From: Aspidiotus rigidus
Taxonomy: Eukaryota; Arthropoda; Insecta; Hemiptera; Diaspididae
Assembly: GCA_035079385.1 (NCBI GenBank)
Contig: JAVHKY010000054.1
Span: 17,650,001-17,714,000, forward strand
Length of the DNA stretch: 64,000 nucleotides
Direction: 5' to 3'
The translations under genes and the position numbers were made by a program. Below the pieces are notes generated by a model. The model was given only the letters and a program-made list of their open reading frames with translations, was not told the origin of the DNA and made no database searches. Shown piece by piece: positions 1 through 64,000 of this stretch (positions are counted from its first letter, which is position 1; every line of letters starts with the position of its first letter).

Positions 1-1976
1 TCAATTTAAAATTTAATTGATCTAAAAGAAGAGAAGAGGTCGTAATTGACCAATACCGGTTGTCCAAACAGGAGTCGTCGGCTTACACACCCATATTTCA
101 GAGTACAACAGCTACTCCGGAATGACGGTTGGTATATTTTCATTCTCTTTTTTTTTTGACCATCCAGCTACAAAGAAATTGGAAGAAATTTTTGTCACGT
201 CTTGAATGCATCTTACGACTCTATTACGGATGATGTTTTTGTCGCTAACAAATGTACCTTATTTTGTGGTTGGAATAGGTATGATTTCTATTGATCGTTA
301 GGATGAAGAAGCTAACTCATTTCCACGCCGGCGTTTTCATGATGGCGGAATGGTAGCTACGACGACACCAGCGATGGAGTGTGTGACCCTGAGGAATGGG
401 ACATACGCAGATGAGAATAGGATCTTTTCTCATCTGCTGGTCCATTGCCCCTGTCTCAAGGAACTAACGTTTACAAGAAGAAGGCGACTCCAACGTCTAC
501 TGGGTTCAAAGTGCTGTCAATATAACTACCAATAATCGGGTGAAAATAAAACTGTTAACTTCAGTTCCTACTCCAGATAATATTTTCAAAAAGATGATCA
601 AAATTTTTGTAGAAAACTTTACTTGTGAAGCCAAATTACTTTTTCTCAAGAGATAGACAGAAACAAAAGAGACAAAGAGGAGATTTTATTCTTAAGCCAA
701 AGTTCTGAACAGAACATCTTTGAGTTCTGTTGAAGGGCCCAACCTAAACCTTTCTAAATTCCACATTGACAACCGAGTACCGAGCATTCGTTCCGTGAGT
801 AAGTTGATGGATGACGTGATAAGTCGAATATAGAGGCAGTAAATACACCTGTACGACCTGACCCAAACGTTTGGCGTATTATTTATTTAACGTCTGCGCC
901 TGATTAATTTTGCGGATCGTTTTTCTGAACAATGGCATTACTAGCTAAGAATTATTTTTTTGTTCAAAAATGTAATAGTAATACAAAAAACCACTCTATC
1001 CTATTACTGACCTATATTAGAAAATGACCAAAAAAAAAAAAAAGCTTTTAGACTGAAAAATCCAAATTACGAAAGATAACTCGCTAAATTACGCAGACGC
1101 GATAAACTTTTCTACCAAAAAAAAAAACACCAGTAAATTTACCTAATTTTCACCAAAGTAGGAGTATATTTAACCTAAATTTTTCTGCATATTTTCTCTT
1201 CATAATTTATACAGAAAAAAGAAAAAAAAAAAGTTTTCGTCGAAAATTTTTTCTCTACTCTGGAATTAGCCGAGCTATTTTTACTCGTACTTTCATTATT
1301 TTTTTTCTCCCTCCATCAGTCTTGTCCTTGTCTCTCACTGTCTTTTTATCTTTTGTTGCTCAAAATACCGTATTATATCATTAATTAAATGGCTTTTGCG
1401 GTAATTCCATTTATTTGGGTTTGTCACGTATACAAGTGTACTTCATTGTGTTCTATACGTGCGCTTTCTCTATTGAATGACCCAACGATATTTCTGCGCC
1501 TGGTATTTTCGTATGTCCATTGAATTTGTACGATACTAGACATAAAAGGGATAAGTTTCTTTCAAAATTAGTAGATCTTACTTCTTTCCCAACAGGTCGA
1601 TTTCAAGTGGCGAAACATAAAAATGTTTCCATGACAAAGGAAAAAAAAAATCGTGGTCTGAGCTTTTTTGAGGAAGTATCGAGCTTCATATCATTCTTAT
1701 GAATGAAAAATTGAAGTGGCGAAATTTTCGGGCCGTAAACTTAGCATTTTATGAGGTAGGAAATTGAAGAACTTCAAGTTCTCTGCTCGCCTACGCCAGT
1801 CAGTAATAGTAAAAATTCTGAAGGGAACAAATTTTTCTTTTTTCTTCTCTTTCAACTTAGCATCAAGGGTACGATATTTATCGTTGACAAATTGAGCACA
1901 CATCCAACTCACACAGTTGATGAAGTAAGCTGAAAATTCTGGAATGCACCAATAAAAGCTTGTATGAAAGTGAAGA
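1..1976. other. AT-rich noncoding stretch
   Basis: No convincing gene is visible. The sequence is AT-rich, with many short A or T runs near 1030-1330, and the open frames are short. The only protein-like trace is a possible LINE tail at 350-535, listed separately. Confidence 0.5.
350..535 (+). pseudogene. Possible LINE C-terminal zinc-finger scrap
   Basis: A 61-codon frame contains Asp-Glu followed by a His-x4-Cys pattern (HLLVHC) and then Arg/Leu-rich residues. This resembles the end of the C-terminal CCHC-like zinc finger found after the reverse transcriptase in many R1/Jockey/I-type LINEs. No RT domain precedes it, and both the length and the match are weak. A chance ORF is the alternative. 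Confidence 0.25.
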
Positions 1977-2707
1977 ATGATGAACAACAAGGACAATTTG
2001 CTAGATTTTCAGAAGGTGTCGACGCACTCTGACGCCCTGTGGTCGTTAGCAAACAAAGAGGCGAAGGCAGATGTACCGGCAACGATGACAGACCAGGTAG
2101 GAGAGGACCAAGCTGCTCTCTACCAGATGAACCCACTGCTAGAGAAGCAGCAAATGTTCAGGAGGCTGGTGAAGACCCACAGGACACCATCTGTGCACAG
2201 TTCTGTGCCTTCAGATAATGAGCGGCACTCTCAGTTAAAGACCCCTGAATGACAAAAGAAAAGGAAGACAAATTCGTCTCTAGAAATGGTGGCGAACCTC
2301 TTGTTGAATCCATCAAATCTGTCTGAGGACGTTGCGAAAAGAAAATGCTCTAAACAGCAAAGCAGCAGATGCTATGCAAGGAGGTAAAAATTCAAAAAAT
2401 AGAGGAGGAACTGGAGAGACAGTGGCTGCTCATTGAGGATCTGCGCGAGCAGGTGATTCAGCTCAAGCAGCGGCTTTAGAAACCACCTTCCTTCCAACAG
2501 CAAGCACAATATATATAGCAGCAACAACAGCAGTAGCAATACCTGCAGCGACAGCAACAACAGCAGCAACCAGTGCTGCAGCATATGCAGCAACAGAGGT
2601 CAACACCAGAGCCAATGCTGCAGCAACAAGCAAGAAGAAGAAGAAACAAAAGAATGCTGCACCTAAAAGCATCCCTGAAGGCTCATCTGGGGCACATATG
2701 GTTATGG
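1977..2707 (+). pseudogene. ORF1 (gag-like) N-terminal part of the degenerate LINE
   Basis: The frame open from 1977 to 2252 gives 91 codons of polar, gag-like sequence. After frameshifts it continues through a coiled-coil-like stretch near 2385-2480 (IEEELERQWLLIEDLREQV) and a Gln-rich CAG/CAA region at about 2500-2640. The reading ends at a stop created where the solo LTR inserted at 2708, and the same frame resumes at 3122. The protein would be the RNA-binding structural protein of the element. It is interrupted by several stops and is not functional. Confidence 0.55.
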
Positions 2708-3118
2708 TGTAAGGCATTTACGTGATGCGATAGGTATTTTTGGTCATGACGATTCGAAGTTATTTGTAATATCGAAAGAAACATACGAAGTTCGAAGCTC
2801 GAGAATAGCTGAATAAGCATCAGGTTTATATCGTATACGAGCTACCGAAAATTATCCACGCGCGGTCTTCGAACCTGCAACTAGGCGTTGACCGAAGCCT
2901 ATTCGATGCGTATATAAGGGAACTCCACGTCCGTAATATTATTATAGTTTCATCAACGAAAAGCCGAAAATATCGCTCGTGCACATCGTACTTGTTTTGT
3001 AATTACGTGCGTATTTAATATGTCGTTCGAATAAAGTATCAGTTCTACTCACCTCGGAGTCACAGTTTTTGGAAGCTATCCGGACACCTCAAGAGGGGAC
3101 ACCCGACCCCTTCTTACA
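2708..3118 (+). mobile_element. Solo LTR inserted in the LINE ORF1
   Basis: The unit starts TGTAAG and ends CTTACA, a perfect 6-bp inverted terminus of the TG...CA type. It carries a TATA-like TATATAAG at 2911 and an AATAAA at about 3030, in the order expected for U3-R-U5. The sequence ATGG flanks both sides (2704-2707 and 3122-3125). Removing the unit rejoins the ORF1 reading frame (MVMV continuing into VKRV). The duplication is not perfectly abutting on the right, where 3 extra bases occur, so the exact boundary is uncertain. No internal retroelement genes remain, so it is most likely a recombinational solo LTR. Confidence 0.7.
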
Positions 3119-3683
3119 ATAATGGTAAAGAGGGTGGCCATGACCTATAGTCAAATTACCTCGCAGCGTGCAACAGAGAGAGCAAAACTGCAGGTGGCAG
3201 AAGCTGCAAGAATCCCATCCACTGGACTGGCACCCATGAAGAAAGAAAAGAAGCTGCAGCTCCTCAAGAAATGGATGCCGCAAGGTGGGGCAATGATTAT
3301 CTCGAAAAAAGACTGTGAAGTGCACTCTAATGGTCTCCTTGGTGAAGACGAGGGTCGTGGTTTCAGCCTTATAATCCACCGAGAAAGGAGAGATAGTTAC
3401 AGAGCTGCAGGCTGGAGCTGAAGAGAACGTGGGCAACTTTGCTGGGGACAAGGCTGAGGTACATCTACCTCAGCGGATGACAGCATTCCTCATCCTATGA
3501 ATTGAGGCAACTCTCGCCCCTGAGGAAATGAAGAAGGCTACTAGGTTGGAAAGCGAGGCCAAAGTCCTCAACCTCAGTCCCATGGGTCGTGGGTGCCAGA
3601 TGGACCCAGTACAAGTGCCAATTTTGGCAACACTGGACATCCTTCAGAAGAAGAACATCACAATTGGATAGAGGCAATGCAGG
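3119..3683 (+). pseudogene. ORF1 middle part of the degenerate LINE
   Basis: The frame from 3122 to 3421 encodes a Lys-rich gag-like segment that continues, after frame changes, to about 3680 (EATLAPEEMKKATRLESEA). It is the direct continuation of the frame broken by the solo LTR and stops again at the MITE insertion at 3684. It is broken and not functional. Confidence 0.5.
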
Positions 3684-4109
3684 CAGGGCTGCCAGATTTG
3701 GTCCTGGACCAAATCTGGTCCTTTCTCATAATTTAAGGGAAAACTGGTCCATTATTTGGTCCTTTACATTTTCCTGGGCTTCTGCTGGTCCTTTCAAGAA
3801 TTTCCGGTTTTTTTGGACTTTTTTCAAAATTTCGCTTTTTTTGGTACTTTTATAAAATTTATAACAATGTTCCATTCCAAACCGGTTTACTCCGTTCCGA
3901 GCCGGTTTATTCCGTCCCGGAACCGGTTTATACCGCTCCAGAGCCGGTTCTTTCTGTTTCGGAACCTGTTTATTCCGCTCCGGCGCCAGTTCTCTCCACT
4001 CCGTAGCCGGTTTATTTTATTCCGGAGCTGTTTGACTTTTTAGCAAATTTTTGGGGCTTGAAAAAATAACAAACTGGTCCATTTTTGACACTTCAATCTG
4101 GCAGCCCTG
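3684..4109. mobile_element. hAT-like MITE inside LINE ORF1
   Basis: The unit has 15-bp terminal inverted repeats, CAGGGCTGCCAGATT at 3684 and its complement ending at 4109. TGCAGG is present on both sides (3678-3683 and 4110-4115). The CAGGG terminus is typical of hAT elements, although hAT elements usually make 8-bp duplications and only 6 bp match here. There is no transposase, so it is nonautonomous. Its centre holds a short tandem repeat, listed separately. Confidence 0.8.
3882..4027. repeat. 20-21-bp minisatellite within the hAT-like MITE
   Basis: There are about seven diverged copies of a unit like CCGGTTTATTCCGTCCCGGAA. The period is close to 21 bp (seven codons), so it keeps repetitive reading frames open. 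Those frames are not genes. Confidence 0.8.
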
Positions 4110-4411
4110 TGCAGGGTTTGCTCCTTGAAAAACAAAGAAAGCCAGCCATGATGATATAAATGAATGTGGCGAGGGAACATAGCCGCTAGGTGCGGGTAAG
4201 GAGGTAGGTAGCGGCTGCTACCGGTATGGGGAAGAGGGCCACAAGTTCCGGGACTGCACCCAAGAGCCCAAATGCCCAGTTTGCAGCCAGAAAGAAGGGG
4301 GGGAACTTCAATCAGAATGGTCGGCAATCAAGGATGCCTGGGTGCCCCAGAACCACGCAGAAATAAGCGTGGCAGTGGGAAACGGCACAGCCAACCATAG
4401 TAAAGGCAAAT
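4110..4411 (+). pseudogene. ORF1 CCHC zinc-knuckle end of the degenerate LINE
   Basis: Around 4215-4300 the forward strand reads CYRYGEEGHKFRDC followed by TQEPKCPVC. That is one retroviral-type CCHC zinc knuckle (C-x2-Y/C-x4-H-x4-C, with one cysteine replaced by Tyr) and the start of a second. Knuckles of this kind close ORF1 in R1/Jockey-type LINEs and bind the element RNA. The frame ends at a stop near 4411. Confidence 0.6.
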
Positions 4412-4483
4412 AAACTGAACAGGTTTAAATTTTACTGGTGAATTATCTACTCATCTTTCGAATAAAATCTCGGCTAAATTAAC

Positions 4484-4509
4484 AAAAAAAAAAAAAAAAA
4501 AAAAAAAAA
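4484..4509. repeat. Poly(A) tract between ORF1 and ORF2 remnants
   Basis: A run of 26 A lies about 70 bp after the end of ORF1, shortly after AATAAA at about 4460. It suggests that a poly(A)-ended RNA copy was joined here, or that a second LINE fragment begins just after it. Confidence 0.7.
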
Positions 4510-5100
4510 CGAAGTTCCTCTAGGTCAACCTCCAGCACTCTCACCTTGCACAAGATCTACTATGGCAAAGAGTGGGTGAACTGGAGTTTGACAAGGTTAT
4601 TGGGAGCAAACCTTATAAAGTGGGTGGGACTGGGGGATGGTAAACAGATTGAACTCTCTGGGCAGCCATCGTTGTGTACCCCGACTGCCCAATTGCATCA
4701 GGACAGGTAGAACAAGGGGAGGGGAGAAGACCACCGTCTACAGTTGTTACTTCTTCCCAAACTGACCACTGAGCTACCTACACCTGCTTGACAAAAGGCT
4801 ATCCAGGAGATGCAGAGAGGAATGCTTAGTGGCCACAGATTTCAACACTTGGTCAGAAGAATTGCGCTCCGGCCGGACAGACCTCAAGGGATACACTCGG
4901 GGGGGTGGATTTCCGACAAAAGACTAGGATTAATATGTGTCGGTACCACTCCCACTCGTTCCCACCAGGGCTATGGGTCCCATGCGGATGTTACCTTTGC
5001 ATCAGAGAGCCTGGATACAGGATCAAGAGCTGGGCAGTATTGGATAAGGAGTCAGGGAGCGACAATCGGTATATCAGATGATGCTAGATAAAGATCTGCT
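4510..5100 (+). pseudogene. ORF2 endonuclease-domain remnant
   Basis: Across shifting frames the sequence reads CLVATDFNTWSEE (the GDFN-type motif of the APE-like endonuclease), then a conserved Asp region (ADVTFASESL), and then SDHRYI (the SDH motif). Together these are the distal half of the endonuclease domain that nicks target DNA in non-LTR retrotransposons. Frameshifts and stops make it nonfunctional. Confidence 0.65.
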
Positions 5101-5329
5101 CCAAGCTAGCTACCTGTTCCTCATAGGGAACAATCAAGAGGAAGAACAAGGCACAGAGGTGGACGATCCGCACAACAATTCGAGCTTGCGTCACTGCCAT
5201 GCGCAGATGCGGTCCACTAAAGAAGAGAGGACCAGTGTATTGATGCACTGACGAAATTGCCCGACTCTGCAAGGAGAGCAACCATCAACACCAGATATAT
5301 CAGCTTAGTAGGGGCCGCTAAGAGGTGCA

Positions 5330-6260
5330 GATAGTTGCTGGGCAATACCAGCTGCCTTGGAAAAGATTAAAGGCTGCAATAAAACTGAGAACCTTTCGTC
5401 TGCAAGGTGTAGAAATTGAGGCTAAGAAGTCACTGAAATATCTGGGTCTTTAGTTTGACCGTAAGCTCAGCTTCCGCCACCATTTTGAGGAAGTGACAGA
5501 GAAAGCTTCCAGGATGGTGACACGTTTGTCCCACCTCATGTTGAACCAAAGAGGACCAACAGAGAAGCTATAAGAAGACTCTACATGGGCGTAGCAACGT
5601 CAGTCCTCCTTTATGGAGTCCCTAAGTGGGCCGACTCCACAAGGATAGAGTGCAGAAGAAGAGAAATGAAAGAATTCAACGATGAGCTGCGCTTAGGTAT
5701 GTTAGTGCCTACAACACTCTGTTGACGGACGCTCTTTGCGTATTAGCAGGGACACCACCAATTGACCTGCTGGCAGAAGAGCGAACAGTGGTGTTTGAGG
5801 CAAAGAACAAGACAAGGACCATCCGACAAGCCTTGCGGGTCAAACAGGAGGCCAGGCGCTCCTTCTTGCAAAGTGGAAAGAGCGACTCGCCCAGAGTAGA
5901 AAGGGGGAGGGGACCCGTGTGGTAATAGATGATCTTGACAAGTGGATGGACCGAGACCATGGCCAGCTAAACTTCCACCTTACACAAATGATGAGCGGCC
6001 ATGGGTATTTCAACAAGTACCATCATAAAATGGGGAAGGTTGGGTAACCGTCGTGTTCACTCTGTCAGGAGCGCGGAGATGGACCACAGCACACCTTCTT
6101 AGTGTGAGGCGTGGAGACGTGAGCGGGATGAGCTTTAGATCGAGGAAGATGAAGAACTCACCCTAAGTAATCTGGTTCCATTGATGCTCAGAACAACGCA
6201 GGTTTGGAGCTATGCATTCCCATTTTCCGCTATAAGATAACGGAAGGTTGAGTGACATAT
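5330..6260 (+). pseudogene. ORF2 RT thumb and C-terminal zinc-finger remnant
   Basis: Near 5400-5640 the forward strand reads EIEAKKSLKYLGL followed by DRKLSFRHHFEEVTEKASRM, the region just after the RT catalytic motifs in R1-type LINEs. Near 5725-6120 it continues into a C-terminal domain ending in CSLCQERGDGPQHTFLVC, a CCHC-type finger. Several stops interrupt it. The palm domain with YADD is missing between 5100 and 5330, so a deletion has removed the RT core. Confidence 0.65.
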
Positions 6261-6420
6261 GTAGAGTCACGTTATGGCCTCTCATATCTACCCCATGCTG
6301 CTGCTGCCAACGCCAGCACAACAAAACATAGAGCGCTCACAAGGGAGCGCCAACAAGAAGGAAGGGTGATCCCTAACTTGATGCATAGTCTGGGTCTGGG
6401 CCTTTATCGCTACAGAAGAT

Positions 6421-9400
6421 TTGCGTGATGTCATTAGGGTACACTAAGAGTGACGTCATCAGAGGATGTTGAAAAATCCTCTGTCATTAATCAACTTGAT
6501 TCGAGGAAAGCGATAAACCCGTTTTTACGAAATTGTTTTTGAAATTTTCCCTATTCCCACAATTATTTGTAGACTTTCAGAGCTCGACATTTTTGGGCAA
6601 AGAGACCAAAGAGTCCTGACTTCTCCAAGTTTTTCCAGACTGTAATTTCCACTTTTCAGTTCACACCGTCAGATTTTTTTTCTGAAATTTTTTATTCAGG
6701 AATGCGGCGAGTCTCAGAGAATTTCCCGATTTAGGGACGATTCCGAGACTTCTGCATGGCTTTTCAATGAACGCACTCGAATTCTTCGACTTTCCAGAAA
6801 CTGGTCTCCTAGACTGGAATTCAAAGCCATAATTCTGCCTTAAAGGGCGCAATTTTTCCTAGTCTCAGAAAGATAGGAGTTCAAAGCTGGAAAATCCCTT
6901 CAAGACGAAGTTAGGTCAGGTTTGCAAACGTTGAGATGGCGGAAATGCTCACCGAAAACCCCATCCATAATCTTGACTTGACGGAAAGAACATGGCTGAC
7001 CTTTCGAAGGAGGAAAGTGTGGAGAGATCAAAACGCAAGACATCATCAGGGGCTCAGAAAAATTTTAACTAAAAAGCAGAAGAGGGAGACGGCTGAGAGA
7101 CTTGGAGTGTGGCACGCGCACGGTCTCTCTTGACGGGGGGAGGGGGTGTACTCGCGAATTTTCAAATAGGGGTAAGGTGAGACAAAAGACATGAAACACG
7201 TTAAAAAAGCAAGCCACACAAAATAAGAAGAACAGGAAGAGGAAGAAACCCCGCCTGAGAAGCCAGGTCCGCGAAGAATTACTGATGAACTTGTAGTGAA
7301 CTCCTAGTGGTGACTGAGAGCCTGGTGGAAGAGTTGATACGCGTGCGTCCATGATACAGGACTATCTGAATTCTATGTTGAGTGCTGAGCGCTCCCTCGG
7401 TCAGTAGGGGTAGACCCTTATAGTGGCCTCATTGACAGGCATTGCACAGCATACGGAATCTAGAAGAAAATGGAGCCAGGCCACTCTCAATTCGAGCCCT
7501 CCGGACTACCGACGCAATGCCCTGATGGATGCTGGTGCCGGGTGTGCGGTTTGTAGGGAACCACGCACGCTCATACGCCCCCGCTTCGAAGGCGATCTCA
7601 CATCATAAACCATTAGAAAAGCTGAATCTCAAATCCAGACCGGTGAAGAATCACGACATACGGTGAATTACTTATTACAACACAATTTTGACATGGTACA
7701 TCAACCATAAGAGCCATCATGCTCTGCTCCTCTCCAGTTCGGCAACTGATCAATAATCCTAGGGTGAAATGCGAAAGAACTTATGATGGGCTAGGTATTA
7801 CAAGAAGTGAAATTAGGAAAAAAAACTCGTCACAATTTGGACTGCCCTTCACAATAGTAATCCAGGCCTCCTCGCTTTCGAAAAAATATTTATGGATTGA
7901 GAAAAACAAGATAATTTGAGAGCAAGAAGAATTCTGAGGAAGAAGTAACATAGTTCAAAACTTATAATAAATGGAAAAACATTAATAAGAGATCACTTCG
8001 TTTGAAAAAAGTATGAGCTGCAAAAGTATTTATACTGTGAATACACACTGAACCATCAGTCGAGACCTCAAAATGCAAACAATGCGCTGAGTTACAGCTA
8101 AAGCAAGCTACAGAAATATCACGATGACGAATATCATTCTTATTTTGATAAAATACGAAGAGATATGAAATTCATCTCCTAATTAAATGGTCTCGCGAAA
8201 AAGGGAAAGAGATTCGACGAGCACGTTGTTTTTCGAACAATAACTCCCGAAAGCGTGTAGAAAAGGAATATACGCAAAGATGATGATGATGATATAAAAT
8301 AACGAAGTAATATCGCTCTTTAGTTCTTTTCCATTGTTGATAAAGACGAACGAGAAAAAATGAAAAGTTTAATGCAAAAGAAATTTTTATCGCTGCTGCT
8401 GCAAAAAAGGTTCGGTTAGTTATTCGCATGCCCTCGTGTAGAGACGACGAGAGAGCGCTAGCAAAACGCTTTTTCTTCTTCGGCGAAGAAAAGAAAATTA
8501 CACAAAAATGATAATGGAGTACACGCGGGAATACGATTTCGTGCTGGAACTTGTCTTCGGAACCCGCGGACTCGGTAGAGCGAATGCACGCGTCCCAGCC
8601 CCGAGTTTACACATTTATTCTGTACAAAGACTTTTCTGTAACACTCGATCCTCGTAAAACTGTTACAACGTTTCCTTTCGTAACCGCTTCCTCACAAGTA
8701 AAGTGTTCCTTTTTCGGTGTGTAGCAGAGAATCATATCCCAGTTCATCTTACATAAATCCCCTCGAGCAATAAATCAGAAGTCGGAACTACTGTATTTCA
8801 CTGATGCTGAATACAGTCTGCCGCGTCCTTTTTCTACGCCACGCCGCACAGTTACCATCAGCACCATCTATTTTTCCCTTTACGTCTTTCATTTCAACTT
8901 GACCTAGAGCTTTCTAATCTCTTTTTTTTTCTCTCTTTCTTATTATTGTTTCCCATCCTATACTTTCTACACCCGTCTCGTAACATTCTTCTCGCGCTTG
9001 CCTTCAACGTTCAGTCTTTTTTACACCTTCGCTTTCCACTCGTTACTTCGCCACGTTCGGAAGCGATGTTCGTAATTAATTGGAAACGAAGATCAACCGT
9101 ATTCCAATTAAAACTTGCAACAGGAGAGTTGTAAGCATACGTACCTACGGTCTACGTGCACGGTTCACGAACGATATCAAATTCAAACGAGTTATAGTTT
9201 GAAAGAAGAAAAAGTTACTGTTTGTTGAAATGTTGTGCACTTTAGTACGAAAGCTCGAGAAGTTCAAGTCCATGTACAATACGTCCAGAGTATATAGGTT
9301 TCTTAGAGTGCTTAAAAATAATCTCGTGGTAAACGGATCTTACAATAGTAACATCGAAAAAGTCAATTCTCTCCTTATCTTTTTCAAAAGTGACGCAGAT

Positions 9401-9439
9401 GGAAAATATTAATAAATTTCTAAAAGTTGTCCGAAAATA
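6421..9439. other. Intergenic stretch without a recognised gene
   Basis: No coding region is convincing. The open frames are short and lack domain signatures. There is an isolated TGACGTCA at about 6452 and a short GATGAT run near 8279. Some low-level repetition of thymine-rich motifs near 6550-6930 may be an old repeat. Confidence 0.5.
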
Positions 9440-9830
9440 TTGTCTTTAATGATCACGAGGGAGCCGTCGACGTACTTCGTTATAAAAATTTGGTCATGTC
9501 GTGATCCAAGAACCATCGGCATACCACCACTAAATTCAACTGCGTGCATTGTTTCCTATTTAAAAGCGAAAAGGACGAAACACCACTCCTCTCATCAACG
9601 GGTATGGGGTCCTTCAGCCTCACAACCAACCTCTTGACTGTGGTGGGGTTGTAAAACGTGGGTCTGAAGCCAAACGAGCGAAGGGCCCGACCCAATTGGA
9701 GGGAGAACTTCCCCAGGAAAGGGAGACTGATCCATCGCAAACGACGATCGTGGATCGTGTACAGAGTTGCGAAGATGGCATGGTAAATATACAGAACAGA
9801 CCATAAGATTTACCACCAAGCTTGTCCAAC
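9440..9830 (-). mobile_element. Penelope-like element fragment with internal deletion
   Basis: The reverse complement of about 9585-9755 closely matches 19087-19260 in the large PLE of this window: the same RWISLPFLGK peptide and the same run into PVDERSGV. The match stops at the start of the GIY-YIG domain and jumps directly to sequence resembling the PLE 3' end (CGTCCTTTTCGC, also at 19749). The fragment therefore lacks the endonuclease. It lies immediately upstream of the intact LINE ORF at 9866. Confidence 0.7.
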
Positions 9831-9865
9831 ATACTCAATACTTATTAAAAATATGGTAAGAAGGT

Positions 9866-12800
9866 ATGACTTCTAATACTAGATCTAATTTATTTAACCC
9901 AGCTAAAACTACTACGAATAATAACCTAAATAAAATCAATAAGACAATAGAAGATGATAAAAATAAAATTAAGGTTAAATATTTAAATATGGATAGAAAA
10001 AAGGCCCAACAGTTGGAAATTTTAAAAGACTGTAAAAATGAGTTAATAATTCTGGCAGAACCCAACTACAAAAATGAAAAACTTCTTGGCCTAAGAACTG
10101 ATATTTACTCAGCAATCACAATGGGTGATATAGCAATTTGTTACAAAAATCGCATCAACTTGTTTGAAATTCAAAAGAACCAATCTACCATAATTATAAA
10201 AATAGAGGAAGTAGTAATCATTGCAATATATTGGTCGCCTAATGAATTAAATGAAATTATAGAAAAGAGAACTAGAGACTTACAGGAATACATAATACTA
10301 GACCTGAAAAATGAAAAAATTATTTTGATAGGAGATTTCAATACCAGATCAGTTATTTATGAGAAACTAAACGGCATAAGTTACAATAAAAGAAGAGCCC
10401 AAGCCTTTGAAGAATTCTTAATGACAAGTAATCTAACAGTTAGAAATCCATACAATTTTAAAACATTTGAAAATAAAAACGGATCTAGCGTAATTGATCT
10501 GATAATCACCAATGAAAGGATTAAAAATCAGGTTCAAAACATTAAAATTAAAAATGAAAGTCTTTCGTACCATAAATCAATAAACTTTGAAATTACAGAT
10601 ATTTGCAATTTTGAACATGAAAAAAACAAAACATGGGCTGTTAATTATGAAAAGTTTGAAAGGATAATTGAAGTAACAGATTTTGACGAAATAGTGGAAA
10701 AAATTGAAAACAGTATAGACATAAAAGAGCTAGACAACCAATTAATAGAATTCTCTGAAATAATTAAAAGTAAGCGAAAAGAATGTCTAGTTGAGATAAT
10801 AGAAAGGAAAAATGAGACATGGTGGAATGATAGATTAGAAACCCAGAAAAAACTAATTAAAAAGCTAACTAAACTTAAATACAAATATAAAAGAGCCAAA
10901 AAAAACATGTACCTAGAGAGTCTAATAGAATTAATGAAAATTTTGAAATCACAGTATACGCAGGAAATAATAGAGAATAAAAATAAGATATGGAAGAATC
11001 TTATAACCGAGAGCTCAGTTTGGGGGAAACCGTACAAAATTATAATGGAGAAATATAAGAAATTTGAATTCCCTCCCATCAAGCTTGGTAATAAAATTAT
11101 CACTGAAGAAAAAGAAAAGTACAAAGAAATTTTTCTAAATATTTTCCCAAACATAAATGATCCCCTCAAAGAATATGAGAATGAACAAGGAAATAACATA
11201 GAAATTGACGAGCTCCTAATAAAAAATATAATAAAAAAACTAAACAATAGGAAGGCTAATGGCCATGATGATATCTCCAATAAAATGCTCAAAATAATTA
11301 ACAAACAGTCACCAGAAATCTTCAAAACAATTTTTCAGAAACTTTTAAGCATAAACTATTTCCCAGAAACGTGGAAACTAGGTAAAATAAAACTCTTGAA
11401 TAAACCTAATAAGAATCCTGCTGAAATAAACTCATATAGACCACTAACCTTACTGCCCACCCTTGGAAAAGTTTATGAGAAAATAATAAAATATTATCTT
11501 AATCAAGAAATTGAAAAACTTAGCATTTTTCATGAACAACAATATGGATTTAGAGAAGGGCGATCCACAGAAACAGCCTTGATTGAATTAACTAAAACGC
11601 TGGACCAATTTAGAAAAATATTTAAACATGTAATTTTAGTCAGTTTTGATATTACAGGGGCTTTCAACTGGGTCAAATGGTCAAGATTACTAGAAACAAT
11701 GGAGAAAAAGGAGATTAATAGTCAATTAATACAAATTATTCAGAGCTACTTTGAAAACAGAAAAATATGTTTCTTTGACAAAGATAATAACCTAAAGTTA
11801 GAACATGCTTTATCCTCGGGAGTACCACAAGGCTCAGCCTTATCGCCAACATTGTTTAATATTGCAATGACTGAAGTACATGAAGCAGTAAAGGAAACAA
11901 AAAAATTCAAACTCTTGAGCTATGCCGATGACCTGCTGATAATAGCGGGAATAAATAAAATGACTGACTCTCAATTAATAAATGATAAGATAGAAATGAT
12001 AAAACTTAAACTGGAATACTTAGGCCTAACACTCAATCCGAATAAAACACAGATGCTTTTCCTATCTCGGAGACATAAAAAATACGAATTTCGAAAAAGA
12101 ATGGAAGGAAAAATAAAGTTGGGGCAGGAGAAAATAATATTCCATACAGAAATGAAATATCTAGGAATAATCATCGACCAAAACCTAAACTTTAATAAAC
12201 ACGTAGAATACATTACAAACAAATTAAGAAAATATTATAATAAAATTCGGGCTTTATATGGTAACACTTTTGGTATGGACACATATAAAAGAGAAATATT
12301 GTACAATGCACTTTTTCGCTCAATAATAGAATATGGCTCCCTTGCTTATTTTGAGAAACTTAGGAATACTGAGATTAAGAAACTAAAATCACTCCAAAGG
12401 ACAGTATTAATAGGAATAATTTCAGCATACAGAACAGTATCTCATACAGCCTCACACGTTATAGCTGGAATAACCCCAATTGATTTGCAATTAAGCCAAA
12501 CTAACAAAATAAAAACATTAAAAATAAAATTCAAAGAAAATAAAATAACGAAAAAAGAAATGGTAGAAAGCATAAAAACAATAAGATTAGATACAATTAA
12601 AAATTGGCAGGAGCAATATGAAAAAGAAACGACAGGTAGGAGAACGGCTAAATTGATTCCAGACATAGGGATAAGACTTGAAAACAAGAAATTGAAATCA
12701 AATTATTTTTTAACACAGTATTTGATGGGACATGGGAATTTTGCAACGTACCTCAAAAATTTCAATATTATAAATGATAGTCAATGCAGGGAATGCTTAA

Positions 12801-12976
12801 ATTCTGATGATGATCCGGATCACACCTTTATAAAATGCAAAAATTTTGATCGTATCAGGGGGGATGCTAAAATAACTACAGAGGAATTGGGACAGTGCCT
12901 GCAGAACGGGGAATGCCACCAAAAATTGGATGGATATATAAGAAAGATATTAAAAACCAAAAAAGAAATCAAATAG
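9866..12976 (+). CDS. Non-LTR retrotransposon ORF2: endonuclease and reverse transcriptase
   Basis: An uninterrupted 1036-aa protein. The N-terminal third is an APE-like endonuclease: AEPN near residue 64, GDFN at 156-159, SVIDLIIT near 210, and SYH in place of the usual SDH. The middle is a reverse transcriptase: SYRPLTLLPTLGK, then FDITGAFN (catalytic D595), GVPQGSALSP (652-661) and YADD (686-689). The end is a zinc finger, C974-x2-C977-x8-H986-x4-C991. Domain order fits the R1/LOA/Jockey/I group. Codon use is very A-rich and differs from the flanks. The start is the first Met of the open frame. No ORF1 lies upstream, where a PLE scrap begins within 40 bp, so the copy is probably 5'-truncated. 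All visible catalytic motifs are present, so it is likely young. Confidence 0.93.
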   Translation: MTSNTRSNLFNPAKTTTNNNLNKINKTIEDDKNKIKVKYLNMDRKKAQQLEILKDCKNELIILAEPNYKNEKLLGLRTDIYSAITMGDIAICYKNRINLFEIQKNQSTIIIKIEEVVIIAIYWSPNELNEIIEKRTRDLQEYIILDLKNEKIILIGDFNTRSVIYEKLNGISYNKRRAQAFEEFLMTSNLTVRNPYNFKTFENKNGSSVIDLIITNERIKNQVQNIKIKNESLSYHKSINFEITDICNFEHEKNKTWAVNYEKFERIIEVTDFDEIVEKIENSIDIKELDNQLIEFSEIIKSKRKECLVEIIERKNETWWNDRLETQKKLIKKLTKLKYKYKRAKKNMYLESLIELMKILKSQYTQEIIENKNKIWKNLITESSVWGKPYKIIMEKYKKFEFPPIKLGNKIITEEKEKYKEIFLNIFPNINDPLKEYENEQGNNIEIDELLIKNIIKKLNNRKANGHDDISNKMLKIINKQSPEIFKTIFQKLLSINYFPETWKLGKIKLLNKPNKNPAEINSYRPLTLLPTLGKVYEKIIKYYLNQEIEKLSIFHEQQYGFREGRSTETALIELTKTLDQFRKIFKHVILVSFDITGAFNWVKWSRLLETMEKKEINSQLIQIIQSYFENRKICFFDKDNNLKLEHALSSGVPQGSALSPTLFNIAMTEVHEAVKETKKFKLLSYADDLLIIAGINKMTDSQLINDKIEMIKLKLEYLGLTLNPNKTQMLFLSRRHKKYEFRKRMEGKIKLGQEKIIFHTEMKYLGIIIDQNLNFNKHVEYITNKLRKYYNKIRALYGNTFGMDTYKREILYNALFRSIIEYGSLAYFEKLRNTEIKKLKSLQRTVLIGIISAYRTVSHTASHVIAGITPIDLQLSQTNKIKTLKIKFKENKITKKEMVESIKTIRLDTIKNWQEQYEKETTGRRTAKLIPDIGIRLENKKLKSNYFLTQYLMGHGNFATYLKNFNIINDSQCRECLNSDDDPDHTFIKCKNFDRIRGDAKITTEELGQCLQNGECHQKLDGYIRKILKTKKEIK

Positions 12977-12997
12977 ACTGAGAGGAGAAGGAAGGAA

Positions 12998-13000
12998 AAA

Positions 13001-13073
<73 letters not shown>

Positions 13074-13200
13074 ATAATAATAATAATAATAATAAAAAAA
13101 TAAAAATAATTAATAAATAAATAAAATAAAATAAAAATAAATAAATAAATAAAATTAAATTAAATTAATAAATAGATAAGATAATAAAATAAGTAAAGTT
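12998..13200. repeat. (TAA)n microsatellite and derived AT-rich repeats
   Basis: More than twenty AAT/TAA units lie just after the LINE stop codon and decay into TAAA-type repeats up to about 13200. This is consistent with the tail of a LINE whose RT primes on short 3' repeats. Confidence 0.9.
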
Positions 13201-13272
13201 AAATAAAAACAGAAGTCATACCCTCTTTCAATAGGTAGAGTTAAGTATAGTTATACAGTGTATTTCGAACTC

Positions 13273-13325
13273 GTCATGAGAGGGGTGGGGAAAAACCATG
13301 GTAAAACCCACCCAACTCTCATGAC
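13273..13325 (+). other. Strong stem-loop in the LINE 3' region
   Basis: GTCATGAGAG-GGGTGGG pairs with CCCACCC-AACTCTCATGAC across a loop of about 17 bases. It lies between the (TAA)n tract and the terminal poly(A) (13367-13392). A stem at this point could be the 3' structure recognised by the element RT, but that is inference. It lacks the conserved core of a hammerhead ribozyme. Confidence 0.6.
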
Positions 13326-13465
13326 TAAATGTAATGTTTAAATTTAAATAAATAAATTAATTAATTAAAAAAAAAAAAAAAAAAAAAAAAAATATATAAT
13401 GTTACGACTAGATTAAACCTTATGGTCCATTCGAGACTCTCCTCCCCTTTGAGTTTGATTACTTC

Positions 13466-13818
13466 ATGCGGGACGTCAATGAAAAGTGTCAGAAGTTTGA
13501 GGTGAACTTGAAGGAGAAGAAAAATAGGAAGTTTTCCTCCCTAATGAAGGTTAATGGTGATGTGGTTGAGGAAAGGGCGAGTGACGGTGTTTCCCTTCAT
13601 AAATTCTATAAGAAGGTGGAGGCAGACAAGAAAGAAGTATGCAAAATTTGTAAGGATGGAGTGTTGCGAACGATGACCGAGTACAGCGGTCACATTTTCT
13701 CGGACCATTTCAATTCATCCAAGTTTGTGTGCCCCTACTATAACCCCGAGATAAACTGGATCGAATGTAAACATGCATTCTGCAGTAGACGACAATACCA
13801 GCATCATGTGAAGGCAGA
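13466..13818 (+). pseudogene. PLE N-terminal zinc-finger segment, part 1
   Basis: The open frame encodes a basic N-terminus and then a C-x2-C-x13-H-x4-H finger (CKIC ... HIFSDH), followed by a second Cys/His cluster (FVCPYY ... CKHAFC ... HH). The frame is cut where the MULE-type element begins at 13819 and resumes at 15013 with KPADMPF in a matching frame. Zinc fingers upstream of the RT are not part of the canonical Penelope protein but could bind nucleic acid. The start Met is only the first in frame; the true start is unknown. Confidence 0.6.
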
Positions 13819-15007
13819 TTTTCCCTAATACATATTCCCTAACGACAAATTCCCCAACCGACAAATTCCCTAATGAAATTTTCCCTGAAACAATTGACCC
13901 TAACGACAAATTGCCAAAAAGACATTTTCCCGAAAGTAAATTTCACTACAGAATTTAATACGTCATTTTCCCTAAAAATATTTTCAGCAAACCATATTAA
14001 TGAAATGAAAAATTTAATTGTTTCATGAAATAGTTACATTTGCCGAGATAGAACGTAGGTATTCAAGTCGAGGGCGCGTGTTGTATTCAGCTGCTATGCT
14101 TTCCAACCGGTTTTGTAGTTCAATCCATTTAGCAGTTGGTGCAGCCTTAACTTTCTTGCCCATAGAAAGCTCAACTCTACATTTCTTCGAGTTGCAAAAA
14201 CGATTATTCTTTGTGTTACTGGCTGGTCCTCCTCTTCCTGTTGTTCTCCTTCTTCATCATCATCGTCGTCACATGCCTGAGGAGGAGGTCCGGAATCGTA
14301 GAGAACAAACTGTTCTCCCAACAATGTTTTTTGGTATCTCGCTGGCAATTCTCCAAGGTCTGACAGTCTTATTGGATTACCAGGAAGCTCCTTACGCCGT
14401 ATTCTTTGTAGTGATCGAACAAGTGCAGGCTGGGTCGGCATCTGACTCAGTACCTCCTCCTCTACACCTTGCAACTCATTACGAATCAGCTGTGACGGAG
14501 GTTGCGCTGGATTCTCTGCTGCTTTGCGTTGTATAGACCTTGTCAACTGTCGGGCAACATTCTCGTCTACGTTTGGCGGATGGTCATGTCTCGATTCATC
14601 AGGACCTTTGTACACCATCATTGGCTGGCCGCTTGTTGGATCTGTAGTTACGGCACGGGCTTTGCACTCCTTGCGCTTCGCTAATCTACATACCCAGTAT
14701 GTACGTCCTCCTTTTGTCAGCGCTTTCTGGTAAACGTACCCATCCAGGGTCATCTGCTTTCCATCGAACTGTGGTGGCATTTTGCTGCACTACTGACAAG
14801 TACTCAGCGAACTGCCGACGTCTTCACTGATTTTGCAATTGCTATGCAAATGGATATTATCACAGTAGAGAAAACGCGTTAGGAAATTTGTCGTTAGCGA
14901 TAATTGTTTTAGCGAAAATTCCATTAGGTAATTTCTTGTTTAGGGAATTTGTCGTTGGGGAAATTTTTTTTAGGGAATGTTTATTTAGGGAGAATGTATT
15001 AGAGAAA
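13819..15007 (-). mobile_element. MULE-like DNA transposon (deletion derivative) inside the PLE
   Basis: The unit has imperfect terminal inverted repeats (TTTTCCCTAATAC on the left, TTTCTCTAATAC as the complement on the right). Many subterminal copies of TTCCCTAACGACAAATTCCC-like motifs occur in opposite orientation at the two ends. It encloses a minus-strand FLYWCH-domain ORF. Insect MULE/Phantom-type transposons combine FLYWCH with a downstream transposase; the transposase is missing here. Flanking sequence rejoins the PLE zinc-finger frame. No clean 9-bp target duplication is left. Confidence 0.75.
14094..14780 (-). CDS. FLYWCH zinc-finger protein, truncated MULE transposase N-terminus
   Basis: A 228-aa frame. 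Residues 12-67 form a FLYWCH-type zinc finger: Tyr28-Trp29, Cys31, Cys39 and the His65-x-His67 pair. A conserved helical region follows (TRSIQRKAAENP, then RSLQRIRRKELPGNP). An acidic stretch of Asp/Glu comes next, and then RIIVFATRRNVEL, the sequence that normally leads into the MULE transposase catalytic core. Here the frame diverges and ends after about 30 residues, so the catalytic part is deleted. The protein may bind the subterminal repeats around it, but it cannot transpose DNA. It could also be a repressor; that is inference. Confidence 0.75.
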   Translation of the reverse strand: MPPQFDGKQMTLDGYVYQKALTKGGRTYWVCRLAKRKECKARAVTTDPTSGQPMMVYKGPDESRHDHPPNVDENVARQLTRSIQRKAAENPAQPPSQLIRNELQGVEEEVLSQMPTQPALVRSLQRIRRKELPGNPIRLSDLGELPARYQKTLLGEQFVLYDSGPPPQACDDDDDEEGEQQEEEDQPVTQRIIVFATRRNVELSFLWARKLRLHQLLNGLNYKTGWKA

Positions 15008-15461
15008 GTGACGTGAAACCGGCAGATATGCCATTTGATAATACACACGAACTCAGAAAGCAGTGGATGCTGCCCTCAATGGAAACGCGCTGTGTACAAC
15101 AGTGTTTGGAAGTTTTCCCAACCGAAGATGACCTCGGCCTTCACATCCAGACTAGGCATAGAGCAGGCCTTGATAGCGTAGTGCCTGAGAACTTGCGAAG
15201 GCAAGTTGCTGAAAGAAAATTTGGATGTTTTCACCAGTGCCTAGTTCAACGCACCACAGAAAAATAAATAACAGTCAGGTAGTGTTTAATAGTGACGAAA
15301 CAACCGTCCTTGAAGAAGGTTTGAAATTCAGTCTACCTCCCCTCAAGAGGGATGAAACTTTGGCGAATATTTCTGCGGATCTTGCTGTTAAAATTTATCC
15401 TGGTTTTAATACCCAGAAAGTCTGTGCCGAATTAGTCCGCAATAACCCCTCCCTTGCATGA
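15008..15461 (+). pseudogene. PLE N-terminal segment, part 2
   Basis: Two overlapping frames (15013-15267 and 15225-15461) join by a frameshift near 15230-15265. The first contains another finger-like pattern, C-x3-C-x12-H-x4-H (CVQQC ... HIQTRH). The second contains GLKFSLPPLKRDET, typical of the region before the RT in Penelope-like elements. It ends at a TGA near 15459. This links the zinc fingers and the RT as one original protein. Confidence 0.6.
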
Positions 15462-15486
15462 GTAATAAATTGGGAGGAGTGATTTA

Positions 15487-16108
15487 AGGTTTAAAAAGGA
15501 AGATTAAAGAGAGAGATTTAATCGTCACTAAGGCTGACAAGGGCAATGCTGTTGTGGTGATGGAGAAATCCGCCTCTTCTTCTACAGTCCACGAAGTCCT
15601 TCAGCAGTGTGGTGCTAAAGAGAGTGAGGATTTCAGCTTCCCTAGGCACGTTAAAGAAGTTAGGAGTGTCATCAACAGGAGTGAGGCTATCATCAAAACT
15701 CCTGCTTTGAAGAAAGCCCTCCTTGTTCCTAACCCTGCACCCCCCCTCCTCTACGGGCTGCCCAAAATGCATAGGAACAATACCCCGATGCAACCCGTTG
15801 TTTCTTTTATCTCCTCACCTACCTACCTCCTTGCCAAATTCCTGGACCGTTGGTTCAAAAATCGCTTTGATTTTGAATCTCCCCATTCGTTCTTGAGTTC
15901 GGCCTCCTTAACTGACGTCCTGAAGGGTGTAAGTCTTCCCCCGGGAACGACCATCTGCTCGTTTGATGTTGTTGGTTTGTTCCCGAATATTCCTAAGGCT
16001 GCTACTATCCAGCGTATGGGTGAGCTACTCGTCAAAGCCAACATTCCTCATAATGAGCTTCACGACTTCTTCGATTTTCTGAATATTTGCTGGTCCCCCA
16101 ACTACTGT
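15487..16108 (+). pseudogene. PLE reverse transcriptase, proximal half
   Basis: The frame opens after a stop at 15484 and reads DLIVTKADKGNAVVVM, LYGLPKMHRNNTPMQPVV, SSPTYLLAKFL and CSFDVVGLFPNIP (the first catalytic Asp region), down to FLNICWSPNYC at 16107. These are the fingers and first palm motifs of a Penelope RT. The frame is then interrupted by the inverted-repeat element at 16109 and continues at 18515 with ERKFFEFFDEVA. Confidence 0.85.
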
Positions 16109-16182
16109 AAAGGCTCTAGCCGGGTAAGGGGGGGGGATGGCCTTGGTCGGAAAATGTTTCAAATGTCCGTCAAAATGTTGTC

Positions 16183-16503
16183 TGTAACGTGGAAAAGCTC
16201 CGGCTGGCGATGACTCTACGTTAGAACGATTGATCCGCGATCTCTTATACGATGATGACCCGTACTCAACGTTCGTACATATGACGTGAAACAACGATCT
16301 TTTCGCTAATAATTGCGACCGCGAATTGAAATCGTCGGTCTTCTACCTTACAGTTTATATACACCGAAAATGGTTTATACAATCGTGCCTTAGGACTCTA
16401 CGTGCTTTGGTACACTCACGTTTTTCTTATTTTATCTAGATCACGCACCGTCAATATCTTAATTATTTACCATTCAGAGATTGTGTCAATTCTCATCGTC
16501 ACA
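16183..16503. mobile_element. Solo LTR inside the left arm of the inverted-repeat element
   Basis: A 321-bp unit begins TGTAACG and ends CGTCACA, flanked by a perfect 5-bp duplication TTGTC (16178-16182 and 16504-16508). The right arm of the host element shows the uninterrupted sequence, so the insertion boundaries are certain. The TG...CA ends and the 5-bp duplication identify it as a solo LTR. It has a TATATA-like sequence near 16355. Confidence 0.88.
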
Positions 16504-16989
16504 TTGTCCCCCATGAGAAAACTCGAAATCCAAAAGTGGACCCATCCGCTCACCCACATGGGCTGCAGAGTGATTTTTAGGCCTAAAATCCAAGTGGCTA
16601 TATCTCAGCCAAGAATGATCGCACAGCGATGAAACTTGACGACATTTTAGTATATATGTGAACGTTTATCCATGGTATTTTTTTCGAAAAAAAAACATTC
16701 ATATTTTCCTTAGTTTCTAGCTATAACAAAACATCAAACTCGAATAAAAAAAAATGGGGGGGGGATCTGGGAAAAATCATTCATTTGAAGCGCCATACCC
16801 TCTACTACAACATACATGAGTACCATAGTCCTCGGTCAGGTGCAACATTCCCAAAAAAAAATCAATATTCAATGAATTTCTGTGATTTTTCCATGAATAG
16901 CGGGGTGAACTATGACTGCTACCGCAATAGACCGCGAGAAATCAATGGTCCATGTTCGAGGGGAAGAATACGCACTCCTCCGTGAGATG

Positions 16990-18090
16990 AAATGGGAATG
17001 TTGATAGACCAAAAATATATTTTTAGTATTTCGTTTATCGATTTGGTCAGTTCTTATGTAAACACGTCCACCGATGAGGTAGAGAACATTAGATTGAGAA
17101 AAATAGTTGAAAAATTCTCCAGTCGCTGGAACGACTCTGAAAATAGTAGAGAAGTGAGAAAATCCACTTTTTCACCCTGGAGGACTGTGAGTTTTGGTAT
17201 TTCATTCATCAATTCGTTCAATTCCTAAGTAAAAATGTATCCCAAATCTGAAAAAAATAGTCAAAAAATTCTCCAGCCGCTGTAATGGTCTGGAAAGGAT
17301 AAATAATTGAGAACAACCAATTTTTTACCCTGGAGGACCGTGAGTTTTGGTATTGCGTTCATCAATTAGGTCAATTCTTATGTAAACACATTCGCCGAAT
17401 CCGAAAAAAATGGTCAAAAAATTCTCCAGCTGCTGGAACCTTCTGGAAAGGACAAATAATCGAGAACATCTAATTTTTTACCCTGGGGGACCGCGATTTT
17501 TGGTATTTTGTTCATCAATTAGGTAAATTCTTAAGTAAACATGTCCGTCGAGTTTGAAAAAAATAGTCAACAAATTCTCCAGTCGCTGGAACAGTCTGGA
17601 AATAGCAGAAAATTGAGAAAGTTCACTTTTTCAACCTGGAGAACTGCGATTTTTCATAATTCATTCATCAATTGAGGCAAATCTTATGTGAATACATCCG
17701 CCGAGTTGGGAAAAAATAATCAAAAAATTCTCCAGTTTCTGGGATGCCCTGGAAATAGTAAAAACTCTAGGTAATCCACTTTTCCAACATGTAAAACCGT
17801 GATTTTTCATATTCTGTTTATCAACAGGGTCAATTCTTATGTAAATACATCCGCCGAGTTGGAAAAAAATAGTCAATAAATTCTCCAGTCGCTGGAACGA
17901 TCTAGAAATAGTACCAAATCCAGAAAATCAACTATTTCAACATGGAAAGCCCTGATTTTTGGTATGTTCTTCATCAATTAGGTCAAATCTCATGTTCATA
18001 GGTCTTACAAGTTGGAAAAAAAATAGTCAATAAATTCTCCAGTCGCTAGGACGCTCAGGAAATGGTAAAAAACCGATACACACCCACCCC
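16990..18090. repeat. 153-bp tandem satellite (about seven copies)
   Basis: The block ATTCTCCAG recurs at 17114, 17268, 17420, 17574, 17727, 17880 and 18034, a period of 152-154 bp. Each unit also contains a poly-A-rich stretch before the block and a phrase like TTTGGTATTTCATTCATCAATT. Copies differ by substitutions but hardly by length. Confidence 0.92.
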
Positions 18091-18514
18091 TAAGATTCAT
18101 TTCCTTTACTTTAAAGTGTTGAATGTTGCACCTCACCGAGGACTATGGTACTTCAAATGAATGATTTTCCCCAGGTGCCTCCCCCCCAATTTTTTTTTAA
18201 TTCGAGTTTGAAGTTTTGTTATAGCTAGAAACTAGGGAAAATATGGATGTTTTTTTTTGAAAAAAATACCATGGATAAACGTTCACATATACACTATAAT
18301 GTCGTCAAGTTTCATCGCTGTGCGATCATTATTGGCTGAGATATAGCCATTTGGATTTTAGGCCTAAAAATCACTCTGCAGCCCATGTGGGTGAGCGGAT
18401 GGGCCAAATTTTTTGGATTTCCAGTTTTTTCATTGGGGAAAACATTTTGACGGACATTGGAAACATTTTCCGACCAAGGCCATTCCCCCCCCCCCCTTAC
18501 CCGGCTAGAGCCTT

Positions 18515-18956
18515 GGAAAGAAAATTTTTCGAGTTTTTTGATGAAGTAGCGATCCTTATTGGATCACCTTTAGGCTCTCTCATTTCCGAAATTTTCATGT
18601 CTAAGTTTGATCTTGACCTCTTTTTCCTGGAACCAGGTGTTACTTAATCATATTCACTATTGGCACAGGTACGTTGATGACGTTCTATGTACCTGGACTG
18701 GTCCCCCAGATCTCCTTGGTGAGTTTCTGAGGTATCTCAATTCCTGGTACCCTTCCATCAAATTTACGTTGGAAATGGGGGTATTTTCCATCAACTTTTT
18801 GGAATTATCGATCTCTATAATAGACGGTAACCATAAGTTTGGAATTTACAGGAAAGATACTACGACGGATGCTTTATTCCACGGAGGTTCGTTCGGTCCT
18901 GTTGCTCATAAGATGGCTGCTTCCATAGCCTAGTTCACAGACTGACTCGTATTCCT
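18515..18956 (+). pseudogene. PLE reverse transcriptase, distal half with YVDD
   Basis: The first frame (to 18647) reads KFFEFFDEVAILIGSPLGSL, then shifts. The next frame reads HYWHRYVDDVLCTWTGPPD (YVDD at 18670-18681) and continues to a stop near 18932. YVDD is the catalytic box of the RT. One frameshift and one stop separate this from the endonuclease part at 18957. Confidence 0.88.
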
Positions 18957-19673
18957 TTGAGTCAGTCTGACTTTAAGAAAGAATTACTCACAATAAAACA
19001 CCTGGCTAGAGTGAATGGGGTCAATGTCGACGTCGACGTGATGGTTCGGAGGAAAGTTACGAGGAGCCTTCTTGATTCCACCACCACGATCCGCGATCGT
19101 CGTTTGCGATGGATCAGTCTCCCTTTCCTGGGGAAGTCCTCCCTCCAATTGGGTCGGGGCCTTCGCCCGTTTGGCTTCAGACCCGCGTTTTACAACCCTA
19201 CCACAGTCAAGAGGTTGTTTATGAGGCTGAAGAGCCCCATACCCGTTGATGAGAGGAGTGGTGTTTATAAGTTGGAATGTAGGGACTTCGGAGGCTTTTA
19301 TATTGGTGAGACCAGCCACCAAATGAAAGTTAGAGTAGCTAAGCACCTGAAGTTTTGGAATAAAGGACACTTAGGGGAGTCAGCTTTTGCTGATCATCTA
19401 ATAAACCGTAACCACAGCTTCCGCGAAGGATCGGAAAAGTTCCTCCATAAGAAGAACTCCAACTGTAAACGCATCGCTCTCGAGCATATAGAGATAATGC
19501 GTCATCTCAACATCAATGGCATTACTGTACTCAACTCGTACGTTCCGGAAGATAGCCTGATTGAACTGGTTTATGATTCACACCGCGATTTCTCCTTTAA
19601 CCAATCTCAATACCTTGTTTTTCTCTTCTGTTCGTCCGTTGCTTTCAGTTCAGGCTTGATGATGGTTTATTAA
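18957..19673 (+). pseudogene. PLE thumb and GIY-YIG endonuclease
   Basis: The 238-codon open frame begins with the region after the RT (DFKKELLTIKHLARVNGV) and runs into a GIY-YIG endonuclease domain: SGVYKLECRDFGGFYIGETS, then an Arg in KVRVAKH and downstream conserved residues (SAFADHLINRNHSF). GIY-YIG cuts target DNA in Penelope-like elements. The frame ends at a natural-looking stop. The Met at 18957 is not the original start; it follows an upstream stop. Confidence 0.88.
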
Positions 19674-19790
19674 CCGAAAGCGCTCGTCGTTTATATTTTT
19701 TCTGCGGTTTGCATAGTTTACTTTCCCTTCGGAGTATTCGTCCTTTTCGCGTTTAATATGGATAGCCGTAACTTGCAGGAATGGATTCGT

Positions 19791-20417
19791 TTAATTGTTT
19801 CCTATATTCGAAAGTATAAAATAAAATAAAAAACTACGAAGATCGAAGGTCTTCAAATTTACAGTCCCACTTTGAACTTCAACATCTCCGGACAAGGGGC
19901 GGTAACCTTGCAGTCCAATCCTCGGGGTGAACCTTCCTCAATACGGACAGGCGGAAACTCCCCTACACGATTGCCACCAAGCAAAGTGCAGCGCACTGAT
20001 GCTACTGATTAACACGACCGGCTAGCTCCAAAGACGTGAAATCACCAGGAAGGACTTGAGCACAAAAAAATTTAGTCAAAACAGGATTAGATTTCCTCAG
20101 TAATCTTAGGACGAATATCCGAATAAAATTCCGACACATTGACGAGAGGTATCAATTAGAGGCAGAGAAGATAAGAAATATTTCCACACTCCCGACCCAA
20201 ACACGAAGAGAAAACTATTGGGCCCCCTTTGTGTTACATCTGAGTGAGTGTGAAGGCATCACGCTTCAAAATACGAAGACTGCATCCCGTCGAACAATTC
20301 ATTTCCGTTCTCACTTTCCTCCTACAATTTACACCATCATCAAAAAAAAAACTCGCAGCCCACACAGTTAGCTGCTCGGAATTGCCTTCATTAACTCTGT
20401 TAATTATTGAGGCAAAC
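19791..20417. other. Intergenic stretch after the PLE
   Basis: No gene is recognised. A moderately GC-rich block lies at about 19880-20060. The rest is ordinary AT-rich sequence with a short open frame at 20244-20441 that I do not credit. Confidence 0.45.
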
Positions 20418-20544
20418 AGGGAACCTGTTTTATGGGAGTAATCATGTGAGTGTCATTTTTTGCTTTTTGTCGTCTCAAGTAGAGTGAACTTTGTTCCTCA
20501 CCACCTTGAGATCTCTTCTCATTAGGTCAAATCCTGTTATCAGT

Positions 20545-20690
20545 TCGAAGATCTGATGACGTCACGATTTGATGACGTCATAATCTGATGACGTCACACG
20601 ATCTAATGAAGTTACGATCTGGTGACGTCACGATGAAGATCTGTGACGTCACGATCATCGTGCCATCACTATCTGATGACGTCACAGAGC
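20545..20690. repeat. Array of six perfect TGACGTCA palindromes
   Basis: TGACGTCA occurs at 20557, 20573, 20589, 20623, 20644 and 20677, with a decayed copy near 20606. Each lies in a repeat unit like GATCTGATGACGTCAC of about 16-33 bp spacing. TGACGTCA is the cyclic-AMP response element, the consensus site for CREB/ATF-type bZIP dimers. Confidence 0.9.
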
Positions 20691-20699
20691 TAGTAAAAC

Positions 20700-20890
20700 C
20701 ACTAATACAGACCTCCTAGACCTATAGTATAAAGGAAGCCTAAGACCTAGCTAGGATAAACTGCTAGTATAAGCTATTGATAAAGATCTTGTAAGCTTAT
20801 GGTATGAAGGATGCCTAGACCTAGTATAAAGGAGGCTTGGACCTAGTATACGCCTAGTATAATACGTAGTATAAGCCTACTATAATATAC
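20700..20890. repeat. Degenerate CCTAGTATAA-type tandem repeat
   Basis: Phrases such as GACCTAGTATAAAGGA and CCTAGTATAA recur about ten times with irregular spacing. It lies in the same TIR element, next to the TGACGTCA array. Confidence 0.7.
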
Positions 20891-21022
20891 TGCATGAGGC
20901 AGAGAGGATAAATCCCCCTCCTATCACTTCATCAAAATTTTTCCAAGTCCCTTTTTCTTGCCGGACGGCGCCCGGCGCCCGTCATTTTCCTTCAGTTTAC
21001 CCCCGATAAAACAGGTTCCCTG

Positions 21023-21499
21023 TTAAAAGACAATTTTCATCCTGAGTCTTCAATCGGTTCCATATCGCTCCGGACATGCTCGTAATATAAGTTAGTGATG
21101 ATGGCTCCCAGGTGGTCATATAGAGTACTTTGTAAATATTCACACTAACCTGGAGATACAGATACTAAATATATTTAAAAATAACGATACTTCTGGATCA
21201 ATAAGCGTCTGGAGATTAGAGGAAGAATCTTTCCGTCGCTACTGCAGATGACCGCACGTGGTGGTAACTCCGGAACGATTAAACCGACGTTATCTTATAT
21301 GATGCTGATAATAACTCCGGAACGAAAACTGTGGCTTTATCTTATACGAAAAGAAGCAAAAGTTCTTCTTCGATTATTTTACTAGTTAATCAGTTCTGAA
21401 AACTCATAGGTCGTTTCTTATAACTTCAGAAAAAAATCATAGTTTTATTTTCGACCTGTATGTCAATTAAAGAAATCACTTGAACGAAATCAAAACGTG
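21023..21499. other. Noncoding spacer with a short duplicated segment
   Basis: No gene is seen. The phrase TAACTCCGGAACGA occurs twice (near 21262 and 21310), within a roughly 47-bp imperfect duplication that runs into CTTATA-rich sequence. Confidence 0.5.
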
Positions 21500-21504
21500 C
21501 AGCT

Positions 21505-21716
21505 TGTCGCGGAGCGAATAGAATCTGTGTACAAGAGTGTAACAGGGCCACTCGCACACAATATGTGCAGTCGCCGATGTAAATACCATTATTTAATGTG
21601 AAATAGAAGCAGAAGATTAAGAATAGAAATCATCTGTTATAGAATTTATTTCATTTCATGCGGAATACAGTCGGACCGGCGTGAACCGCTCGTGTTAAAC
21701 AGTATTCACCGCTACA
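21505..21716 (+). repeat. 5' LTR (212 bp)
   Basis: Begins TGTCGCGGAGCG and ends CACCGCTACA. It is identical to the 3' copy over the whole 212 bp by direct reading. Confidence 0.95.
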
Positions 21717-21733
21717 TGGCGCCCGAATAGATA
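21717..21733 (+). promoter_or_regulatory. Primer binding site, Lys-tRNA-like
   Basis: TGGCGCCCGAATAG abuts the 5' LTR with no gap. TGGCGCCCGAA is the complement of the 3' end of lysine tRNA used by many retroelements. It fixes the element orientation as plus. Confidence 0.8.
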
Positions 21734-21879
21734 GTAGGAAAACCCCACCTTTCATAGCTAGATACTAGATAGTTCATAGTAGTCTGAACCAGTTCATATC
21801 AACAGTTCACCCATAGAAATCCTGCCTGTAGAGCGTAGTAGGTACCTCATTTATATTACAGGTTAAAAATCGCTCTTTT

Positions 21880-22016
21880 ATAGCTCGTATTCTTTTTTTC
21901 TTTTCTCTTTTTCTTTCTCTCTCTTTCTTTCGTTTTTCTACTGATTAGTGACGTGCGAGTAAATCGCTTCTGTTCTATTCAACGTGAAATCAACACTAAT
22001 GTTCTTCTCTTTCCAG
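21880..22016 (+). promoter_or_regulatory. Likely splice acceptor before the bZIP-like ORF
   Basis: A pyrimidine-rich stretch (about 21890-21940) and then TTCTTCTCTTTCCAG, ending at 22016, lie 7 bp before the ATG. This is a good acceptor. It suggests the ORF is translated from a spliced element RNA whose donor lies in the leader. I could not pick a donor with confidence. TGACGTGC, one base short of a CRE core, is at about 21949. Confidence 0.55.
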
Positions 22017-22023
22017 GCTTACC

Positions 22024-22461
22024 ATGGACCGTTCGCACTTGGAGAATCTTTTGAACTACCTCGCGGCTCCACACTACACGCACAATTATGAAAATGAGCG
22101 AGAGAGCATGAAAGATGCCCACAACAATTACCTTACAATGCAGATCCTACAAACAGCGGACTACTCTCACATAGAAGAGAAATATTTGGAGGAAGAGGAT
22201 CGCCGCATACAATCGAGTCGTTATTTATCTCTGGAAGAAAGAGCAAAAAGACGCAGTAAAAAAAAACGGGGACAAAACAGCCGAAAAATGTACTGTACAC
22301 GTCGCCGTGCAAAGCAGAAGCTGGCCAAAATCCAATTAAAAATTGACAGCTTACGGGAAGAGGTTGAACACATGGAAACCACAAGAGACAATCTTCAACT
22401 CCAACGCTTCAACTGCGATAAATTTGAGCGATACAACTTAGAAGAGGCTGATTCTGAATAA
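22024..22461 (+). CDS. bZIP-like protein carried by an LTR retroelement
   Basis: A 145-aa protein with start context ACCATGG. Residues 73-99 are strongly basic and contain N85-x7-R93, the hallmark of a bZIP DNA-contact region. I103 follows exactly ten residues after R93. Then L110, M117 and L124 continue at seven-residue steps, with I107 and V114 in the matching a positions. This is the bZIP register N-x7-R-x9-L-x6-L-x6-L, with Ile and Met in two zipper places. The usual Ala pair in the basic region is Lys-Met here, so DNA preference may differ. The N-terminal 70 residues are acidic and unrecognised. It could act as a nuclear regulator of the element or of host genes; that is inference. A gag-like RNA-binding role is an alternative. 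Confidence 0.78.
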   Translation: MDRSHLENLLNYLAAPHYTHNYENERESMKDAHNNYLTMQILQTADYSHIEEKYLEEEDRRIQSSRYLSLEERAKRRSKKKRGQNSRKMYCTRRRAKQKLAKIQLKIDSLREEVEHMETTRDNLQLQRFNCDKFERYNLEEADSE

Positions 22462-23083
22462 TTATTATTAGAAATTTTATTTTGTTACATTTTAACTAGA
22501 CAATTTTTAACCCCATCTTTTTATCCTATTTATTTATTCACTTGTTTTTATCATCACTTTTTTTTTCTCCTCTTTGTTTTCTTTCTCTCTTTTCTTAACT
22601 ACCTACCTATTTATCAATTAATATCTCTCTTTCTCATTACTTTCTCTACCTTTTCCTTTAATATGTTCCACCTGATTTTGAAGTTCCTCATGATTGTAAT
22701 GATAATAATTTTTACACCTTGTTATTAATTTATTTTGTTATAATTGTTAAAGTTTTTCTCACTTGGTTATCTTAGAAGCTCTGCTCTGTTATTGTATTTT
22801 ATTTATATTACCCTGTTAGTTACTATTACTCTCCCCCTATTTCAGTTTTACCCCTCTTTAGCCTAAGTTTCATTAATTAGCTTAATTTTTCTATATTGTT
22901 CGGAGTACCCTTTTTTTTTTACCCCTCTTCTTCTTTCTTTTCCCCCTTTTCCTTTTTTATTTTATTTTATTTGTTTATTTATTTTTATTTTTGTTTTTGT
23001 TTCTCTATTATTTTTTCTTCTTTCTTTCTTTGTTATTGTCGTTTTATTTTGTTTTCATTTTTATTTCTTTTTGTTTATTTGTT

Positions 23084-23128
<45 letters not shown>

Positions 23129-23137
23129 CGCCCGGAG
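22462..23137. other. Pyrimidine-rich 3' region of the bZIP retroelement
   Basis: About 630 bp of extremely T-rich, purine-poor plus strand ends in a run of some 40 T (about 23087-23126) and then GCCGCCCGGAG before the 3' LTR. Open frames here are Phe-rich artefacts. A purine-rich tract, expected at this place to prime plus-strand synthesis, is not seen. Confidence 0.8.
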
Positions 23138-23349
23138 TGTCGCGGAGCGAATAGAATCTGTGTACAAGAGTGTAACAGGGCCACTCGCACACAATATGTG
23201 CAGTCGCCGATGTAAATACCATTATTTAATGTGAAATAGAAGCAGAAGATTAAGAATAGAAATCATCTGTTATAGAATTTATTTCATTTCATGCGGAATA
23301 CAGTCGGACCGGCGTGAACCGCTCGTGTTAAACAGTATTCACCGCTACA
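23138..23349 (+). repeat. 3' LTR (212 bp)
   Basis: Identical to 21505-21716. It is followed by the target duplication CAGCT. Confidence 0.95.
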
Positions 23350-23354
23350 CAGCT

Positions 23355-23935
23355 TGCGTTAGCTATCGAATTGAAGTGCTTCATTCAATCACCGCTCAGT
23401 CCGTCCACGATAGTGGAGAGAGAAAGGTGCTTGGGAAAACCCCAAGATACTGTGTACAGCGATGATACAAATCTGGTCTATCACAGTCAGTACCCAATTT
23501 ATTTTTTATACCTTGAAATAATTCGTCGAGCACTAATTCTATCAGTTAATATTTGTATATTCGTACTTAGTAATTTCTATCGTATTCCTACTTGCAATAG
23601 TCTATCACACTTCCTCTTCTTTCTCTCTCTTCGATTCTCTTTCTCTCTTAATCTATCACACGTGTATATTTCACTCAACTCTTTTTCTATTGTCGATGTA
23701 CGAATATTGACCTAAAATGCTCCGTTTGATTGCGCGCGCAAAGTCCCTTCTATATGAAACATATGACCATATTTGGTCATTAGACAATTAATTACCAATA
23801 TGCATCGATAATCTTATAATAATGAGAACTTTGTCTACAATTAGAAAATTTTCCATCATCCAAAATGTACGAGTTGAGTACAATAATGCCATAAGTGTTG
23901 AGGTGACGCTTTATCTCTATGTGTTCGAGGGCAAT
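23355..23935. other. Noncoding spacer
   Basis: No recognised gene. There are CT-rich stretches near 23600-23680. Short frames are not supported by any motif. Confidence 0.45.
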
Positions 23936-23939
23936 ACGT

Positions 23940-24525
23940 TTGTGAAGGAATTCTCCTTATGGAGGAGCCTTTCCGACCTCTCGCACGGAAATTGTGGCTG
24001 CTGTCCAGTCAACACCACCGAAGAAAGCCTGGTACTGGCAAATACCAACAGCCCCGTCACGCTACCACAAGTCAGAATGGAGTGGAAGAAAAACACGACC
24101 AAGAAATGGGAAGACGAATGGGAAGACCATCAGGCACTTGAACTCAGCAACCTTCTTGGCAGGAAGTATGCGACGGAGGATAGATGCTCCTGCGGCTTTG
24201 CGGCTGAGAGCGCCAGACATTGCCTCATGGTATGCCTACGTTTTACAAGCAGACGGCCATTCGACTGGGACGAGATCAGAAACCACGATAACAGCATACT
24301 TTCAACAAACGGTCCAGAAATTGTGAATTATGGAAAATCCAAATTTTGCGGCAAGAAGATAAAGCAGCACTCGCAATAGCGAGTAGGAGGAAGGGAAGTA
24401 AACGCATGCGGAGAAGACCTAAGCTGGTACACAGGACCGCTGCCAACCAGAATCTGACCCCTCGACAAACAAACACCACAGAGAAAATGGAGAAGAACAA
24501 GTAACAATAATAATAATGATAAACA
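23940..24525 (+). mobile_element. 5'-truncated LINE tail with (TAA)n end
   Basis: The frame ending at 24379 reads GRKYATEDRCSCGFAAESARHCLMVC, a C-x-C ... H-x4-C zinc finger of the type that ends ORF2 in I/R1-like LINEs, and continues DWDEIRNHDN. Upstream residues (NTNSPVTLPQVRMEWKK) resemble the stretch before it. It is followed within 120 bp by AATAATAATAATGAT at 24507, a LINE-type 3' tail. Only the last 150 residues or so are kept, and the copy is broken. Confidence 0.65.
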
Positions 24526-24841
24526 TGTCCCCCTCCTGGGCGAGTGCAATGTTAGCCGAGTTCCCAGAACGGGAAACACCTGTAAAAACCTGCTACAGGA
24601 AGCGATCTTGCTGCAGCGCCAAGCTCTAATACGTTGTGATATTATGCAAACAAACCTCAATGACGGAGTTTTATGAGTGATTTTGACCTTCCTGAAGTAG
24701 TTCAAATTATTTTTTCGACAGTTATTTTTCTTTCGTTAAAATCCTGCCTATGATTGCGAAATTTTTTGAAGAAATCATATCGATATAACAATTCTAGGTA
24801 TAATACTTGACAATAATTAAAAAATAGTATATCACTGTACA
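24526..24841. other. Noncoding spacer
   Basis: Nothing recognised. A moderately GC-rich stretch of about 100 bp follows the LINE tail. Confidence 0.4.
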
Positions 24842-25110
24842 TATGTGGGTAAAAAGAGCGTTTCCCCAACGAGGCAAAAATTGCTCTACTCGCCTCCGAC
24901 TCAGATCGCAATTTTTTCCTCGTTGGGGAAACGCTCACTTTACCCGCATGTGATTTAAGATATTTTTTTTATAAAAATGATGTTAAAACAAAATTCAATC
25001 GAATTGGCTGATTCATTTTTCTTTCACACTTTTATTTTTTCTTTCACGCTAATCTCGCTGTAGGTAAAATTGAACTTTGACAGCACCTATAGATGCAGTC
25101 AAAACGCCAT
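24842..25110. repeat. Dispersed repeat with terminal hairpin, copy 1
   Basis: A long hairpin (arms 24842-24884 and 24908-24952, containing GAGCGTTTCCCCAACGAGG and its complement) is followed by sequence shared with 62247-62480: TTCTTTCACGCTAATCT, then GGTAAAATT, then CAGCACCTATAGATGCAGT. The family is unclassified. Confidence 0.75.
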
Positions 25111-25474
25111 TTCAACATTACGTAATAATATAGAAAAGAGAAAGTCAACTTACAATATTATTTCCCAAATTTTTCACACCGCACTGCAACGTCACCGTTT
25201 CACCAATATTGACCAACACTTCGTCTTCGCTGTTATCGAACATGATGCCTTTATCAACTTGACGCATTTCTTTCTTTCTTCCACTCGATCGGATACTCTT
25301 AGCGAGGTCTACGCCTGTAAAAAGGGACGAAATTCACTTGATTTGAAAAATTTACACAAATTTTGTAGCGATCTGGTGAAATTGAAAACAAGTACGTTGG
25401 AAAGGGTGGTATTGGAGCATTCGAGGACACGGCTTAAGATAGTAAATGAGCTTTTCATGCGGGTCCGCAGCTAG
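25070..25474 (+). CDS. Hypothetical 134-aa ORF overlapping a repeat
   Basis: An open frame of 134 codons with no motif I recognise. Its first 15 or so codons lie in the dispersed repeat (the CACCTATAGATGCAGT phrase), so that start is unlikely to be original. The rest is moderately hydrophilic (HKFCSDLVKLKTSTLERVV) with no signal peptide, membrane segment or zinc motif. No splice-site-framed neighbours are evident. It may be a chance ORF in AT-rich DNA or part of an unrecognised element. Confidence 0.2.
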   Translation: MNFDSTYRCSQNAISTLRNNIEKRKSTYNIISQIFHTALQRHRFTNIDQHFVFAVIEHDAFINLTHFFLSSTRSDTLSEVYACKKGRNSLDLKNLHKFCSDLVKLKTSTLERVVLEHSRTRLKIVNELFMRVRS

Positions 25475-25623
25475 ACAATCATCCCAAAAAGAGAGAAAAA
25501 CAGGATAATTACTCACATCAACAAATTTCAGTCTTTTGGAATGAACATGAATTATCGAAGGTATTTCTAGAAGTATTTTCTACGCTGAGTACCATAAAAT
25601 TTACCGTTTTTTTTTATATACGT

Positions 25624-25787
25624 ATTACCTCTCATTATTGTGCAATACTTATGAATTACCGCGGATTGTTGCGACTCGTAACGTATCTTATCGAGCAACA
25701 AAATTTCAACGCGCGAGAAGGTACACTTGCCTGTCGCGATGAAGCGCGGGAATTAAACATGAGTATTGCACAATAATGAGAGGTAAT
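25624..25787. repeat. Palindromic MITE-like unit
   Basis: A perfect 26-bp inverted repeat: ATTACCTCTCATTATTGTGC and six further bases at 25624-25649, and the complement at 25762-25787. The two are 112 bp apart. There is no coding capacity. Confidence 0.8.
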
Positions 25788-25864
25788 ATCAAAAAACGCC
25801 CAATGGCACTAGAATTTCTCTCACCAAAAGTTTGAATTTTGTTCCTATGTGTTACAAGACTTTT

Positions 25865-26058
25865 CCAGTATTCCTTATTGCATATTTATTCTCCTACATG
25901 TTATCAATCTGGTAGCGTTTTTAACATAGATCTTTTGACGGCGAATTCCCTAGAATGAAAATGAATATGCAACCCAGCAACACTCATGAGATCAATGTTG
26001 AGAAACACTACCAGATTTTTGACACTTAGGAGAATAAATATGCAATATGGAATACTGG
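25865..26058. repeat. Second palindromic MITE-like unit
   Basis: CCAGTATTCCTTATTGCATA and the following bases to about 25920 are inverted at 26007-26058 with few mismatches (arms about 52 bp). Unrelated in sequence to the neighbouring unit at 25624. Confidence 0.75.
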
Positions 26059-26224
26059 AGAAGCTTTATACTTGAAAAACTTCACTCTCAACGATTGTAC
26101 CCGCTCTTGTCGGCATACTCCCACATTCTTCAAGCTTCTCCTCTCAACCACGACGCGGACGTTACAAGAGAAAAATTTTTTTCAGATTGAAGATAGAACT
26201 TTCTGTTAACATACTCAACCCAAT

Positions 26225-26500
26225 TTTTTCCTTCTTAGGTCACTCGGTTTTATAGCCGTCTTCCGGGATTCCTCTATTTGCCATCTCCGTCTCTATCCCA
26301 TCTGACCAGTTCTTCCATGGTCTTCCTATTCTTCCGGGTGTCCAATACATGACCATCCGTGGTATGGGTCGTTCGATATACGTTGTGTGTGTTGTCACCA
26401 TACTAGCTTTGTTCTTATTTTTTCCAAAAGGGTTCGGTCGACTTTCATGATAGCATTCAGCATGGCGATAGATCACGCTAACAATCCTCAAAATATATCT
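26225..26500 (-). pseudogene. LINE reverse transcriptase C-terminal scrap
   Basis: The minus strand reads WTPGRIGRPWKNWSDGIETE, preceded in another frame by KLVWxxHTQR. This is the GRP..+W.D-type tail found after the RT in RTE-like and related insect LINEs (often annotated as craniofacial development protein 2-like). Only about 80 residues are left, with frameshifts. Confidence 0.6.
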
Positions 26501-27929
26501 AGCACAGAGTGGAGTCCCTTGGTTTATATCATTCCAGAGAATCCGATGTTACCGTTAGGTCGACCATCTGCTGAATCGCGTCTCTGTTCATCCTTGTCCA
26601 TTTTCCTTAAGACCCATCGTTGCGATAGATTTCGATGAATTACTAAGAAATCGTGAATCTGTTTCGCGTTTTTTAGGCACTCTGCTGAATTCCCTCCTCC
26701 ATAGTCCACTGAATCAATCCTCAAACGTCTTCCATACGTGCAGTTTACATAAAAACGAATGTACACATTTTTAATAGCAGAGAAACCTGTGTTCGTATTT
26801 TTTTCTCTCGGTACGCTTTTTGCTACTCGAAGCAATAAGCAATCGAAGCTTATTATCATTCAATTGTTTTCTCAGCAATTGATGCTCGACATTCGTCGTC
26901 ATTCAGCAAAAAACTCAATAAGTCCGACAGTATTTGCGACGTCTGTTCAATTTTCATATTCCTCCAACTTCTCATAAAATGATAGGTACCTAGTCGTTAT
27001 TGCGAATTATATGTCTGACGAACTAACGAGAGCAATTACTGCTTCGTAAAATGAGAAAGAAAAAATCTTTACAAAGGAATTACGAAAATTGAAAATCAAA
27101 GGTTTTTCATATTTCTTACAGTGTAATGTTCCTCGAAGTCTATAGTTTGAACCGACAACCGTGATGGAAATAACGAAAGAAAAATACAGACCGAATAAAG
27201 AAAATAGACGAGGAAGCTATTACAAAGAAAATAATCTTGTAAGAAAAACAAAAATACTCGAATCAACCGATGAACAAACAGACTATAATATGTGAGACAA
27301 AAGCTAAAAGATGTCATAAATACGGGTATGAAGTGCTACTCAATTTATTATTGTTTTCTTTTTCTTATGTCGACCATTAATATACTCTATTACGTTATTA
27401 TTATTTGACTATTGGACGTGACTCGAGTCTAATTTTGTAAAGAATCGAGTATTCTTATCACATCGGTATAGTCAAACAAAGATGAGACTAAGAAAAGTAA
27501 TAAATTGGCCTTTGTCAGATCGATCGCCAAATTTAGAGCATTATATGCTATGATGAATTAATTCAAAGCGTGAAAAACTGAAAATTCCTGCAATGACAAG
27601 ATCTTCATAAGCATTGGCTCCAAGTACACTTTCCAAGGCTACATTCTGTCAAGAATAAGAAAAAAGAGATAAATGTTCAGGTTGTCTAGAGTAGAATTTA
27701 GGAGGATTCAAGAGGCCGTAGGGTAGAGTATGAGATGAGGACCAACTAAACTGTTATACTGTCTGCGAACAGAATGGTATTGAAATGATTTGGAAAGGAG
27801 AGAAGATGTGCCCAGGAACGGCTTTAATGCAGGTTCAGAGTGATGTGAATGTACGAAGGAGAATGTCTACGTCAGTTCGTCTAATTCCCCAATAAGGGAT
27901 CAATACGAGTATCTCTTCACTAGGAACTA
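26501..27929. other. Intergenic stretch without a recognised gene
   Basis: AT-rich sequence. Short frames on both strands lack motifs. It ends at the LTR element border with ACTA (27926-27929). Confidence 0.5.
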
Positions 27930-30900
27930 TGTAGCGTCACAGCTTTCCAAGGGGGGTAGTGCCCCTTGAAAGATGCTGAAAGTGTAGCCTAACCTATGCC
28001 CGAACAAGTCGAACCAAAAAGAAAAGAAAACAGGGATGCCACTCTGTCTCATTAGATACATATAAAAGGTGTGGTCTGACAGAGAAGACCAAAGAAGAAT
28101 TTTGCCCAGATTTTCTTGAAAGCTGGGGGAGACAAAGACCCACAATTTAGAAGCTAAGCTACACTTGCTAGCTTTCGGCGCTTTAAGAGAGGGTTACGCC
28201 TACTTGTTCCCTCTCCGAGTGGAATTATCGGCATATTCCACCGACGATTAACTTACAGAATAATTGTGACTAATGAAGATTTCTTCTACTCGTAATATTA
28301 CCGTAGAGAGAAGACAGAACGTATCATGAAATAAAATGACACAGGTTGGAGTCACGGAATAAAAACTATAATTATGCCCGGGTTACGAGCGTGCAAGAAC
28401 AGACAATTGAAAAATCAAACGGATATATGCACCCGAAATACGGGTCAAAACTGATAATAATGGAAATGAAATAAATCGGTGAACGACAAACAATGCATGA
28501 ACTTAATTATCAGGAAATAATTAAATGAGATAACTCGTATTAATAGATACAGTTAATTATGATTAACTAAGATGTGTTTGTCCCAAAAAATCCCTTCGGG
28601 GTTGAATTTGGAACGAACCAAAAATGTGGAGAATGGAACATGTCCATATCAAAATAAATCGGAAATACTGAACAATTTTAGAGTAGGGAATAGGAGCGTG
28701 TCGGCGCTGCGCGACCATCGCCTCGAATATCCTCGTTGGCCTTACCTGGCCCAATCATGGAAAATTTCCAAAAGTAAAATGAGCATCAGCCCGTCTGGCA
28801 AGTCTCACTGGGCGAATGGGGTACGTATATAAAAATAAAATAATAAAAGAAGAGAATTAAAGTCAAGTTAACGTAAATCAATTTACGTCCCAGATTCGCG
28901 GGAGACAAAACCACCAGCGGGGTGCTACAAAAAATGTAGGTGAGCTCAGATAGGGCTCGGGGATACCGAAACTAGGTCGCGCGAGCCGCTAGCTCAACCC
29001 AAAATTTTTAAATGCGCTCATCGGCGCCCAAGTGTAATATTAAAAATATATTGTACGAGCTCACTCGCACGATTCAAACAGTAAAAAAGAAAACGAATTA
29101 AAGGGTAAACGTAATTTAGCGTTCAAAACTTGGGAGTCTGCTATATTCAAATAATATTTTACTCACCGTAAATAAACGGAGCACATGTAGCTCAGCTCGA
29201 AGACGCGCGCGTATCCGATGATCTGCAGCTGAAAAGAAATGTAACCTTTCCTCCAAATAATAATTTTTACATCTCAGGAAGAGGACCTTTTGGGATTCAA
29301 GTTGAACGGTATAGGAATTTTTACGAACATATTATATAATGAAGAGTGTGGCGCTGATGCATAATCATAGTATAATAAAAGCAAGGTAAACAAATGAAAA
29401 ATAAGAAACATGGAAAATAGAGGAATAATTATGAAAAGTAAAAGAGACGCCTAAGCGGCGACAAAACGCAAATATAAAAGGACGATATAAAGTAATAGCT
29501 AGTGACAGCAGTTGGTGGATCGATGTTGGAAACCGGGTGGAAACATCTCGGTGCAAAAGCTCCCGGAGAGGCATCCTGGCAAAATGGTACGAATGGCGAA
29601 ATCATTGAGGTGAGTTGTTATTTGATCGGCATTTGGGCAGCATTTGGGGGTCGGGATGGCCCCCGCATAAGTGAGCCTAGCCGCTCATGGTTGTGAAACA
29701 ATTTTTCCAGAACATCGATAAAGGCACAGAACTACTGCAATAATACTAGCGCAACTTTTCGCACTCGAATCAGACGATCGGCGAATGAAAATGATAAACT
29801 AGATATGTTTATACGAACACACGTTTACGAGCACAAGTTACTTGACGATATTAATTCTAGTTATCTGATCGCTTGTTACATCAAGCTAAAATTTTATGTG
29901 CGATTGAAATTCGAAATTTTAATTGTCGCGGTGCGGAATTTTCTCTTGTGACATGTACCGACACTTTAAAATCGAGACAGGCGCGACGAAAATAATAACC
30001 ACGAGCGAGACGCTTTGCAAGAACGTAACAATATAATATTGTTCGAGAACGATTTTCGAACACAAGCTGCGTAGACTTTTGGTCTCCGAATTTTCTGAGC
30101 AACTCTATCGACTAACGTCAGCATCATCTCTTGTCGACTCCTGTTCCGCAGACTTCCTACTTCGGCTGCTCCCATTCTCTTAGCAGCATCGAATCAAGAG
30201 TCGACAAGGAGTTATTGATTGGCTAGGCTTTACTTACTACAAGGGCCATCTTAGGTAGATCAGCCTATCACAATACTGGTAGTGATAGCAATACACATAC
30301 GCCCCCAATGTACAGAAACCCGCGAAAAAGCAACAGTCAGTTGACCCAAACATCAAGGGTGGCCGAAAGAGGAATTTGAATCCACACGTGTTTGGGACCA
30401 ACAGTGAGAAAAACTTTTATAAAGATACGCATGTAAGAACAGAGGATGACTTTTACGACTTCCTCTACTGTATGCATCCATCAGACCATCTCGGAGATGA
30501 ACTGCATAAAGTCAGTCCTGCACATCCCCTGCTGCGGACTCATTGACAATTTCCTAAGGTCCGGCGGTAACAGAGAGAATCTTTTTAAGAAATCGTAAAA
30601 TTAACTATTTGGAGAATTCAGTCGTAAAATAACTTGACACTCAACTGTATCTAAAATAGGGTTTAAATAATTGGTTTAACTAACTTCCTTTTCTTTTCTC
30701 AGAAATAAATAGAAAGATTCTCTGTGTTAGGTCCAGCCTCAAGGACAGTCATGCAGTATTGGTGTGCATGCGTACATTAATAAAAGATTTTAAAAGAGGG
30801 AGATTTAATTTAGAATCTAAAATAGGATTTAGACTGACTGTAGTCACAGATGTTTGAATAAACGGACTCGTCGCCTTCTCTTTCAATGGAATATATTATA

Positions 30901-31097
30901 CAAGGGTAGATGCGGTATATGCTGGCTATACCAGATTGCAATAGGCTGCACTATAATGCATCGAAAAAAAAAGTTTAATACGGAAAATATCGAGAAATAG
31001 TCGAGAAATAGTCGTCTAATAATATATATAGCAATTGAGACTTATTATGGGCATTTATATGCATTTTTGTCGTGCGTTCCAAAAATGTGACGCTACA
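27930..31097 (-). repeat. 3' LTR of the large element (3168 bp)
   Basis: Same length and same sequence wherever I compared it with 35250-38417, including identical small open frames. These duplicated frames (for example 28572-28832) are LTR sequence, not separate genes. Confidence 0.95.
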
Positions 31098-31120
31098 GAT
31101 GCCCCCTAGGAACTTTGAAA
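31098..31120 (-). promoter_or_regulatory. Polypurine-tract-like site next to the 3' LTR
   Basis: On the minus strand the bases before the LTR read CCTAGGGGGCATC. The AGGGGGCA core recurs at three other internal places (32780, 34882, 34992). It is the expected place for plus-strand priming. Confidence 0.6.
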
Positions 31121-31569
31121 GTTGCACCAGACGACTTTAGAAGTTTCTATCCAACAGCGTCACCGTCAGCACCTATATCCACCAATGCTTCCAGCTCTAG
31201 AAAAAATTAGTGTCCCAGACAGGTCCACTTACTACTGACGTTTGCAAAGATTTTGTTTCATAGGAATCCAGCGCTTTGTAAACATTACGTTGAATTAAGA
31301 ATAATAATACTAATTTATTCTATAGGTTAGAATTAATAAATGCAATGGTTCACTCAAACCTCTCCCAAATTAATGAGATCAAGGTTTGGGGTCGTGACTC
31401 CCCTTTATAGTTATATCCATACCTAGAATGAAGTATAACCCCTCAGTATGTATCAGAGGGTTGGCATTTTATTTGATGCATTAGACTAACAGTTAGACTT
31501 TCTTCATTCCTCACTTCATCCAGGGCCATCCACTTACTCTCACAGCTGTTATTAGGCTGACTTCTGCTA

Positions 31570-31710
31570 ATGAGAGTCATTTGTCGTACATTAGCCATTA
31601 CCTCCTGTCCCGATATTGGATCCCTCAAGAGATAGGCATTCTTCCCCACCCTTTGAACGACAATGAACTCCCCCTCTACAAAAACTCTTATTGCTGCTCA
31701 AGTTGGTTCC
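31570..31710 (-). pseudogene. Integrase C-terminal remnant
   Basis: The minus strand reads FVEGEFIVVQRVGKNAYLLR and DPISGQEVMANVRQM. This matches the end of gypsy-type integrases, where G-P/E-F-x-V ... VG.NAY.L+DP.TG ... VR precedes the pol stop. The frame continues to 31443. Nothing else of RT, RNase H or the integrase core was found, so an internal deletion joins gag to the last part of pol. Confidence 0.65.
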
Positions 31711-33632
31711 AAAGTTACAAGCATGTACTTTGCCAAACGATAAATGTGTGTCACCATAGTAATGGAGTGCTTGAACCAAAGCCAAGAAATCAGTTTTTTC
31801 ATAATATTCAATAATGTTGTAGTGACTATTAACACTCTTACAATATGGGAGTTGATCAGTGACAACTTCCAAAACTTGAACTCTTTTCTTCCAATGCTAT
31901 CGTCTTTAATGACACTGTGTCCTCGCTCCAAGTCTTTGGAAGTAGAAGTATGAAGATTGACCTGGTTACTATAGGGTCTGTCGACTTTTTTCTTATCACA
32001 GTAGAGATTTGCAAAATCTAAAAGTCTCTCTACTGGTTTCTGATATAAAGCAAAATGAGGTCTGCGCAGTTTCGCTCTAGTAAAATGTCGAGTAATTTTT
32101 CTATGCAAAACATCGTCGCTCCTACTTTTTAGTACAAGAATAGAGCTGGTCAATAGAATCCAAAGCCCTATTAGAAAGCTATAGATAGCTCCAAGAAGAC
32201 TCGCTAATTGTATCTTATACATTTTCATTTTACCTTCTCGCAAATAATATTCAGACAACTGCAGTTTGCAAAAATCTCTCTTCTGCGTAATCTTATCGCG
32301 TTCATTTGGTATGCTCACCTTCTTCCTGATCACCGGGCTCTTAATACCTGTCGATTCACGACAATGGGGATACGAAATACGGTCGAATGAAATACTGTCA
32401 TCCGTAAGAGAACCTGTGACAACTTCCTCACAAATGGGAATTGCGTCATCGGTAACTAGATTCTCGACTTCCGAGGTATCCGCTTCTCTCTCAATCAGGA
32501 CCTGAGGTGCAGTACTCGAATCATGACAAACGCGTTGCTCACTTCGCTGCCTTTCAGGTACCAATCCAGTCTGCTCTTTCATACTTTCTAGAGTCATCAG
32601 CATTTGATTTAAAATCAGCATGGTTGCATGCTCTCTCTCTTCTCGCAGTTTCCTCTCCCTTTCGATCTGCTCTTTACGCTGACGTTCATCCTCTTTGTAA
32701 CGACGCTCGCGTTCGGAAGTACGCTGACGATTTTCTTCCATCATTTTGAGCAAAGAATGAGCAACTTCGTTAAATGAATTGCCCCCTGAGTTTTCTATAT
32801 TAGACGTCACGGGTTTCCCTGACAACGAAGTGGAATCGTTCTTCTCGTCTGTAAATGGCAGAATGGGGTTTGGATTAGCAGGAATGTAAGGAGGATCCTT
32901 CTGATTCTGACTGACAGCTACGTTAATCACTTGGTCAGGGCTCCTATTTTCATTTTCAGTTTCCACAGATATTTGAAGCTTACCCTCCTCCTTGATATAG
33001 GGTGAAAGAAGAACATTTATTATCTCATTAATATGCACTCGATCTTCCTCTTCCTGTTCTTGTCGCTCTTGTTCCTGCTCAATATCCACCTGTTCTCGAG
33101 ACTTTTTCTCGCCCTCAAAGTGTATCAAGCGAAGGACTACTCGACTAAAATGGTCAAAATCAGAATATTCCACGCCCATGAGGATGGGTTCTAGATGAAG
33201 AGGGAGTTTGCCAATTAACGCCTTGAAAATTGACCATTCTGAAAATTTTACGTTCGTCAGAGTCGAAAGTTTACTGTACCAAGTATCGAGCTGGCTTTTC
33301 AATTCACCATAGTACTCACAATCTAAGCGTAGCTCCTCGAACTGTTCAAGAATCTCCGCTTGAATACCCTCATTCCAATAATAATTTAGGAATGCTTCTT
33401 CCCAACGAATTAACGAATCGTTCACAAAACTCAACTTTGAGTACCAATAAGGCTCTTTACTCCTCACAAAAGTTTTGAACAGTCGATTTTTCACACATTC
33501 GGGAATAGCAGAGCCTTGAATAGCTCCATTAAAATATTCAACGAATCGAACCGGCGGAATTTCGCCGTCATTTCGAAAGACAGGGCAGGTTTCAAGATCC
33601 CACGCCACGTCTCTAACTGATTTAACGCTCAT
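31698..33632 (-). CDS. Gag-like protein of the large LTR element
   Basis: A 644-aa open frame, the longest in the element. Residues about 25-175 resemble the retrotransposon gag capsid fold: EPYWYSKLSFVNDSLIRWEEAFLNYYW and then helical repeats ending LPLHLEPIL. A Gln/Glu-rich segment and a charged coiled coil (about 296-332, RERRYKEDERQRKEQIERER) follow. A hydrophobic stretch near residues 475-500 (LLGAIYSFLIGLWILL) could be a membrane helix, unusual for Gag. No CCHC knuckle is seen. The final 140 residues are unrecognised and overlap the integrase remnant in another frame, so they may be out-of-frame deletion-junction sequence. The start is the first Met after a 1.6-kb leader. Confidence 0.8.
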   Translation of the reverse strand: MSVKSVRDVAWDLETCPVFRNDGEIPPVRFVEYFNGAIQGSAIPECVKNRLFKTFVRSKEPYWYSKLSFVNDSLIRWEEAFLNYYWNEGIQAEILEQFEELRLDCEYYGELKSQLDTWYSKLSTLTNVKFSEWSIFKALIGKLPLHLEPILMGVEYSDFDHFSRVVLRLIHFEGEKKSREQVDIEQEQERQEQEEEDRVHINEIINVLLSPYIKEEGKLQISVETENENRSPDQVINVAVSQNQKDPPYIPANPNPILPFTDEKNDSTSLSGKPVTSNIENSGGNSFNEVAHSLLKMMEENRQRTSERERRYKEDERQRKEQIERERKLREEREHATMLILNQMLMTLESMKEQTGLVPERQRSEQRVCHDSSTAPQVLIEREADTSEVENLVTDDAIPICEEVVTGSLTDDSISFDRISYPHCRESTGIKSPVIRKKVSIPNERDKITQKRDFCKLQLSEYYLREGKMKMYKIQLASLLGAIYSFLIGLWILLTSSILVLKSRSDDVLHRKITRHFTRAKLRRPHFALYQKPVERLLDFANLYCDKKKVDRPYSNQVNLHTSTSKDLERGHSVIKDDSIGRKEFKFWKLSLINSHIVRVLIVTTTLLNIMKKLISWLWFKHSITMVTHIYRLAKYMLVTLEPT

Positions 33633-35249
33633 CGTTTCACTTTGTAATCAGTTTTTAGAATAACTGTGATCCGAATATCCATTCTATCCTGCCTACTGAG
33701 GAGATTAACAAAAATAAAACTAAAACAGCACGGGCACCGGACAGCCTAGTTACCCTGATGATTTTGACCAGTGTCTCACAGTCTGAACTACTCGTCACAT
33801 TCGATAATCCTGGTCTTATCAGTCACAAAGCAAAAATAATCGAACATAGAATTTAAGGACATTCTTCAACGTGAAGGTCAATAATCGTTTTAAATTTATA
33901 TCTTGAACCAAATTCAAATATTACATAGAAAGCGGGAACCATCCCGACCTTTTGCTACCTATGCCTAAACATTCGCACTCGTACCTGCCTTCGTCGAGAA
34001 GAAAATCATTTCTCGTTATTATCCACCTTTCGTCTCTCTATCAAACTTATAGATTAATTTATGTTAGATTTAAATTATTAAAAATCTCATCGCTCTAAAG
34101 TTTCCACGCTGATCGCACTCATAGAAGTCAATCTTAAATAATGTATATTTATTCACCTAATTATTGAATTAAAAGCTAATTGAAAGCGCTGGACCCCGAA
34201 CGTCAACTGAGAGTACGGACAATGTCGTCCTGTAGAATAGGCCGATAATTCACACAAGGAACAAACACAAAAACAAAAAAAAAAATAGAGGGCTCGAACA
34301 ATGAATTCGGATCACTCGTATTAATATCACGCACGCCCTCGAAACCGGAACCCTTCTCCGCGAGACTTATAAACATCGACGTATAACCCTTGATTCGACG
34401 TCACGAGAAAAGGAAGACGATTTCTTGACCTGTATTTTTTGTACATAATATAAATATTTTTAAAAGAACCCTTCGCTAGTCGAGTTCCTCGCGACCCATA
34501 TCCGCACAGAACGAACAGACGAGGGAAGCGCGTTAGAATGACCTAGAAACCCACACAGTTCGATGACCGCACATCACCCTTCGCATGAACCGGTTGAAAT
34601 CGACGTGAAGGGTTTCGGTATTCGTAACACTTTTTCCCTTCACTTTCGTTAATGCTAGAGTCACCCAGACACACGACTCTCGATGACTAAAATTATAGAT
34701 TTATACGAAAGAAATACTATTTTAATTAATCCATATGACTATTCAAAGATAAGAGGAGTCACGTTATTTATTTACCACTCGAATTATTATCATTATTATC
34801 AAACTTTATTTTAAAATCATTTTTATTTTTTAAAACAACGATTACAATTTTTCTCATGAATTCAGAATCAGAGAAGCAAGTTGCCCCCTGAACCTTTATT
34901 ATTTTTAACAAAATCGACAGTCGTAGTCGACTCAAGGAGATACAATTTAGAATCAGACCAAAATAACTATTAAAACGTGAAGCTCCGAATATGCCCCCTG
35001 AACCTTGAGGCAGATGATACGGAAAATCAGCATAATTTAATTGAGTTATTCGTGAACGTACGTTCAAAAGGAAATTATTTTTATTATCATCAGGAATTAT
35101 TATTGACGTCAACTTACAATTATAGAAAAAAGTTTTTAGTGTTAACAGGAATTTGATCAGAATAAAAGGAAATAATTTTGTCTCTGCGAATAAGGAATCA
35201 GGTCCAAAGGCTGAAAGGACAATCGGTCCCCACCAGGGATGCCAAATTA
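33633..35249 (-). other. Leader region of the large LTR element
   Basis: About 1.6 kb between the 5' LTR and the gag-like start (minus orientation) with no supported ORF. It holds two copies of a TTCAGGGGGCA phrase near 34885 and 34995. Confidence 0.7.
35225..35249 (-). promoter_or_regulatory. Primer binding site of the large LTR element
   Basis: On the minus strand, five bases after the LTR, TGGCATCCCTGGTGGGGACC begins with the TGG complementary to tRNA CCA ends. I could not assign the tRNA. Confidence 0.55.
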
Positions 35250-38200
35250 TGTAGCGTCACAGCTTTCCAAGGGGGGTAGTGCCCCTTGAAAGATGCTGAA
35301 AGTGTAGCCTAACCTATGCCCGAACAAGTCGAACCAAAAAGAAAAGAAAACAGGGATGCCACTCTGTCTCATTAGATACATATAAAAGGTGTGGTCTGAC
35401 AGAGAAGACCAAAGAAGAATTTTGCCCAGATTTTCTTGAAAGCTGGGGGAGACAAAGACCCACAATTTAGAAGCTAAGCTACACTTGCTAGCTTTCGGCG
35501 CTTTAAGAGAGGGTTACGCCTACTTGTTCCCTCTCCGAGTGGAATTATCGGCATATTCCACCGACGATTAACTTACAGAATAATTGTGACTAATGAAGAT
35601 TTCTTCTACTCGTAATATTACCGTAGAGAGAAGACAGAACGTATCATGAAATAAAATGACACAGGTTGGAGTCACGGAATAAAAACTATAATTATGCCCG
35701 GGTTACGAGCGTGCAAGAACAGACAATTGAAAAATCAAACGGATATATGCACCCGAAATACGGGTCAAAACTGATAATAATGGAAATGAAATAAATCGGT
35801 GAACGACAAACAATGCATGAACTTAATTATCAGGAAATAATTAAATGAGATAACTCGTATTAATAGATACAGTTAATTATGATTAACTAAGATGTGTTTG
35901 TCCCAAAAAATCCCTTCGGGGTTGAATTTGGAACGAACCAAAAATGTGGAGAATGGAACATGTCCATATCAAAATAAATCGGAAATACTGAACAATTTTA
36001 GAGTAGGGAATAGGAGCGTGTCGGCGCTGCGCGACCATCGCCTCGAATATCCTCGTTGGCCTTACCTGGCCCAATCATGGAAAATTTCCAAAAGTAAAAT
36101 GAGCATCAGCCCGTCTGGCAAGTCTCACTGGGCGAATGGGGTACGTATATAAAAATAAAATAATAAAAGAAGAGAATTAAAGTCAAGTTAACGTAAATCA
36201 ATTTACGTCCCAGATTCGCGGGAGACAAAACCACCAGCGGGGTGCTACAAAAAATGTAGGTGAGCTCAGATAGGGCTCGGGGATACCGAAACTAGGTCGC
36301 GCGAGCCGCTAGCTCAACCCAAAATTTTTAAATGCGCTCATCGGCGCCCAAGTGTAATATTAAAAATATATTGTACGAGCTCACTCGCACGATTCAAACA
36401 GTAAAAAAGAAAACGAATTAAAGGGTAAACGTAATTTAGCGTTCAAAACTTGGGAGTCTGCTATATTCAAATAATATTTTACTCACCGTAAATAAACGGA
36501 GCACATGTAGCTCAGCTCGAAGACGCGCGCGTATCCGATGATCTGCAGCTGAAAAGAAATGTAACCTTTCCTCCAAATAATAATTTTTACATCTCAGGAA
36601 GAGGACCTTTTGGGATTCAAGTTGAACGGTATAGGAATTTTTACGAACATATTATATAATGAAGAGTGTGGCGCTGATGCATAATCATAGTATAATAAAA
36701 GCAAGGTAAACAAATGAAAAATAAGAAACATGGAAAATAGAGGAATAATTATGAAAAGTAAAAGAGACGCCTAAGCGGCGACAAAACGCAAATATAAAAG
36801 GACGATATAAAGTAATAGCTAGTGACAGCAGTTGGTGGATCGATGTTGGAAACCGGGTGGAAACATCTCGGTGCAAAAGCTCCCGGAGAGGCATCCTGGC
36901 AAAATGGTACGAATGGCGAAATCATTGAGGTGAGTTGTTATTTGATCGGCATTTGGGCAGCATTTGGGGGTCGGGATGGCCCCCGCATAAGTGAGCCTAG
37001 CCGCTCATGGTTGTGAAACAATTTTTCCAGAACATCGATAAAGGCACAGAACTACTGCAATAATACTAGCGCAACTTTTCGCACTCGAATCAGACGATCG
37101 GCGAATGAAAATGATAAACTAGATATGTTTATACGAACACACGTTTACGAGCACAAGTTACTTGACGATATTAATTCTAGTTATCTGATCGCTTGTTACA
37201 TCAAGCTAAAATTTTATGTGCGATTGAAATTCGAAATTTTAATTGTCGCGGTGCGGAATTTTCTCTTGTGACATGTACCGACACTTTAAAATCGAGACAG
37301 GCGCGACGAAAATAATAACCACGAGCGAGACGCTTTGCAAGAACGTAACAATATAATATTGTTCGAGAACGATTTTCGAACACAAGCTGCGTAGACTTTT
37401 GGTCTCCGAATTTTCTGAGCAACTCTATCGACTAACGTCAGCATCATCTCTTGTCGACTCCTGTTCCGCAGACTTCCTACTTCGGCTGCTCCCATTCTCT
37501 TAGCAGCATCGAATCAAGAGTCGACAAGGAGTTATTGATTGGCTAGGCTTTACTTACTACAAGGGCCATCTTAGGTAGATCAGCCTATCACAATACTGGT
37601 AGTGATAGCAATACACATACGCCCCCAATGTACAGAAACCCGCGAAAAAGCAACAGTCAGTTGACCCAAACATCAAGGGTGGCCGAAAGAGGAATTTGAA
37701 TCCACACGTGTTTGGGACCAACAGTGAGAAAAACTTTTATAAAGATACGCATGTAAGAACAGAGGATGACTTTTACGACTTCCTCTACTGTATGCATCCA
37801 TCAGACCATCTCGGAGATGAACTGCATAAAGTCAGTCCTGCACATCCCCTGCTGCGGACTCATTGACAATTTCCTAAGGTCCGGCGGTAACAGAGAGAAT
37901 CTTTTTAAGAAATCGTAAAATTAACTATTTGGAGAATTCAGTCGTAAAATAACTTGACACTCAACTGTATCTAAAATAGGGTTTAAATAATTGGTTTAAC
38001 TAACTTCCTTTTCTTTTCTCAGAAATAAATAGAAAGATTCTCTGTGTTAGGTCCAGCCTCAAGGACAGTCATGCAGTATTGGTGTGCATGCGTACATTAA
38101 TAAAAGATTTTAAAAGAGGGAGATTTAATTTAGAATCTAAAATAGGATTTAGACTGACTGTAGTCACAGATGTTTGAATAAACGGACTCGTCGCCTTCTC

Positions 38201-38417
38201 TTTCAATGGAATATATTATACAAGGGTAGATGCGGTATATGCTGGCTATACCAGATTGCAATAGGCTGCACTATAATGCATCGAAAAAAAAAGTTTAATA
38301 CGGAAAATATCGAGAAATAGTCGAGAAATAGTCGTCTAATAATATATATAGCAATTGAGACTTATTATGGGCATTTATATGCATTTTTGTCGTGCGTTCC
38401 AAAAATGTGACGCTACA
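35250..38417 (-). repeat. 5' LTR of the large element (3168 bp)
   Basis: First in the minus-strand element orientation; same sequence as 27930-31097. Near its start on the minus strand is a TATAAA-like CATATAAATG. Confidence 0.95.
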
Positions 38418-38421
38418 ACTA

Positions 38422-39724
38422 GCATCTCCTCATTAAAAGGTGCGAGGAAAGACTCTCAAATCTATACACCAATATCGACGTCGACATGGTTCATTGGACT
38501 TAAATACTACAATGAAATTACATCTTTAGTAAAAGTTCGTGTCCTGATGACCTTGACTTGATTTAGGGACTTGGTACTGGAGTTCTGCGAGGGACTTGCC
38601 GCAATTGTGAGATCTGTATCTTGTAGGAGAAGTTATAAAATCTTGAAAATTTTCGCAGACGAAATGAAGCAAATTAAGGAACGATCCGCGACTTTCTGCT
38701 TTACAAATGACAAAACAGGCATGACTCTGCCATCAATCTAATTGTCCAGAATTTTACTTTCAAAATGAATACTCTGTAATGGAGATAGAAATCAATACAA
38801 TACTTTTCAGGTTAGTAGAACACAATTTTTGATTGAAATCCCCTCTCTGAAGATAATCTAGCAAAATGAAGTCATAATCAAACGATTGAAATCCGAAAAC
38901 TTGGTCAATCGGTTGAAGCCTAAAAATCTACTCCGGGACTGAAACACCAATCTTATGCGGAAATAAAGTCAAAAAATAGCTCCATCATCCTTCTGCTACG
39001 ATCTTATTATAATCAAAGATATCTCTCTTTTGCCATTGTTTTTCGTAATTTTCGTTATATTCTTGATTCTATATAGCCTGAATGTAATATCGGTTTCGAT
39101 ATAGAGAAAAGTTATTTCTAAACAAATTTCACCATCCGAGAATATTTTGGTAACTTATAGTCGTAATGTCGTGAAAGTTCGAGCGAGCGTAGGCCCTACA
39201 ATAAACTCATTTCATTTCCTTATATAAATTCCGAGTAAATCTACGGCTCCATTTTCATCATAACCCACGTACCGCTATCTATCGTGCGACACTAGAATTC
39301 CTCTCTTCACGATTTACCCTTTTACTCTGTCGTCCATTTCTAATGCGGCTTGAAAGAATTTTTCGAAAGTAAAGCGATAGAAAAATGATAATGATAACAA
39401 AAATAAGACTCGAAATATTTTTCAATTTTGAAAGATAAACGACTTGACTAAAAAAGGTAAGTAAATGTTTCGGAAAAATTAGATTTGGAAGAATATTGAA
39501 CTTCGACTCCATTGGTGCAGTTGCAAGAAGACAAATAGGCCCTAGAACGATTCTTTATTATGTATTGGATCTTCACTTCGCCCGTCGATTAAAGTTTATG
39601 CAATATGTTTAACATCACCGATATCCTATTTTACGTTTTAAGTTGATTGAGACATCACACAATTTGAATAATGAATGTGAGCGCTTAAAATCTTTTCGAA
39701 AGAAAATTTATTTGAGTCCGTCAC
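38422..39724. other. Intergenic stretch without a recognised gene
   Basis: Nothing supported. Ordinary AT-rich sequence between two mobile elements. Confidence 0.45.
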
Positions 39725-39733
39725 AAGTTATTG

Positions 39734-40423
39734 GGGATTCGACCAGTTCACCGAAAGATTTTCCACCGAGTAAGTCATTTTGAAGAAATGTACACATCAC
39801 CAACAGGAAAGTTCACCTGTCAGTTTTTTTTTCACCGTCAGGAAAGTTCATCTTCGTTTTTTGAGTTCACCGACACCGACGACGAAATTCACCTCTTTTA
39901 ATCAGCTGTTCGACTTTTAATTGATGCTTTGATATACCAAATTTCATTTATAAAATTATATAAAATAATAATAATTTAATAAAGAAAATTTATTCAATTA
40001 AAATATTAATAAGTAATTAATTAAATTGAATTAATAAATTATACCTTATTATTTATGATTATAATTTTTAATTTATTAAATCAATTAAATTATTTAAAAT
40101 TTTGTTTAAAAATTTGAATAAATAATTTTGATTTTAATAAATGAATATTTAGAAATTATATTAATTCAAATTATTTTTCATTTTCTTTCAAAATTAAATT
40201 TAATTAAAATATGAAAATAAATAATATAAAATTTTATTTTATTAAATAAAATATCAAAAATGAAATTATTAAATTAATTTTTCATTATTATTAAACTTAA
40301 ATCAAACTGATTAATTAACTTCATTGATAAGAATATGATCGAATTTTGGGGGTGAACGTTCTGTAGGTGAATCTTAATCGGTGAATTTTTTTAGGTGAAA
40401 AATCTTTCGGTGACCCTGATCCC
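39734..40423. mobile_element. MULE-type MITE with TTCACC subterminal repeats
   Basis: The termini share TCACCGAAAGATTTT(T/C)CACC in opposite orientation. Several TTCACC copies sit at each end, and the centre is extremely AT-rich (39940-40320). Direct flanks AAGTTATTG (39725-39733) and AAGTCATTA (40424-40432) agree at seven of nine bases, matching the 9-bp duplication of Mutator-like elements. There is no ORF. Confidence 0.75.
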
Positions 40424-40584
40424 AAGTCATTAAGATCGGAGGTAGGTAACACGAATAATGAGATTTTGAATAGACAGCTGTACTTACTACAGGTGAAGAG
40501 TCGAGACTCATGATGGAATTTTGAGTTTGACTCAGCTCAGCAAGAGGAATTACAATACTCTACAACGGAAGACAATTACGTTCC

Positions 40585-41265
40585 CATTTATTTTTACTTG
40601 ACCTTCATCCTTAGAGTTGTGCATGAAGTTGTAGAGGACTATAAATATTTAGGTCAGATAGTAGCCTTTACCGATAAATCACAGAAAGAACTAAAAGCTA
40701 GAATATCAAATTCATGGAAGGCGTTTTGGGCTCATAAAGAAATCTTTGGAAGCGGGATTAACGTCAAAATGAAAATCAGAGTATTAGAAAGCTGCGTATA
40801 CCCTGTGCTAACCTACGCCGCACAAACTTGGTCCTTGACAAAACAACAAATACTCAGAATAAAACGAACGCAAAACGCTATGTTAAGAAAGATATTAGGG
40901 ATAAAGCTATTAGACAAATTTAAAAACTGAGAAATAAAAGATATGGCGCAGACTAGATGCATAGGGTATATTTGCAAGAAAATTAAAATGAAATACGCGG
41001 GACACTTGGCAAGGGAAACAAATCTTAAAAAATGGAACTTGGCGTTAACCACGTGGATACCATACGAAAATAAGAGAAAAAGAGGTCGACCGGCAATTAG
41101 ATGGGTGGATGAAATAAAGAAAGTTACTGGACCACAATGGATCAGAGTAGCTCAAGACAGAATGCGTTGGAAGAATGTATCGGAGACTCATGCCTCGCGG
41201 TGGGCAGATTAGGCGGTGACTCGCCCTCTAATCAGAGTTGTAAATAAATAAATAAAAAAATAATA
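40585..41265 (+). pseudogene. RTE-type LINE reverse transcriptase tail
   Basis: Two frames (40598-40927 and 40943-41212) are separated by one in-frame stop. The first reads YKYLGQIVAF and RVLESCVYPVLTYAAQTW. The second reads KMKYAGHLAR, then RGRPAIRWVDEIKK and WIRVAQDRMRW. These are the thumb and C-terminal region of RTE-clade LINEs. A short TAAATAAATAAA tail follows at about 41244. The 5' part of the element is absent, as usual for LINE insertions. Confidence 0.85.
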
Positions 41266-44200
41266 ACGGAAGACAAATGACTCTATCTTCTATGGGATTT
41301 AGAGGTCGATCAAGGATTACTGATTTTTCAATATTAATAATCAATTGTTCGTGAAGGTATTTTTATTATTTTTTTTTTTTTCAATAAAATTGAACTGAAG
41401 AAAAATTTGGCTGACTTCAGACCATAACATTTATGAATTGATCGTTGCTCGTGATTAAGAACAGTCATTTGTTCGGAACTTGGAGCGAATAAATCTTATG
41501 ATATGGAGTTAGCCAAATTGTTCGAAATTTCCCAATTCCTCATGAGTTCACAGTTTAACATTCTTACATTTTTCAAGCCTACATTTATAGAGGTTTAGGG
41601 CTCAAAATTTTTTCAAGTCCCTAAATTAGGTCAAATTTAGGTCAAGTTTGCGAGCGAGACAGAAGGACTTTTCTAAGTCTCTTTTCTGATACATGCAACT
41701 CATACTTTAAAATTTATTTAAATCTCACATCCATGCTGAGTTCAAAGCTTGATATTTTCCAAATTTTACTCCTAATTTAATGGACTCTGCGTACGAAATC
41801 TTTCCAAGTCCTACATTCATGTGGGTCCAGCGCTTAAAAGTTCGAAAGTCTCTAGACTCTCACAACTCGGTCAAAGTTAGATAAGGTTGTGAGCATCACG
41901 GAATAGCGGCGATTTTCCATAAAACATGTTCTCTGTTAACAAAAGTAAAGAAGGAATGTCTTCTAGCTTACTTCCAATCGTATACGTATTTCGAAATGTG
42001 CAAATAGAAATTTACAAATAAGGTGCCCGATACTTCACCCAATAGATATAATCGTGTAGACCCACCAGCTCATTGTACCTGAAAATAAAAATCAAATTAG
42101 CAATTTGCGAATAATTTATCGAGGGCAGATTGACGTTATGTTGCCGAGAAAAAATGCCGAGGAAAATAAGCTATATAACTTTATTTCGAATTGGCGATAG
42201 GGGCAGCGGAGAGTATAAAAACGCGGTTAGTAATGAATACGAAAAACGAATGACTGTGTTTTTCGTGTCCTTAATGAATATACGCAGATAGAGAATAACA
42301 GTAAAATAAAATCAGTCCGCGGATAAATTGCTGTATGCTGAACAGACTTAATATAAAATGGTATTCATAAAACTGGATAACGCGTTATTTGAAAGAAAAA
42401 TAAGAATAGAAAAAGTCTTTTTCTGCGTTTAGACGATACAATAATGATTCTTGTGCATCGACGTGGATGAAAACGCAGGATTGTACATTTTAAGAAGAAA
42501 GAATACGGGAGTAAAAAAAAAGAGAACAATTGCGGAATAAAAATGATGGTTCGTCGTCCTCGAATAATTTTTCTTCACATATTCCGATGGGGAGGCATTT
42601 CGAAAAATAGATAGATAAAATATGTTACGTCTCCACGAGTGGAACGAGAGAAAAAAACCACCTAATATCTCAGTCGATGCAAATTTTTTTAAGTAACAGA
42701 CGCGATTTACACACCTTTTCTTTTTCTAGGTTATTACATTTTTAGGAAGGATAAGGCCATTTGTAAAGATTTCGTACTTCTATCAATCTTTCACGTCTTC
42801 GCGATTCACTCTCTCACTCCGGTAAATTTTTTTTCTTTCTTTCTCCATCTTTTTCATTTATTAGTTTGGCAAGAGACGAAAACCAGGTATATCTTTTTCG
42901 AATTCTTTCTTCGCTTTCCTAAATTGTTTTCATTACGCAGAAAATTTGTTCTTCACCACAAAGGAAGGTTTTAATAATAATTTTAATGAACGATGAAGCC
43001 TTCTCGTATTTTCTCTTTGTGAACGTTCAGCCAAAAGTTTTTTTATTCTCAAAGTCAAAAGAAGAGGAAGCGAGTAGTTTTCCCCATTTTAAACGGAAAT
43101 GTATTCTTCTAGCTTTTAGTACCTAATATTCGATAAAAACAATGTCTCGGCGAGGATATTTTGTATAATAATGTAACGTTTACGATTTGCTAAACGAACA
43201 TAAATGCGTATCTTTAGAAAGTATTTTTTACGACTCCGCCGTTTAAATTCTTCAAAATTTCTTGAGCGGAAGCATGTATAGAAGCGTAGTCCTATTTTCT
43301 TACGTCCCTTATATCTTTTCAAAAAGCAGGAGAAAAAAAAAAGTTGCGGTGGACGGCTTCAGGAGAGTAATGATGACCTACTTTTAAAAGTCTTCGGAGT
43401 GGGTTGGATCGCAAAAATAGGTGGAAAAAGTGTTTGTATATAGAACCTGTCTACGAACTTCAAAATTTGGTTCCAGTAAATTCACAAAAGAGATAGGATA
43501 TGCCACAAGTCCATCAAAGTAATGGGAGGATGATTAAACATTGACAGCAAATCGATGTGACAAATTAGTCAAATTGTAATGTCGACAGAATTAGGTATAT
43601 CAACGCCGACGTAAGTACATAATGTCAATTCGAGGTCGATTAAAAGTTAGCTTGCATATTATACATTCCCAGAGCACAACAATTGACTGTTGATCAACGA
43701 AACGAAACTGATTTGATCTATAGGTCGCGATCAAAAATTTGGAGAGGTTGACTCGGAATCCAGGTACTTTTGATTTTTTTCGAATAGATTAGGTAATGAC
43801 AACCAATACCTAATCGATATAATAATGATTAGAATATCCGAGTTGGCACCGAGTGTCCAAAATTGTCCACAAAAGTGAAATGATATTCAATTATAAAAAA
43901 GTTCAACGATAATTAATATCATTCTAGCCTAATTATATCCACGACCGAACGATAAATTCTCACTAATGATAATTTCATACGAATTATTCTAGTGATAGAG
44001 AAACCATAGAAACATTAGGTACCTATCAATCTTCGGATAAGGGTTGGCATCAAGTCTCTATAAAATCCAACAAGTAAATTATTTATCAGAGATGGACCAC
44101 GTTTCGCGTGAGAACACCGTGGTATTGAAAAAGTACCTATTAGAACCAGATACGGTACCGACCTACGATGAAACGTCTCTCAGTTACGACAACAATATAC

Positions 44201-45837
44201 CTAGTTTCTCATTTTTGTCGTCATTTACATCTATATCTGCACAGTGCAGTGTCCTACCAGTACCAATCGAGTTACGTACCCATTCTTACAATTACAAATT
44301 GGAACTATTGTTACAAACAGCGATTCTCTAACTTTTTCTTGTCCCTGTATCTCTGATAATGATCGGTTGATTGTTTCTGATTTCGGTAACCGTTTCGACG
44401 TAATTCTCGCGTTTTCGTTCCACTTCCGTTCCACTGTCATTCACAATATTGAGAAAACTAGATTTAACCTGGACAGAGAAAATACCTGACAGTAAAGTTC
44501 AAGCTGTCAACTTTAAATCGGTTTTGAAAAAATTATTAGGTATATCAAATACAAAATAGTTTTCTTACAGGCTTTTTGGTTCACAAGTGGTAATAAAAAC
44601 CGAAATGTATTTGTAGGTATAGCCCTATTCAGATTTCCAAGCCTCAAAAAAAAATTTGGTATCATATCGGGCAGATAAGAAAGAACCTTACATTTTCACA
44701 AAAATAACATACACTTACCTAATTGAAATTCCTTTCATACCGCAGGCACTGAATAAATAAGCCCTTCGCATTTGACAAATTGCCCAAATTTCTGTTGCTT
44801 TATTAGTTATTGCTTGATGATGTACATATATGCAAACGAGAAGCTCGGTTGGATGCTTCTACTCACAGATTATTCCCTTAATTCATCAGACGACTCAAAA
44901 CTCAACCGCAATAAACAGCCTGCTTCCCCTGTTACGAGCAAAATTTTCGTTTTCAAGTACACTAGTCAATTCCTTTTCAAAAACTTATACCGACCTACCA
45001 TGAATTTACTATTGCGTCCACAGGCAATGAATTCTTTGAATCAAGTCGAGCACACCAACTATATCTTCACAATTTCATGTTTTCAGAGATTCGTTATCAG
45101 GCCTCAAATTTCGGTAAACCTTATACCACGATCATATCGCTTGCCACCTCATTGTTCAACAGATCTAACAAAAGTCATGATAAACATTATTGAAGTTAAT
45201 GTACCTGAATAATAGTAATAATGGTTGTCTGAAACCGTGGAACGTGCACGTAACCAACTAACCAAATTGTGAACAGATAGATTTTTGGCCACAAATCGTA
45301 TCTCAAGCATGATTTCTGTTGATGTTTGTTCCACAATAACAATGCTATTCGCAAAATTGTAATCTCTTGTAACCATGGTTTTCTGCACATGGAATGATGG
45401 AATCAAGTACTAAGTTACCAAATTCTTTCTTCTGTTATAATGTCCAGTAATGAGTAAGAGTGATAAACCATTTACTTGCTTGTTATCCTTTTTGTCCGAT
45501 CCAACTTGCTAACAGAATGGATAAGAAAACAACTACCTAAGTATACTTGATACCATATTTTCAAGAAATTTTTCGTTGAACTTCAAATTTCATAATTTAC
45601 ATCGCAGAAGCTAGGCCTACCTCATGAATAACATCAAGAACAAGAATGAATTTCAAAATTATGCATTCCATTAATGGCTACAAAGTACAAATGCTGCAAT
45701 AAGACACTAATACACAAACAAGCATAATAAATTCTGAACCAATCAAAAAATAGCATTGATTAGAGCATGAGCCAATCAGACGTTAGATATCAATTTTTGC
45801 TCTCGGATCGGCGCGACCATCCGCTAGGAGCGTTACA
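41266..45837. other. Long intergenic stretch without a recognised gene
   Basis: No gene, TIR pair or LTR is convincing here. Faint repetition of AGGTCAAGTTTGCGAGC-like phrases occurs at 41635-41890. Open frames at 44044-44331 and 44772-45212 have no recognisable motifs. Confidence 0.45.
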
Positions 45838-46138
45838 ATTCGCATGAGGACACAACTGTAGGTGCGCTAGAGTCGTGCCCAAAAAGGGGATTTGGCAAAA
45901 ATTGCCATAAACCTGTATAAAACTAAAACGGGCTGTATCTTTGTCAATATTGAAAAATACAAAAAAGTACCGGTAAGTAGTAAGAGCATTTTTTTATTAT
46001 TTTCATTCATAGAATAACCTAAAAGAAGAAAAAATTGAGATTTCAACAATTTTCTGTAACATCCCCTTTTCAGGCAGCTTCCAAAAATGGCCACCACAGT
46101 TTTCATAGAGGGCGCCTACTTTGTGTCCTCATGCGAAT
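45838..46138. mobile_element. MITE, ATTCGC family
   Basis: Perfect 18-bp inverted ends ATTCGCATGAGGACACAA (45838) and its complement ending 46138. Subterminal TGTAGGTGCGCTAGAGTCG and internal phrases (GGCTGTATCTT, GGCCACC, TAGAGGGCG) recur in the MITE at 50186-50819, so the two are diverged relatives. Confidence 0.85.
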
Positions 46139-48975
46139 AGGCAAATTAAAAAATATTGGAAACAATATGACAATTTTCCCATTGAATGCTTAAATTATTC
46201 TCAAAATAACTTGAAAACAAAGTAGTTTGGTAGAAAAATGAAGAGAACAAAATTTCTCGAGCGTAAATCATGAAAATTGATTCAGATTGATTTAAAGAAA
46301 TCTCCAGCATACCACCTTCTCACGCTAAGATACTATAATATAACTGGAGCATTGTGGGGTTTCAGGAACAATCCCTGTTCAGAAATAACGATCATTTTCA
46401 CAATATTTCATCGTTCGCCCGATATACGTTTATTCAAAATGATTAATTGACCAAAATCCATTATTATTAATTTCAAATAATTCACTTTTTGCTGCCAGAT
46501 AATTCATGTTCATCTCTTGTTTTTTTTTTCTTTTGTTTTTTTTTTTCTTTTTCTTTTTTACTTTTCATTTTTGTTTGTTTTCATTTAGTATCAGATACTC
46601 CAGCTACTTTGGTCGGCAAATTGTGCAGAAAATTTGGTAGTAGGTACTTGTGTCCATATCCAGGTTCACCAGTGACTATATTTCTATGTACTATTTCTGT
46701 TACTGTTGTTCCATTTTATCAAGCTCCACACGTTTTTCAGGCTTTCTTCTATTGGAGCGGCTGGGAGAGAGAGTTTGCTGACATGGTTCCTTCAATTAAT
46801 ATTTTTTCACATACAAAGAGAAGTTATTAAAAAATATCCTGAAAAATCAGACTTTCTTGACATGCCTGAAAGGGAACAAATTTTTTAATGAGAAATATTT
46901 TTTTGGTTTACAATCTTTTAACAAAGGAAAGGCACAATTTTTCAAATTAAAATAATTAGGTACCATTATCATAAACGCGACAAAAATAAGTCAGCGTGGA
47001 TTGTTCTCCATCACTTCTTCAAAGTGTTGGATAAAACTTATTATTAGGTATTATTTTTTTTTCGTTCTTAATGAGCTATACGAATGACATTCACTCAGTA
47101 CTGAGAGTTATCAATAAATTTGAATTTTCCGTCTATTTAACTTAGATGAGCATAAAACCTATCTCTGCTCAAAAACGGTTGTACTTGCTCTTTGAACTCA
47201 AATGTTGATTTGTTCATCAAATCAAGAATTTCAGTTTCTCTAGGATTATATTACGACCGAATTTGAATACGTTGGCTAGCTGCGCAATCGTGTACTTTTT
47301 TTCATTTAAAAATATAACTCTAACAGACCCTCCACAGAGATATTCAACAGCTGCAGAAATATTTAATGCCGAAGAGTACAAATCAATTAGGTACTTCCAA
47401 TACAAGCCTATACACGAATGGGCCTATATTTTCATTGTATCACGCAATACAAATATTTATCACGATATTTTTCAACGAGCAGACCCAAATATGCAAAAGT
47501 TTTTCTATGTACCGAAGCTCTTCGTGCGTCCGACTAATTAAAACTGCGGGTATGCCGTGTAAAAAGTTCTTTTAACAAGCCGCAGGTGCTTTTAATGTTT
47601 TTAATGGCGTGTTAAGAATTTAAATTATTCGCTCATCTGCATGCAATTACCTCATCTTCATTTGCGATTATTCGATGCACTTACGTATGTCGCTGTACGA
47701 GTACATTAAACTATCTTTTTACAACATATTCGTATAGTATTACGACTAGCCTAGTTTCTCACATTTAGCAAAATCAAATTTTTACGACTATAATAATTCG
47801 AGGAAGTGCAAAGAGATTTTCATTTCGACTCATCGTGAGTAAACTGTAGGAGGTCGGAATATTGTTTAATTTGGGTAGTGGAGATGAGGCAATCCCCTTC
47901 AGCTTAAACTTCCACTCGAGAAAAGTGAGACGAAAATAAATATCGAGCATCTGTAACAACTGGACGAAACAATTTTGCCTGTTATTCTTTCGACACTTGA
48001 AAATATAGTAGGTTGAATACCTATCCATCATAATACATCTTTGCTTACACGAAAGCCTTCCTCTTAATCTTTTCTTTATTAAACGCAAGGTACCTACTTC
48101 GTATTCTGCTAGTTCAAATTATTTCAAGCTAAACTATTTAACCGGTGGGACACTCCAAGGATAAACTCCATATTGTCATCATCATTACGTATTTTCAAAG
48201 TCAAAAACGTTGATTAAACAAACCTTCGCTGTAGTTGTATTATTTATAAACAATGAACTTATTTTCATTCCTGAGAGAGAATGCGCGCACGAGTCGCAAG
48301 TGCTTTGAACATTATCGCAGTCAAGAGTGATACCAAACAAATGCCACAAATGCTATCTCTTGTTATTATTGTTATGTACACGCGGATCTGGCGAGAGTAG
48401 TAACACGTTTATTTCTAGAACACGGAAGGAACATGTAAACCATTCCCATACTACAAATAGTAAAATTTTTATACTCTGGTGTTCTTGGTATATAGACAGA
48501 CACGTGCTTCCCAAGCGAAGAGCTCTAAGTGTGAACAAATTCGGCTCCTACTTCCGCACAAAAGGAAGAAAATCTTATTTCATGTATTTCGAGCAATACC
48601 TAATTATACTTATAAACTAGATGGCTAAGTCAATACTCGTATAATGTACCTAGTTATTATAAAAAGTATAAAACTGAAACAAGTAGATCATAGGTATAGT
48701 GCGAATAGTCTGACTGTGAGTCGGTTTCATTTCATACGTATAGAGATACAAATATTTAAAGAGGAACAGAGCGAAAAGATACCTTTGATGGCATTGCAAT
48801 TGAGGTTAGGAGAAAACTAAAAGATACCAGGGATGAAAAATAAGTCAGGAGTAAGAGCGTATGGCTCATTCTGAGTCCGGTGAAAATTAACTCCACCTTT
48901 TCTAAATTTCCTGGTAGCAACCAGTTGGTGCGTAGTGATATACTTGAGAGAATATCGGAATTTCGAGAGAGGGGA
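46139..48975. other. Intergenic stretch without a recognised gene
   Basis: Contains a T-rich run at 46519-46575. No coding evidence beyond short frames. Confidence 0.45.
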
Positions 48976-48979
48976 GTCA

Positions 48980-49580
48980 ATTTTTCAAAATACTTGGTAT
49001 CCGCCGTCCCCCTTCCCTCTGACAGATTATGATTCCAAGGGGAAGAAGGGCTTCTCGGAAAAAGGACTTGAAAACCTTCGAGTTAATATATGAAATGGGA
49101 AGCGAGTGACTTGGGAAATTGCGGTCAGCGGTTATCATGTGAATGAGCATCAATAAAAATCTACCCATGGTGAAGAGAAGTAGTAAGGACCAGACGGAGA
49201 AGAAGGACGAGTGAAGCTTGAGCAGAATGTACAAGATCAGTTGCAAACAGTGCAGAGGCATCTACATTGGTGAGTCGATGTAGGGAGCACGAAACATCAA
49301 GGGGAAAAGAAAATGACAAGTCACTGTTTGGCAAATACTGCAATGTAGAACAGCACAATGGTGAAGGAATATTTGAAATTATAGGAAGAGAAGAAAACTC
49401 TGGGAAAAGATAGAGATTGCAAAAGCAAAGAGGAGAAACGCTAGCCTCTTGAAGAGGGTGCGAGTAATCACGTTTGACAGCAAACGATTATTCAGCTCGG
49501 TGATTGAACAAGAAATTGGATGACAACAAACCTGGTTGCCAATAGAAACGCAGCACACAGGTGGATGAACCAATCACACC
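48980..49580 (+). pseudogene. Penelope-like element fragment: GIY-YIG end
   Basis: At 49227 the plus strand reads MYKISCKQCRGIYIGES, the GIY-YIG core of a PLE endonuclease. It is followed after a stop and shift by REHETSRGKENDKSLFGKYC, matching the conserved helix of the domain. It is much more decayed than the PLE at 13430-19790 and from a different subfamily. Confidence 0.6.
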
Positions 49581-49812
49581 GCAATATTTGGACTGGGTAT
49601 ATTGTAGGTTGCGCCAGCGTCGACAATTTTTTCAGTGTAATTCTTATGAGAAATGAAAAATTGCTCTGGCTTAATTGAAAACCAAGTCATCTTATAGGAA
49701 ATTTTACGCTCTTTCAATTTGACTCTCTGTGTTTTCTTCAAAGTCGCTCTGTTTTGAGTTATTTGAAGAAAACTTGAGAATCCCCATATATGTACGTTAT
49801 ACGTGTTATGGA
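49581..49812. mobile_element. Truncated MITE end, ATTCGC-related family
   Basis: The phrase TTTGGACTGGGTATATTGTA and then GGTTGCGCCAGCGTCG starts here. It resembles the ends of the MITEs at 56361 (GACCGGGCATATTGTAGG) and 50819. The partner end is not found, so the copy is truncated. Confidence 0.4.
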
Positions 49813-50176
49813 CAGGGTTGCAAAAAATCAAGTTTTTTTTTAAAAAGAACAAAAACGTGTTTTTTTTTAGTTTAAAAGGTTTTTTTTTTCTTGTTTGAAA
49901 TATATTGGAAATTGATATTTTTTCTTCAGAGTTTAAAACAGTGTTTTACATATGTTTACAATGGCATATCTGTACAAATTTTGTATACTGTTATTTTAAA
50001 CATAATAACCAAGCGCTTATTGGGAGATTTCTCCAGGTTTTTTCCCTAGACACTCACGCTTTCTTGTAATGAGTACGCGTGACTTTAAAGTCATGACGTG
50101 CCGTCCATGTTTTTAACGTTTTTTTATCTCAAATTCCATTGTTTAAAACAATTTTGTTTAAAACATCGCAACTCTG
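49813..50176. mobile_element. hAT MITE with 8-bp target duplication
   Basis: Ends CAGGGTTGC and GCAACTCTG, flanked by a perfect 8-bp duplication GTTATGGA (49805-49812 and 50177-50184). T-rich interior with GTTTAAAA phrases. No transposase. Confidence 0.88.
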
Positions 50177-50185
50177 GTTATGGAT

Positions 50186-50819
50186 ATTCGCGTTTGGACC
50201 AGAGATGTTGCACAAAAACGAAAACGAATCACGAAATTACCGGTAACGAAAGTTTTTGGGCTGAAATGACGAAACGAAATGCAGTAACGAAAACGAAAAT
50301 AATTTCGTTCCAATAGAAAATTTTGAAAAAAGGAAATACCGAAAACGAAATGGGAGACGTCTGCGAGCAAAATCAATACATTTTGCACGAAAACGAATAG
50401 GTAACGAGAATAACGAAATTTTTTGGGCTGAATTAAGGGAACGAAAGTCAGTAACGAATATCGAAAGTAATTTCGTTTTAGTAGAAAATTGCAAGATAAC
50501 GAAAGTTTTAAATTTCATTATAACTTCTCTGGTTTGGACCGCGAAAGAGTCGCCCTCTATCTTTACTGCGGTGGCCGTTCATAGAACTTACCAAAAACGG
50601 GATGATTTCAGAAAATCTGCTTTTATGTGGTTTTGATTATTGTATCTTGTAGTATTGGTCAAAAAGGTTTGAAAAAGCTATTAGACCAATACCTACTCGT
50701 AATTCCATATTAACGAAGATACAGCTTGATGAAATAACACTAGCCTTATGGGAAAAACAACCTGATCCCGTTTTCGGAAACGACACTTGCGCCACTATAG
50801 GGCCGGTCCAAACGCGAAT
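50186..50819. mobile_element. MITE, ATTCGC family, carrying a nested hAT MITE
   Basis: Inverted ends ATTCGCGTTTGGACC and complement (50805-50819). The left end is split by another MITE at 50200-50531. The interior in reverse orientation resembles 45838-46138 (AGCTGTATCTTCGTTAATAT, GGCCACCGCAG, TAGAGGGCG). Confidence 0.8.
50200..50531. mobile_element. Nested hAT MITE with 8-bp target duplication
   Basis: Ends CAGAGATGTT and its near-complement AACTTCTCTG, flanked by GTTTGGAC (50192-50199 and 50532-50539). The interior is rich in AACGAAA phrases. It sits in the terminal repeat of the MITE at 50186. Confidence 0.88.
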
Positions 50820-51239
50820 TACTTCGCAACATTCTCCGCTTATCAATTTTTGTTAATCGATGCTGACGCACCTATAATATGCCTAGTCCGAATTGTGGTA
50901 GCCAATCAGAACTCATCGATAGACTCCGAAAACTAATGTCCAAAGTGGTACCTCAAAAGCGATACAACTGATAACAGGGAAACACCCGAAAGTACTCTTG
51001 TAAGCTAATTAACTACCTAATAAAGCAGAACTGTACACTTGAGATCTTTTTAATTTTCAGTGCTCTATTTCCACCTCATAGCACTCAATAGAGTTCCAGT
51101 GATGAGTTTTCTGAGCCACAACCGATTTCTACCTCGTCTTAATGATTCATTAATTTTCCTTCGGAGCAGGAGCGTAGGATTTTCCACGTTATTCTATCAA
51201 ATATTGCACTCCCAGACAATGTTTAGTCATTGCCATTGT

Positions 51240-52640
51240 AAGTATGATGTTCAATGACCTGAGAGGCGCGTGAAGAAGACTCTGCCGGTTCGCTGACGTT
51301 TTCTGCAAGATAGTTGATAGTCTCCTGTGTTTGTTAGGAGGGATAACATCCTTTAGGTTTAGAAGAGAGTTGATGGTGTCGACAGAGCAGAAAGCACTAA
51401 AGCAGCCTCTTAATCATCTTCCAGTTGAGGAAGAGCTGTAGTGCGGAAAGCTAATCCATTTAGTAAGAGTAGTTTGAGGACTTTGATGAAAGTGATTTTG
51501 TTGAGTGGTAGCTGCCTGGAGCTTTCCTTCCGAACCATTTTAAATATAACGATATGAAAGATGAATTGTGTTTTTTTCCATGTCACGTGCAGAGGGCTAA
51601 GAGGGGGTGAACCGCAGAGTTTATGATGACCGTCTTATGAGTCTTCCTAAATTCCAAGGTGAGGTTGGAAGGACCAAGTACAAGACCAATAGTTGGATCC
51701 AAGTGATTTAGGCATTCATTACCATCTTGGATCGTGAATTGCATGGACGGGTGGAAATGGTTCAGTTTATTGTGAAGTTCCTGAAGAGAGTCGTCGGTAC
51801 CATTCCACGCTCAAAGTATATAGTCCACACAGTTTAAGTAATGGAGATGGCCTTAAGTGTGTCATAAAAACGTCTGCTACCAAAGACGACAGGAGGCTAG
51901 CTGGAAATAGGTAGGTTTTTCCTCGGAAATGGCATATATTATCTTTAAGGCACAGTAATAACAAATTTTTGAATTCTTCAACGATGTCATTTGGTGTGCC
52001 TTTATTGTATAGCAGTTCTAGCTTGTAATTGATAGTGTAGATGACCGAAATATCAGTAAAAATGCTCACGGCATTGAAGGAGAGGATTGCATGACTAGAT
52101 GTTAAGCTAGTTCAATCAAGTTTTCAACAGTCCGACGAATAGAGAATCCTGAACTTTCCCTAAACCATCTTGAGAGGAATTTGGTGAACCGAAAGGAAGT
52201 TGTACAGTGTAGTACCCAACTGAAGGACGCATTGGATGGTCAACCACCGTATGAATTTTTATCTGTCCATACAGACGTAGCATGGCTACACTATCTCTAT
52301 CTGTGCCAAAGACCAAATATGGTTTATCTAAAACAGCTCCTACTTCTTTGCCCGGTGTTTTCAAGACAGTTGATCACTTTCTTTTCATGTTCGGTTTTTT
52401 GGAGGAGGACTAGGGTTTCGTCTTGGCCGGCTTTCACTAAGACAAGTGTGGAGGCAATTGCTGATTTCTGGCCGGTTGAGGTGGCAGTCGAAGCAACCAG
52501 CTGCTCAATTTGCGTTGAGGATCTTCTAAGTCTTATCGTCATTGCAGAACGGGGCTGGACTTGGGAAAATGTTTAAAAACTGCGTCAACCACGTCAAGTT
52601 ATGCCGGATATGTACGGCCCGGACTCAGAAGGAAAGTGCC
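51240..52640 (-). pseudogene. Penelope-like reverse transcriptase fragment
   Basis: Minus-strand frames read in order LVLVKAGQDETLVLLQKTEHEKKV (the KADKGN region), RLYGQIKIHTVVDHPMRPSV (the LYGLPK.H region), DIVEEFKNLLLLCL then SSLVADVFM, and CVDYIL*AWNGTDDS at the catalytic box. There the second Asp of YVDD is Tyr and a stop follows. Several frameshifts occur. This is the RT of a second PLE subfamily, with no endonuclease visible on this strand. Confidence 0.7.
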
Positions 52641-55396
52641 CTGAGAAATTGTTAATCCCCCATTCATAAAAGAGAGGGACAAAAAATTCTTTAATAAAGG
52701 ATGAGAACTTTCGTACATCATTTTGTTACGTTTTCAAATGCCTATTTTTACCGAACTATCGATCATATAGAATCGCGAGAAATATTAAGAAGCGTACGAA
52801 AAGCTATAAAACATATTTTCAAAATCGCCATTCCGCCTGCGGACTTTATTCGACCAAATTACGGCCGAAGAAAAACGTACGAATAACGGAAGAAACGAAG
52901 TTCGATTGTTCAGTATAGGTACCTTTGCACAACTCGCCAAACAAGTCCGTCGAGAAAATAGGTCAGAAAAAAAAAAATTGTATTACACATATCCACCAGC
53001 TAACTAAAGGAAAAATAACAATACTTTCGCAACGATTTCCCAGCCAGAAGAGGAAGAGATAAAATAAAGGAATGTAATAAAATTTCGACGAAAAAAATTG
53101 CAAATATACCGAGCTCGTTCAACGCCACGAGTTTTATTCTCACGAATAGCTAGGACGTATATATGTCTGTTACAAACGTCTCCTCGAAATAGAAGATAAA
53201 AACGAAGAATGCGTTCGTACTAGACCTATGTATGCTCTGAAAAAAAAAAAATGCGAAACAGCCAATTTGGTCATCGAAGCTAAGGTCCGATGCTATAATC
53301 CTTACTGAAAATTCTGTCGTTACATTTTTATTGAGAAGAAAATTTTCAGCAGCGTTGAATTACACCCACTCAATAAGAAGTTTATCACCCTCCATCGTAA
53401 CTATACTTAGATAGGCCAATGAATGATTCTGTATTACCAATTATACTCGGTACTATAGGCCAATATAATCGTAAATTCGAAATTCATAACAACCCTTGTT
53501 GTTTAAGTAGATTTTGTCTCCTTTATAGCCTGGATCTACTCTTCTACTGTTCTCACATGTGAATAACTTTGTAGTGACCAAAAAAAAAAAGTATCAATTA
53601 GAACGGACGAGTGCTTGAAAAAACCTTGGTAACACTTGAGGACCTTGTGTGGCTGGAATTTTACCGAGTCTATCAACTTTGATGAAGAGATTGAAAATCC
53701 CCAGTGATCAAATACGCCAAGACCCCCGTCCTCGTGAAAATTTTTTTCTCAGACTCTCCCAGTTCTTTCAGCACGTTATAAGAAAATTTGTAACTATATG
53801 AAATCCCTTTGGAGATAGAGCTAGAGCACATGTGCAAAGGCTAGGTATAGATTTTGTAAGAAATACAAATAAAAGCGAGAAAATTTACCTTTTAGAGTTG
53901 CAATCGGGCTCACATTCGACAATACCGCGACGATTGAATACAAAGAGAATAAGATATTCACGTAACATACGCACAGCATCCTCGCATACGGTACGAATCA
54001 TAGACGAAGTAAGGCAGAATCAAATTTTCAATAAATAAATAACGTCGATTCGCTGCAACTACGTAGTGTTACTTTTGGCGCTTCGAACAGATCAAAGATT
54101 AAATCTCAATCGTCGTAGAAATACGTATCTGGCTTCGGGCATCACCTCCAGAGGGTTTTCTCTCGCTTTTCTCCCGTTACGTTCAATCGTGTCTTCTTTT
54201 GTGCACATTTTACACCGTCCGCGAAAAAATCAGAAATGAAAACTCGAACTTATTGGCAATGGAATTCAAGTCATCCGAATGCATTCCCGAGGATTTCACG
54301 CGTCGTAATCGAACTACACTACATAAACTGCGGTAGGATACTTATAGAGACAGAATTTACAAATGAACGAGAATACGGTACGAAAAAGTACATCCAAAGC
54401 TTAGTGCACTTGTCGAACCTGCGAAATATCTCTCATAAAAAACAATGCCTAAATATCTTTCACGTACAGGCAAATGTACCCAACCGGCATACTAAAAAAA
54501 AACTAATTGTCCGTAACTCATAATTTATAAGTATACTGTTCTACAACTTAACTTAGATACGACCATACCCACCTCCAACTCGTGCTCGCATTCCTCATCG
54601 CACAAAATAGATACTATATACATACAGCCATTCAGCGTAGTCGAAATATTTTTTTTCTCTGCTCCGCGCCGTTCTCCAATAGGTAGTCAAAAACTAATTT
54701 ACCAGTTTTAATTGTTGTTGGCGCTAAAATATGAATAATAGCTTTGAAGTTTTCACGTAAAATGTATTTCGTATGCCAGCCAGAGGGTGCATCATTTCTA
54801 CTCGTTAGCCTGATGAATGGTAGGTAAATACGTACATTTTCCGGCTCATTTTCACTAATTTTTGATCGTTAAGCATTATTGCTACTTTGTAGAAGGCGGC
54901 ATTATTTAACATGCAGATCGTCAGCTTCCAACTAATCATAAATTGTATTTTGCTGCATTAAATCATAAAATAGAAAAATCTCTCAATAAAAACTAATGAG
55001 GCAACGAAGCCGAAACGCGCCGAGGAATTTTCGAATATTACCAATACACGTACGAGATCATGTAATTAAATACAAGTGAGAGAAGAAGCAACAAGGATGA
55101 GGAATTCAATCAGAAGCTGTAGACGTGCTTATAACTCAATTATTCCACAGAGGCTAAAGAATTACTATGAATACCGACGAGCCTCAATTAAAATTAAAAA
55201 GAATATTAATCAGCCAGAGAAATTTAAATGAATTGTCTTTGAAGACGGAGTAGGGCGGTCCTCGCACCACCCTTTTCAAAATGGAAAAATCTACACTTTT
55301 CTCTGATGAAGCGGACTTGGTGAAATAATGAAGAGTTTTTTGTTTAAGAAAGAAAGATAGATTCAAATTTTAGTTTAAAAAATTTCAAAATAACTA
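52641..55396. other. Intergenic stretch without a recognised gene
   Basis: No domain-bearing frame. Open frames at 53832-54038 and 54236-54523 show no motifs. Confidence 0.45.
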
Positions 55397-55536
55397 TATG
55401 TGACCCCGTCTACAGAAATCCGGCTTAGAGTTTAATTACAATCAGGAGAAAAGGAATCTTTCTTCCTCTGTTAAAAATCCTTTTCTCCTGATCGATATTC
55501 AACGCTGAGCCGGGTTTCTGTAGATGGGGTCACATA
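55397..55536. repeat. Near-perfect 140-bp palindrome
   Basis: Arms ATGTGACCCCGTCTACAGAA and CAGGAGAAAAGGA pair with their complements across a short CT-rich loop. This is a probable miniature foldback element. Confidence 0.85.
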
Positions 55537-56339
55537 TGAAAAAAAAAAATTCGCGGGCCAACATCTCTCCTTTAGAGACACGTACCTCGTGCGTAGGCAT
55601 TTTGTGCTTGCTCAGGGCTGCTCGATCAATCGGAAGGTCCAAAAACTTAGCTAAAGGCTAACGTTTCCAAACGATTGGCTTCAGCTAGCAGCTAATGGCT
55701 AAAAATGTCAATATGGGTATCATTTTATAGGTTATTTGGAGCTCTATCTAACTATTCAAGTGAAGTGCAATTTCCATCTCCCGCCTAACTGAGCGCAAAC
55801 AAGCGAAGGAAAATTCAAAATTTGTACTTTTCTTTGCTGTAACTTCAATGGTTAGGTTGGGTGTACCACAAATTCCCAACGAAAAAAATGAGACGTAGAA
55901 CGAATCAAAATGAAACACTTAAACCTAGAATTAAATTCAATGAAGACTAAATTATTCTTTTGGCTTAGTTAAACTGTTGAAGCACCAAAAACAGTTAAAA
56001 GTTAAAACAGTTCACACACACAAAAAAAAAAGGTAACATTTCAGGGCTTCTAACAGCCCCAACCAAAAATTTTACGGCTTCTAACCGAAACATTTTTCAA
56101 CATTTAACGGTTATTGGTCAAAATGAATGATCGATAATAAAAAAAAATTAAAAAATTGCTGGGAGGTCATTTGACCGACAATAACCGTTAACCATTGAAA
56201 AGATTTTGGTTGCAAGGCCTGGTTTCTGCGATGAAAGAAAAAAAAAAAAAAAAAAAAAAAAAAAGCAATACCAATTTGAATGGCTAACAGCTAAGCTAAT
56301 AGCTTATGGGATTTCATTAGCTAGCTAATGGGTAGCTAA
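55537..56339. other. Region rich in AGCTAA-type repeats
   Basis: Short phrases such as TTAGCTAAAGGCTAACG and GCTAATGGCTAA recur at 55640-55720 and 56280-56340, and again beyond the foldback at 57115-57170. An A run lies at 56237-56263. No gene. Confidence 0.5.
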
Positions 56340-57115
56340 GGAGGATGTGCAAAGTACTAATTCAGACCGGGCATATTGTAGGATCACTAGCGTCGCCTAT
56401 GTAAAATACCTAGAAAGTACTGATAAGCCAACGGTAATTGTGACTTGAAACCAAAGGTGATTTTTTAGTTTTTCTTAAATTTCTCCAAAAATAATGAATT
56501 TAGGCGTGTACTCGTAAGGAACGAAATTGAAGAGTGGAAAATTTTCTTTCAGATGATCATATTTTTGAGAGATTTTAAAAAATTCAAAAATTTTGCGCGA
56601 TGCTAGCGCTGCCCGGTCCGAATCAAAAGTCCCCTCGTGCCTTATCAATTCGTTTCGTTGGCCGTATGCCATACTCGGAGTAAGCGGCGAGTAAGAGTGA
56701 TGCCGCGGGACTTGAAATATTTTTGCACTTCATGGACTTTTAAAATTTTTCATTTTCAATTCTTGGTCTTGGAAATATTTTCAACTAATGGACTTGGAAA
56801 TATTTCCAATTGTTGGACTTTGGAATATTTTCAACTGTTGGACTTTGTAATATTTTCAATTGTGGGAGACAATCAAAAATGAAAAATTTTACAAGTCCAA
56901 AAAGTATGAAAATATTTCAAAGTCCAACAATTGGAAAATAATTCCAAGTCCAAGAATTGAAAATGAAAAATTTTACAAGTCCAAGAAGTACAAAAATATT
57001 TCAAAGTCCCGCGGCATCACTCTTACTCGCCTCTCACTCCAACTATGGCATACGGCGAATGAAACAAATTGATAAGGCACGAGGAGACTTTCGATTAGTA
57101 CTTTGCACATCCTCT
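56340..57115. mobile_element. Foldback element with an inserted MITE in one arm
   Basis: The arms are inverted copies: both carry GAGGATGTGCAAAGTACTAAT, then CTCGTGCCTTATCAATT, GAGTAAGAGTGATGCCGCGG, and tandem TTGGACTTGGAAATATTTTC-like units that meet at about 56870. The left arm also holds a MITE (56361-56627) absent from the right arm. No ORF belongs to it. Confidence 0.85.
56361..56627. mobile_element. MITE in the left arm of the foldback element
   Basis: Inverted ends TCAGACCGGGCA and TGCCCGGTCCGA. The intact opposite arm gives the empty site (ACTAATCGAAAG). The duplication is only 2-3 bp (AT or AAT). The subterminal ATTGTAGG ... CTAGCGTCG relates it to the ATTCGC family. Confidence 0.75.
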
Positions 57116-57170
57116 CGGCTAATACTGGATGAAAATTGCTCGGCTAACGGTTAATGGCTTCAGCTTAGCT

Positions 57171-59786
57171 GAGCATCCTGTGCTTGCTTTGTTTACAAAG
57201 AAATACAAAGTAAAGATATTAATTCAATCTCAATTATATCAATAAATAGATCTCCGTCATATCGATGTTGATCTCAATTGTATCGGAATATCATTCTATA
57301 CTTGACAGCCATAGTAAGTTTAGTCTTCATTATAGGCCTAGCATCTAGCTTTTGAAGCGTCATGATTTTCCATCGCACAATGAAGAGCAAATGCAGAGTC
57401 ACGGGGGTCATTTTTCTGTAGGGACGAGAGGTATTCATTTAAACAAAACCGAAGCTTTCGGCCAGTTGTTTGTTCCATGTAAAAAACTACTGCACTTGCC
57501 ACTCGTAGATCCCAGATTTGCGGAGAGTGCGGGTCGCATCCTTAAAGTACCTAAATGAATTTTTTCAGGGTAGTTATGGGATAAAACCCAATGAACCAGG
57601 TGGTACTGGGTGTGTATTTTAAAATTAATCCAAAGTTGCCCTTTAGCAATACACAAATTATTTCTGTACCATGGACTGGTAATTGGTATTAGGTAGGTAA
57701 TGCTACGTTACTTCCCTATGGCGTCTCACCATTCAGTCACTTCAAATTACATGAGCATTCGGCATTTGCCTTAAAAGTTGATAGGTATAATAAAGGCTGT
57801 CCTAATTATTCGTTTCAACAAGTTGATTATTTGGGATGAGGTAATTATGGTCTTTCTAGAGTTGCTTTAGTGCCCGATTGAATTAAATTTCTATAACTTT
57901 ATGAGCACTTTTCAAATTTTTTGAACTCACTGAAAATATGATACCGTTGCTGTTAAGGATGATTGAGAATTTGTAAATTTTCCACTTGAAATAAGCAATG
58001 GTTCATAGACAGTTCCTTCTACAGAGATAGATATTGTTAGGTATAGTGGAATATATGGTCAGATCTTCCCTCTCGAAACATCATGTGCAATTCTAGTGCT
58101 CAAAAATGAGCTTGCAACAGAAAAGTTTTGGGCCTTCTTTCTGTTATATCGAGAAATTTTACAAGTGTGAATACATTAATAATGGGACATGGAAGTGAAC
58201 TGTTGCAATTTTCTGCATTTAACGCTATTTCTTGTACCTTTTTTTTCCCCCTCAAGAATTTCTGCCCTTTACCAAAGAAAAAATGGGTTCAGAAATTTTC
58301 AACGTGATAGGTCATAGCTGGGTCAAAGTTAGTCAGTGGATGATTAATGAACTAATTTGACCTCAAGGTGGCGTCAAAGATTTCTTCATTTTAAATAATA
58401 TGATAGGTATACAACAAGAGTGAGCATATTTTATTCAGTGAAAAGCGTAAGAGCACCTTTACTCTGATTTCCATCCCTAATTCCGCAAAAGGCAACCTGT
58501 TTAGAACTCAAATAAAACAAGGGGGAAAAACAATCAACCTACATTTATGACTATTAAATTGGTGACTGCGTTTTCAACATTCACATAATATGCAAAAATT
58601 GATTTATAATATGCTCAGAGATACTTGGCAAATAAAAATAAAAAACACACTTTATTTGAGTAATACAAAGAAATGTAAAAGAATCTTTCACAAGCAAAAT
58701 CTAAGAAAACCGTAATTTGGGTCACTTGATAAGGATAAGTCTGTCAAAAAATTGATGGGAATTGTGACAAATCAGTTGCATATTTAATCAAATTGAATCA
58801 AAAATACAATTTTATTTGTTTTGATCTGATTAGATTCTATTAGAACTTAAAAATTCAAAATTATATCAACATTTAGTATACTTTACATTTTTTATGATTT
58901 GAAGAGACAATTTTATCTCTACAAAAGTTCATTGTCATTGGAATAAAAAAAAACATATTATGCAGGGCATAATAGGATGTATAGTTATGATAAACTAATA
59001 GGAGAGAAGATTGTTTGGGTTTAAGTGTACAATCATTTTGATTAGATTGTATGAACCAAGACCAAATTACAATAATTATACTGCACATGAAATGAATGGA
59101 ACAATATTATTGATTGTGATTATCATTCCAGTTCTAAACATACACTCAATATTTGGAATAGCGTATCAACTCATTTCATTTTGTTTTTCACAAAAAAACT
59201 GAAGAGGCATGGTCAAGGAAGAAACTACAATATTCCATCTTCAAACAGATTCAGTGAGGGAATTTGAAAAAATAAAAGGAGAGAGAGAAAAATTCAATTA
59301 CAAAATAATTACCGGTACTTATTTTTGAAAATACTTACTGGAGAATATGAAAACAAAACATTACAAGAAGAATGTGTTCTGTATAAAATCTAAAATGATA
59401 CATTTCTTATTGAGAGAATAAAAAATATTGAATTTACTTTGGGCACTTCAAAATCATTTTATAGGGATGACGTTATTGGATTAGAATCTCATTATGTACC
59501 AAATTAACAGAAAATTTGAATTACCTAATTCAACTTTTTCAAGTTTTATCAAAAACTTATGGTACGTTTGAAAATAATTGAAAATTGTGTACTCTGATCA
59601 ACTTGATTATGTTCCCTATTTTTCTCTTCTCTGCCTATCAAGTTCATATTCCTGCTTTCTTTATAATGTATTTACTGAGACTTTATATGTTTTGGTCATG
59701 TACGCAACAAAATCAGAATAGGCCCAAACCAGAGAAATGCAAATAATAATTAATAACTTACAAATTTAGTTGAGATTCCCTCAAAA
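57171..59786. other. Intergenic stretch downstream of the THAP gene
   Basis: No gene or element recognised. Short frames only. Confidence 0.45.
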
Positions 59787-62700
59787 TCAGACAGGTACCA
59801 CTACAACCTCAACTATTTCACTTGGTCTGGATTTCTTTCTGTTCTTCCTTAGTTCATCAACAACACTTTTCATTTTTTGTATTCTATAATCTCTTCTTCT
59901 GAGTGCCTTCTTAAAAGATACAATCATTTTCCTCTGTTTGAAAACTATATCTTTTAGAAAATTTACTGATCGCAGAGCTTCCTCTGGTGTTTGACAGTGA
60001 CGCACTCCAACATCTGCCGCATACCGCCAAAAAATTGAACAGTCATCTTTGTAGTTTCTTCGACTTTTTTTCTTAGGTCCAGCTATAATCAACAGAAATA
60101 ATTATGTAATTAATGAAGGTTCAAATGTGCAAAAATATTTACTATACAGTGCATTGCCTGCGCGATGGCCAGTTTTAACTGAAAAAACATCTTCAAAATG
60201 TATGAAAAGAAAGGAGATAAAGTTTTATTAGATACATTAAACTATAGTTTGCAACTTGAACAATATTTAAAACTCAGGAATAATTATTTTGATATAACTA
60301 CAGGTTTTGAGAAAGTGTTTTAAAATCATATGCAGATTTGAGTAATATTAGTTTTCTGTATGCTCTAGAGTTATAGGGAAATATCTTCTTTTGCAACTGC
60401 CTACAATCATGACCCATATTGTTTACTTGTACTTTTGGGACTTGCAATATCAATTTTTTCATTAAATGTTTACCTTATTCCTAAACACCTTCTTCTTAAG
60501 ATGCCTGAGACAAAATTCTGAACATAGTGAGCGTGATTTAAAGAAAATTTTACTGAGACACAAGATTTCTCACTTATTGATTTGTAATTAGAACATCTGA
60601 CATTTTCTTTTACAACTGTTAACTACAAACACAAAATTTATTGTGAATTCAATCAGAGTTGTCAGTGTAAATGAAAATTTCTTACCTGTGGAAGTTGAAG
60701 AAACATTCTCATCTATCACCACCTCAGGAAAAATATCCAAACTGGCTGCATCTATAAACAAATATACAAATAAATTCATGCATAAAAAATGAGATAAAAA
60801 TTAAATAACTTGATCATTTATTAATTTATTTTAATTATTCTGACCTGTGGGTAGTACAGTGAGACTTCCCATTTCTGAATCACTTTCTAAAGGATCATTC
60901 ACAAGTAAAATCTTGGTAACTGAATCATTGATAGTCAATAAATTAGTGTTTAATTCATGTGGAATAATTGCATGTTGTTTTGCATCAGTATTTTCCAGTT
61001 CATCAGTAGAATATGAATGATCACTGACTGAATTTGCAGCAAGCTGAAGGTCATCACGTGACTTACATAAAGCAGGTTTTTCTGTAAAAATTATTTCATG
61101 CATGAATTAAAAAATGATACTTCATTTATGCAGCAACTACAATTGAAATTACAAGTTGCGTACCACTGCTATCAGGAGAAATTAGATTTATTGTACACAC
61201 ATTAGATAACTTATTGCCAATTGGATGAGAGGGGTTTGGATTTACAGATACTTCCATATCCTCAGAATCATCACTTGTGAGCTCATTTGAATCAAGTCTA
61301 TCTGTATGAGTAAAACAATACATATACTAAAAAATAATGGTCCATTAATATTGCAATTACAGTTACAAATACAATTGACTCACCAGAGGTACTAAGAGTT
61401 GCCTCACAAAAAATGAAACTACTTGAATCATCACATATCACATTCTCGACTGAATTGAAAGTGTTCTGAATCACATTTGCTACCTTGTCACCAGAATCAC
61501 TCTTTATGAACACATTATTCACATCAAGTTCCAGATTGTTGATTTTTTCAACTGACCTGTAAGAAGAGAAAAGTATGAACTAGAAAGGAAACTACCGTTT
61601 GTCTCTAAAACTGATAAGATATTCCTAGTTGCAAACTGTTCAAGATGTAATCTTGCACTCACTGAAGAAATAATGAAGGAATAGCTCTTCCTTTGAGCCT
61701 GTTTTCTCCTCTGCTTGAATAGATGAAATCATCATCTTGAAAATGTTTCCCACATACAGTCATTCTGGGCAAAAATTCTTCTTCACTTAATTTACAAGCT
61801 TGTAACCACTGATTCCGCTTTTCATTGTCTTTTGGGAACCTGGAATCGGTAGAGGTCAAATTATAAACGCCTACAGGGAGAGTTAGGTATCCTTATTTTA
61901 AACTTTACTTACCGATGATGAGAATATCCCTTATTCTTAGTTCCACAAATTGCACAAAATATGCCATAATTTTTCTTCAAGTCCCTAAAATACACAGAAT
62001 GTTCATTATGCATTGCGGCAATATAAGTGAGTCAACACACCTTTATGTTAGAAGTTTTGGGTTCACAAAAATATAATCACGCGAGTTGACTAACCAAAAA
62101 TGTAGGTAAGATTATAATCTCAATTGAAGTAGAACCCAAGAGCATAATGGTATCAAAAATTGTCTGCGTGAAAAATTAGAGTGCCTGAAGAAATAGTATA
62201 TCAAAACAAATGTGGGTATTGTGAACACTCACAATACCCGCATGTATTGTAAGATAGTTTTTTGATTTTTTCGATAAATGATGTTAAAATCAAATTCAAT
62301 TAACAAACACACGCACTTTATTAGCTAAATCATTTTTCTCTCACGCTAATCCTTGAACGCGAATGGCTAATTTGTTTTTCTTTCATACTTCTATTTTTTC
62401 TTTCACGCTAATCTAGCTGTGGGTAAAATTAAACTTGACAGCACCTATAGATGCAGTTAGAATGCCTTAACATCATACAGGGGAAAAAATGATATACATA
62501 TGTTCCTTCAATTTTATTATTAGTAATACCAGAAACTAATTGTTGTCATACTCAATATTGTTTCACTCCTGGTTATGGTAAACATTGTTGTAGAAACAGA
62601 TACTCGAGGAAGACTTTTTGTATCAAAATAAATTTAGAATACTTGGGAAAATACATAGTAGTACTTGAGAGATTCCAAAAAGCCGACAAAATTAGATAAA

Positions 62701-63914
62701 ATTGGGTGAACTTTTAGAACTGTATAAAATTGGTTTAAATGTATACGTGAGCGCTTTCAATAACGAGAGTCATTATCAAGCTCAAACCAGAACTGGACAA
62801 AAAATGAAAAAAGTAAGAGAAAACGACGAATAATAGAGAAGAGGGAAGAAGCGAGGGTGACCAGAGGCGAGAAAGATCAAGACAAATCACAGCCTTCAGA
62901 AGACGAACATCATTATTTGGAGTAAATCTATTAATCATTGTGATATCATTGTTCTTCTCAAGACAAACAATTTCACTAAGTTTTAGGATCGGCCGTCAAC
63001 GAAAAAAAACTGTCATAATGTAGAGAAGCCGCTTCATTTGTATAAAATTTATAATGAGATTTCAGAAGATTGCTCACGCGTAAATCTAGTCTAATTTCAT
63101 GAGGTACGTAAAAATTGAACCAATTTTCATTAAACTTTCGTTTGTTTTTTGAACCTCTGATACCGTACAAAACGATCCCAATTTAGTACCTAGTTCAGTT
63201 TCTTCTCAGTAAATTTTCGCTTGATAAAATTTCTATTTTCGAACGCTTTAACGTGTCACAAAATTTGATCTTTCACTTACTCCAGGAAAATTGAGGGGAA
63301 TACATTTTTTCTGAGAGTCCGATGAGAGCAGTTTTTCTTCTCCAACGAAGAAAAATCACTTTCACGGAAATGTTTCCCACACACAAGCATTTTGGGCAAA
63401 TATTCCTCTTCTTTTAATTTGCAAGCTCGTAACCATTCACTCCGATGTCCATTGTCTTTTGGAAATCTGAAATTAATAAATGTGATATGAAATCTCTTTG
63501 ACAATAATGAACATTCGAAGCAGTTTCCAGTCCACATTCTCAACTTCATTTACCGATGATAAGAGTACTGCTTATCATTTCTGCCGCAAATTACGCAACT
63601 GTTATGGTATCTTCGTGTCGAATCACTAAAAATTCAAGTAACTACGGTCAGTTTTTAAGGACAGAACTATAATTGCTTTACGCTATTGATAATCGAGCAA
63701 TATTCATTCACTTTTTTTGTCCTAAATTTGTATCGCTGGAAGAATTCTGTTCCGTAAGGATTGTATTACTCGAAGAATTCGATCCTGTCGGATGTGAATG
63801 ACTTGAATTCTTTTCGGTTATCTTGAAATCACTCGGAGCAGGCTGCCTAAAATTAGAAAAACTTGAGAACGTGCGACGAAATAATCGTTTCATTCTTGGC
63901 ATCTGATAATCCAT
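59787..63914 (-). CDS. Double THAP-domain protein, ten exons
   Basis: Exons on the minus strand: 63914-63712, 63625-63554, 63466-63281, 61984-61913, 61839-61663, 61556-61384, 61301-61164, 61081-60845, 60751-60686, 60082-59787. All nine introns are GT-AG, every phase matches, and the CDS sums to 1620 nt, or 539 aa plus stop. Two THAP zinc fingers (DNA-binding, C2CH) lie in tandem. THAP-1: C78-x2-C81 ... C121-x2-H124, with FPKD at 93-96 and W103. THAP-2: C164-x2-C167 ... C207-x2-H210, with FPKD at 179-182 and W189. Each ends in a VFPSIF/AIPSLF box like the family AVPTIF. An acidic, Ser-rich middle follows, then a basic coiled-coil-like C-terminus. In the start frame, TAA lies two codons upstream of the ATG. 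Likely a nuclear DNA-binding protein. The exon 1 donor is weak. Confidence 0.82.
61663..61839 (-). other. Exon 5: second half of THAP-2
   Basis: 177 nt. Encodes FPKDNEKRNQWLQACKL to AIPSLFLQ. Donor GTGAGT. Parallel to exon 3 (63281-63466) of THAP-1. Confidence 0.85.
61913..61984 (-). other. Exon 4: first half of THAP-2
   Basis: 72 nt, entering in phase 2 and leaving in phase 2. It encodes FCAICGTKNKGYSHHR. The same length and phases occur in the exon for THAP-1 (63554-63625). Confidence 0.85.
62211..62480. repeat. Dispersed repeat with terminal hairpin, copy 2, in a THAP intron
   Basis: Shares the TTCTTTCACGCTAATCT and CACCTATAGATGCAGT phrases with 24842-25110. Its hairpin is short (GTGGGTATTGTGA and complement, 62212-62243) and differs in content from that of copy 1. 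It lies in the 1.3-kb third intron. Confidence 0.75.
63281..63466 (-). other. Exon 3: second half of THAP-1
   Basis: 186 nt. Encodes FPKDNGHRSEWLRACKL to VFPSIFLE. Donor GTAAGT. Joins in frame to exon 4 across a 1.3-kb intron. Confidence 0.85.
63554..63625 (-). other. Exon 2: first half of THAP-1
   Basis: 72 nt, phase 2 at both ends. Encodes NSCVICGRNDKQYSYHR. Preceded by acceptor TTTTTAG and followed by donor GTAAAT. Confidence 0.85.
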
Positions 63915-64000
63915 ACTTTAGGAGCAATGAAGGTACAGCTGTCCTCCGAATTTTTCTACGACGTCTGTCGACATTTTGAGAATAATCGTTTTTATCAAAG
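63915..64000 (-). promoter_or_regulatory. 5' region of the THAP gene with a short upstream ORF
   Basis: An ATG at about 63975 opens an 18-codon frame (MSTDVVEKFGGQLYLHCS) that stops two codons before the main ATG, in the same frame. An alternative is that this ATG is the true start, with a phase-2 intron joining it to 63846 after GGACAGCT. The acceptor TTTTAG at 63847 fits, but the donor is weak. Confidence 0.45.

What the first reader, a model, noticed from the sequence alone, without database searches (positions are those of the whole stretch)
22024..22461. A bZIP transcription-factor-like gene inside a young LTR retroelement
The only ORF between two identical 212-bp LTRs shows N85-x7-R93-x9-I103-x6-L110-x6-M117-x6-L124, the exact spacing of a basic-leucine zipper, preceded by a Lys/Arg-rich stretch. 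I know of retroviruses that encode bZIP proteins (HTLV-1 HBZ) but not of a small nonautonomous insect LTR element whose sole product is one. It could drive transcription of its own or a helper element, or it could be a captured host gene.
Basis: partly seen in the sequence, partly recalled or inferred. Interest (0 to 1): 0.88.

Follow-up and report, generated by a model that had tools for sequence, protein, structure and literature searches.

The report
Retroelement accessory gene, not a bZIP
The small gene does not look like a DNA-binding bZIP factor but is a shared accessory gene of a family of virus-like jumping elements (BEL/Pao), left alone in this copy after the element lost its main genes; it may make a protein that handles the element's own RNA.

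Summary
But no Pfam bZIP model matches it or 10 divergent relatives, the key Asn is kept in 4 of 11, and none of the 10 has the spacing.

The host genome (unnamed, 441 Mb) shows what it is. Seven ~7-kb elements share these LTRs and carry this ORF ("ORF3"); the one examined fully is BEL/Pao, with ORF3 behind gag-pol. The window element lost gag-pol at a short sequence match. About nine diverged families (my grouping) keep ORF3; 11 of 16 divergent loci adjoin BEL gag-pol. Shared: a YxSLEER motif, an Arg-rich RRGKxSR core, a coiled-coil-like helix. A splice-acceptor-like site sits just before the accessory start in 6 of 8 families; one family shows purifying selection; three add a second small ORF.

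Best reading: a spliced accessory regulator of the element's own RNA, working somewhat like Rev or Cer1 CERV (inferred). ORF3's frame is broken in six of the seven 7-kb copies, but open in the window copy and one other.

The parts
21500..21504 (.). target-site duplication, left (CAGCT)
21505..21716 (+). 5' LTR, TG...CA
   Evidence: shared with seven ~7-kb elements
21717..21730 (+). primer-binding-site-like TGGCGCCCGAATAG (tRNA-Lys-like by recall)
   Evidence: same word in the parent and family 2, similar in family 5
21717..21981 (+). 5' leader kept from the parent; only weak splice-donor-like sites (21838, 21842, 21862)
21970..21981 (+). deletion junction: BLAST matches to both parent segments overlap by these 12 bases; gag-pol is lost here
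22002..22016 (+). splice-acceptor-like pyrimidine tract ending CAG, 7 nt before the ATG
22024..22461 (+). ORF3, 145-aa accessory protein; Lys/Arg-rich core round the RG motif (residues 82-83), coiled-coil-like stretch about residues 97-124
22462..23137 (+). T-rich 3' untranslated stretch ending GCCGCCCGGAG; no purine-rich tract before the LTR
23138..23349 (+). 3' LTR, identical to the 5' LTR
23350..23354 (.). target-site duplication, right (CAGCT)

Best explanation
The ORF is ORF3 of a BEL/Pao LTR retrotransposon family: a small, basic, helical accessory protein encoded behind gag-pol and, I infer, translated from a spliced subgenomic RNA (leader donor to the acceptor just before its ATG). The window copy is a deletion derivative: gag-pol was lost between short matching sequences, leaving LTR, leader, ORF3, 3' UTR and LTR. 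Shown: family membership, deletion, conservation across diverged families, acceptor-like sites, purifying selection in one family. Inferred: the protein binds the element's own RNA through its Arg-rich helix, oligomerises through the coiled coil, and helps unspliced genomic RNA out of the nucleus or into particles, as Rev does for HIV-1 and CERV does for Cer1. My odds: BEL accessory gene 0.95, spliced expression 0.8, RNA-level regulator 0.4-0.5.
For: Seven ~7-kb elements with the same LTRs carry the ORF; the one on C25 has DUF1759, DUF1758, RVT_1, Peptidase_A17, Integrase_H2C2 and DUF5641. Window 21505-21981 and 21970-23349 match the two ends of that element, leaving out gag-pol. Invariant Y67 E72 R73 R76 R82 G83 S86 over 11 sequences, 10 of them at 23-34% identity to the window. 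11 of 16 divergent loci have BEL gag-pol adjoining; these 11 are six families by my grouping. Acceptor-like site within 10 nt of the first accessory ATG in 6 of 8 families, against 12 of 347 other ATGs; cut-off set after seeing several sites. Strong donor-like CAG|GTACGT in the family 5 leader, CCT|GTAAGT in family 2 U5. Family 5 dN/dS about 0.08-0.32 in six non-independent pairs of four copies. 12-16 Lys/Arg among about 26 residues round the RG motif in 11 of 11; best a/d heptad segment matched by 7.5% or less of its own shuffles in 10 of 11, an optimistic test because the segment was chosen as the best. Precedent for a product of a spliced message needed for genomic RNA export: CERV (PMC10309623: abstract, section 9 and passages).
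Against: No expression data. No homologue at E<=1 in 5.8 billion proteins and no convincing PDB or Pfam match, so RNA binding rests on composition and layout only. The window family's own donor sites are weak (best 4.1; about 11% of 888 GT sites score 4 or more). I saw no clear Leu-rich export signal by eye. A repeated RNA hairpin was found in family 2's leader only, of three leaders scanned. Family 2 copies give no sign of purifying selection (1 synonymous and 4 non-synonymous changes). L031 fails the coiled-coil test. Six ~7-kb copies at five distinct sites carry a broken ORF3, which suggests it is not needed in cis.
Confidence: 0.5

Rival explanations
1. ORF3 is a DNA-binding transactivator that works like a bZIP though it is not one: a basic helix grips DNA, the coiled coil dimerises it, and an acidic, aromatic tail activates the element's LTR.
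For: Basic stretch and coiled coil lie in one helix (residues 70-144) in the single-sequence model; four relatives (L026, L031, L035, L056) end in acidic tails with an aromatic motif such as DDWLTF; bZIP-like spacing in the window copy.
Against: Key Asn in 4 of 11, basic core in 0 of 11; no bZIP profile match; no full CRE, AP-1, C/EBP, PAR or G-box word anywhere in the element, only one CRE half-site (TGACG) at 21949 in the leader.
Confidence: 0.18
2. ORF3 is a packaging or RNA-chaperone protein, or a suppressor of host small-RNA silencing, acting on RNA in the cytoplasm rather than in export.
For: Very basic and helical; fast-evolving compared with gag-pol (23-34% identity against 45-63% in gag-pol pieces of over 100 residues).
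Against: Gag of the C25 element already has Cys-rich zinc-knuckle-like motifs (read by eye); no known suppressor was among the matches.
Confidence: 0.22
3. A host bZIP gene captured by the element (as retroviruses took jun, fos and maf; recalled).
For: Spacing in the window copy; small non-autonomous element.
Against: The ~7-kb elements already carry the ORF; 11 of 16 divergent loci adjoin BEL gag-pol; no bZIP profile match. The direct search of the genome for bZIP genes did not complete, so host bZIPs were not compared.
Confidence: 0.03
4. Chance ORF or decaying remnant without function.
For: Frame broken in six of eight close copies; no homologue in protein collections.
Against: Conserved across diverged families; family 5 dN/dS about 0.08-0.32.
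Confidence: 0.03

Closest known systems
BEL/Pao LTR retrotransposons (Belpaoviridae)
   Same: Gag-pol domain set in the parent, LTRs, 5-bp target duplication; the window copy is a deleted member
   Different: Third ORFs known in this group are env-like (recalled); this one is small, basic, without a hydrophobic segment (by eye) and without a match. Roo encodes gag, pol and env in one ORF (PMC3087523, passages)
CERV of Cer1 (C. elegans LTR retrotransposon)
   Same: Product of a spliced mRNA, no obvious homologue outside nematodes, leucine-zipper-like stretch and a basic nuclear signal; needed for genomic RNA export (PMC10309623: abstract, section 9 and passages)
   Different: CERV is 517 aa with globular M and G domains and shares reading frame with gag in exons 1-3; ORF3 is 145 aa with its own start; different retroelement; no sequence comparison with CERV was made
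HIV-1 Rev and similar Arg-rich retroviral regulators (recalled)
   Same: Small, Arg-rich helical core plus oligomerising part, spliced message behind pol
   Different: No sequence similarity turned up, no recognised Leu-rich export signal, RNA target unknown
sORF1/sORF2 of the MDG1 group (412, Stalker2)
   Same: Small accessory ORFs of insect LTR elements under selection (PMC11952523, abstract and passages)
   Different: Those lie upstream of gag in a different group; sORF2 is a transmembrane, fusogen-like protein
HTLV-1 HBZ (bZIP protein of a retrovirus; recalled)
   Same: Retroelement-encoded basic region plus zipper-like stretch
   Different: HBZ is antisense and a bZIP protein; ORF3 is in sense and has no bZIP match

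Membership tests
bZIP transcription factors | Match to Pfam bZIP_1, bZIP_2 or bZIP_Maf | tested here: not met
   None for the window protein and none among the 25 of 26 families listed for the 11 members at E up to 10; GCN4 and CREB1 pieces match
bZIP transcription factors | Conserved Asn and Arg of the basic region (N-x7-R), N-x2-[AS]-A-x3-[RK] core | tested here: not met
   Asn in 4 of 11; core in 0 of 11; relaxed spacing in 1 of 11, the window copy
bZIP transcription factors | Leucine-zipper coiled coil continuous with the basic helix | tested here: inconclusive
   One helix 70-144 in a single-sequence model; heptad pattern in 10 of 11; no fold match in PDB
bZIP transcription factors | Sequence-specific DNA binding | not testable with these tools
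   needs an assay
BEL/Pao element (the insertion and its parent) | Peptidase_A17/DUF1759/DUF5641 gag-pol in the parent | tested here: met
   for the C25 element; the window copy itself has lost gag-pol
BEL/Pao element (the insertion and its parent) | LTRs TG..CA, primer site, short target duplication | tested here: met
   5-bp duplications seen at both ends of five insertions (window, C25, C29, C54, C5)
Rev/CERV-like export regulators (works like) | Expressed from a spliced message | tested here: inconclusive
   Acceptor-like sites in 6 of 8 families; donor strong in family 5, fair in family 2, weak in the window's family; no RNA data
Rev/CERV-like export regulators (works like) | Binds element RNA and is needed for its export | not testable with these tools
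   needs CLIP, localisation and removal of ORF3
Rev (family membership) | Sequence or fold similarity to Rev | tested here: inconclusive
   Rev is not among the PDB matches by sequence or fold, nor among Pfam matches; no direct comparison with Rev was made

The most novel reading that the evidence does not exclude
BEL/Pao elements of this genome carry a complex-retrovirus-style accessory region: a spliced ORF3 (with a second ORFX in at least three families, fused to ORF3 in one) that regulates the element's RNA, in one family perhaps through a row of five matching RNA hairpins in the leader. The present population has then split the job: gag-pol copies with a broken ORF3 and a gag-pol-less copy that keeps only ORF3, which would support each other in trans.
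Probability: 0.2. Interest if true: 0.85.

Novelty: new variant of a known kind. Interest (0 to 1): 0.6.

Why it matters
Accessory genes that control retroelement RNA are known from complex retroviruses (recalled) and from Cer1 (PMC10309623). A conserved one in BEL/Pao would put a retrovirus-like regulatory layer in another, distant group and would make testable how envelope-less retrotransposons get intron-containing RNA out of the nucleus. It also corrects a tempting misreading: a correct bZIP spacing in one sequence that vanishes as soon as relatives are aligned.

Tried and rejected
bZIP identity: rejected on profiles, alignment and spacing. Retrotransposed spliced RNA as the origin of the short copy: rejected, since the junction (21970-21981) lies upstream of the acceptor-like AG (ends 22016) and shows matching sequence at both ends, which fits a template switch or deletion. 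Transmembrane or env-like ORF3: no hydrophobic segment by eye. Shared leader hairpin: present in family 2, absent in families 1 and 5. Leader folding: unusually stable in family 5 only (z -4.20; families 2 and 1: -0.04 and +1.07); the family 5 leader has long A and T runs that pair, so I give it little weight. Gag/ORF3 in-frame splice fusion through the best donor inside gag (L039 851): out of frame by hand count, dropped. 5' leaders of five further families (L026, L027, L036, L035, L031): the upstream stretches fetched showed no LTR match and no primer-site word, so these copies look truncated. Viral contigs: no relative. A further 11 weak matches were not fetched. PMC3212995 passages held nothing to the point.

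Full report
What is there. The ORF at 22024-22461 and the identical 212-bp LTRs are real, with TG..CA ends and a CAGCT duplication. Directly after the 5' LTR stands TGGCGCCCGAATAG, which I read from memory as a tRNA-Lys-type primer site. Identical LTRs mean a recent insertion; no finer date is possible.

The parent. I did not establish the species. The best protein match to the parent's integrase part is named as from a leafhopper, at 40% identity, which fits an arthropod but proves no more. An LTR search gave 25 matches (a lower bound by the tool's own note), 16 of them in eight pairs: the window pair 1.6 kb apart and seven pairs about 7 kb apart, on C54, C29, C5, C3, C25 and two on C52. The C25 element has one long gag-pol frame, read in two overlapping pieces, with DUF1759, DUF1758, RVT_1, Peptidase_A17, Integrase_H2C2 and DUF5641: a BEL/Pao element. 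About 150 bases after its stop comes an ORF identical in protein to the window's. I call it ORF3.

How the window copy arose. Window 21505-21981 matches the 5' end of the C25 element and 21970-23349 its 3' end, the two matches overlapping by 12 bases. Gag-pol was therefore lost between short matching sequences. It is the only short pair among the 25 LTR matches, so no amplified mini-family was seen.

State of ORF3 in close copies. Of eight copies (window plus seven), two have an open ORF3 (window and C25, identical proteins) and six have the frame interrupted inside the lysine-rich stretch. The six are identical over 460 bases except for one base in each of the C52 pair. In all six the last 449 codons of gag-pol are open; the rest of their gag-pol was not looked at. 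The C54, C29 and C5 copies each have their own 5-bp duplication; for C3 and C52 only the 3' flank was seen, different from the others and shared by the two C52 copies, which are probably one duplicated insertion. So an ORF3-broken form sits at five distinct sites: ORF3 is dispensable in cis, is supplied by other copies, or is still made at low level by slippage. I cannot tell which.

The family. A search with the window ORF gave 41 matches up to E=10, among them the close copies in split pieces; a second with the L027 member gave 34 up to E=0.01; the sets overlap. Of the 16 divergent loci kept from the first search, 11 have BEL gag-pol adjoining, and 5 (L030, L031, L033, L037, L038) do not within 1.5 kb. 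Five loci of the second search (one of them the place of L030) had no gag-pol match nearby either. I aligned 11 sequences (A1), leaving out near-identical copies (L023, L028, L032) and the broken L030, L033 and L034; L037 is incomplete at its N-terminus, L035 and L038 begin with letters that are probably not ORF3, and L031 is fused to ORFX. Invariant: Y67 E72 R73 R76 R82 G83 S86. The bZIP Asn column holds N in 4 of 11 and otherwise E, Q, A or K. In family 5, six pairwise comparisons of four copies give dN/dS of about 0.08 to 0.32; in family 2 (three copies) one pair is identical and the others have 1 synonymous and 4 non-synonymous changes, no sign of constraint; between families dS is mostly saturated. 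Grouping into about nine families is mine, by eye.

The protein. Twelve to 16 of about 26 residues round the RG motif are Lys or Arg in all 11, and a coiled-coil-like pattern follows in 10 of 11, on an optimistic test. The single-sequence model has mean pLDDT 82 and one helix from 70 to 144; Foldseek finds nothing in PDB at E up to 10 and three meaningless viral matches at E 4.4 or worse. A lone helix is what such models tend to give for such a sequence, so I count it lightly. Protein searches with the sequence and with A1 found nothing at E up to 1, though the same collection holds 89 relatives of the parent's integrase part at E up to 1e-10, including named arthropods; small unannotated ORFs would be missed there.

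Expression. In 6 of 8 families a pyrimidine-rich YAG ends within 10 nt of the first accessory ATG (L009, L024, L026, L027, L029, L035; not L036; L031 has a YAG 9 nt upstream but misses the pyrimidine cut-off), against 1437 of 26557 positions and 12 of 347 other ATGs. For L026, L035 and L031 the first accessory ATG is that of ORFX. I set the cut-off after seeing several of these sites, so the binomial values there (below 1e-6) are too good. Donor-like sites, scored with a matrix recalled from memory: family 5 leader CAG|GTACGT 10.2, family 2 U5 CCT|GTAAGT 7.2 (2.3% of 888 GT sites reach 7.0), the window element 4.1 at best, which is ordinary.

ORFX. In L026, L035 and L031 a second short frame (about 75 aa, MEF...GLPY.K.E...) precedes ORF3, overlapping its start in two and fused with it in L031. 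The L026 and L035 versions match no Pfam family.

Leader hairpins. The family 2 leader holds five copies of STEM-UAGC-NNNN-GUCU-STEM' with stems GUCAG/CUGAC, GAG/CUC, CAGG/CCUG, CGAG/CUCG and AAACGAG/CUCGUUU; none of 2000 Markov shuffles gave more than one (mean 0.002), with a pattern drawn up after seeing the fold. The stems differ but pair, a sign of a kept RNA structure. The leaders of families 1 and 5 have none. It is a candidate target for ORF3 in that family, no more.

Literature. I ran eight answered full-text searches of ten allowed. None of the listings I saw showed an ORF of this kind in BEL/Pao; that is a statement about those listings only. CERV of Cer1 is the closest working precedent (PMC10309623: abstract, section 9 and passages). 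Small accessory ORFs of insect LTR elements are described upstream of gag in the MDG1 group (PMC11952523: abstract and passages), and diverse ORF3s in bdelloid rotifers (PMC5408684: passages).

Verdict. Real, conserved and mis-named. What is new is an accessory gene family of BEL/Pao elements with the make-up of an RNA regulator; its function is inferred.

Noticed in passing
window 27930-31097 and 35250-38417, ORF 31698-33632 (-): A second young LTR element with identical LTRs of about 3.2 kb, TG..CA ends, and a 644-aa frame that looks gag-like by eye and has no Pfam match at E up to 0.01.
   Followed up: partly
window 20550-20690: Tandem repeat with unit GATCTGATGACGTCAC; six TGACGTCA words, the classic CRE site, lie here, about 0.8 kb upstream of the element and outside it. 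Probably coincidence.
   Followed up: no
L040:992-1220: Five hairpins with a fixed inner part and differing but pairing stems in the leader of family 2.
   Followed up: partly
L026:1283-1504, L035:1171-1404, L031: Second short accessory frame ORFX before ORF3, fused with it in L031; no Pfam match for the first two.
   Followed up: partly
window 23127-23137 and 3' LTRs of the seven 7-kb elements: The 3' LTR follows GCCGCCCGGAG (8 of 8 seen) after a long T-run (window), where a polypurine tract would be expected.
   Followed up: no
window 9866-12976: Open 1036-aa LINE frame with endonuclease and reverse transcriptase domains, followed by an AAT-rich stretch.
   Followed up: no
window 14094-14780 (-): 228-aa frame with a FLYWCH zinc finger.
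   Followed up: no
window 17095-18069: Satellite-like tandem array, period 153.
   Followed up: no
L042 (reverse strand) and L029: The family 5 copy on C4 has lost the middle of gag-pol but keeps identical LTRs, leader, ORF3 and the last part of pol: another ORF3-keeping deletion copy.
   Followed up: partly
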